DNA of 41,051 bases from Erythrobacter sp. (GTDB taxonomy: Bacteria > Pseudomonadota > Alphaproteobacteria > Sphingomonadales > Sphingomonadaceae): contig JASJDE010000013.1 in the NCBI GenBank assembly GCA_030065195.1, positions 1 through 41,051 on the forward strand, written 5' to 3'. The position numbers and the translations under genes are program-made. The number at the start of each line of letters is the position of its first letter. The stretch's first letter is position 1. Positions 1-41,051 of this stretch are shown in pieces. Below the pieces are notes generated by a model that did not search any database, was not told where the DNA came from, and saw nothing but the letters and a program-made list of their open reading frames with translations.

Positions 1-77
1 TGGTAGCGGAGGAGGGACTTGAACCCCCGACACGCGGATTATGATTCCGCTGCTCTAACCACCTGAGCTACTCCGCC
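1..77 (-). tRNA. tRNA-Met (anticodon CAT), encoded CCA
   Basis: Reverse complement GGCGGAGTAGCTCAGG...GCGGA-ATCATAA-TCCGC...GGGGGTTCAAGTCCC...CTCCGCTACCA folds as a cloverleaf; the 7-nt anticodon loop ATCATAA gives CAT. Looks like the elongator form, not the initiator. Confidence 0.93.
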
Positions 78-164
78 CCAATCGGGACTCGCGAGGCGCT
101 TTGGCCTCAAGCGAGCGGGGCATTTAGGCGGGCTGGCGCGGGCGGTCAACCGCTGTTGCAAACC

Positions 165-683
165 TTACAGGCGATCTTTGCCGCGGAAGGCGCAGGACTT
201 AATCAGTTCCCACGGCCCGCCTTGGTACAAATGCAGTTCCAGCGCGGGAAATGCGAAGCTCTGCGGAACGATCGTCGGCCCCAATTCCGCCTGCAGGGCG
301 CGCGCTTCGCGTTTCGACACCTTGTTCTGGATCGTGATGTGCGGACGCGGCTCGTACAGGTCTTGCGCGGTCAGGCTGCCGTGGAAGTGCTCGGCGATCA
401 CGGCGCGAAGCTCCAGCAGCGAAGGCGTCGAAAGGGCGATTGCAGTGCCGGTGCCCAGATCGAGCAATCCCGCCACCTCGCCAGCCGGCGGCCGGAATTC
501 CGCCGCGATCCGCGGAAGATAGTCCTTGAGTTCCTCGAGCAGCGAGGGCGCAAAGGAATGGAACATCGTGACATGGGCGTGCAGATGATTGCGCTCCGGC
601 GGATAATGCGCGCGGCGCAATCCTTCGGCCCAGCCCTGGATGTCAGGCGGCAGCTTGGCGGTGACGATGAAGGGATTGGGCAC
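165..683 (-). CDS. 2'-5' RNA ligase / cyclic phosphodiesterase family protein
   Basis: Two HxT motifs (HAHVTMFH, RPHITIQN) at the expected spacing in a 172-aa protein. Confidence 0.8.
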   Translation of the reverse strand: MPNPFIVTAKLPPDIQGWAEGLRRAHYPPERNHLHAHVTMFHSFAPSLLEELKDYLPRIAAEFRPPAGEVAGLLDLGTGTAIALSTPSLLELRAVIAEHFHGSLTAQDLYEPRPHITIQNKVSKREARALQAELGPTIVPQSFAFPALELHLYQGGPWELIKSCAFRGKDRL

Positions 684-791
684 CGTCGGCGCTCTCCATT
701 TCGCCCCGCTCGCGGAGCGTTTGCTTGTTCGCCGCCGGAAACCTTCGAGCGTGAACGGTCCGTTCGATCCCGACCACGAGTGTAACGCGCC

Positions 792-1760
792 TCACATTTC
801 GCCCCGCTCGCGGCGTAGCGCGTACCAGCGTTCGACATTGGCGTTATGCTCTTCAAGCGTCTCGGCGAAAAGGTGACCGCCCGTCCCATCGGCAACCATG
901 AAGAGCGCGCTGGTCGATTCCGGATTGAGCACCGCCGCGATGCTCTCCCTGCCGGGATTGGTGATTGGGCCTTCGGGCAATCCGACACGGGTGTAGGTGT
1001 TGTAGCCGTTCACGGCCGCGATTTCGGACTGGCGAATTCGGCGTCCGAGCGGCTTGCCCTTGGTGATCGGGTAGATGATCGTCGGATCGGCCTGGAGCAG
1101 CATGCCGGTCTTGACGCGGTTCGAATACAATCCGGCGACCATTCGGCGCTCTTCGGGCTTGCCCGTTTCCTTTTCGACGATCGAGGCGAGGATAAGCGCG
1201 TCGCGCATCGTATCCACGGCGATGTCGGGGCCGCGCTCGGCCCATGCTTCGGCAAGGTACCGATCCATCGCAACCTGCATCTGCTCGATGAGAGAGGCGC
1301 GGCTCTGCCCCCGTTCAAATGCGTAGGTATCGGGCAGGATCGATCCTTCGAGCGGGACTTCGACCTCACCGGTCAGCAAGTCTTCCGCCATCAGCCGCTC
1401 TTGGACCATGATCGACGGCATACCTTCCGGGATGGTCACAAAGCGGCGGATTACGTCGCCCGACTGGAACGCCTGGAGGATCTGCGCCTGCGTCATCCCG
1501 GGCCTGAGCAGGAATTCCCCCGCCTGGATCGGATCGGACGAGCCCAACAGCCTCGCTCGCATCACGAATCCATCGGCGGACAGGATATGTCCTTCCTCTT
1601 CGAGCCTTTGCGCGACGGCGGTCACCGAAGCGCCCGGCGGGATCACGAAGGTGGATTCGGTTTTCACGCTCGCCGCGCCCAGCAGGGTGCTGCCGACATA
1701 GATTACGGCGGCGCCGACCAGCGCCAGAACCAACCCGGCGATAAGGCCGAGCCTTCGCAT
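792..1760 (-). CDS. mltG: Endolytic murein transglycosylase MltG (YceG-like)
   Basis: N-terminal TM, LysM-like segment, ILASIVEKETGKPEERRMVAGLYSNRVKTGMLLQADPTIIY and LPEGPITNPGRESIAAVLNP motifs. Confidence 0.95.
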   Translation of the reverse strand: MRRLGLIAGLVLALVGAAVIYVGSTLLGAASVKTESTFVIPPGASVTAVAQRLEEEGHILSADGFVMRARLLGSSDPIQAGEFLLRPGMTQAQILQAFQSGDVIRRFVTIPEGMPSIMVQERLMAEDLLTGEVEVPLEGSILPDTYAFERGQSRASLIEQMQVAMDRYLAEAWAERGPDIAVDTMRDALILASIVEKETGKPEERRMVAGLYSNRVKTGMLLQADPTIIYPITKGKPLGRRIRQSEIAAVNGYNTYTRVGLPEGPITNPGRESIAAVLNPESTSALFMVADGTGGHLFAETLEEHNANVERWYALRRERGEM

Positions 1761-1764
1761 GCGA

Positions 1765-3024
1765 TCAATCGGCCTTCTGCATGATGAGCGACGCGTTGGT
1801 GCCCCCGAAACCGAAACTGTTGTTCAGCACGGCTCGCACTTCGCGCTCTCGCGCCGTGAGCGGAACAAGGTCAATTCCTTCTGTGCCTTCGTCGGGATTG
1901 TGAAGGTTGAGTGTCGGCGGCACCACACCGTCGCGCATGGCAAGTATGCAGAACACGGCCTCGACCGCGCCAGCCCCGCCAAGCAGGTGTCCGATCGCCG
2001 ATTTCGTCGAACTCATCGATGCGCCGCTCAAATCGTCGCCCAGCACGCGCGTCACGGCGGCGAGTTCGATAGTGTCGGCCATGGTCGAGGTGCCGTGGGC
2101 GTTGACATAGTCGATATCGCCCGGTCCCAGCCCGGCTTTGCGCAGAGCCATCCGCATGGCGAGTTCGGCACCCTTTCCTTCGGGATGCGGTGCCGTGACG
2201 TGATAGGCATCGCCGGAGAGGCCATAGCCGGTCACTTCGGCGTAGATCGTCGCTCCGCGAGCCTTGGCCCGTTCGTATTCCTCGAGCACGACAACGCCGG
2301 CACCTTCGCCCATTACGAAGCCTTCACGGTCCCTGTCGTAGGGACGGCTGGCCTCGGTCGGGCGGTCGTTGAAATTGGTGTTGAGCGCGCGCGCCTGGGC
2401 AAACCCGGCGATTCCCAGCGGGTTGACGGTGCTCTCGGCCCCGCCCGCCAGCATCACGTCCGCATCGTCCATTGCGATCATGCGCGCGGCATCGCCGATC
2501 GAATGCGCGCCCGTCGAACAGGCGGTCACCACGGCGTGATTGGGGCCCATGAAACCGTATTTGATCTGAACCTGTCCGGTGACGAGGTTGATCAGGCGTC
2601 CATGAACGAAGTGCGGAGAAACGCGCCCCGGACCGCGCTCATGCAGGTTGACACTCTCATACTCGATCCCGGGAAGACCGCCGATCCCCGCACCGATGGA
2701 GCAGCCGGTGCGCTCCTTCTCGGCGTCGGTCATGTCGGTCAGGCCCGCATGTTCCAATGCCTGCCCGGCAGCATCGATGCCGTAGACGATAAAGGGATCG
2801 ACCTGTCGCTGGACCTTTCCGTCGACACGCTTGTCGGCGTCAAACCCCCAAGGGTGGTCCTTGGGCTTCACTTCGCAGGCAATCGTGCATTTCTGCCCTT
2901 CGGTATCGAAGCGGGTGATCGGCCCAGCCCCGCTTTCGCCCGCAATCAGGTTTTTCCAGCTGGTTTCGACGTCGCCACCCAAGGGTGTGACGAGGCCCAG
3001 ACCGGTGACAACCACACGCCGCAT
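1765..3024 (-). CDS. fabF: Beta-ketoacyl-ACP synthase II
   Basis: RRVVVTGLGLVTPLG start, ACSTGAHSIG active-site Cys, NAHGTST and KSAIGHLLGGAGAVEA motifs. Confidence 0.97.
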   Translation of the reverse strand: MRRVVVTGLGLVTPLGGDVETSWKNLIAGESGAGPITRFDTEGQKCTIACEVKPKDHPWGFDADKRVDGKVQRQVDPFIVYGIDAAGQALEHAGLTDMTDAEKERTGCSIGAGIGGLPGIEYESVNLHERGPGRVSPHFVHGRLINLVTGQVQIKYGFMGPNHAVVTACSTGAHSIGDAARMIAMDDADVMLAGGAESTVNPLGIAGFAQARALNTNFNDRPTEASRPYDRDREGFVMGEGAGVVVLEEYERAKARGATIYAEVTGYGLSGDAYHVTAPHPEGKGAELAMRMALRKAGLGPGDIDYVNAHGTSTMADTIELAAVTRVLGDDLSGASMSSTKSAIGHLLGGAGAVEAVFCILAMRDGVVPPTLNLHNPDEGTEGIDLVPLTAREREVRAVLNNSFGFGGTNASLIMQKAD

Positions 3025-3077
3025 TCGGATCCCTTTCGTCTGCTGCGCCTTGCCCGCTTGTAAGGAGCAAAAACGCT

Positions 3078-3111
3078 ACAGGCCCGCGACCCTTTTCGGG
3101 CTCGGGCCTGT
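3078..3111 (-). terminator. Rho-independent terminator/attenuator-like hairpin between acpP and fabF
   Basis: Minus strand ACAGGCCCG...CGGGCCTGT followed by AGCGTTTTTG; inner CCCgaaaaGGG extends the stem. Confidence 0.6.
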
Positions 3112-3119
3112 CGGTCAGT

Positions 3120-3139
3120 TGCCCGCCGAAGGGCGGGCA
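3120..3139 (-). terminator. Second hairpin directly downstream of acpP
   Basis: Perfect 8-bp stem TGCCCGCC-cttc-GGCGGGCA; no adjacent T-tract, so possibly an mRNA 3' stabiliser. Confidence 0.45.
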
Positions 3140-3151
3140 TCCGGCGGGCTA

Positions 3152-3388
3152 TCAGCCCTTGTTGTCTTCGATGTACTTCGTCGCGTCGCCGACGGTGGTG
3201 ATTTTTTCCGCCGCATCGTCGGGGATTTCCACGCCGAATTCCTCTTCGAACGCCATCACCAGTTCGACGATGTCGAGGCTGTCTGCGCCCAGATCATCAA
3301 TGAAGCTCGCATCCTGAGCCACCTTGTCGGCTTCGACGCCAAGGTGCTCAACGACAATTTTCTGCACGCGGTCGGCAGTATCGCTCAT
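3152..3388 (-). CDS. acpP: Acyl carrier protein
   Basis: 78 aa, [33 protein letters not shown] with phosphopantetheine Ser. Confidence 0.98.
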
Positions 3389-3481
3389 GTGTGTCCCTCT
3401 TGAATTGGGGGTTAAGAATTGCCCCTCGCCCTAGTCAAGGGCTGGATTGAGCGCAAGTGGAGATCGAACCGACCGAACCGG

Positions 3482-4279
3482 TCAGTCAAACAGGCTCTGC
3501 GGATCCAGCCGTTCCATGTCACCGCGAAAACCCAACGAACGCTCGATCATGTATTTATGCCATGCGCCGAACATAACAAGGGCGTGGAGACCCTGCCCGG
3601 TGATGGAATCGAGCGTAGCGTTGATCAAATCGGTGTGAGCCCGGTTGATCCTGGTCCATCCGCCCTGACCCAGATCACGGTCGAAATAAATCTGGTATGG
3701 GGTCTGCGCGCGCTGGACGAGAACGTCGTATTCGAGGGTGTGGATAAACCTTGGATCGTCGCCGCGGCCGCTGACTGCGCGCGAATAGTCCGACCTTGCC
3801 TGCTCATGCTCCTTCCATTGCGCGGCACGCGCCGGATCGTTCTCGATGGCGTTGAGCGCTGCACTGCGATCGTCGGCGATCGCGCGGGTCCAGCCCGCCG
3901 TGCCAATCATTTCGAAATCCATGTCGCGCGTCAGCGGGAAGACGACATCGGTGTATTCGGGGAAAACGCGTGCGCGCGGCTCCGTAACCTCGCCCGTCTC
4001 CTCGAAGCCGCGAATGGCTTCGTCCATCCGATCGGGCGGGATTTCGGTCAGGATTACATCGGGTTCCGCTCTGCGCACCGCCTTGCGCAAGATGTCGAGC
4101 GAGTAGGCGCTGCTCGTTCGATGAGTTCGGTGGATCACTCCGAGCACCGTCACTCGGGTCAAGTTACTGCCCGCAGGCGCTTCGGCTTGCGAACAACTCG
4201 CAAGCGACTGGCTGGCTGCACCCAGGCCGCTCGCGGCGGCAAGGCTTCCCAAGATGGCGGAACGACGCGTTGTCTTCAT
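3482..4279 (-). CDS. TraB/ChaN-like protein with Tat/lipoprotein-like signal
   Basis: Likely start MKTTRRSAILGSLAAASG (twin Arg) with LASC lipobox; VLGVIHRTHRT...PDVILTEIPPDRM resembles the GxxH/E motifs of TraB/ChaN-like proteins. Start moved from the ORF-track M. Confidence 0.5.
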   Translation of the reverse strand: MKTTRRSAILGSLAAASGLGAASQSLASCSQAEAPAGSNLTRVTVLGVIHRTHRTSSAYSLDILRKAVRRAEPDVILTEIPPDRMDEAIRGFEETGEVTEPRARVFPEYTDVVFPLTRDMDFEMIGTAGWTRAIADDRSAALNAIENDPARAAQWKEHEQARSDYSRAVSGRGDDPRFIHTLEYDVLVQRAQTPYQIYFDRDLGQGGWTRINRAHTDLINATLDSITGQGLHALVMFGAWHKYMIERSLGFRGDMERLDPQSLFD

Positions 4280-4358
4280 GTTTTTCCTTTCGCGCCGGGT
4301 CGCAGCGCGGTTACTGCGGTGAGAACAATTGCACCGCACCGAACGGAAATCACCACCC

Positions 4359-5375
4359 GTGCTGACATTCTATTCCGACAGACAAGCTCTCCATGCCCCC
4401 GCGCGCGAACTCAACAATGGCGAATGGATGGATTTCGCCGAAAGCACGGACAGGCCCAAGGCGATCCTGAAAGCGATCGGAAAAGTCTTGGAACCGAGCG
4501 ATCATGGGGATGATGCGATCCTGGCCGTTCACGACGCGGACTATCTTGCCTTTCTGAAGTCTGCTCATGACCTTTGGCTGGCGCAGGGCCGCTCTGGCGA
4601 CGCGATCGGGTACACTTATCCCGTGCGAAGGCGCCGCAAACTCGATCTGGAACGGATCGACGGGCGACTTGGTCTTTACGGTTTCGACGCGGCGACACCT
4701 ATTGCATCGGGCACGTTCGAGGCGGCATATTGGGGGGCGCAAACGGCGCTGGATGCGCTCGAAGCGATCGTGACAGGCGGTGAGAACCGAGCCTTTGCGC
4801 TCTGCCGTCCCCCCGGTCACCATGCGGGACGCGATTATTGTGGCGGCTACTGCTATTTCAACAATGCCGCGATTGTCGCGCAGCAGGCGCGCCTGCGCGG
4901 CCTTGGACCAGTGGCGATCCTGGATGTCGACTATCATCACGGCAACGGTACGCAGGATATCTTCTATGAAGACGGCGACGTGTTCTTCGCTTCGATCCAC
5001 GCCGATCCCGCGATGGATTACCCCTATTACTGGGGTCATGCGGACGAACGAGGCGAGAAGGAGGGCGAAGGCACGACACTCAACCTGCCGCTGCCCCGCG
5101 GCACCGCATGGTTGTCGTATGAAAGCGCCTTGAGCCGCGCCCTCGATGCCATTGCCGCATTCGGGGCGCGCTTCCTGATCGTCAGCTACGGCGCGGACAC
5201 GTTCGACGGCGACCCGATCTCGCACTTCGCCCTGCAGACCGAAGACATGCAGCGGATCGGATCTGCCGTCGCAGCGCTGGGCCTCCCGACGGTTGCCATC
5301 ATGGAGGGAGGCTACAACATCGAGGCGCTCGGCGAAAACGTCAGCGCGTTCCTGAGTGGCCTCGAAAGCGGCTAG
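4359..5375 (+). CDS. Histone deacetylase / acetylpolyamine amidohydrolase family protein
   Basis: CRPPGHHAGRDYCGGYCYFNNAAI, ILDVDYHHGNGTQDIFY, EGGYNIEALG; likely GTG start before LTFYSDRQALHAP. Confidence 0.9.
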   Translation: MLTFYSDRQALHAPARELNNGEWMDFAESTDRPKAILKAIGKVLEPSDHGDDAILAVHDADYLAFLKSAHDLWLAQGRSGDAIGYTYPVRRRRKLDLERIDGRLGLYGFDAATPIASGTFEAAYWGAQTALDALEAIVTGGENRAFALCRPPGHHAGRDYCGGYCYFNNAAIVAQQARLRGLGPVAILDVDYHHGNGTQDIFYEDGDVFFASIHADPAMDYPYYWGHADERGEKEGEGTTLNLPLPRGTAWLSYESALSRALDAIAAFGARFLIVSYGADTFDGDPISHFALQTEDMQRIGSAVAALGLPTVAIMEGGYNIEALGENVSAFLSGLESG

Positions 5376-6371
5376 CTACTCGCTCGCATCGGCAAGTTCG
5401 GCGGTCGGTTCCTGCTCGGCCGCTTCGGCATAACGCGTTTCGAGAATCTCGCTGCGCTGGGCGAATTGCGCCTCGGCCCGCAGCTGCTTCTCGATCCTTT
5501 TCAACGCATCGTCGGTCATCCATTTGTTCGGCTCGGCGTCCCAAGCGCGACGATAGAAATCTTCCGCAAGGGCATAGTCGCCATCCGCCTCGTGACACAG
5601 GCCGACATTGAACAGGACCGAGACCTGCTGCGGGTTGTTCTCCGCAAGTCCCTTGAACACTTCGCAGGCAGCCTCTTCATCGGACTTCGTCAGCTTGAGG
5701 CCCTGCTTGAACTGCTTGCGATCCGCCTTCTCGAGGCCTTTGCGCCGTTCCAGCAGGCGATAGTCCGAGCGCCGAAAACGCGGGGCGAGGGCATGGCGCA
5801 TCCTGCTTGCGAAGTTCTCTATAAGGCGATCGCCCATCCGCTGCACCGAAGGGCGCGAATCCTGGTCAGAGCAATAATCGGTCGAACTGCGATCCTCGTC
5901 GCGCACCGAATAGAGCACGGAGCCGTCGGGACGCAGTATCTCGATATCGGGATAGAAGGTCACCGAATAGCGACTGCAGCTGTAATAGCTGACCTTGTTG
6001 CGAACGCACTTGCCGTCATCGTCCTTCTCGGCGCAGGTGGTGACCTTCTTGTCCTCGAGCTCGGTGATCGAAGAACTGCTGTCGGCGCTGCCGCGGATGA
6101 ACGCATCCACCGGATCGAAATCGGCAGGGACAATCTCGAACCATTGTTCACCGTCAATGGTCAAGCCGTCGAGCGCCTGCTTTATCTCGTAGGCGACCTT
6201 GGCTCCTTCGGGGCCTTCGATCGCATCGACGGATATGGTCTCTAGCCCCAGTCCGGCGTCGCTGTTCGCCGGATAGTATCCGCCTGACGAAATCGTCTCC
6301 GCCACGCCCGGCGACGAAACACACAGAACACTTGCCGATGCAATCGCGTAAAGGCGCGTGCGAAACTTCAT
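5376..6371 (-). CDS. Exported TPR-containing protein of unknown function
   Basis: Signal peptide MKFRTRLYAIASASVLCVSSPGVAE; C-terminal TPR-like NPQQVSVLFNVGLCHEADGDYALAEDFYRRAWDAEP. Confidence 0.65.
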   Translation of the reverse strand: MKFRTRLYAIASASVLCVSSPGVAETISSGGYYPANSDAGLGLETISVDAIEGPEGAKVAYEIKQALDGLTIDGEQWFEIVPADFDPVDAFIRGSADSSSSITELEDKKVTTCAEKDDDGKCVRNKVSYYSCSRYSVTFYPDIEILRPDGSVLYSVRDEDRSSTDYCSDQDSRPSVQRMGDRLIENFASRMRHALAPRFRRSDYRLLERRKGLEKADRKQFKQGLKLTKSDEEAACEVFKGLAENNPQQVSVLFNVGLCHEADGDYALAEDFYRRAWDAEPNKWMTDDALKRIEKQLRAEAQFAQRSEILETRYAEAAEQEPTAELADASE

Positions 6372-6492
6372 TTTGTGTGACCCCCCAAGTGTTTCTTTTC
6401 GTATTATCAAAGGCATCGACTGAAAGCGAGATGAACAGCCGGTTTGGGCGGCTGGTGCCCAAACACCTTTCCGTCGCAGAGCGCGCCAGCCG

Positions 6493-8289
6493 CTATGCGG
6501 TTCCTTCCGGCTTGTTCTTCGGTTGTTCGACCACGCGCAGCTGCAATTCGCGCAGCTGCCTGAGATCGGCCTTGCTCGGCGCGCCCATCATCAGGTCTTC
6601 GCCCTTCTGGTTCATCGGGAAGGCGATGACCTCGCGGATCGCTTCCTCGCCGGCGAGCAACATCACGATCCGGTCGATCCCCGGCGCCGAACCGCCATGC
6701 GGCGGCGCGCCCAGCTTGAATGCCTCGATCATACCCGAGAAGTTCGTGTCGACATCTTCCTGACTGTAGCCCGCGATCTCGAACGCCTTGTACATGATGT
6801 CGGGACGATGGTTCCGGATCGCACCCGAGCTGAGCTCGTAGCCGTTGCAGACGATGTCGTATTGCCACGCCTTGATTTCCAGCGGGTCCATCGTCTCCAG
6901 CGCTTCCATCTCGCCCTGTGGCATCGAAAACGGGTTGTGGCTGAAATCGACCTTCTTCAGTTCCTCGTCGTATTCGAACATCGGGAAGTCGACGATCCAG
7001 CAGAACTTGAAACAATCCGGCTCGATCAGCTCGAGCTGCTCGGCGATCTGGGTGCGCGCCGCACCGGCGAGCTTGGCAGCGTCCCTTTCCTTGCCGGCGG
7101 CAAAGAACAGGCCGTCATCCGGGCCAAGGCCGAGCTCGTTGTAGAGCTCCTCCATCCGTTCCGGACCGTGGTTCTTGGCGATCGGTCCGCCGAATTCGCC
7201 GCCCTTGCGGGTGACATAACCGAGGCCCGCAAACCCTTCTGAGCGCGCCCAATTGTTCATGTCGTCGAAGAACTTGCGGCTCTTCTCGTTGGTTTTCGGC
7301 GCCGGGATCACGCGGACCACCCCGCCCCCGCCAACGATCTTCTCGAACAGGCCGAAACCACTCTGCGCGAAATGGCCGGTCACGTCGCTGATGATCAGCG
7401 GGTTGCGCAGGTCGGGCTTGTCGGTGCCGTATTTCAGCATCGCCTCGGCATAGGGAATGCGCGGGAAGCTGCCCGAAGGCGTTACGCTCTTGCCGCCCGA
7501 AAACTCCTCGAACGTGCCCGCAAGCACCGGCTCCAGCGCCTGGAACACGTCTTCCTGCGTCACGAAGCTCATTTCGAAGTCGAGTTGGTAGAATTCGAGG
7601 CTGCGGTCGGCGCGCAGGTCTTCGTCGCGGAAGCATGGCGCGATCTGGAAATACTTGTCGAAGCCCGACACCATAAGCATCTGCTTGAACATTTGCGGCG
7701 CCTGGGGGAGCGCGTAAAAATTGCCCGGATGCATGCGGCTCGGCACGAGGAAATCGCGCGCACCTTCGGGGCTGGAGGCAGTCAGGATCGGGGTCTGGAA
7801 TTCAGTGAAGCCCTGATCGGTCATCCGGCGGCGCAGCGAGGTGATAACCTGCGAGCGCAGCATGATGTTGCGGTGCATGGTCTCGCGACGGAGATCGAGG
7901 AAGCGGTATTTGAGACGGATTTCCTCCGGGTACTCCGGCTCTTCGAAGACCGGCAGCGGCAATTCCTCCGCCGCACTCTGCACCGTAATCGAGCGAGCGA
8001 ATACCTCGATCTCGCCGGTCGGAAGGTTGGCGTTCACCGTCTCCGGGGTACGGGCTTTCACATCGCCATCGATGGTGACGACCGATTCGGCACGCAGCCG
8101 CTCGAACACTTCGAGTGCAGGCGAATCTTCGTCGGCTACGATTTGCGTGATGCCATAGTGATCGCGCAGATCGACGAACAGCACCCCGCCATGGTCGCGT
8201 TTGCGGTGCACCCAGCCTGAAAGACGGACGGTTTCGCCGACATTCTCGGCAGAAAGCTGTGCGCAAGTGTGACTACGATAGGCGTGCAT
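6493..8289 (-). CDS. aspS: Aspartyl-tRNA synthetase
   Basis: RSHTCAQL...[26 protein letters not shown]; class II motifs [23 protein letters not shown] and [14 protein letters not shown]. Confidence 0.97.
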
Positions 8290-8477
8290 CTAAACTCTTG
8301 TCCTGTTCGAGAGTATGGCGCTAAGGGCGCGCGCAAGTTTTGCGGTGGCATCGGGCCCCGCGGATCATGCGCGCGCTAACAGGGCAAGACCTGCATTTTG
8401 TCAAGTCGCGCACCTCTTACAAAACGGGGCTGGCAGCAGCCCGAGAGCGGCACTCCGCTCAAACAGACGAAGAAGAC

Positions 8478-9680
8478 ATGAAGATACACGACCTGATTAC
8501 CACCACCGACGCGCTGGCCGATTTGTGCGAGCGACTGGCGAAATCCGAATTCGTCGCCGTCGACACCGAGTTCATGCGCGAGAACACCTACTGGCCGGAA
8601 TTGTGCCTGGTGCAGATCGCCAACACCGAAGAAGCTGCTGCCGTAGATCCGCTCGCCGAAGGGCTGGACATGCAGCCGCTGCTCGACCTGCTGACCGACA
8701 ATGACGAGGTGCTGAAGGTCTTCCATGCAGGCGGTCAGGATGTCGAAATCATCGTCAACATGACGAAGAAGACGCCGACTCCGATCTTCGACACCCAAAT
8801 AGCGATGATGGCGATCAGCCAATCCGAACAGATCGGCTATGCCAACCTCGTCGACACCTGGCTCAACATCCAGATCGACAAGGGCGCGCGCTTCACCGAC
8901 TGGTCGCGGCGTCCGCTCACCGATCGCCAGATCGAATATGCGATCGGCGACGTGACCCATCTCTCGAAGATCTTTCCGAAGATTCTCAAGAAACTGATCA
9001 AGACCGAACGCGGCGCTTGGCTCGATGCCGAAATGGACAAACTCGCCGATGCCGAAAACTTCCTGATCGACCCCGACACCTCCTGGAAACGCATCCGTTC
9101 GCCCGGGCGCAATCCGCAGGTCCTCGGGCGGTTGAAGGCCCTTGCCGCGTGGCGCGAAGGCGAAGCGCAGCACAAGAACATTCCGCGCGGCCGGATCATG
9201 CGCGACGAAACGCTGGCCGATATTGCCTCGCATCCCCCCAAGAAGCAGGCAGACCTGTCCAAGGTTCGCGGGCTATCGGCCGCATGGAAGGACAACGATA
9301 TCGGCAAGCGCATGATGCGCGTCGTTGCCGAAGCGGAACCGCTCCCGAAGGACGAAATGCCCGAAAAGATGAAGCGCGGCGCGCCCCTGGGCAAGGAGGG
9401 AGCGCTGGTCGCCGACCTGCTCAAGCTCCTGCTCAAGATCCGCGCGCGGGAAATCGACGTCGCCGCGCGCCTGCTTACCCGGGCGGACGAAATGGAAGCG
9501 CTCGCCGCAGGCGTCCGCGACCTCAAGGTCTTGCAAGGCTGGCGCTACGACGTGTTCGGCAAGGACGCGCTCGAACTGGTCGAAGGCAAGCTCGCTTTCG
9601 CGGTCCAGAACGGCAAGCTCAAGATGACGCATATCGACGACATGCAGGCCAGCATGGAAGAAGCGCTGGCGGCGGAGTAG
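8478..9680 (+). CDS. rnd: Ribonuclease D
   Basis: DEDD exonuclease motifs FVAVDTEFMRENTYWPELCLVQIAN, VFHAGGQDVEII, QIEYAIGDVTHL plus HRDC-like C-terminus; ATG at 8478. Confidence 0.93.
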   Translation: MKIHDLITTTDALADLCERLAKSEFVAVDTEFMRENTYWPELCLVQIANTEEAAAVDPLAEGLDMQPLLDLLTDNDEVLKVFHAGGQDVEIIVNMTKKTPTPIFDTQIAMMAISQSEQIGYANLVDTWLNIQIDKGARFTDWSRRPLTDRQIEYAIGDVTHLSKIFPKILKKLIKTERGAWLDAEMDKLADAENFLIDPDTSWKRIRSPGRNPQVLGRLKALAAWREGEAQHKNIPRGRIMRDETLADIASHPPKKQADLSKVRGLSAAWKDNDIGKRMMRVVAEAEPLPKDEMPEKMKRGAPLGKEGALVADLLKLLLKIRAREIDVAARLLTRADEMEALAAGVRDLKVLQGWRYDVFGKDALELVEGKLAFAVQNGKLKMTHIDDMQASMEEALAAE

Positions 9681-9687
9681 CCATTAT

Positions 9688-9718
9688 CGTCATTGCGAGC
9701 GTAGCGAAGCAATCCATC
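9688..9718 (+). repeat. Left palindromic repeat, short form, upstream of GIY-YIG gene
   Basis: CGTCATTGCGAG-cgtagcg-AAGCAATCCATC; inner ATTGC/GCAAT inverted repeat; terminal 12-mers identical to the inverted copy at 10025-10088. Confidence 0.85.
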
Positions 9719-9722
9719 TCCC

Positions 9723-10022
9723 ATGCGTCCGAATTTTCAGCCAGCCGTTTACATGATGGCGAACCGCAAGAACGGCACAATTTACACTGGTGTCACTTCA
9801 GACTTGCCGAAACGGGCATGGGAGCATCGGCAAGGCCAGATCGACGGCTTCACCAAGCGATATGGATGCAAGCTTCTCGTTTGGTTTGAGTTTCACTCGA
9901 CTATGGAATCAGCCATCGAGCGGGAGAAACAAATCAAGGGCGGGTCGAGAAAGAAGAAGACTGGATTGATCGAGGCCGAGAACCCCGACTGGTTCGACCT
10001 TTTCACCGACTTGAACCGTTAG
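9723..10022 (+). CDS. GIY-YIG (URI-type) single-domain nuclease
   Basis: VYMMANRKNGTIYTGVTSDLPKRAWEHRQG...EREKQIKGGSRKKKTGLIEAENPDWFDLF, typical of small stand-alone GIY-YIG proteins. Confidence 0.93.
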   Translation: MRPNFQPAVYMMANRKNGTIYTGVTSDLPKRAWEHRQGQIDGFTKRYGCKLLVWFEFHSTMESAIEREKQIKGGSRKKKTGLIEAENPDWFDLFTDLNR

Positions 10023-10024
10023 GT

Positions 10025-10088
10025 GATGGATTGCTTGGAGGCCTACAGGCCGTCTGACGACTCCGCCTTGCGGCTCCTCGCAATGACG
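10025..10088 (-). repeat. Right palindromic repeat, long form, inverted relative to the left copy
   Basis: Minus strand CGTCATTGCGAG-gagccgcaaggcggagtcgtcagacggcctgtaggcctcc-AAGCAATCCATC; same 12-mers at both ends; the centre contains three short hairpins. Confidence 0.85.
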
Positions 10089-10104
10089 AAGTAAAGGCAG
10101 ACCG

Positions 10105-11001
10105 ATGTCCACCTACCTCCCCACCATCAAGCAGCTGCAATATCTCGTTGCGCTGCACGAGCACGGCCATTTCGGAAGGGCGGCCGATGCCAGCTTCGTG
10201 TCGCAGTCGACATTGTCGGCGGGGATTCGCGAGTTGGAATCGTTGCTGGGGGTGACCCTGGTCGAGCGCAGTCGGCGCGTGGTGCGCTTCACGGCACTGG
10301 GAGAGCAGGTCGTGGCCAAGGCCAACCGGCTGTTGCGCGAAGCCGAGGAACTGTCCGATCTCGTCCAGGCCGCAGGCACGCCATTGTCCGGAATACTGCG
10401 GATGAGCGTCATCCCCACCATCGCGCCGTTCATGCTTCCGCGCATCCTGCCCCGGCTGAAGAAGGAGCGCCCCGACCTGCAACTTATGCTGCGCGAGGAG
10501 ACCAGCCAGGATGCGGTCGAATCGCTCCAGCACGGTCGGGTCGATTGCGTGTTGCTGGCCCTTCCCTTCGACACCGGCGAAGTCGAATTCGAACACATCG
10601 CCGATGATCGCCTGTTCGTCGCCTTCCCCAAGGACGACCCGCGCAATCCTCCGGCGTCGATCCCACCGGATATGATCGATCAGGGGCGACTGCTGTTGCT
10701 GGAAGACGGGCATTGCCTGCGTGACCACGCCCTTGCGGCGTGCAACCGCAGCGAATTGCGCGCCAGCGCGTCGATGATTGGCACCAGCCTGCACACGCTG
10801 GTGCAGATGGTCGACAACGATCTGGGCCTCACCATGCTGCCCGAAATGGCGCTCGATGCGGGAATCCTTGCCAACACCGAGGTGGTCGCCCGGCCCGTCC
10901 AGAGCGACACGGCCAAACGGGAGATCGTGCTGGTATGGCGCAAGAATTCCCCGCGCGAGGCGGATTTCAGGCTGTTGGCAGAGGAACTGCGGGCAGGTTA
11001 G
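10105..11001 (+). CDS. oxyR: LysR-family hydrogen peroxide sensor OxyR
   Basis: LysR HTH (LQYLVALHEHGHFGRAADASFVSQSTLSAGIRELE) and LLLLEDGHCLRDHALAAC, matching the OxyR redox Cys pair with 9-residue spacing. Confidence 0.92.
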   Translation: MSTYLPTIKQLQYLVALHEHGHFGRAADASFVSQSTLSAGIRELESLLGVTLVERSRRVVRFTALGEQVVAKANRLLREAEELSDLVQAAGTPLSGILRMSVIPTIAPFMLPRILPRLKKERPDLQLMLREETSQDAVESLQHGRVDCVLLALPFDTGEVEFEHIADDRLFVAFPKDDPRNPPASIPPDMIDQGRLLLLEDGHCLRDHALAACNRSELRASASMIGTSLHTLVQMVDNDLGLTMLPEMALDAGILANTEVVARPVQSDTAKREIVLVWRKNSPREADFRLLAEELRAG

Positions 11002-11207
11002 TCTAGATTGTTGTTTCGCTTTCGGTCCGGATTTGAAACAGGTGTATCAACGCCGCCAATCTTGCGAATGTGGTGATTTGGGTATTCGCCAGCTTTGATT
11101 TTCTTTACAAACTGACCGCGTGTCATCTCGTCACCTGTAAAGTTGTCCTTGAATTCCAGGTTCCGACCGGTGTCGCTCTCTTTCGTGGTTTTGACCCGTT
11201 TTGGCAT
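10998..11207 (-). CDS. Small conserved-looking hypothetical protein (69 aa)
   Basis: MPKRVKTTKESDTGRNLEFKDNFTGDEMTRGQFVKKIKAGEYPNHHIRKIGGVDTPVSNPDRKRNNNLD; the VSNPD...NNNL tail resembles a family of small bacterial hypotheticals. Confidence 0.6.
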   Translation of the reverse strand: MPKRVKTTKESDTGRNLEFKDNFTGDEMTRGQFVKKIKAGEYPNHHIRKIGGVDTPVSNPDRKRNNNLD

Positions 11208-11721
11208 TAGAAACTCCAACTGCTGCTCTATCCCCCTTTCCCGTCCCGAACATTGCAAGAACGAAATCTGGGAACAAGGGGCGAACGAAACTTTTCGACA
11301 GTCGTTCGACCAATACGCTTCAAACAAGCGCGCAAGTAACGCCGGAAGTTAAGTAGGAGTGGCGCTTCATCGTAGCTCTTTGGCCGTTTTCCTACAAACT
11401 ACTCAGCCGCTATCTTGCGGCCATGATCAGCAGCCACCGGATCATTGATCGTCAAACCCGATCGAAACCCACCTTATCGATCGGTTCGATATCTTCTCCA
11501 AGACCGTGTAACATGCGGTCCATGTGTTCTTCAGCAGCGATGAGCCGAACGGTTCGGCCGCTTGTTCAAAAGCTACGTGTAACCGCACGCGGCTCCGCCG
11601 CGAACCCGTTTGCAAGTCGGGTCGGGTCGGCGCGAATGGGATCTGCGCCGCGTTGCAGGAAGGCAATTGCCACCAATTCCACGACGACTTCGTATCTGCG
11701 TTGATGGATTTGCGATTGGGT

Positions 11722-12396
11722 ATGACGATGAACAGTTCCGCCAAGTTCCTCCTACTGGTCGCCATCGCGGTGGCCGGCCTGTTTTCCTTCGGCGCATGCG
11801 CTTCGTCGAGCGCCGACACCGATTCCGACGCGACGCGCCCGGACACGATGATCACAACCGACAACCTTCCTGAGAATCAGGCAACCGCCGTATTCGCCAT
11901 GGGGTGCTTCTGGTGTGCGGAAGCGGATTTCGAGAAGGTCGATGGCGTGCTGGACGTCGTGTCGGGATACACCGGCGGGACGACCGTCAGCCCGACCTAC
12001 GAAGAGGTCACCTATGAACGCACAGGCCACTATGAGGCGGTGTTGGTGACCTACGACACCACCAAGGTTCGATATGGCGACCTGCTCGCCGTGTTCTGGA
12101 AGAATGTCGATCCGTTCGACGATAACGGGCAGTTCTGCGACAAGGGCAGCAGCTACCGCGCGGCGGTCTTCCCCGGATCGGATGCGGAGCGCGATGCCGC
12201 AGAGGCGTCGAAGGTCGAGGCGACCCGGCAACTGGGCAAGGACATCGTCACCGCGATCAACGACCGCGCCGAGTTCTACGCGGCCGAGGAATACCATCAG
12301 GACTATTACAAGAAAAACCCGGTGCGCTACGCCTTCTACCGCAGCCGCTGCGGGCGCGATGAAAGGCTCGAAGCGGTGTGGGGGGATATCAAGTAG
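11722..12396 (+). CDS. msrA: Peptide-methionine (S)-S-oxide reductase MsrA, predicted exported/lipoprotein
   Basis: AVFAMGCFWCAEADFEKVDGVLDVVSGYTGG, GHYEAVLVTYD, EEYHQDYYKKNP; N-terminal signal with a Cys near LFSFGAC. Exact start among 11704/11722/11728 uncertain. Confidence 0.92.
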   Translation: MTMNSSAKFLLLVAIAVAGLFSFGACASSSADTDSDATRPDTMITTDNLPENQATAVFAMGCFWCAEADFEKVDGVLDVVSGYTGGTTVSPTYEEVTYERTGHYEAVLVTYDTTKVRYGDLLAVFWKNVDPFDDNGQFCDKGSSYRAAVFPGSDAERDAAEASKVEATRQLGKDIVTAINDRAEFYAAEEYHQDYYKKNPVRYAFYRSRCGRDERLEAVWGDIK

Positions 12397-12509
12397 AGAG
12401 CCAACCAAGAAATGGTTTAAGTCAAGCCATAGACTTGAATTGGTACTGTAGCGGTATAACCCCCATTAAACGTTACATTGCGTTACGTAAGGCAAGCAGG
12501 AGGATCCCA

Positions 12510-13139
12510 GTGTTCAAACTCTTTGGCCCTTCGGAAGAAGAAAGAGCGTATGAAAGCTTGAAGGCCACACACCTCGTCCGGCTTTGGAATGATGGGTATA
12601 ATGGTGCCAATGCGGATCAGCCCAACTTTCTCAAGAATAGGATTGCTCAGATCCTTTCACACTCGGACTACACCAAGTCGCTCAACTTTCTGAAAAGTAA
12701 GGGTCATTGCGGCACTCTCCTTAACATATTTGACGTTGCGGCCAACAAGGTCCCCGCAGGCGAGCTGTTGGCAGTTGCCCGAATGCTATTCGGTTCATTT
12801 TCGAACTCGGGATGGGAACTTGTGATCGAACGCCAGGGTGATGCATTCGCACGTTGCTGTCTCGCGCCCCTCAGCTATCGAATCCCGGAAGGGGAAATTT
12901 CGGACCTTTTCACATTGCTGGAAGACAACAATGTCCTTCGAATGGCCGCTGAATCAATGGCACCAGAATACGCTGCCAAGACTTTCACTTCGTTAGTTCG
13001 AGGTAGGCGGGAAAGTCACAAAATTGCCCGCCTGAAGGCTTCACCGTCGTGGAATTCGCTCGATCACAAAGATCACTTGCTTATCGAATGGATCGACAGC
13101 ATTGACCCCGAAGTCCTCGGCGCTCTGAAGACGGTGTGA
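12510..13139 (+). CDS. Hypothetical protein
   Basis: Open frame with GTG start at 12510 preceded by AGGAGG (12498-12503); family not recognised. Confidence 0.6.
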   Translation: MFKLFGPSEEERAYESLKATHLVRLWNDGYNGANADQPNFLKNRIAQILSHSDYTKSLNFLKSKGHCGTLLNIFDVAANKVPAGELLAVARMLFGSFSNSGWELVIERQGDAFARCCLAPLSYRIPEGEISDLFTLLEDNNVLRMAAESMAPEYAAKTFTSLVRGRRESHKIARLKASPSWNSLDHKDHLLIEWIDSIDPEVLGALKTV

Positions 13140-13154
13140 GACGGGAAAGCCCCC

Positions 13155-13763
13155 TCAATCCATATGCTTGAGCCCGACCCTCAGGTAATCCCACCCCGTG
13201 ATGCAGGTGAGGATTGCGGCGAGCCAGAGAGTTGTCAGCCCGATTACGTGGATCCAGGTTTCCTGGACCGAAGCGCAGGCATCGCCCGGTACCTGGCAAG
13301 GCTGGCCGTGTACCGCCGCTCCCCCAATAAGCGCCCCGAGCGAGATCAGCTGGAACGCGGTCTTCCACTTGGCGAGTTTCGAAACGGGTACCGACACCTG
13401 AAGCCCGCCGAGGAATTCGCGCAATCCCGAAACGGCGATCTCGCGGATCAGGATCACCAGGCCGGCGATCACATGCATGTCTCCGACATAGGGCCCGCGC
13501 AAGTATCCCTGCGCTGTCAGGATCAGGATGACGGCGGCCACCATGATCTTGTCGGCGATCGGGTCGAGGAAGGTACCCAGCTTCGAAACGGTCCCCTGCG
13601 CGCGCGCCAGATAGCCGTCGAGATAGTCGGTCAGGCCGATCAGGCAATAGAGCACGAAGCCGATCGCGTAACCGAGCCGCCAATCGGGCCACCACAGGAA
13701 GAACCCCAGCAGCGGCACCGCCAAAATACGCGACAGCGTTAGGATATTGGGAAGCGTCAGCAT
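13155..13763 (-). CDS. pgsA: CDP-diacylglycerol--glycerol-3-phosphate 3-phosphatidyltransferase
   Basis: LTLPNILTLSRILAVP and CDP-alcohol phosphatidyltransferase motif DYLDGYLARAQGTVSKLGTFLDPIADKIM. Confidence 0.95.
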   Translation of the reverse strand: MLTLPNILTLSRILAVPLLGFFLWWPDWRLGYAIGFVLYCLIGLTDYLDGYLARAQGTVSKLGTFLDPIADKIMVAAVILILTAQGYLRGPYVGDMHVIAGLVILIREIAVSGLREFLGGLQVSVPVSKLAKWKTAFQLISLGALIGGAAVHGQPCQVPGDACASVQETWIHVIGLTTLWLAAILTCITGWDYLRVGLKHMD

Positions 13764-13891
13764 GTATCGGCACCATTTAGCGCGGTGCGGCGTGCCGCAA
13801 AAGACGCTATAAGCGGCTTGTGAACGCTCTTGTGAATGTCAGGGTGATCGCTATGTCTCGCCCTCGAGGGGACGCTGATTAGCAAATTTTT

Positions 13892-15313
13892 ATGACTACA
13901 TCGACGCACCTCATGCGCCGCAAGCGCTTCCTGCCACTGATGGTCACGCAGTTCTTCAACGCGTTCAACGACAATCTCTACAAGACCGCGCTGGTCCTTT
14001 TCGTCGTCTACTCGATCTACAATGACGAGAAGCAGGAAGCACTGTTCAGCGGCCTCGCTTCCGTGATTTTCATCGTTCCGTTCGTGCTGCTGTCGGCACT
14101 TGCGGGCCAGCTAGCCGACACGCGCGACAAGGCGATGATCATACGCACCGTCAAGATCTGCGAGATCGGGTGGACTACGCTTGGTGCGATCGGCCTGTTC
14201 ATGGCATGGCAGGGGATCATGGTCCACACTGTGGCCATACCATTGCTGTTGTTCGTGGTATTCTTGGCCGCCGCGCAATCGACTTTCTTGGGCCCGATCA
14301 AGTATGCGATCCTGCCGCAGCATCTCAGGAAGGACGAAGTGCTGCCGGGCACCGGGCTGATCGAAGCGGGGACCTATATTGCCATCCTGACCGGAACCAT
14401 CCTCGCTGGCTTTATTGCCGTGGAGATTGCGATGGTGCTGATCGTTCTGACGGCTTTCGTCGGATACTTTGTCAGCCGCTACGTCCCGGACGCGCCGCCG
14501 CAGAGCGATTACGAAATGCATTTCCCGCTGCTGGAACCCTATGCGGACAAAACGCCGAACCCGGTGCTGCGATGGTTGGGATACCCCTTGGTCGCGGTCG
14601 CGGATCAAGTCGTGATGAGCTGGAAACTCGTTCGCGACACGATGCACAATCGCGAAATATGGCTCGCCATCGTCGCGATCAGCTTTTTCTGGACCATCGG
14701 TGCGGTGCTGTTCATCCAGTTTCCACCACTGGCAAAGAATCAGCTGCTCGCCAGCAAGGAAGTTGCGAGCCTTTTCCTCGTGATCTTCTCGATCGGGATC
14801 GCGATCGGCTCGGTCGGCATAAATGCGCTGCTCAAAGGTGAGGTATCGGCGCGCTTTTCGCCCGCATCGGTGGTGGTGATGGGGCTTTTCGTGCTCGGTT
14901 TCTACCTAGTGTCGAAAGCCTGGATTCCCAATCCATCAGGCGAGTTGCTGCCGATCCAGAGCTGGATACTCGAACCCCTCGCCATTCCCCTGTCCTTGAT
15001 GCTTCTCGGTATCTCGACTGCGGGAGGGTTCTTCGTCGTGCCGCTTTACGCCTTCCTGACAACCCGATGCGCGCATGATGCTGCGTCTCGGACGATTGCC
15101 GCCAACAATATCGTCAATTCCCTGGCCATGGTGATCGGTTCGGCGTTCGCTATCGCGCTCACCACCATAGGCATTCCGGTGGTCGATCAATTGCTGTTCG
15201 CTGCGGCGATGACCATCGTCTCGGCTTGGTTGGGCTGGCTGCTGTTCAAGGCGGAGAAGCAAGCAATGCTGAAGCCTGCAGCGGGCAAGATCGCCGACCA
15301 GCCAGCCGAATGA
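13892..15313 (+). CDS. MFS transporter, lysophospholipid transporter LplT-like
   Basis: FLPLMVTQFFNAFNDNLYKTALVLFVVYS...AAQSTFLGPIKYAILPQHLRKDEVLPGTGLIEAGTY, multiple TM segments. Confidence 0.85.
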   Translation: MTTSTHLMRRKRFLPLMVTQFFNAFNDNLYKTALVLFVVYSIYNDEKQEALFSGLASVIFIVPFVLLSALAGQLADTRDKAMIIRTVKICEIGWTTLGAIGLFMAWQGIMVHTVAIPLLLFVVFLAAAQSTFLGPIKYAILPQHLRKDEVLPGTGLIEAGTYIAILTGTILAGFIAVEIAMVLIVLTAFVGYFVSRYVPDAPPQSDYEMHFPLLEPYADKTPNPVLRWLGYPLVAVADQVVMSWKLVRDTMHNREIWLAIVAISFFWTIGAVLFIQFPPLAKNQLLASKEVASLFLVIFSIGIAIGSVGINALLKGEVSARFSPASVVVMGLFVLGFYLVSKAWIPNPSGELLPIQSWILEPLAIPLSLMLLGISTAGGFFVVPLYAFLTTRCAHDAASRTIAANNIVNSLAMVIGSAFAIALTTIGIPVVDQLLFAAAMTIVSAWLGWLLFKAEKQAMLKPAAGKIADQPAE

Positions 15314-15580
15314 TCAGAGAATGAAGACGAGTATGGCAGCGGTTGCCGCGACATAGGTGCTGGCGAAGCCGCGGACGTCGTCTTGCGTCAAGGCCCACAG
15401 GCTCTCCGCAGGAATGTCATGCAGGTCGTTCTTGATATGGGGAGGAAGGTTTGCGCGGAACGGATGCGCCGCCCCTTCATCCGTCAGGACGAGCGCTCGA
15501 CGTTTGAATGGCCCTTCCTTGCGGGAGCGATAGCTGTCCAGGATCAGTTGATCGGTGAGTTTCGCGAATTTCTTTGCCAT
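15314..15580 (-). CDS. Small hypothetical protein with a C-terminal TM segment
   Basis: 88 aa, MAKKFAKLTDQLILDSYRSRKEGPFKRR...FASTYVAATAAILVFIL, tail-anchor-like. Confidence 0.5.
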   Translation of the reverse strand: MAKKFAKLTDQLILDSYRSRKEGPFKRRALVLTDEGAAHPFRANLPPHIKNDLHDIPAESLWALTQDDVRGFASTYVAATAAILVFIL

Positions 15581-15744
15581 GGCGGCAAGGATTAACACTT
15601 TCTTTACCCCCGCGCAGCCTCGCCCGATCCCCTGTCGCAACGCGGGACAAATCGTCCACGATTAACCTCGAATACCGGTACGAGACGGTTTGCCTCGCAT
15701 CGTGGCTGAGGCTAAGCGCGCATCATTCGATCGGAGGGAAGCAG

Positions 15745-17430
15745 TTGGCGGAATTGACGAACAGCGCGGCAGAATTGCTGGTCGATTGCCTGGCGGAACA
15801 GGGCGCGGACCGGATCTTCACCGTGCCTGGCGAAAGCTTTCTAGCGGTGCTCGATGCGCTGCATGAGCGGACCGATATCGAGACAATCACCTGCCGACAG
15901 GAGGGCGGCGCGGCTTTCATGGCCTGCGCCGACGGAGCCATGAATTCCGCTGGCTCCGGTCGACCGGGCATTGCCTTCGTCACGCGCGGTCCAGGGGCGA
16001 CCAATGCCAGTATTGGCGTGCATGTCGCCCACCAGGATTCGCAGCCGATGATCCTGTTCGTCGGCGATGTCGATCGTGGAATGAAAGATCGCGAGGGCTT
16101 TCAGGAGATTGATTTTCCGGCCTTCTTCGGCCCGATTTGCAAATGGGCCGCGAAGATCGACGACGCAGCACGTATCCCGGAATATGTCGCGCGCGCCTAC
16201 TCTGTGGCCATCAGCGGTCGTCCGGGCCCGGTCGTGCTGGCGCTGCCCGAAGACATGCTGCGCGAGCCGGTAGAACGGTCGATCATGCCGCGTCCGTTCG
16301 TCACGCGACCAGCGCAGGCGGTCTGCCCGGACGCAATGCAGGCGCTGTTCGCTCTTGTCGCGGACGCAGCCAGCCCGATTGCGATCATCGGCGGCGCAGG
16401 CTGGAATGCCAAGGCGCGCGATCATTTCCAGAACTTTGCCGAAAGTATCGGCTTGCCGGTTGCTACCGCTTTCCGGCGGCAGGACGCGATCAGTCCTCTA
16501 TCTCCGGTTTTCGCCGGGAATCTTGGCTACGGACCCAATCCCAAGCTGGTCGAACGCGTGAAGCAAGCCGATCTCGTTCTTGCGGTCGGTGCGCGGCTCG
16601 GCGAAGCGACGACCGATGGCTACGCATTTCCCCTTCCCGACCATCCGGAACAGCTGCTGATCCACGTCCACCCCGATCCGGAAGAACTGAATCGGGTGTA
16701 CCTCACCGAGCTCGCGATGTGCTGCTCGGTCGATGAGTTTGCCGAAGCCGCCGCCTTGTGGGAAGATCATACGGTGATCCCGTTTGACGCCGGTGCAGAG
16801 GCACATGCCGAGTGGGAGGCCTGGGCGACCCATTCTTCTGCGGACACCCCTCCCGCTTTGGATATGGCTGCTTGCGTGACGACAATGCGCGAGACGTTTC
16901 CTTCCGACACGATCATCTGCAACGGTGCAGGCAACTTTTCCGGTTGGTGGCACCGCTACTGGCGCTATGCCGGGTATCCGACGCAGCTGGCCCCCACTGC
17001 GGGCGCTATGGGCTTTGGCGTTCCCGCAGCGGTCGCAGCCGCCCTTCGCCATCCTGAACGGCAGGTCGTGGCCGTCGCCGGCGACGGCGATTTCCTCATG
17101 AATGGGCAGGAACTCGCGACCGCCGTGCAATACGGAGCCAACCTACTGGTGCTGGTGGTCGACAACAGCGCCTACGGTACAATCCGCATGCATCAGGAGC
17201 GTGAGTATCCGGGCCGTGTTTCAGCCACGAAACTCGCAAATCCCGATTTTGCGGCACTGGGAGTCGCATTCGGGGGATGGTCAACGACAGTCTCGACGAC
17301 GGGGGAGTTCACGACAGCGCTGGCAGAGGCGCAATCCCGATCGGGCCTGCGCCTCATACATATGAAGATCGATATCGAACAACTCGCCGCCAGCGGGGCG
17401 ACGATCAGCGGTTTGCGGGCAAAGGTTTGA
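15745..17430 (+). CDS. Thiamine pyrophosphate-binding protein, acetolactate synthase large-subunit-like
   Basis: LLVDCLAEQGADRIFTVPGESFLAVLDAL, CRQEGGAAFMA, GDGDFLMNGQELATAVQYGANLLVLVVDN; TTG start at 15745 with upstream GGAGGG. Confidence 0.88.
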   Translation: MAELTNSAAELLVDCLAEQGADRIFTVPGESFLAVLDALHERTDIETITCRQEGGAAFMACADGAMNSAGSGRPGIAFVTRGPGATNASIGVHVAHQDSQPMILFVGDVDRGMKDREGFQEIDFPAFFGPICKWAAKIDDAARIPEYVARAYSVAISGRPGPVVLALPEDMLREPVERSIMPRPFVTRPAQAVCPDAMQALFALVADAASPIAIIGGAGWNAKARDHFQNFAESIGLPVATAFRRQDAISPLSPVFAGNLGYGPNPKLVERVKQADLVLAVGARLGEATTDGYAFPLPDHPEQLLIHVHPDPEELNRVYLTELAMCCSVDEFAEAAALWEDHTVIPFDAGAEAHAEWEAWATHSSADTPPALDMAACVTTMRETFPSDTIICNGAGNFSGWWHRYWRYAGYPTQLAPTAGAMGFGVPAAVAAALRHPERQVVAVAGDGDFLMNGQELATAVQYGANLLVLVVDNSAYGTIRMHQEREYPGRVSATKLANPDFAALGVAFGGWSTTVSTTGEFTTALAEAQSRSGLRLIHMKIDIEQLAASGATISGLRAKV

Positions 17431-17433
17431 GGG

Positions 17434-17844
17434 TCATCCTTCGGCCATCTCGCAGATCAGTTTCCATTCCGCAGGCTTGATCTTCGCGACTGAAAGTCGT
17501 GAAAGCCGCACCAGTTCGCAGTCGGCCAGCTTCGGCTCCGCCTTGATCTGCTTGAGCGTCACGGGATGATCGAACTTACGCTTGGGCTTGACCTTAACCG
17601 CAGCCCATTTGCCGGTCTCATCGGTCGGATCCAGAATGCCCGCGACCGTCACCTCGCAGATGCCGACAATCTCCAGCCCTTCGCGCGAGTGGTAGAAAAA
17701 GCACTCATCGCCCACTTCCATCGCTCTCAGGTTGAGCTTTGCCGTATGGTTGCGCACGCCGTCCCAGACACCCTCCTCCTCGGCGACAAGGTCGTCCCAA
17801 CTGTATTTGAACGGTTCCGATTTCACCAACCAGTAATTGGGCAC
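17434..17844 (-). CDS. EVE domain-containing protein
   Basis: NYWLVKSEPFKYSWDDL...VWDGVRNHTAKLNLRAMEVGDECFFYHS; GTG start with upstream AAGGAG. Confidence 0.93.
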   Translation of the reverse strand: MPNYWLVKSEPFKYSWDDLVAEEEGVWDGVRNHTAKLNLRAMEVGDECFFYHSREGLEIVGICEVTVAGILDPTDETGKWAAVKVKPKRKFDHPVTLKQIKAEPKLADCELVRLSRLSVAKIKPAEWKLICEMAEG

Positions 17845-17997
17845 GCGGGAGCTCCTTCGACCTAAGACTCGTGGCCAACTAGCGCAGGCTTGCCCCGTAC
17901 TGCCAGCCCCGGCGTTCACAAATGTATGCAATTAACCCGATTTTTATGCCTCACATCCAAACAGTACAGGTTGATTTGTTTCTGGGGGACTGGCCGC

Positions 17998-19683
17998 TTG
18001 CGGCGCGTTTCGAACAAAGTGGCTGACGAAAACACAACGGACCGCTTCGGCGCTGCTGAACGCGACTTGATCGCACTTGGCATCGCGACCGCGGCAATCA
18101 TTCTTTTCGTCGCGACCGGCAGCGCAGTGCTGCCGGGCACTCTCAAGGCCATTTTTCAGGGTGCTACCGGGCCGGACTCCGTCCTTGTTACAACCTTGTT
18201 GCTGAACATCGCTTTGGTGATTTTCGGATGGCGCCGCTACCGTCAGCTGACCATCGAAATCAGCGAAAGAAAGCGCGCGGAGGCCCATGCAAAGGCCCTG
18301 TCCGAGGTAGATCCGCTGACCGGATGCCTCAATCGTCGCAGCATGGCCCGCGCTGCCGAGGAGCTACGCACCGAAGCCAACGCTCAAGGTCTGGCCGTGG
18401 CGTTTGCCATGATCGACCTCGATAACTTCAAGCAGATTAACGATATGCATGGCCACGGTGTTGGCGACGCAGTGCTGGTAGCGCTGGCAGATCGTATTCG
18501 TGGACAATTGCCCAAACAGGCTCGATTGGCGAGGCTCGGCGGTGATGAATTCGCTTTTGTGTCGCCGTTTGACGGCACCACCCCCGAACGGATCGACGAC
18601 CTCGTCATCCGCCTTTATGAACACGTAACGGGGCAGTTCGAACTCGACGGAATCACCATCGATGCGACGATGTCGATCGGAATCGCGACCGATCATGACG
18701 AGCACGGAACCAACCCGCTTGTGGCCGATGCCAGCGAGCTCATGCACCGCGCTGACATCGCGATGTATCACGCCAAGAAGCAGGGCAAAAACCGGTTTTT
18801 CTGGTTTGAACCGACGATGGAGAACGAGCTTCGGTTCCGTAACGAACTGGAAACGGGCATCCGCAGGGGGCTGCACGAAAACGAATTCGTACCGTACTAC
18901 GAACAGCAGATCGATCTCGACAGCGGAAAGCTCGTGGGTTTCGAGATGCTGGCGCGCTGGCAGTCACCGCAGCTTGGGATTGTCAGTCCGGAGATCTTTA
19001 TCCCGATCGCGGAAGAAATGGGGCTGATCGGCGAATTGTCGGACAAGTTGATGGCTCAGGCGTTCGCCGACGCCAGCGAATGGGACGATGCGTTGACGCT
19101 TTCGATCAACATCTCCCCCGTCCAGTTGCGCGATCCGTGGTTCGCGCAGAAGCTACTAAAATTGCTTGTGAAACAAGGGCTCCCGCCGAAACGACTGGAA
19201 GTCGAGATCACCGAAAGCTGCCTACACAGCAATATCGGTATGGTTCGTTCGATGATCACGTCGCTGCGCAACCAGGGCGTCAAGATCAGTCTCGACGACT
19301 TCGGAACGGGATATTCCAGCCTCGAACAATTGCGCACATTGCCATTCGATCGACTGAAGATCGACCGCACCTTCATCGGTGAGCTCGGCAATCCTGAAGG
19401 ACGGTCGAAGATCGTCGACGCCATAATCTCTCTGGGTCGCGGGTTGAATATGCCCATCACCGCGGAGGGAATCGAAGACGAGAACATCCTCGACGCCTTG
19501 AAGACTATGGGTCGCCTCAAAGGTCAGGGCTATCTCTATGGTCGTCCGGAAACCGCAGAACAGGTTCGAGATCGCCTGCGCCCGCTTGGGCTGCTCGTGG
19601 AAAGGCGGCGTCCGATCCAAGCCGAAGAAACGACCCACATATTCCCGGAGCCGTCACTCGCTCGTATGAGCGCCAACCAATAA
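17998..19683 (+). CDS. Membrane-associated GGDEF/EAL bifunctional cyclic-di-GMP protein
   Basis: RLGGDEFAF, then EAL-type domain FEMLARWQSP, ISLDDFGTGYSSL, LKIDRTFI; two N-terminal TM-like segments. TTG start at 17998 with upstream GGGGGA; start uncertain. Confidence 0.88.
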   Translation: MRRVSNKVADENTTDRFGAAERDLIALGIATAAIILFVATGSAVLPGTLKAIFQGATGPDSVLVTTLLLNIALVIFGWRRYRQLTIEISERKRAEAHAKALSEVDPLTGCLNRRSMARAAEELRTEANAQGLAVAFAMIDLDNFKQINDMHGHGVGDAVLVALADRIRGQLPKQARLARLGGDEFAFVSPFDGTTPERIDDLVIRLYEHVTGQFELDGITIDATMSIGIATDHDEHGTNPLVADASELMHRADIAMYHAKKQGKNRFFWFEPTMENELRFRNELETGIRRGLHENEFVPYYEQQIDLDSGKLVGFEMLARWQSPQLGIVSPEIFIPIAEEMGLIGELSDKLMAQAFADASEWDDALTLSINISPVQLRDPWFAQKLLKLLVKQGLPPKRLEVEITESCLHSNIGMVRSMITSLRNQGVKISLDDFGTGYSSLEQLRTLPFDRLKIDRTFIGELGNPEGRSKIVDAIISLGRGLNMPITAEGIEDENILDALKTMGRLKGQGYLYGRPETAEQVRDRLRPLGLLVERRRPIQAEETTHIFPEPSLARMSANQ

Positions 19684-19741
19684 CCCGCCACAGCGGGGGG
19701 GCTGGACGCGGCCCTATCGCGTGCATAGATGCCCGCACATC

Positions 19742-20551
19742 ATGCGCGTTCCCTTCATCAAGATGCACGGCCTGGGCAACGACTTCGTCGTGCTGGACGC
19801 GCGCGAACAGAATGTTCCCGCGATTTCTGCCGCGATCGCAAAGGCGATCGCCGATCGCAGGGAAGGCATAGGCTGTGACCAGCTGATCCTGCTGGAGCCG
19901 AGCGCAACGCACGCGTTCCGGATGCGGATCTTCAATTCCGATGGCGGTGAAGTGGAGGCATGCGGCAACGCGTCGCGCGCGGTTGCCCTGCTGCACGGCG
20001 ATTCGGCGGATGTGGAAACGCAGGGCGGCGCGATCCGGATTTCCCCGCGCGACGGCGGTGCCGTGGTCGACATGGGGGTGCCACGCTTCGATTGGGATGC
20101 GATCCCCTTGGCCTACGCGATGGACACCGCCGCCATGCCGGTCGGCTGGAGCGGGTTGGAAACGCCGATGGCGGTCAATGTCGGCAACCCCCACGCGGTA
20201 TTCTTCGTTGAGGACGCAGACGCGGCCGACATCACGACGCTTGGCCCACAGATCGAACACGATCCGATCTTTCCCGAACGCGTCAATGTCAACGTTGCGA
20301 GCCTCGTCGGTGAGAATCACCTTAAGCTGCGAGTTTGGGAGCGTGGTGCAGGACTCACTCGCGCCTGCGGGACCGGTGCGTGTGCGACGGCCATTGCGGC
20401 TATGCGTAGGGGGTTGGTTGGACGACAGGCGACCGTCAGCCTGCCCGGCGGCGACCTCGTCATCGAATGGGACGCCAACGACCGTATCCAGATGGCAGGC
20501 CCGGCCACCGAGGCCTTCCGCGGCACCTTCGAATGGAACGATTACGCGTGA
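19742..20551 (+). CDS. dapF: Diaminopimelate epimerase
   Basis: FIKMHGLGNDFVVLD, EACGNASRA, LTRACGTGACA active-site cysteines. Confidence 0.97.
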   Translation: MRVPFIKMHGLGNDFVVLDAREQNVPAISAAIAKAIADRREGIGCDQLILLEPSATHAFRMRIFNSDGGEVEACGNASRAVALLHGDSADVETQGGAIRISPRDGGAVVDMGVPRFDWDAIPLAYAMDTAAMPVGWSGLETPMAVNVGNPHAVFFVEDADAADITTLGPQIEHDPIFPERVNVNVASLVGENHLKLRVWERGAGLTRACGTGACATAIAAMRRGLVGRQATVSLPGGDLVIEWDANDRIQMAGPATEAFRGTFEWNDYA

Positions 20552-21723
20552 GCGCTCCTGAAGTGATCTCCCTTGGCTGCCGCCTCAATATCGCTGAGAG
20601 CGAACGCATGCGCTCAATGCTCACCGACGCAGGCGACGTGGTGGTGGTCAATTCCTGCGCCGTAACCAGCGAAGCGGTGCGGCAGACCCGCCAGGCTATC
20701 CGCAAGGCCCGGCGCGCGCACCCCGATTCCCGGTTGTTGGTGACGGGATGCGCTGCCGATATCGAGCGAGAACAGCTTGGGGCAATGCCCGAGGTCGACG
20801 GGTTGATCGCCAACGAGCGAAAGCTCGATCCGCGAGCATGGAACATCCCGGCGGCCAGGGCACCGCTCGCCCCGACCAAAACCCGCGCATTCATCGCCGT
20901 GCAGAATGGATGCGATCACGCATGCACCTTCTGCATCATCCCGCAGGGACGCGGGGTCAGCCGTTCATTGCCGATTGCCGAGGCGCTGTATGAGATCGAG
21001 CGACATATCGATCTCGGCGCGAAGGAGGTGGTGCTGACCGGCGTCGACCTGACGTCATGGGGTCACGATCTACCTGGCGCGCCGCCGCTGGGCGTGTTGG
21101 TCGAAGCAATCCTGGATGCCTTCCCCGCCCTTGCGCGACTGCGCCTGTCCTCGCTCGACGGGATCGAAATCGACGAAAGGCTGTTCGAACTGTTCGCCAG
21201 CGAGAAGAGAGTGATGCCGCACCTGCATCTCTCGCTCCAGCACGGCTCGGATTTGATCCTCAAGCGCATGAAGCGCCGCCACTTGCGGTCCGATGCTCTC
21301 GATCTAGCACACCGGCTCAAGGCGCGCCGACCCGACATCGCTTTCGGCGCCGACTTGATGGCTGGCTTCCCCACCGAGACCGATGATCACCACGCCGACA
21401 ATCTCTCGATCATCCGAGAACTCGATATCGTGCATGGCCACATCTTCCCGTTCTCGGCGCGACCAGGCACGCCCGCCGCACGTATGCCGCAAATCGCTCG
21501 CGCACTGGTGAAGACCCGTGCTGCCGAGTTGCGCGGGGCAGTGGCTCACGTGCGCGCAAGGTGGCTGCAAAGCCTTGTGGGCGAAACCTATCGCGTTCTC
21601 GCGGAGAGCGACGGCAGCGGTTACACGCCACATTATGCTCGCGTCGCATTGCCCAACGGGACAGAACCGGGCGACATCATCGATATACCCATCCGCACAG
21701 TCGAGGAAGGCCTGCTCAAGTGA
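20548..21723 (+). CDS. mtaB: tRNA (N6-L-threonylcarbamoyladenosine(37)-C2)-methylthiotransferase MtaB-like (MiaB family)
   Basis: GCRLNIAESERM, radical SAM CDHACTFCIIPQGRG, MAGFPTETDD; GTG start overlapping the dapF stop. Confidence 0.88.
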   Translation: MSAPEVISLGCRLNIAESERMRSMLTDAGDVVVVNSCAVTSEAVRQTRQAIRKARRAHPDSRLLVTGCAADIEREQLGAMPEVDGLIANERKLDPRAWNIPAARAPLAPTKTRAFIAVQNGCDHACTFCIIPQGRGVSRSLPIAEALYEIERHIDLGAKEVVLTGVDLTSWGHDLPGAPPLGVLVEAILDAFPALARLRLSSLDGIEIDERLFELFASEKRVMPHLHLSLQHGSDLILKRMKRRHLRSDALDLAHRLKARRPDIAFGADLMAGFPTETDDHHADNLSIIRELDIVHGHIFPFSARPGTPAARMPQIARALVKTRAAELRGAVAHVRARWLQSLVGETYRVLAESDGSGYTPHYARVALPNGTEPGDIIDIPIRTVEEGLLK

Positions 21724-22643
21724 ACGAGAAAAGCTGGAGCCAGCGCCTCTTTGGAGGGTTCAGCAAGACGTCCGACCGGCTTTCGTCGAACCTCTCCGGT
21801 ATCGTCAGCACCGCCAAGCTCGACGATGCGACGTTGGACGACGTCGAAGATGCGCTGATCGTCTCGGACCTCGGTCCGTCCGCTGCCGCGCGGATCCGCG
21901 CGAAGCTGGCGGAGAAGCGCTTCGGCTTGCAGATCACCGAGAGCGAATTGAAGGAAGCGGTGGCCGAGGAAATCGCGGAAATTCTGCGACCGGTAGCCAA
22001 ACCGCTCGAAGTGACCGCCTTTCCGCGTCCGCAAGTGATCCTCGTTATCGGCGTCAACGGATCGGGCAAGACCACAACCATTGCCAAGCTCGCGCACCTC
22101 TTCACGGAAGACGATTACGGCGTGCTGCTGGCTGCTGGCGACACTTTCCGTGCCGCCGCAATCGGTCAGCTGGCCACCTGGGCCGAACGCGCTGGCGTGG
22201 ACCTCGTCCGCGGCCCCGAAGGCGGCGATCCGGCCAGCATCGTGTTCGATGCGGTCAAGCAGGCAACCGATACCGGGATCGACGCGCTGATCGTCGACAC
22301 GGCAGGACGTCTCCAGAACAAGCGCGAGCTTATGGATGAGCTCGACAAGATCCGCCGCGTGCTGGGCCGACTGAATCCAGAGGCTCCACACGACGTGGTC
22401 CTCGTTCTCGATGCCACCAACGGCCAGAACGCGCTCAGCCAGATAGACGTTTTTAAGGAAGTGGCAGGCGTTACCGGCTTGATCATGACCAAGCTTGACG
22501 GGACAGCGCGCGGAGGCGTGTTGGTCGCTGCGGCAGAACAATACGGCTTGCCGATCCACGCGATCGGGGTGGGAGAGAAGATGGAAGATTTGCGCCCGTT
22601 CGATCCGGACCTGGTGGCGCGCGTGATTGCAGGAGTGGCTTAG
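21720..22643 (+). CDS. ftsY: Signal recognition particle receptor FtsY
   Basis: GVNGSGKTTTIAKLA, AAGDTFRAAAIGQL, IVDTAGRLQNK, MTKLDGTARGG; GTG start overlapping the mtaB stop. Confidence 0.97.
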   Translation: MNEKSWSQRLFGGFSKTSDRLSSNLSGIVSTAKLDDATLDDVEDALIVSDLGPSAAARIRAKLAEKRFGLQITESELKEAVAEEIAEILRPVAKPLEVTAFPRPQVILVIGVNGSGKTTTIAKLAHLFTEDDYGVLLAAGDTFRAAAIGQLATWAERAGVDLVRGPEGGDPASIVFDAVKQATDTGIDALIVDTAGRLQNKRELMDELDKIRRVLGRLNPEAPHDVVLVLDATNGQNALSQIDVFKEVAGVTGLIMTKLDGTARGGVLVAAAEQYGLPIHAIGVGEKMEDLRPFDPDLVARVIAGVA

Positions 22644-23290
22644 TGGCCGACGCGGAAACCAAAAAGGCCGGTTCCAGCTGGCTGAACGTCATGGTCGATT
22701 ATGGACCGCTGCTTGTCTTCCTTGCAGTGTATCGCTTCAACGCGCCCGACGATCCCAATCCGGCCGGCGAGCTGATAGCGATCATCTACGGCACTGGCGC
22801 GTTTATGGTCGCAGCGATCGTGGCATTGCTCGTGTCGCGCTGGCGACTGGGCAAGATCTCGCCGATGCTGTGGTTTTCGACCACGCTGATCGTCGGTTTC
22901 GGGGCGCTGACCATCTTCTTCGGTGACCCGGTATTCGTGCAGCTCAAGCCGACGATCATCTATTCGGTGCTCGGCCTTGCCTTGCTGATCGGATTTTGGC
23001 TCGGCAAGCCATTGCTCAAGATTCTGCTGCAAGCCGCATTTGAAGGCGTAACCGAGGAAGGCTGGCTCAAACTGTCGCGCAATTGGGGCTTCTTCTTCCT
23101 CGCCCTGGCGGCACTAAACGAAGGCCTGCGCGCCTATATGTCTTTCGAGGGGTGGCTTTGGGCGAAGCTCTGGGTCTTCCTACCATTGAGTTTTCTGTTC
23201 ACATTCACCCAAATACCGATGTTGCTGAAGCATGGACTGGATCTGGGCGATGTGGAGGACGCGGTGAAGGAAGAACCACCGACCGGTTGA
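22643..23290 (+). CDS. Inner membrane-spanning protein YciB / septation protein A (IspZ family)
   Basis: DYGPLLVFLAVYRF, KPTIIYSVLGLALLIGF, WAKLWVFLPLSFLFTFTQIPML, several TM segments. Confidence 0.88.
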   Translation: MADAETKKAGSSWLNVMVDYGPLLVFLAVYRFNAPDDPNPAGELIAIIYGTGAFMVAAIVALLVSRWRLGKISPMLWFSTTLIVGFGALTIFFGDPVFVQLKPTIIYSVLGLALLIGFWLGKPLLKILLQAAFEGVTEEGWLKLSRNWGFFFLALAALNEGLRAYMSFEGWLWAKLWVFLPLSFLFTFTQIPMLLKHGLDLGDVEDAVKEEPPTG

Positions 23291-23325
23291 TACCCTGAGA
23301 ATCCGGTCTCGGGAGAAATGACGCG

Positions 23326-24225
23326 ATGTCCGCAAGAAGCCGTTCCGCAACAGTATTCATCGCCCTGGCCCTGGCCGCTTGTTCGCCGGAAGCATCGAAC
23401 CTCGAACTCGTCGACACCACATCCGACCCGGGCCTGCCGCGCGAAACGAACGGACAACGCGCCGAGTTGCTCTCCGCCTTCTTCGGCTTGGACAACGAAC
23501 TGCCATTGCTTGCGAATCGTATCTGCCGAGGCGGGAATGGGTTGGACGGAATGCCCGTCATCTTCTCGACCGAGATCGATCACTCAACATTGCAGGCGGG
23601 CGACTTCAAGGTCACGACCCGATCGGGAAGGCTCGGAACGATGCACTGCGTGTCCCTGCTGCCCGCAACCGATCCCGGCGAATTGCGCACTGCGCTCCTG
23701 ATCGGAGAGTTCGGCAATGCCTCCGACGATCCGCCCGCCACGGTCGAGATTGTCGGCCACCTGACATCGATTGACCAATCGCTTGATTTCAAGGGTGCAA
23801 CAATCGAAGTGACCCCGCTCGACGAAGGTCCCGCGCTGGTAATGGCAGAATTGGTTTCCGACGATGCCGAAGACATGGGTCTCGGTCTTTCACAGACGAG
23901 TGGAAGCCCCTGTCCGGCCAGCGGCGTTGCGCAAGCCGTGCGGGCAATCTGGGCAGGCGGAGTCCGACTAGAAAACGGCGACGAACCAGGCGATGCTGAG
24001 CGTGAGCTTTACAAAGTCACGGTGCAAACGCCGGACGGACGAGAACGCGAGATCACCCCTTACGCGCTGGCCGATCTCGGCGACAACGACAACAATCACG
24101 TGCTTTGCCTCGACACCGCCGATCACCCAATATCGGTATCGTTCCCCGCAAGCATCTTGATCGATCCGAACAATGATCTGAACCCAGCCACCCAGATCAA
24201 GGTCGAAGCACAAAAAGGACCATGA
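23326..24225 (+). CDS. Hypothetical lipoprotein
   Basis: MSARSRSATVFIALALAACSPEAS signal with lipobox; no family recognised. Confidence 0.6.
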   Translation: MSARSRSATVFIALALAACSPEASNLELVDTTSDPGLPRETNGQRAELLSAFFGLDNELPLLANRICRGGNGLDGMPVIFSTEIDHSTLQAGDFKVTTRSGRLGTMHCVSLLPATDPGELRTALLIGEFGNASDDPPATVEIVGHLTSIDQSLDFKGATIEVTPLDEGPALVMAELVSDDAEDMGLGLSQTSGSPCPASGVAQAVRAIWAGGVRLENGDEPGDAERELYKVTVQTPDGREREITPYALADLGDNDNNHVLCLDTADHPISVSFPASILIDPNNDLNPATQIKVEAQKGP

Positions 24226-24264
24226 CCGATGGAGGCAGACTGGCTCCTATGATAGCCGAAAGCG

Positions 24265-24651
24265 ATGCGTGACTGGTTCAGAGACAACTCCGGACGAGAG
24301 TTCTATCGCCTGGCGTCGACGGTCCTGATCGTCTTGATCTACGGTCCCATGATCGCGATCGGAAGTGTCGGTGGGCCGGATTGGGTCAAATTCTCGGCAG
24401 CCGTAATCCCCATTGTCCTGCTGCTCGTCCTTACCGATTTCAGAATGCGCGATGCAGCCTACGCGCGAGGTTGGGTGCTACTCCTGGTCGTCCATGTTAG
24501 TATCGGTCCCTACCTCGAGATCGCCGATGTGAGATTCTACGCTAGCCACCTTATCCATTTGTGCCCGATCCTGATCGGTTGGTGCGCACGGAGCGTCGCG
24601 CAAGACGACACACCGGGTACGAGCGACCAAGCGGCTCCCCGCAAGGGCTAA
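24265..24651 (+). CDS. Hypothetical small membrane protein
   Basis: 128 aa with several hydrophobic TM-like segments. Confidence 0.55.
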   Translation: MRDWFRDNSGREFYRLASTVLIVLIYGPMIAIGSVGGPDWVKFSAAVIPIVLLLVLTDFRMRDAAYARGWVLLLVVHVSIGPYLEIADVRFYASHLIHLCPILIGWCARSVAQDDTPGTSDQAAPRKG

Positions 24652-24726
24652 GAATTCGCGGGTTTGATTTGCCCATAGCGATATGCAACTCCCCCGAAGC
24701 ACAGAGGAAGCCAGGGAGACCATTTG

Positions 24727-25965
24727 ATGAAGATGCCGGATAGCGGCACAGGCTGGGCCGAGCTGCGCGAGACGCTCATTGCCAGAAGGCAAGGCGACGC
24801 CAAGTGGCGCGAAGGAAAGACCGCCGTCTATGTCTTCAACGCAGGCCCGGACGTCGCCGAAGTCCAGCACGAAGCCTATTCGATGTACATGTCCGAGAAC
24901 GGTCTCGGTCCGCTCGCCTTTCCATCGCTTGCGCAGATGGAAAAGGAAGTGATCGAGATGGCGCTTTCGATCCTCCATGGACCAGGAGATGCAACTGGTG
25001 CGATGACTTCGGGCGGGACCGACAGCATCACCATGGCAATGAAGGCCGCGCGCGATTTCGCCCGCGCCGAGAAGGGCCTGAAGGGCACCGCCAATATCGT
25101 CTTGCCGCAATCCGCCCATCCGGCTTTCGACAAGGCTGCGCATCTGATGGACATCGAAGTGCGGAGGATCGCGCTCAAGCAGGACGGCCGTTACGAAGCC
25201 GACCCTGACGCGATGGGCGAGGCTTGCGACGCCAGTACGATCATGATGGTCGGCTCCGCGCCAAACTTCCCGCACGGCATCATCGATCCGATCGCCGAAC
25301 TGGGGGAAATCGCGCTGGCCAAGGAGGTCTGGCTGCATACCGATGCCTGCGTAGGCGGCTATTTCGCGCCCTTCGCCCGCATGAATGGCGTCCCCGTCCC
25401 GCCGTTCGATTTCGAAGTGCCCGGCGTGCAGTCGATCAGCGCCGACCTCCACAAATACGGCTATGCTGCAAAGGGGGCCTCAACCGTCCTGTTCCGGTCG
25501 AAAGGACTCTATTCCCATATGCCTTTCGATGCCCGCAATTGGAGCGGCGCGCCAATGACCACGCCGACGCTCGCCGGGACACGCCCCGGCGGAGCGATTG
25601 CGGCGGCGTGGGCGGTAATGAACTTTCTGGGTGTTGAGGGCTATTGCGAGAAACAGGGTTTGGTGTGCGAAACCCGCGAGCGCGCTGAGCGGGGCTTCGA
25701 AGCGCTGGGCTTTGAGGTTCTGGGAAAGCCCTTGCTCGGATTGGTCGCTTTTCGCCATCCGGAGCACGACAGCTTCGCGATCTATGGCGAGATGTACCGC
25801 AAGGGCTGGTTCACCTCGATCACCGTCGACCCGCCGAGTCTGCACCTGATGCTCTCTCCCAAACATGCCGAAGTCATCGACGAATACATGGAAGATCTGC
25901 GGATCAGCCTGGAAACGGTCGCCGCCGGGAAGCAGGGCGAGAAGGTCGAGGCACGGTACAACTAG
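24727..25965 (+). CDS. PLP-dependent sphingosine-1-phosphate lyase-like / group II decarboxylase family protein
   Basis: MTSGGTDSITMAMKAARD, WLHTDACVGGYFAPF, SISADLHKYGYAAKGASTVLFRS (PLP Lys in DLHKYG). Confidence 0.85.
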   Translation: MKMPDSGTGWAELRETLIARRQGDAKWREGKTAVYVFNAGPDVAEVQHEAYSMYMSENGLGPLAFPSLAQMEKEVIEMALSILHGPGDATGAMTSGGTDSITMAMKAARDFARAEKGLKGTANIVLPQSAHPAFDKAAHLMDIEVRRIALKQDGRYEADPDAMGEACDASTIMMVGSAPNFPHGIIDPIAELGEIALAKEVWLHTDACVGGYFAPFARMNGVPVPPFDFEVPGVQSISADLHKYGYAAKGASTVLFRSKGLYSHMPFDARNWSGAPMTTPTLAGTRPGGAIAAAWAVMNFLGVEGYCEKQGLVCETRERAERGFEALGFEVLGKPLLGLVAFRHPEHDSFAIYGEMYRKGWFTSITVDPPSLHLMLSPKHAEVIDEYMEDLRISLETVAAGKQGEKVEARYN

Positions 25966-26041
25966 TGGCGATATCGTAGTGGATCCGACCCGAGAATTCT
26001 CCGGCGCATTCGCCTTCAGCACCCGTCAGGCCGATGACCGC

Positions 26042-26992
26042 TTAGGGAATTTCCTGATCGGATGACGGGAGCCCGCCGAGACTTCTACATCCCACGCTCT
26101 GCTCATCGATCTTTCGCGCAACCCAAAGAAATGCGTTTTCAAGCAGTCTCGCATAGTGGGGATCGGAATAGCTCTTGTCGCTGTGGCCGATCGCCGAATA
26201 CAGAACGCGCCCATTTTTCGGACAGCGGCTCCAAATCACGGGATGATTGATTGCGCCTTCGCCCATGCGCAGGTCGGCAATGTCGCCGTAGGCATCGTTG
26301 CGGGGGCTGTAGGTGCTTTCATCGAGACCGACGATGGCGTGCATGCCATGATCCTGAGCACGACTGTCGAAGCTGTACCATTCGTCGTTGTGCAGCCAGC
26401 TCGCAGGTATTCCGGCTGTCACCGGATGGTTTGAGCTGAGCACCTCGAGGCGAGCGTCCTGAAACTGCGGCTCTGCGGGATGCCCGATAAATCGCGGCCC
26501 GATCAGGTTGTCCTGATACCATTCCCAGTTGCTTTGTGATGCGTCTCCTGACCCGTGCAAACCGATCCAGCCGCCGCCCTTTTCGAGCCAAATCTGGAAG
26601 GCGCTTTCCTGCCCTTCGGTCAATCCATCGCCGGTAGTGTTGTTGAACACCACGACATCGAAGCGCGCGAGGTCGGTTTCGTTGAACACTGCCGCATTTG
26701 CCGTAGTGAAGATGCCGTATCGATGTTCGCGCGCCAGTTGCACGAAGAACAGGTCGGCGCCTGCAATCCCCTCATTGTGACGCCACCCCAAGGTCTTCGA
26801 GAAGACTAGGATCGCGGGCTGCTGCAGCCATTGCGTGATCTCTGGCCGAACTGCATCGAAGCGGCCAGCGTCTTGTCCGGATGCGACGGGGGACGAGACC
26901 AGCAAGAACACCAAAGCGAGGGGTTGCAATAGCTGCCGCACGAAAGTCTCCAGAAATCGAATTGGTCCCTGTTGTGCATCATGCTGCCGCAA
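26042..26992 (-). CDS. ThuA-like domain protein with signal peptide
   Basis: AILVFSKTLGWRHNEGI, VVVFNNTTGD, GGGWIGLHGSGDA, HPVIWSRCPKNGRVLYSAIGH. Confidence 0.88.
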   Translation of the reverse strand: MRQHDAQQGPIRFLETFVRQLLQPLALVFLLVSSPVASGQDAGRFDAVRPEITQWLQQPAILVFSKTLGWRHNEGIAGADLFFVQLAREHRYGIFTTANAAVFNETDLARFDVVVFNNTTGDGLTEGQESAFQIWLEKGGGWIGLHGSGDASQSNWEWYQDNLIGPRFIGHPAEPQFQDARLEVLSSNHPVTAGIPASWLHNDEWYSFDSRAQDHGMHAIVGLDESTYSPRNDAYGDIADLRMGEGAINHPVIWSRCPKNGRVLYSAIGHSDKSYSDPHYARLLENAFLWVARKIDEQSVGCRSLGGLPSSDQEIP

Positions 26993-27058
26993 TGCGATTG
27001 GGCAAGTCTCTTCCAGATGGACAAGGCAATTCCGTCCAGATCCAGCAGCAAGCCTAGA

Positions 27059-28987
27059 CTAAATCTCCACCTGGCTTCCCAATTCCACCACCCGGTTGGT
27101 CGGCAGCTTGAAGAAGTCCATCGCGCTAGCGCTGTTCCTCAACATCCAGGCAAATATCTTCTCGCGCCAGATCGGCATACCTGGCTTATCGCTCGCGAGC
27201 AGCGTTTGGCGCGAAAGGAAGAAGCTGGTGTGCATCATCTCGAACTCGCCGCCGCAGAACTGGTTCATGCTCTTGAGTCCTTCGACAACGTTGGTCTCTT
27301 CCATGAATCCGTAATGCAAGATCGCCCGGTAGAACCCGTCCCCCATATCCTTGTACTCGCAGCGCTGCGCCGGATCGACATAGGGCACGTCCTGGATGTC
27401 GACGGTGAGGATCACCACCCGCTCATGCAGCACCTTGTTGTGCTTGATATTGTGCAGCAGGGCCGAGGGAACACCGGCCGTGCTCGAGGCCATGAAGATC
27501 GCTGTGCCGGGCACTCGCAGGGCGGAATTCTTGGCCGACTTGGCGAATATCTCCATCGGCAGGGCCACTTCGCTCATCCGCTCGCGCATAAGCTTGCGGC
27601 CGCGCGCCCACGTGGTGAGCAGCAGGAAGGCGATGAAGCCGACCATCAGCGGGAACCAGCCGCCATCGGGCACCTTGGTGAGGTTCGCGGCAAAATATGC
27701 CCCGTCGACGATCAGGAACAGCAGCACCAGTGGCGCAGCGTACCACCACTTCCACTTCCACACGCCGACCAGCAGCACCGCCATCAGCAGCGTGTCGATC
27801 GTCACCGCACCGGTCACCGCGATGCCGTAAGCGCTGGCGAGGTTGGAGGAGTTCTGGAACGTCAGGACCAGGATGATCACCGCGACCATTAGCGCCCAGT
27901 TGACCACCGGAATGTAGATCTGTCCGCCTTCGGTTTCGCTGGTGTGGCGGATCGAAAGGCGCGGAATGTAGCCCATCTGGATCGCCTGGTGGGTGATCGA
28001 GAACGCGCCCGAAATGACCGCCTGACTGGCGATGAAAGTCGCAACGGTGGCAAGCAGGACCAGCGGCAGGCGCCATTCCTCGCTGGCAAGGAAGAAGAAC
28101 GGCGATTGGATCGCTTCTGCGGCCTGCTCGGGCGGCAATCCGATAACCATCGCGCCCTGCCCGAAGTAGTTGAGCAGCAGGCACGGCATGACGAAGCCAA
28201 ACCATGAAAGTCGCATTGGTCCACGCCCGAAATGGCCCATGTCCGAATAGAGCGCTTCCGACCCGGTGACGGCCAGCACCACGGAGCCAAGCGCAAGGAA
28301 CGCCAGCCAGCCGTCGAGCACGAAGAAGTTGACCGCGTGATACGGATTGAGCGCCCACAGGATCGTGGGCGTCTGGATTATCTGCCACGCGCCCAGCGTT
28401 GCGATAACGCTGAAATAGACGATCATCACCGGGGCAAACAGCGCACCGACCTTCGCCGTCCCGCGCTTCTGGAGCACGAACAGGAATACGAGCAGGCCGA
28501 GCGCGATCGGGATGACGAACCGCTGCAGCCCCTGATCCACGACGGTGAGACCTTCAACGGCGGACAAAACCGAAATCGCCGGCGTGATCATCGAATCGCC
28601 ATAGAACAGCGACGTTGCGAAGACGCCGAGCAAGAGCGCCACCCAGCCATATTTGGACTTGTTGAGCTGACTCGAAATCAGCGCGACGAGAGCGAGCGAA
28701 CCGCCCTGCCCCTTATTGTCAGCGCGCATCAGGATCGTGACGTACTGGATCGCCACCACCAGCGTCATCGACCAGAAGATCAGGCTGATCACTCCGAGCA
28801 CGTGAGCCTGGTCGAGCGCGAGCGGGTGCGGGCCGACGAATGTCTCGCGGAAAGCGTAGAGCGGGCTGGTACCGATATCGCCGAACACAATGCCGATCGC
28901 GCCGACAGCCAGTGCTGTTTTGGATGCGCTGTGGCTCTTGCCTCCTGTGGGAGGCTGGTGTGCCGGTGTTGATGCCGTTTCGCTCAT
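27059..28987 (-). CDS. kup: Potassium uptake protein Kup
   Basis: [60 protein letters not shown]. Confidence 0.97.
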
Positions 28988-29135
28988 GCCAAATGGATTT
29001 CCCGATCTCCGGTACTGCCCTTCACGAGCCTGCCCATGCTTGGGTCTGGATCGCGCCCCCGATTGCGAGTCCTCGCAAGGTCGCGGCCCCTAGCACCGAG
29101 TCTTCGCGCCTGCAATATCGAGCCCATCGCCCCGC

Positions 29136-29777
29136 TCAGCGGCCCTGCAGCATCGGCGCATTGGCAATCATCTGATCGAGCGCCTCAACCCTGCGTGCAA
29201 TGTCAGGCCTCCACGGGGCATCTTCAGGCGACTTGTCGAGCAATTCGCCCCACACTGCCCGCGCCTCGCGCACCTCGCCGCTGCGCAAGTAGGCGAAGCC
29301 GAGGAAGAATTGCGGCGCGGGATTGGCGGGATCCACTGCGCTCGCCCGATCATAGGCTTCCCTCGCCGCCGGAGTGACGAACCCTTCGGCATGGCCGACC
29401 AACGCAATTCCCAAAGCGAGCCATCCTTCGAGGTGATCCGGGTTCTCATTCAGGCCTCGCCGAAGCAAACCGGCGGCATCACCGAATTGCCCTCGCCGCG
29501 CGAAAGCGTCGGACGTGACGAGGTAATTGGGTTTCGGCAGGGTCTCGTCAAACAATTGCAGTCGCGCCTCGACCATTTCCTCGCCCGATTGGTTCGAACG
29601 GGCCTGCTCGGGTTTGGGTGACGAAGGCTGATCGGGAGAACCCTGCCACGCATATCCTGCCAGGCCGAATACCAATGTAGCGCCAAACAGCGTCCAACCA
29701 TTGCGAGGAATACGCAGGATCAGCGCGCCGACCACAAAGGCGAGCGCCGCAAGCAGGATAACGATCAGCCAGCCCAT
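29136..29777 (-). CDS. ccmI: Cytochrome c maturation TPR protein (CcmI/CycH-like)
   Basis: N-terminal TM, TPR repeats, position at the end of the ccm operon. Confidence 0.75.
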   Translation of the reverse strand: MGWLIVILLAALAFVVGALILRIPRNGWTLFGATLVFGLAGYAWQGSPDQPSSPKPEQARSNQSGEEMVEARLQLFDETLPKPNYLVTSDAFARRGQFGDAAGLLRRGLNENPDHLEGWLALGIALVGHAEGFVTPAAREAYDRASAVDPANPAPQFFLGFAYLRSGEVREARAVWGELLDKSPEDAPWRPDIARRVEALDQMIANAPMLQGR

Positions 29778-30208
29778 CAGGCGGCCTCGTCATCGCCGCT
29801 GCGACGGCCAAGACGGCGCAACAACGCGAAAAGCACGGCCAAGAGCAGCACCGCCGGGATCGCAAAAAGCGGCCAGGTGGTTGCGCTCACATCGGGGGAA
29901 TAGCTGACGTAATCGCCGTAGCGTTCGATCAGCCAGGCGCGGATCGCCTCGGGGTCTTCGCCAGCCGCAATCCGGCTGCGGACTTGGTGCCGCATGTCTC
30001 CGGCCATGGGCGCATCGCTGTCGGCAATACTCTGCGATTGGCAAGTGAGGCAACGCAGCGTCTCCATCAGCTCCAGCGCACGCGCCTCCAGCACCGGGTC
30101 ATCAAGCTGAGTGTAGGCATAGGGAGCCGGAGGCATGTCGTCCTGCGCGTAGGCTGGCATGCAGAGCGCAAACGCTGCAATCAGGGTGAACACCAGCGAA
30201 CGGATCAC
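29777..30208 (-). CDS. ccmH: Cytochrome c-type biogenesis protein CcmH
   Basis: LMETLRCLTCQSQSIADSDAPMAGDMRHQVRSRIAAGEDPEAIRAWLIERYGDYVSY. Confidence 0.95.
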   Translation of the reverse strand: MIRSLVFTLIAAFALCMPAYAQDDMPPAPYAYTQLDDPVLEARALELMETLRCLTCQSQSIADSDAPMAGDMRHQVRSRIAAGEDPEAIRAWLIERYGDYVSYSPDVSATTWPLFAIPAVLLLAVLFALLRRLGRRSGDDEAA

Positions 30209-30732
30209 CGCGCTTCCCCCAGCTTTGCAAGCAGCAGGGGAATATGCTCTTCGCGGATATCGCCGATATGCTGGTAGCGGATGTTGCCCGCGCCATCGAT
30301 GACGTAGGTTTCCGGCACGCCCGATGCACCGATCTCGATCATTAGCGACGAAATCTCATCAGCGCCGATCCGCGTGTACGGGTTGCCATGGCGCTCCAGA
30401 AACTGTGCGACATCTTCGGGCTTGTCGCGAATCGCAATGCCGATGATCTCGACGCCTTCTTCCTTGAGCGCTTCGAGCTGCGGCGCTTCGGCGATGCACG
30501 GGAGACACCAGCTGGCCCAGATATTGAGCAGCTTAGGCTCACCTCCAACAAAGTCCTCTCGCGATGCACCGGCAAATCCTTCGGTCGCTGGCGGAAGCTC
30601 GAATTCGGGCAACGGTTTGGAAATCATTGCCGAAGGCACTGCATCGTCTTTGGGCTGGGAGAGCATGTACCCCCCCAAACCGAGGATGAAGAGGAAGATT
30701 GCCAAAGGGATCGCGTAGGCCAGCCGCATCAC
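30205..30732 (-). CDS. ccmG: Thiol:disulfide interchange protein CcmG/DsbE
   Basis: LLNIWASWCLPCIAEAP, GVPETYVIDGAGNIRYQHIG. Confidence 0.94.
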   Translation of the reverse strand: MMRLAYAIPLAIFLFILGLGGYMLSQPKDDAVPSAMISKPLPEFELPPATEGFAGASREDFVGGEPKLLNIWASWCLPCIAEAPQLEALKEEGVEIIGIAIRDKPEDVAQFLERHGNPYTRIGADEISSLMIEIGASGVPETYVIDGAGNIRYQHIGDIREEHIPLLLAKLGEAR

Positions 30733-32726
30733 GCGTTCTCCGCCGTCTTGGCGGCTTCGAGCTGCTCGAGTTCCGCCCTTCTTGCATCGCCGAGGCGGGT
30801 AGCGATCCGGCGCCGCATATCACTGCGGACGCGGCCGATAATCGCCAGAACTCCGCCGAGCCCGATCAGCAGGCCACCATACCATATGAAAGTCACGAAC
30901 GGTTTCCACCAAACCCGAATCTGCCACCTCTGGGTTCCGTCCGCCGTTTCGCCGGCGGTGTCACCGATCACCGCGTAGAGCTGGCCATCCCACCGCGTCA
31001 GCAACGCCGCTTCGCTGGTTGCTTGCGACGGTGCCCAGAAATTGCGCGCTTGCGGACTGAGCCTCATCGGTTCTCCTCCCCGGCTTGCCGATACGCGAGC
31101 TTCCAGAGCAGTCCAGTTGGGCCCGGCAACCGGATCGACACTGTCGAGCGTGATCGACCATTCGCCAACCGAAGTGCTGTCGCCAGCAGACATCGCGGCC
31201 AGCTTCTCCTGCGTGAACGCGCTTTCGCTTGCCATGCCGAACAGGGCCACAGCCACTCCAAAATGCGCCAAGACCATCCCCCAAACCGCAGTTGGGACGC
31301 GGCTGAGTTTTCGCCCACGAAGGGGCAAGAATGCCGCAACGGCAAGCGCCGCAGCGAGTGCAAGGCCCAGCACAGGAAGCAGTCCGTAGGTGCCCAGGAC
31401 TGCGACGAGAACCGTGATCGATACGAGGATCGCGCCGATAATAGCCAGTTCCTGCTTGATCCGATCGGGCTTGTCCGACTTCCAGCGAAGCAGCGGGCCG
31501 ACGGCCATCACGAGGAACATCGGGATTGCGAAAATTGCGCCCACCGGGTTGAAGTATGGCGGCCCCACCGACACCCGCACATCGAAGGCCTCCGTCAGAA
31601 GCGGATAGAGCGTGCCAAGCAGAACGATAGCGAGGATGGCCGACAGCATGACGTTGTTGAACACCAGCGCTCCCTCACGGCTGGTCGCTGCAAAGCGCTT
31701 GCCCTCCGCCACCGAACTGGCGCGAAATGCGAATATGGTGAGCGCGCCCCCTATGTAGAGCGCGAGCAGGATCAGGATGAATGTGCCCCGTTCGGGATCG
31801 ACAGCGAAGGCATGAACGCTCGTCAGCACACCGGACCGCACAAGGAAGGTGCCGAGCATGCTCATCGAGAATGCCAGAACGCCGAGCATGATTGTCCAGG
31901 TCCGCAATGCGTCGCGAGCGGCGAGCACACTGACCGAATGCAGCAATGCGGTCGCGGCAAGCCACGGCATCAACGAGGCATTCTCTACCGGATCCCAGAA
32001 CCACCAGCCACCCCAGCCAAGCTCGTAATAGGCCCAGTAGGAGCCTGCCGTGATACCAAGGGTCAGGAACACCCACGCACCCAGGACCCAAGGTCGCATC
32101 ACACGCGCGAATTCGGGCGTGACCTGCCGGGTGATCAACGCGCCCATCGCCAGGCTGAACGCCACCGAAAGGCCGACATAGCCGATGTATAGCGTCGGCG
32201 GATGAAGCGCGAGGCCGATATCCTGAAGCAGCGGGTTCAAGCCCACACCTTCGGCGGCAGGCACCGGCAGCCGCTCGAACGGATTCGAGCTAAGCAACAG
32301 GAACGCGTAGAATCCGAGCGCGACGAAGCCTTGGACCGCAAGAGTTGCATGCATGGTCCGTTCCGGCAGGCGCTTTTCTGCCGCTGCCAACAACCCGCCC
32401 GACAATGCCAGTACGGCTACCCACAGCAGCATCGAGCCTTCATGGTTCCCCCAAGTCCCAGTCAGCTTGTAAAGAAACGGCTTCAGGGAGTGGGAGTGAG
32501 ATGCAACCAGCTTGATCGAAAGATCGGTGATCGCGAAGGCGTAAAGCAGCATTAAGAATGCGAGCGTCGCCAACCCTGCCTGAACCACGGCAGCGGGGCG
32601 GGCGTAGACCGCAAGCGAAGATCGCTCGCCATTGCTCGCGCGCAGCGCCAGCGCTCCGGACAACATCTGCAGCACGGCGAGCGCCGCAGCGAGCCAAAGG
32701 GAGGCAAGGCCGATTTCCGCGATCAT
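30729..32726 (-). CDS. ccmF: Heme lyase subunit CcmF
   Basis: TGTWGNHEGSMLLWV, WAYYELGWGGWWFWDPVENASLMPWL (WWD domain), FLVRSGVLTSVHAFAVDPERGTFI. Confidence 0.96.
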   Translation of the reverse strand: MIAEIGLASLWLAAALAVLQMLSGALALRASNGERSSLAVYARPAAVVQAGLATLAFLMLLYAFAITDLSIKLVASHSHSLKPFLYKLTGTWGNHEGSMLLWVAVLALSGGLLAAAEKRLPERTMHATLAVQGFVALGFYAFLLLSSNPFERLPVPAAEGVGLNPLLQDIGLALHPPTLYIGYVGLSVAFSLAMGALITRQVTPEFARVMRPWVLGAWVFLTLGITAGSYWAYYELGWGGWWFWDPVENASLMPWLAATALLHSVSVLAARDALRTWTIMLGVLAFSMSMLGTFLVRSGVLTSVHAFAVDPERGTFILILLALYIGGALTIFAFRASSVAEGKRFAATSREGALVFNNVMLSAILAIVLLGTLYPLLTEAFDVRVSVGPPYFNPVGAIFAIPMFLVMAVGPLLRWKSDKPDRIKQELAIIGAILVSITVLVAVLGTYGLLPVLGLALAAALAVAAFLPLRGRKLSRVPTAVWGMVLAHFGVAVALFGMASESAFTQEKLAAMSAGDSTSVGEWSITLDSVDPVAGPNWTALEARVSASRGGEPMRLSPQARNFWAPSQATSEAALLTRWDGQLYAVIGDTAGETADGTQRWQIRVWWKPFVTFIWYGGLLIGLGGVLAIIGRVRSDMRRRIATRLGDARRAELEQLEAAKTAENA

Positions 32727-32740
32727 GAAACCCGGCCGTC

Positions 32741-33220
32741 CTAGTCGAGCCCGACCGTGGTCTCGGCGACGCTGTCTGCGGCGCGATGGCCTTCGAGCCC
32801 TTCCAGTTCCTTGGGCACGTAGTTCTCGTCATGTTTCGCGAGGAGGTTTGTCGCTAAGAAGGTGCCGTCGGCCTGCAGGCTCCCTTCGGCCACGACGCCA
32901 GATCCCTCAACGAACAGATCGGGAAGAATGCCGCTGTATCTGACCGGGACGCTGCTTGCTTCGTTGCCAGTTACGACGAATGCGACAGTGACGCCGTCGG
33001 CCTCGGTTTCGAGTGACCCGGGTTGCACCATGCCTCCAAGACGTACGGCCTGGCCAACTGCAGGAGGCTCGGCAGCGATTTGCTCCGGCAGGTAGAAGTA
33101 GTTCGCCTGATTGCGCAGCGCCCAGGTGGCGATGAGTCCAGCGGCGACGATCGCTATCAGCGCAACGATCACCAGCGCCATTCGCTGGTGCTTCGCCTTC
33201 ATGGGGACGGAGCCACTCAT
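32741..33220 (-). CDS. ccmE: Heme chaperone CcmE
   Basis: RLGGMVQPGSL, VVAEGSLQADGTFLATNLLAKHDENYVP with heme-binding His. Confidence 0.94.
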   Translation of the reverse strand: MSGSVPMKAKHQRMALVIVALIAIVAAGLIATWALRNQANYFYLPEQIAAEPPAVGQAVRLGGMVQPGSLETEADGVTVAFVVTGNEASSVPVRYSGILPDLFVEGSGVVAEGSLQADGTFLATNLLAKHDENYVPKELEGLEGHRAADSVAETTVGLD

Positions 33221-33357
33221 CGCCGCTTGACCTCATCCCTGCGACGCTCGGCGTGGCGCATGGTCTGCCAACTCCAAGCCGTTAGCAGCGCGAGCCCGCC
33301 AAGACCGACAGCGTAGGCCGCAATTACGAAATCCCAATGATCGAGGGCTTCACGCAT
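33217..33357 (-). CDS. ccmD: Heme exporter protein CcmD (46 aa, not in supplied ORF track)
   Basis: Hand-translated minus-strand ORF MREALDHWDFVIAAYAVGLGGLALLTAWSWQTMRHAERRRDEVKRR*; single TM, charged tail, stop/start overlaps with ccmC and ccmE. Confidence 0.88.
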   Translation of the reverse strand: MREALDHWDFVIAAYAVGLGGLALLTAWSWQTMRHAERRRDEVKRR

Positions 33358-34112
33358 CAGGCGTTCTCCAATCGCGACGTTGCGACAGGCATGTCGTCAT
33401 CCAGCGCCCTGCGCCGCAAACGCGCCTCGACCTGCTGTTCGGCAATCAGCGCGCGCATCCGCATCAATACGATCGCGGCAAAGAGCAGGGTGAAGCCAAG
33501 CACGGCGACGAACAGCGGCACGAGAAAGACCGAATCGATGGCGCTCTTTCCGGCTGTGATGCTTGGCGGCTGGTGGAGCGAGTTCCACCACACGACGGAT
33601 CGATTGATGATTGGAATGTTGACTGCACCGACCAATCCGAAAATCGCTGCGATCTTCGGCGCGCCCCCTTCGCGTGCGGTCGCCTGCGATAGCGCGATGT
33701 ACCCGGCGTAGAGGAACAACAGAACGAGCATGCTCGTCAATCGACCGTCCCAAACCCACCAGGTTCCCCAGGTCGGACGTCCCCAGATCGACCCGGTCGC
33801 GAGGCAAATCGCGGTGAACACCATCCCCGGCAAGGCGATGGCACGTGCTGCAACGCTGGCGAGCGGGTGCTTCCAGATCAGCAAGGCCGCGCTGGCAATT
33901 GCAATACCCGTCCAACCGCCCATGCCCAGCCACGCGCTCGGCACGTGAACGAACAGGATCCGTACACTTTCGCCCATGAGCCGATCGGGCGGGACCTGGG
34001 TGAGCCCCCAGCCAATCGACAACGCTGTGACCAATATCCCGCTCCACAAGAAAAGTGGGGTCAGCCACTTTGCAAGCGACAGGAAGCGTTTGGGATTGGC
34101 GTAGATGTGCAT
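33357..34112 (-). CDS. ccmC: Heme ABC transporter permease CcmC
   Basis: ILFVHVPSAWLGMGGWTG, SIWGRPTWGTWWVWDGRLTSMLVLLFLYAGY (WWD motif). Confidence 0.95.
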   Translation of the reverse strand: MHIYANPKRFLSLAKWLTPLFLWSGILVTALSIGWGLTQVPPDRLMGESVRILFVHVPSAWLGMGGWTGIAIASAALLIWKHPLASVAARAIALPGMVFTAICLATGSIWGRPTWGTWWVWDGRLTSMLVLLFLYAGYIALSQATAREGGAPKIAAIFGLVGAVNIPIINRSVVWWNSLHQPPSITAGKSAIDSVFLVPLFVAVLGFTLLFAAIVLMRMRALIAEQQVEARLRRRALDDDMPVATSRLENA

Positions 34113-34207
34113 TTGTCAGCGGCCTTGGGCAGTGTTTTAGTGTCCCCGCCGCCTTCGGCAAGGGCGCAAAGCACGCAAGGTGTGCTGCAGCCGTTTCAAC
34201 CGGGGGC

Positions 34208-35272
34208 CTATCGTCCGATCAGCTTCTGCGCCATTCGGTCGGCTACGACGTCGGGCGAGGTTTTGCTGACGTCGCTCTCCTGCCAGATCTCTTCGAGCCT
34301 GCCCGGAATCTGCGCGAGCCGCTTGCGCACTTCGTTGATATCGCCGGGCGTCCCGTCGCGACGAGCAAGATACTCGGTCGCGACCGAGATAATGCCGCCC
34401 GCATTGATCACATAGTCCGGTGCGAACAGGATCCCGCGTTCGAACAACAGCTGGCCATGGTGGGCGCGGGCAAGCTGGTTGTTTGCGCCGCCCGCTACGA
34501 TCGGAGTATCGAGCCGTGCAATACCTTCCTCGTCGAGGATCGCTCCAAGCGCGTTGGGGCTGAACACGTCGCATGCGACGCTCATGATCGCATCGGCGTC
34601 AACCGCCTTGCCGCCGAGTTCCGCAGCCAATGCCTCGGCACGGTCAGCATGAATATCAGCCAGTGTCAGCTTCGCACCATCCTTGGCCAACAGCCGTGCA
34701 ACGCCGCCACCGACGCTGCCCGTGCCCTGCACCGCGACGTGGACATCGGCGACGCTATCCTTGCCCAGTTTGTGACGCACCGCCGCCTTGATCCCGTGGT
34801 AGATGCCGATGGCCGTGAACGGACCGGGATCGCCCCCGGCGGCGTCTTCACCGTCTGCCGGCAGGCCGGAGACATGCGCCGTTCGGCTCGCCAAGGCGAC
34901 CATGTCGGCTTCGCTCATGCCGACATCCTCGGCCGTGACGTAGCGACCGCCAAGCGCCTCGACTGCATCGCCGAATGCCGCGAGCATTTCGGGTGTCTTG
35001 GTCTTGGCTTTGTCGGCGAGGATCACAGCCTTGCCGCCGCCCATCGGCAATCCTGCCATGGCGTTTTTGTAACTCATGCCGCGCGATAGGCGCAGAGCGT
35101 CCCGCAATCCGTCCTTGGGATTGGGATAGTGCCAGAAGCGCGTGCCACCGGCGCCCGGGCCGAGATGCGACGAATGAACGGCGATAATCGCTGTCAGCCC
35201 GCTTGCGCGATCATGCACGAAATGCACCATCTCATGCTCGTCGAAGTCGGGCTCGGTCCAGAATGCGGTCAT
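34208..35272 (-). CDS. Leu/Glu/Phe/Val dehydrogenase family protein
   Basis: SSHLGPGAGGTRFW, SRGMSYKNAMAGLPMGGGKAVI, VQGTGSVGGGVARLLA. Confidence 0.92.
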   Translation of the reverse strand: MTAFWTEPDFDEHEMVHFVHDRASGLTAIIAVHSSHLGPGAGGTRFWHYPNPKDGLRDALRLSRGMSYKNAMAGLPMGGGKAVILADKAKTKTPEMLAAFGDAVEALGGRYVTAEDVGMSEADMVALASRTAHVSGLPADGEDAAGGDPGPFTAIGIYHGIKAAVRHKLGKDSVADVHVAVQGTGSVGGGVARLLAKDGAKLTLADIHADRAEALAAELGGKAVDADAIMSVACDVFSPNALGAILDEEGIARLDTPIVAGGANNQLARAHHGQLLFERGILFAPDYVINAGGIISVATEYLARRDGTPGDINEVRKRLAQIPGRLEEIWQESDVSKTSPDVVADRMAQKLIGR

Positions 35273-35336
35273 ACGACAAACGCCTCACAATTACAGCGGC
35301 GCGACCGACAGGACCGTCTGGATTGCTTGGGGAAAA

Positions 35337-35414
35337 TGGGGCGATCGAGGGGTCTCGAACCCCCGACCTCCGGTACCACAAACCGGCGCTCTAACCAACT
35401 GAGCTACGATCGCC
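35337..35414 (-). tRNA. tRNA-His (anticodon GTG), encoded CCA and G-1
   Basis: Reverse complement GGCGATCGTAGCTCAG...CCGGT-TTGTGGT-ACCGG...GGGGGTTCGAGACCC...CGATCGCCCCA; anticodon GTG, extra 5' G opposite discriminator C. Confidence 0.95.
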
Positions 35415-35643
35415 ACACGCCCCATCCCAGCGCAACCGTCAGGTCACAACCAAGTCCGCGCAAGGGGGGCGGTTTACGCTTGAAAAAGCCTCGGTCAAGA
35501 GCGCTCTCTCGCGGCGCGAGCCTGTTGCACAAAGCGCCTTTCAAGGGAAGCGAAAACTGCTTGAGATTGGTCTGCGCGCAAGATTGTTTCATGCGGCCCA
35601 ATGGTGGGTTGCACCGCCGCAGTGCGCTCGTATCTTCGGGAAT

Positions 35644-36279
35644 ATGGCGGCACCAGGCGATTCTTCTGCCGATTTTCTGCTGATGCACAGCCAAATCCAG
35701 CGCGTGCCAACGCCAAAGATCGAACTGTTCCAGTTGAAGCGGTTCGTCGATCCGGAATTGCAGGCCGAGCTCGTTCGTCTGATCGACAAGGATCGCAGAC
35801 CATCGACCGTCGCCGATCCCAATGGAGACGATTATTTTCGCACCAGCGAGACCTGCGATCTGGATGCAACGGAAGCCGCAGTGATCGAGCTCGAAGCGGC
35901 CCTGCGGGAATTGAATGGGATCGATCCCGCCTACGGCGAGCCGCTTCAGGGCCAACGATATGCGGAGGGACAGGAGTTCAAACCCCACACGGATTATTTC
36001 ACCCCTGGGGGCCCCGATTATGAAAAGTATTGCTCTGTCGCTGGCCAACGCACCTGGACCTTCATGATCTATCTGAATGAAGTCGAGTCCGGCGGCGCGA
36101 CCCGTTTCAAGGCGGTCGGCAAAACTTTCCAGCCCGAAGCAGGAAAACTGCTTTGTTGGAACAATCGTCGACCCGATGGGAGCGTGAACCCAGCAACGCT
36201 TCACCACGGAATGAAAGTGCGCAAGGGGATGAAATACGTCATAACCAAATGGTATCGCGAGAGGCCATGGGGTTGGTGA
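35644..36279 (+). CDS. 2OG-Fe(II) oxygenase, prolyl 4-hydroxylase-like
   Basis: EGQEFKPHTDYF, LNEVESGGATRF, LHHGMKVRKGMKYVITKWYRERPW. Start uncertain (35584/35644/35683). Confidence 0.87.
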   Translation: MAAPGDSSADFLLMHSQIQRVPTPKIELFQLKRFVDPELQAELVRLIDKDRRPSTVADPNGDDYFRTSETCDLDATEAAVIELEAALRELNGIDPAYGEPLQGQRYAEGQEFKPHTDYFTPGGPDYEKYCSVAGQRTWTFMIYLNEVESGGATRFKAVGKTFQPEAGKLLCWNNRRPDGSVNPATLHHGMKVRKGMKYVITKWYRERPWGW

Positions 36280-36596
36280 TACGGACGCGCCTGATCGGCT
36301 TCCTCGGTGTGGCCCTGCTGTTCATTGGTTTGCCATTCGCCATGGGGATATGGATCAATCTCACATGGGTCAGTGACCCGCATGGCGTGGTCGATTCGGC
36401 GCGTCTTGCGAACTCCGCCCAATCGAGTGACATGATCGCGCTGCCTTGGGGCGGCTTCGTTGCGAATACTGACCTCGAGGGCGCGATAGAGGTGACATGT
36501 CGCGACGGAACCGTGACCACGGACGGCTATGTCTCACGCTACTCAGGTCAAAGCTACGTTGTGACGCAGGATTGCCAGCTTGAGTGGAGCGGATGA
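36267..36596 (+). CDS. Small hypothetical membrane-anchored protein
   Basis: MGLVIRTRLIGFLGVALLFIGLPFAMGIWINL N-terminal TM; overlaps neighbours at both ends. Confidence 0.55.
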   Translation: MGLVIRTRLIGFLGVALLFIGLPFAMGIWINLTWVSDPHGVVDSARLANSAQSSDMIALPWGGFVANTDLEGAIEVTCRDGTVTTDGYVSRYSGQSYVVTQDCQLEWSG

Positions 36597-37138
36597 ACGC
36601 GCCTCGATTTGTCCTGTCGGTCCATCGTGACCACGAGCACCGCTTTTCCAAGCGACCCGCCAGGCGGCTTCGGATCATTCAAGGGATTGGCGTTGAGGGC
36701 GATGCGCATGCAGGCGAAAAGGTCCAGCATCTGAGCCGCGTGCGCGCCGATCCGAACCAGCCAAACCTGCGACAAGTCCATTTGATGCATGCCGAACTGT
36801 TCGATGAGCTTGCTGCGAGTGGTTTTGTTGTAAAGCCCGGAAATCTTGGCGAAAACATCACCACGAGCGGGATCGACCTACTGGGACTTGGGCGCGACAC
36901 ATTGCTTCGGATCGGCCCCGACGTGGTCCTGAAGGTGACCGGGCTGCGCAATCCGTGCAGGCAGATCGAAGCCTTTGCTCCCGGGCTGCTCAAAGAGGTC
37001 GCGATCAAGACGGAGCACGGGATTGTTCGCAAGGCGGGCATCATGACGATAGCGGTTGCTGGCGGTCATGTCGCTCCGGGCGACGCAATCGCAATAGAGC
37101 CGCCCAAAGGTCCCCATATTCCGTTGGAGCGGGTCTGA
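36593..37138 (+). CDS. MOSC domain-containing protein
   Basis: GIGVEGDAHAGEKVQHLS, PGNLGENITTSGIDLLGLGRDTLLRIG, LRNPCRQIEAF. Confidence 0.92.
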   Translation: MNAPRFVLSVHRDHEHRFSKRPARRLRIIQGIGVEGDAHAGEKVQHLSRVRADPNQPNLRQVHLMHAELFDELAASGFVVKPGNLGENITTSGIDLLGLGRDTLLRIGPDVVLKVTGLRNPCRQIEAFAPGLLKEVAIKTEHGIVRKAGIMTIAVAGGHVAPGDAIAIEPPKGPHIPLERV

Positions 37139-37146
37139 ACGAAAAA

Positions 37147-37167
37147 GGGCGGCCCGTCGGACCGCCC
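37147..37167 (-). terminator. Rho-independent terminator of rpmE
   Basis: Minus strand GGGCGGTCC-gac-GGGCCGCCC followed by TTTTT. Confidence 0.8.
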
Positions 37168-37192
37168 TCTTCGGATCGCATCGACTTCGCGA

Positions 37193-37417
37193 CTACTTCT
37201 TCAGCGAAAGTCCACCGAAGCGCTTGTTGAACGCAGCAACGCGGCCGCCTTCTTGCACCTGGCGATTGCCGCCCGTCCAGGCTGGGTGGCTGGTCGGATC
37301 GATGTCGAGCGCGAGCGTGTCGCCTTCGCTGCCCCAAGTGGAGCGCGTCTGAAACTCAGTGCCATCGGTCATCTTGACCGTGATGGTGTGATAATCGGGA
37401 TGCCCTTCGGCTTTCAT
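37193..37417 (-). CDS. rpmE: 50S ribosomal protein L31 (Cys-free form)
   Basis: [50 protein letters not shown]...[15 protein letters not shown]. Confidence 0.95.
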
Positions 37418-37632
37418 CGTTCTTGTCCTTGCTAGCTGAGGCCCGGTACCGACCGGACGAGCTGTTTGCGGGAAAGCGGCGCGCTTAGTTGGGTTTGTCA
37501 TAAATGGCAACCCCAACCAGCGAGTCCTTGTGTTCCGAACCCCCAATCCGGGGTGCGATATCCTGGCGCCCTCGGCGCTAAGAAAGAACAGCGGCGGGGA
37601 CGGTCATCCGGACGGGTGAGCGGAAACCAAAA

Positions 37633-37656
37633 GCCGGAAGGCTTCAGCCTTCCGGC
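37633..37656 (-). terminator. Rho-independent terminator of fabZ; stop codon in its loop
   Basis: Minus strand GCCGGAAGGC-TGAA-GCCTTCCGGC then TTTTGGTTT: perfect 10-bp stem. Confidence 0.8.
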
Positions 37657-38123
37657 GGGTCGGCTATCATCGCAGTGAATTCGGTCTCGCAGGTCGTCTT
37701 GCCTTCGACGCTGGCCTTGCCCTTGAATTTGTAGATCGTGCGGCGTTGCTGGAGAAATTCGACTTCGAGATCGAGCAGGCAACCCGGGGTGACCGGCGCG
37801 CGGAACTTGGCTCCGTCGATCCCCATGAAGATGACCAGCTTGCCCGTGCCTGCCAATTCGAGTGTTTCGATCCCGAGGATTGCGGCGGCCTGTGCAAGCG
37901 CCTCTATCTGCAGCACGCCCGGCATGATCGGGGCACCCGGGAAATGCCCCTGGAAGAATTCCTCGTTCATGCTCACGGCCTTCACCGCATGGATGCGCTC
38001 GCCAAGGTGAAGCTCCTTCACCCGGTCGACCAACAACAGCGGATAGCGATGCGGCAGCGCCTTGAGGATCTTGTGGATGTCGTAATCCACGATCGGCTCC
38101 TTGGTGCCGGTTTCGTCGCTCAT
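37644..38123 (-). CDS. fabZ: 3-hydroxyacyl-ACP dehydratase FabZ
   Basis: [38 protein letters not shown]. Confidence 0.97.
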
Positions 38124-38150
38124 GGCCTGCCCTCGCTCACCTCAATCGAC

Positions 38151-38843
38151 TCAGCGACCCTGCGGCGCCTGCTGGTTGCCCTGCTGTTGTTGCTGCGCGG
38201 CCTGCTGGCGCTGTTGCAGGACCTGTGCGGCGACGAGCGTCTGCTGGATTTCCTGAAACAGCTGCACGCCCTGGCGCGACGGCTGCCAACCGGCCGGCGG
38301 AACGATGCCCACCTGCGGAACCTTGGCGTTCAGCGACGTCGTGACTTGCTGCGTGATGTCGGCCGCAGGGGGCGCGTAAAGGACGGTATTGGGCGCCATC
38401 ACCATCTGGATCTGTTGCTGCGTCACCACCTCCTGGAGCGCTGCGGGGTACTGCTTCAGAATCTCTTCGATCGCGAAAATCCGACCGGCGTCGATCTGGT
38501 TGGTCAGCTGCTGGATCTCGGCCTCGACCGTCTGCAATTGGGTGAATTGCGGACTGGATTGGGCTGCCTGCAGCTCGGCATCGTTGACTTCGTTGTCGCC
38601 ATTTGTGTCGAAGCCCTGAAGGATCGTCTGACGTTCCTGGCCCTTGGTACGGCGCGTTTCAATCTGAGCGGAATAGGTGGTCGAAACCTGCTGATATGCG
38701 GTCTGCAACGCGCTGGTTCCGATGACTGCACGACCGATGTCGAGGGTGGCGATATTGCCCTGCACCTGGGCGGTCGCGGGCACAGCGGCCAGCGCACCGA
38801 GCGATAAGCTCGCAAGAGCAAGCGATTTGGCAAAGAGTTTCAT
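38151..38843 (-). CDS. OmpH/Skp-family periplasmic protein
   Basis: Signal peptide, coiled-coil centre, position downstream of bamA and upstream of fabZ; Gln-rich C-terminus. Confidence 0.85.
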   Translation of the reverse strand: MKLFAKSLALASLSLGALAAVPATAQVQGNIATLDIGRAVIGTSALQTAYQQVSTTYSAQIETRRTKGQERQTILQGFDTNGDNEVNDAELQAAQSSPQFTQLQTVEAEIQQLTNQIDAGRIFAIEEILKQYPAALQEVVTQQQIQMVMAPNTVLYAPPAADITQQVTTSLNAKVPQVGIVPPAGWQPSRQGVQLFQEIQQTLVAAQVLQQRQQAAQQQQQGNQQAPQGR

Positions 38844-41051
38844 TAGAACTGGGTTCCTACGTTGAACGTGAAGGTTTTATCATCATCGCCTTCGACCTTG
38901 CGGATCGTCTGGGCGAAATCGATACGGAACGGCCCGAATGGCGAGTTCCAGTTTACGCCGATTCCGGCGGTAATGCGTGGTGAGGGCGAATCGCCGACAA
39001 ATATCTCTTGGAACGGAGCGGCAATCTGCTGACCGAACGGCACGTTTGGCGCATCGGCGGTGCCAGGATCGGTCGTTGTCAAAGTGCTATCGTCGGGATC
39101 GATGAAGAGCAGGTTCCCGTCTGTGTCGGTAAACTGCTGGAAGATCCCGTCCGGGAACGGTGCACTCTGCAGCACCGGCTCGGTAACGCCCCACAGCGCG
39201 CCGACATCGACCCATATCGATGGACGGAGGCCAAGCTCGCGTGCACCCGTGCCAAGCGGAATCTCCAGCTCGGCGCGAGCGAGGTAGTAGTTGCGACCGC
39301 CAATCGCGTCGTCGACGACGTTCTGCCGATCGGTGACCACGAGTGGGTTGTCCGGGTTATCCGGATCGGGGATGATCCGTTGCCGCAAAACGCGCGGCCC
39401 GACGCCGCGAATATCGAAGCCTCGAAACTGCGGCTCGCCGAGGAAGAAACGGTCGGTGAGAAGGATATCTTCAACTCCTTCGCCCGCGCGCTCCTGCAAC
39501 GAGAAGATCGTCCCGCCTTCGGCAAGGACCGAGAAAATGAAACCGCTGTTCGCAACATTCCAGAATTGCTGCGCCCGGCCGCGGAAACGCAGGTAGCGCA
39601 CATCGCCACCCAGGCCGGCAAACTCACCGCTCAACGAAACCGTCCGACCTCGCGTGGGACGCAAGCGGGAATTAAGCGAGTTGTAGTTGAGGCTCAGCCC
39701 CACGATCGAACTCAATCTTTCACCAAGCGCATCGCAGAGAAACCGGCCGGCCTGGAGCGGGTCGCACTCGGTCGTGCCGTCGCCATCGATGTCGCGGAAG
39801 AAGAGGTTTTCGTCGAGGCTCACATCGTCGTAGTTGAGCGTGTAGCTCCCGACGAGCGACATGAACTCGGTCAGTGGCACGCCCACGCGGATACCGAAGC
39901 CAGTCGTCGCCTGCTCGAAAGTGTTGTTGCGATCCCCGCCGAAGCGGTTGAAGCTGTTGAAATCCCGGCGATAAATATCGACACCGGCCGAGATATTCCG
40001 GTCGAACACATAGGGTTCGGTGAAGCTAATTTGAGCCGATCGCGAGAATTGCGACCAGTTGACACTAAGCCCGATCGTCTGGCCTCGGCCGCGGAAGTTT
40101 CGCTGGCGGATACTGCCCGCAAGGATGAACTGCTCGATCGATGAAAACCCGGCCGAGAACTGTAATTCGCCGGTCGGTTGCTCTTCGACATTCGCTTCGA
40201 GCACGATCCGATCGGGGGCGCTCCCTTCGACCTGGTTGACCTCGAAATTTTCCTGGAAGTATCCCAGCGAATTGATGCGGGCGGTCGTCCGCTGCACACC
40301 CAACGAGTTGAACGCATCGCCTTCGGACAGGCGGAATTCGCGACGGACCACCTTATCCTGCGTCAACGTGTTGCCGTTGACATCGACGCGCTCGACGTAA
40401 ACGCGAGGAGCCTGGCGAAGGATGAACGTGATATCCATCGTCAGGTCGTCTTTGTTGCGGCTGAAACGCGGCTGCACATCGGCAAATGCGTAGCCGAACC
40501 GGCCCGCGAGTTCGGTCAATTGCTCGACGGTGTCCTCGACCGACTTGGCATCGTACCAATCGCCGGTGGCCATGGGCAGGTTGGCTCCCAGCGCATCGCT
40601 GTCGAAGTCGCGCAACTGGCTGTCGACCACGACATCACCGAATTTGTAGCGCTCGCCTTCCTCCACCACATAAGTGATGATGAAGTCTTTCTGATCCGGC
40701 GTAAGCTCGGCGACGGCCGAAACGACGCGGAAATCGGCGTAGCCTTCGGTCAGGTAGAACTGGCGCAGTTTCTGCTGGTCGAAGGCTAGGCGATCGGGGT
40801 CATAGCTGGTGTTTGAGCTGAAGAAGCGCGTCCAGCGCGCCTGCTTGGTGACCATTTCGCCACGCAGCTCACCATCGGAGAATTGCTCGTTGCCGATGAT
40901 GTTGATCTGGCGAACCTTGGACTTCGGCCCTTCGCTAATCTCGAAAACCACGTCGACGCGGTTCTGGGGCAGCTGGACCATCTTCGGTTCGACGGTCGCG
41001 GCAAAGCGCCCCTGACGCTTGTAAAGCTCGATAATGCGCGCAACGTCGGCG
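38843..41051 (-). CDS. bamA: Outer membrane protein assembly factor BamA (5' part truncated by window)
   Basis: POTRA repeats (NRVDVVFEISEGPKSKVRQINIIGNEQFSD) and C-terminal barrel ending FNVGTQF; frame stays open to the window edge (ADVARIIELYKRQGRFAATVEPKM). Confidence 0.96.
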   Translation of the reverse strand, partial: ADVARIIELYKRQGRFAATVEPKMVQLPQNRVDVVFEISEGPKSKVRQINIIGNEQFSDGELRGEMVTKQARWTRFFSSNTSYDPDRLAFDQQKLRQFYLTEGYADFRVVSAVAELTPDQKDFIITYVVEEGERYKFGDVVVDSQLRDFDSDALGANLPMATGDWYDAKSVEDTVEQLTELAGRFGYAFADVQPRFSRNKDDLTMDITFILRQAPRVYVERVDVNGNTLTQDKVVRREFRLSEGDAFNSLGVQRTTARINSLGYFQENFEVNQVEGSAPDRIVLEANVEEQPTGELQFSAGFSSIEQFILAGSIRQRNFRGRGQTIGLSVNWSQFSRSAQISFTEPYVFDRNISAGVDIYRRDFNSFNRFGGDRNNTFEQATTGFGIRVGVPLTEFMSLVGSYTLNYDDVSLDENLFFRDIDGDGTTECDPLQAGRFLCDALGERLSSIVGLSLNYNSLNSRLRPTRGRTVSLSGEFAGLGGDVRYLRFRGRAQQFWNVANSGFIFSVLAEGGTIFSLQERAGEGVEDILLTDRFFLGEPQFRGFDIRGVGPRVLRQRIIPDPDNPDNPLVVTDRQNVVDDAIGGRNYYLARAELEIPLGTGARELGLRPSIWVDVGALWGVTEPVLQSAPFPDGIFQQFTDTDGNLLFIDPDDSTLTTTDPGTADAPNVPFGQQIAAPFQEIFVGDSPSPRITAGIGVNWNSPFGPFRIDFAQTIRKVEGDDDKTFTFNVGTQF

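Follow-up and report, generated by a model that had tools for sequence, protein, structure and literature searches.

Does a small nuclease gene that lies between two inverted copies of one palindromic repeat belong to that repeat as its enzyme, and do the three together make up a mobile unit? REPs are among the commonest repeats of bacterial genomes, and the GTAG superfamily of REPs has an enzyme. The CGTC superfamily "apparently lacks a dedicated transposase", and no association of its members with transposase genes was reported (Di Nocera et al. 2013, PMC3733652). The locus described here, in a window of 41,051 nucleotides from a draft Sphingomonadales genome (~87% complete), bears directly on this gap. 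Comparison with other genomes shows a recurrent REP-gene-REP layout, a matching of nuclease subclades to REP types, a co-occurrence of the two across genomes and an alternation of gene-bearing and gene-less sites; from these patterns we infer an enzymatic link between nuclease and repeat. In our estimate there is about a three in four chance that a GIY-YIG nuclease gene and two inverted cognate CGTC REPs together make up a compact element, selfish or semi-selfish, that spreads by the action of the nuclease.

A nuclease gene between two inverted REPs

The gene starts with ATG at 9723 and extends to 10022 on the plus strand, encoding a stand-alone GIY-YIG nuclease of 99 aa (Slx1-like/COG2827-type). 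The left REP (CGTCATTGCGAGCGTAGCGAAGCAATCCATC, 9688..9718, plus strand) ends 4 nt before the start codon, and the right REP (CGTCATTGCGAG...AAGCAATCCATC on the minus strand, 10025..10088), which is inverted, begins 2 nt after the stop. The first-pass annotation of this DNA had described the gene between inverted repeat copies, both spacings and terminal 12-mers common to the two copies; its coordinates and sequences are correct to the base, and the 12-mers match exactly. The left REP has its CGTC tag at 9688-9691, an ATTGC/GCAAT stem and a CCA tail, whereas the right REP has a longer central part with a GGCCTACAGGCC stem and carries its tag at the outer end (10085-10088). Short flanks separate the unit from its neighbors: on the left, 9681..9687, from the rnd stop to the left REP, which was compared with the closest relative (G327) and with empty junctions, and on the right, 10089..10104, from the right REP to the LysR-type gene. 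The neighbors themselves, both on the plus strand, serve as context only: rnd, an RNase D-type exonuclease gene (8340..9680; PF01612, PF00570), and a LysR-family regulator gene, the "oxyR" of the first-pass annotation (10105..11001; PF00126, PF03466). The GC content of the nuclease gene is 0.52 vs 0.61 and 0.64 in the neighboring genes.

Within the window, exact CGTCATTGCGAG is found only in the two REP copies that flank the nuclease gene. Elsewhere in the same genome there are two more complete inverted pairs, both without a gene (C11:18731-18815 and C147:35663-35785). When one mismatch is allowed, the 12-mer has 34 matches in this genome vs 18 for a reversed control; thus, many of the one-mismatch matches are due to chance. 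The nuclease had also been called single-copy, and in the window's genome, a draft ~87% complete, only one copy is present. In relatives, however, the nuclease is often multicopy, with up to 14 matches per genome, and therefore single-copy status is not a general property.

Which kind of repeat is this? CGTC REPs were defined by a tag CGTC (or TGTC/CCTC), an 8-9 bp stem starting with AT and a 4-5 nt loop; the tag is unpaired, the tail is CCA-like, and the repeats form head-to-head dimers and are intergenic and found mainly in alphaproteobacteria (PMC3733652). The window repeat has the unpaired CGTC tag and the CCA-like tail, forms head-to-head dimers and is multicopy, with few copies in the window's genome and up to 178 in relatives. 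Its stem begins with AT and is only 5 bp long (ATTGC/GCAAT) with an internal loop in the predicted fold, and the left copy folds no better than shuffled DNA (z ~0); several other REP types met in this study fold as CGTC followed by an 8-bp stem and a 4-5-nt loop. Judged by tag, tail and dimeric arrangement, we assign the window repeat to the CGTC-tagged REPs.

The protein matches the Pfam model PF01541 (GIY-YIG) with an E value of 8e-15. This is the only domain found in the 99-aa open reading frame, and no NUMOD-type targeting domain was detected. The predicted catalytic residues are Y10, Y21, R31, H35, E68 and N87, which, together with G23, are 98-100% conserved in 159 REP-flanked homologs; the domain and the catalytic Y, Y, R, E and N place the protein in the GIY-YIG superfamily. 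The AlphaFold2 model (pLDDT 92.3) has UPF0213, the UvrC GIY-YIG domain and Slx1 as its nearest folds, and 1zg2 is the best PDB relative. Slx1 is a structure-specific enzyme that acts on branched DNA, so the similarity of the modeled fold to Slx1 would fit a hairpin or a cruciform as substrate. The 2006 survey of the GIY-YIG superfamily described one HsdR protein with a GIY-YIG domain "very recently inserted" and, in Erythrobacter litoralis, a GIY-YIG fusion (PMC1564403), both of which are consistent with GIY-YIG mobility; the main text of that survey never mentions palindromes or inverted repeats (PMC1564403).

Gene-bearing, gene-less and empty sites

Conservation of the gene at the rnd-oxyR junction in relatives without the repeat would have spoken against the first-pass annotation, by its own account. 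Instead, the gene is present at this junction in none of the 29 genus relatives, and the repeat-free junctions that it had advised looking for do exist, with no more than 18 bp between the two genes in 23 of the 29. The closest relative, G327, carries a gene-less head-to-head dimer of the window's REP at rnd-oxyR, and the right flank of this dimer is similar to that of the window unit (AAGTAAAGGCAGACCG / ATGTAGAGGCAGGGGCG comparison). In G307 (L174) we observed other CGTC-type REPs, of different types, at rnd-oxyR, which suggests that the junction may be an insertion hot spot.

The same kind of variation was seen elsewhere. Downstream of era, a gene-bearing unit is present in G283, and G261 has a dimer of a related REP with no gene in it; G308, read by eye, seems to have a GIY gene of another kind together with a further REP type. 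At the fnrL site of Sphingobium megaplasmids, the unit is present in 7 records, a two-tagged single palindrome in 2, and 2 are REP-free; in Sphingobium TYG64 and TYG74 a collapsed palindrome with a tag at both ends lies at the orthologous point. In Sinorhizobium meliloti Ak57 one unit is intact and a second keeps only the C-terminal end of the gene between the same REPs, while Sinorhizobium K101 has a single palindrome at that site (gltA-lpxB). Planktothrix plasmids have the gene between TGTC-tagged dimers and, elsewhere, an array of dimers without a gene. Compared in this way, orthologous sites are shown to occur in three alternating states: with the gene-bearing unit, with REP sequence but no gene (as a dimer or a single palindrome), or empty. 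As a side observation, species also differ after era (L307-L311) in their GIY/REP units or gene-less dimers, which marks a second hot spot.

One genome, G283, has the near-identical dispersed copies that are a trait of insertion sequences. Seven full-length units that hardly differ from one another occupy unrelated loci, and partial copies lie where contigs end. Among six of these copies dN/dS is ~0.30. The conserved block runs ~30-40 bp past the REPs into a second repeat that varies between copies; thus, what is conserved in this genome does not end at the REP tag. The extended block could reflect homing into resident repeats, or it could simply be a larger unit. The loci concerned (L277-L287) are embedded in this second variable repeat, GTTCAGCTATCGACCCCGGAACGGAC ... 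ACCACCCACTTCC, and at L287 a collapsed two-tagged palindrome occupies the same outer repeat. No clear target-site duplication was found at rnd-oxyR or at the Sphingobium site; the nearest relatives are too diverged.

How might such a unit spread? The hairpin form of the tagged REP, whether extruded as a cruciform or present in single-stranded DNA at the replication fork, would be what the nuclease recognizes, and the nick would be made at the REP or right next to it. When the cut DNA is repaired or copied, the REP-bounded unit would spread, and gene-less dimers would spread in trans. Some of these dimers may be units that lost the gene by internal deletion; the S. meliloti copy, in which only a C-terminal end is left, points this way. 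CGTC REPs would then have a dedicated partner after all, contrary to what was thought. Given this mechanism, we lean slightly toward copying of the REP-bounded unit, and put the alternative, in which the gene homes into REP palindromes already resident, at a little less than an even chance. The data support a transposition-like and a homing-like spread almost equally, since a single palindrome can be read as an excision scar or as a homing target.

The strongest rival explanation overlaps with this one, being one of its two modes of spread. It holds that the nuclease is a homing endonuclease: an uninterrupted CGTC...GACG palindrome or a REP dimer is cut and gene conversion inserts the gene, so that the REPs are targets first and ends second. 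We consider this possible but rather unlikely as the whole account. The collapsed two-tagged palindromes at the orthologous point in TYG64, TYG74 and K101, and also L287, look like such targets, although a simple deletion between two REPs would leave the same palindrome, and the truncated S. meliloti copy shows decay in the direction from gene-bearing to gene-less. The intact gene-less dimer of G327 is at the very site of the window unit and the G283 units lie inside a second, variable resident repeat, as homing would have it; most relatives, however, have no REP at the window's site. Homing is also the classical role of GIY-YIG enzymes (PMC1564403), but in this protein a NUMOD-type targeting domain is missing. 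Phage-borne homing was rejected, with one weak match only among 50,697 phage records.

Pairing of nucleases with REP types

If the nuclease acts on its flanking REPs, are the two matched? Across 159 loci, nuclease identity correlates with REP similarity (Mantel rho 0.46, p 0.001). In 16 genomes with several nucleases, the left REP scored a median of 50 against the right REP of its own locus vs 11 when compared with those of the genome's other nuclease loci (340 comparisons). Host phylogeny does not explain this own-locus matching. By these scores, each nuclease subclade has its own REP type, also when copies within one genome are compared. Further REP types, such as the CGTCATTCCCGCG... and CGTCGCCCCGTG... 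types, are non-cognate to the window nuclease.

This pairing weighs against the view that the protein is a host repair enzyme, a back-up excision or structure-specific nuclease alongside which REPs have gathered for selective or neutral reasons. COG2827 proteins were indeed proposed as UvrC back-ups in Caulobacter, where one copy has an SOS box (PMC1839093), and the modeled fold resembles the UvrC domain as well as Slx1. A repair role nevertheless leaves unexplained that the copies of one genome each go with a REP type of their own, that positional conservation is missing, that copy numbers reach 14 and that near-identical copies are dispersed; we regard it as improbable.

Co-occurrence was assessed by comparing exact CGTCATTGCGAG counts with a nuclease search in 299 Sphingomonadales genomes, using E-value and identity cut-offs, set after viewing the hit lists, as a proxy for the subclade. 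All 30 genomes with a best nuclease match below 1e-35 contain the repeat (median 28.5 copies), and genomes without a nuclease match have a median of 0 copies. Within the window's genus, Spearman rho is 0.88, and a genus-stratified permutation gave p 2e-4. Seven genomes have at least 5 repeat copies but no detected nuclease. A second subclade behaves in the same manner: of the 10 genomes with that nuclease, 9 contain its exact REP core, CCCCGTGCTTGACACGGGG, vs 7 of 289 others (Fisher 2e-12). The parallel with REP/RAYT systems drawn in the first-pass annotation is thus supported by cognate pairing of subclade and REP type, by co-occurrence across genomes and by gene-less dimers at orthologous sites.

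Could RAYT or other Y1 transposases instead move the REPs in trans, with the GIY gene as a passenger? Mobilization by other transposases was offered as a possibility by Di Nocera et al. (PMC3733652), but no Y1_Tnp match was found in the window's draft genome, and in repeat-rich Sphingomonadales genomes a Y1 transposase is present in just 8 of 35, whereas a GIY gene is present in all 35. Repeat number is not predicted by Y1 presence (p 0.56), which makes this explanation very unlikely.

REP flanking across genomes

Relatives of the nuclease came from two sources, the 299 Sphingomonadales genomes and a collection of named genomes, whose titles cover Pseudomonadota, Nitrospira, Chloroflexota, Melainabacteria, candidate phyla and others; several records of the collection are metagenome bins, and single taxonomic labels may be wrong (a 'Frankia' record looks like Bradyrhizobium). 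Three records filed as plasmids (CP090106.1, NZ_CP104131.1 and NZ_CP119140.1) look chromosomal in size and gene content. At 109 loci, the GTCATTGCGAG motif has a density of 6.7 per kb less than 200 bp from the gene vs 0.26 per kb more than 1 kb away, a 26-fold difference, and it is present at 92 of these loci. In a repeat-agnostic test, the 160 bp upstream of the gene were aligned to the reverse complement of ~180 bp downstream. A flanking inverted repeat above the 99th percentile of shuffles was found in 90% of 188 loci and, in a set spanning several phyla, in 65 of 79; usually it is a CGTC-type hairpin, of one of many types. In longer loci, the proportion is 89% vs 8.6% for random slots and 10.6% for other open reading frames. 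This is the comparison of GIY-YIG loci with random genes that the first-pass annotation had called for, and where it had feared an abundant repeat showing no preference for these genes, there is strong enrichment.

Chance flanking by common intergenic REPs, abundant as they are in some relatives, has next to no probability in the face of the 26-fold local density, the 89% vs ~10% in controls and the cognate types. Generic REP richness was likewise ruled out by the random-slot and open reading frame controls and by the cognate pairing within genomes.

Some GIY copies have no detectable REP (e.g., L264, L222 and L126). At L264 (1489-1779), a GIY-YIG gene without a detectable flanking REP is conserved in a Rhizobium tumorigenes plasmid and seven related plasmids; it is possibly a domesticated or decayed copy. 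Distant GIY-YIG genes in G327, G218 and G307 (L223, L262 and L263) lie between inverted copies of a common CTGAGCTTGTCGAAG repeat that has no CGTC tag, and nuclease/repeat pairing may extend to other families of palindromic repeats. In a Planktothrix agardhii plasmid (NZ_LR882964.1), a GIY-YIG unit (L265, 1486-1770) lies between an MmeI-type restriction gene and DISARM drmA. An anti-phage defense system was considered and rejected: there was no PADLOC match, and this Planktothrix copy is the one found beside a DISARM gene, the other loci that we looked at having no such setting.

Taken beyond the single locus, it seems probable that the entire CGTC-REP superfamily is mobilized by stand-alone GIY-YIG nucleases dedicated to it. 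Nuclease and repeats would then form a class of minimal mobile element, a nuclease of ~100 aa plus two hairpins, that is unrelated to all known transposases and is found in several phyla as many cognate pairs. For the superfamily left without an enzyme in 2013, the GIY-YIG nuclease is a strong candidate and the best yet. The question can be put to a direct test, since nuclease/REP pairs that match, sites with and without the gene, and a genome with several copies are all available. If the candidate holds, proteins that now carry no annotation beyond 'GIY-YIG nuclease' or 'excinuclease ABC subunit C', an abundant family, gain a role; proof of nuclease-driven mobility would make the unit a new class of minimal mobile element. 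We found no earlier report linking GIY-YIG nucleases to CGTC REPs in the open-license papers of PMC, which our search covered, and the novelty of the link is provisional.

Comparison with known systems

Each part of the unit has known counterparts. Previously described CGTC REPs have the same tag, stem-loop, tail and dimers; the REPs described here differ in that they flank a nuclease gene. Bacterial Slx1-like, COG2827-type and UPF0213-like proteins have the same minimal domain and catalytic residues, and are annotated only as predicted nucleases. Homing endonucleases of the I-TevI type share the catalytic domain and the coexistence of gene-bearing and gene-less alleles at one site, but the present unit has no intron, intein or targeting domain, and its flanks are inverted hairpins, not unique gene sequence. 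Like insertion sequences and MITEs, it has inverted ends, autonomous and gene-less forms and dispersed copies; unlike them, it has hairpin REPs as its ends, and no transposase or target-site duplication was found.

The closest likeness is to REP/RAYT systems (TnpA-REP, REPtrons and REPINs). On the one hand, in both cases an enzyme gene flanked by its matching repeat lies between inverted copies of a palindrome dispersed in the genome, gene-less dimers exist, and enzyme and repeat are specific to each other. On the other hand, REP/RAYT systems combine a GTAG tag with a Y1 (HUH) tyrosine transposase between the REPs, whereas the unit described here has neither and combines a CGTC tag with a GIY-YIG nuclease, which, unlike in REP/RAYT, is often multicopy and not conserved in position. 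REP cleavage has been demonstrated for TnpA-REP (PMC8266576); for the GIY-YIG nuclease, cutting is predicted from sequence comparison. We conclude that the locus is best described as a putative REP/nuclease unit, analogous to REP/RAYT and built around an unrelated enzyme.
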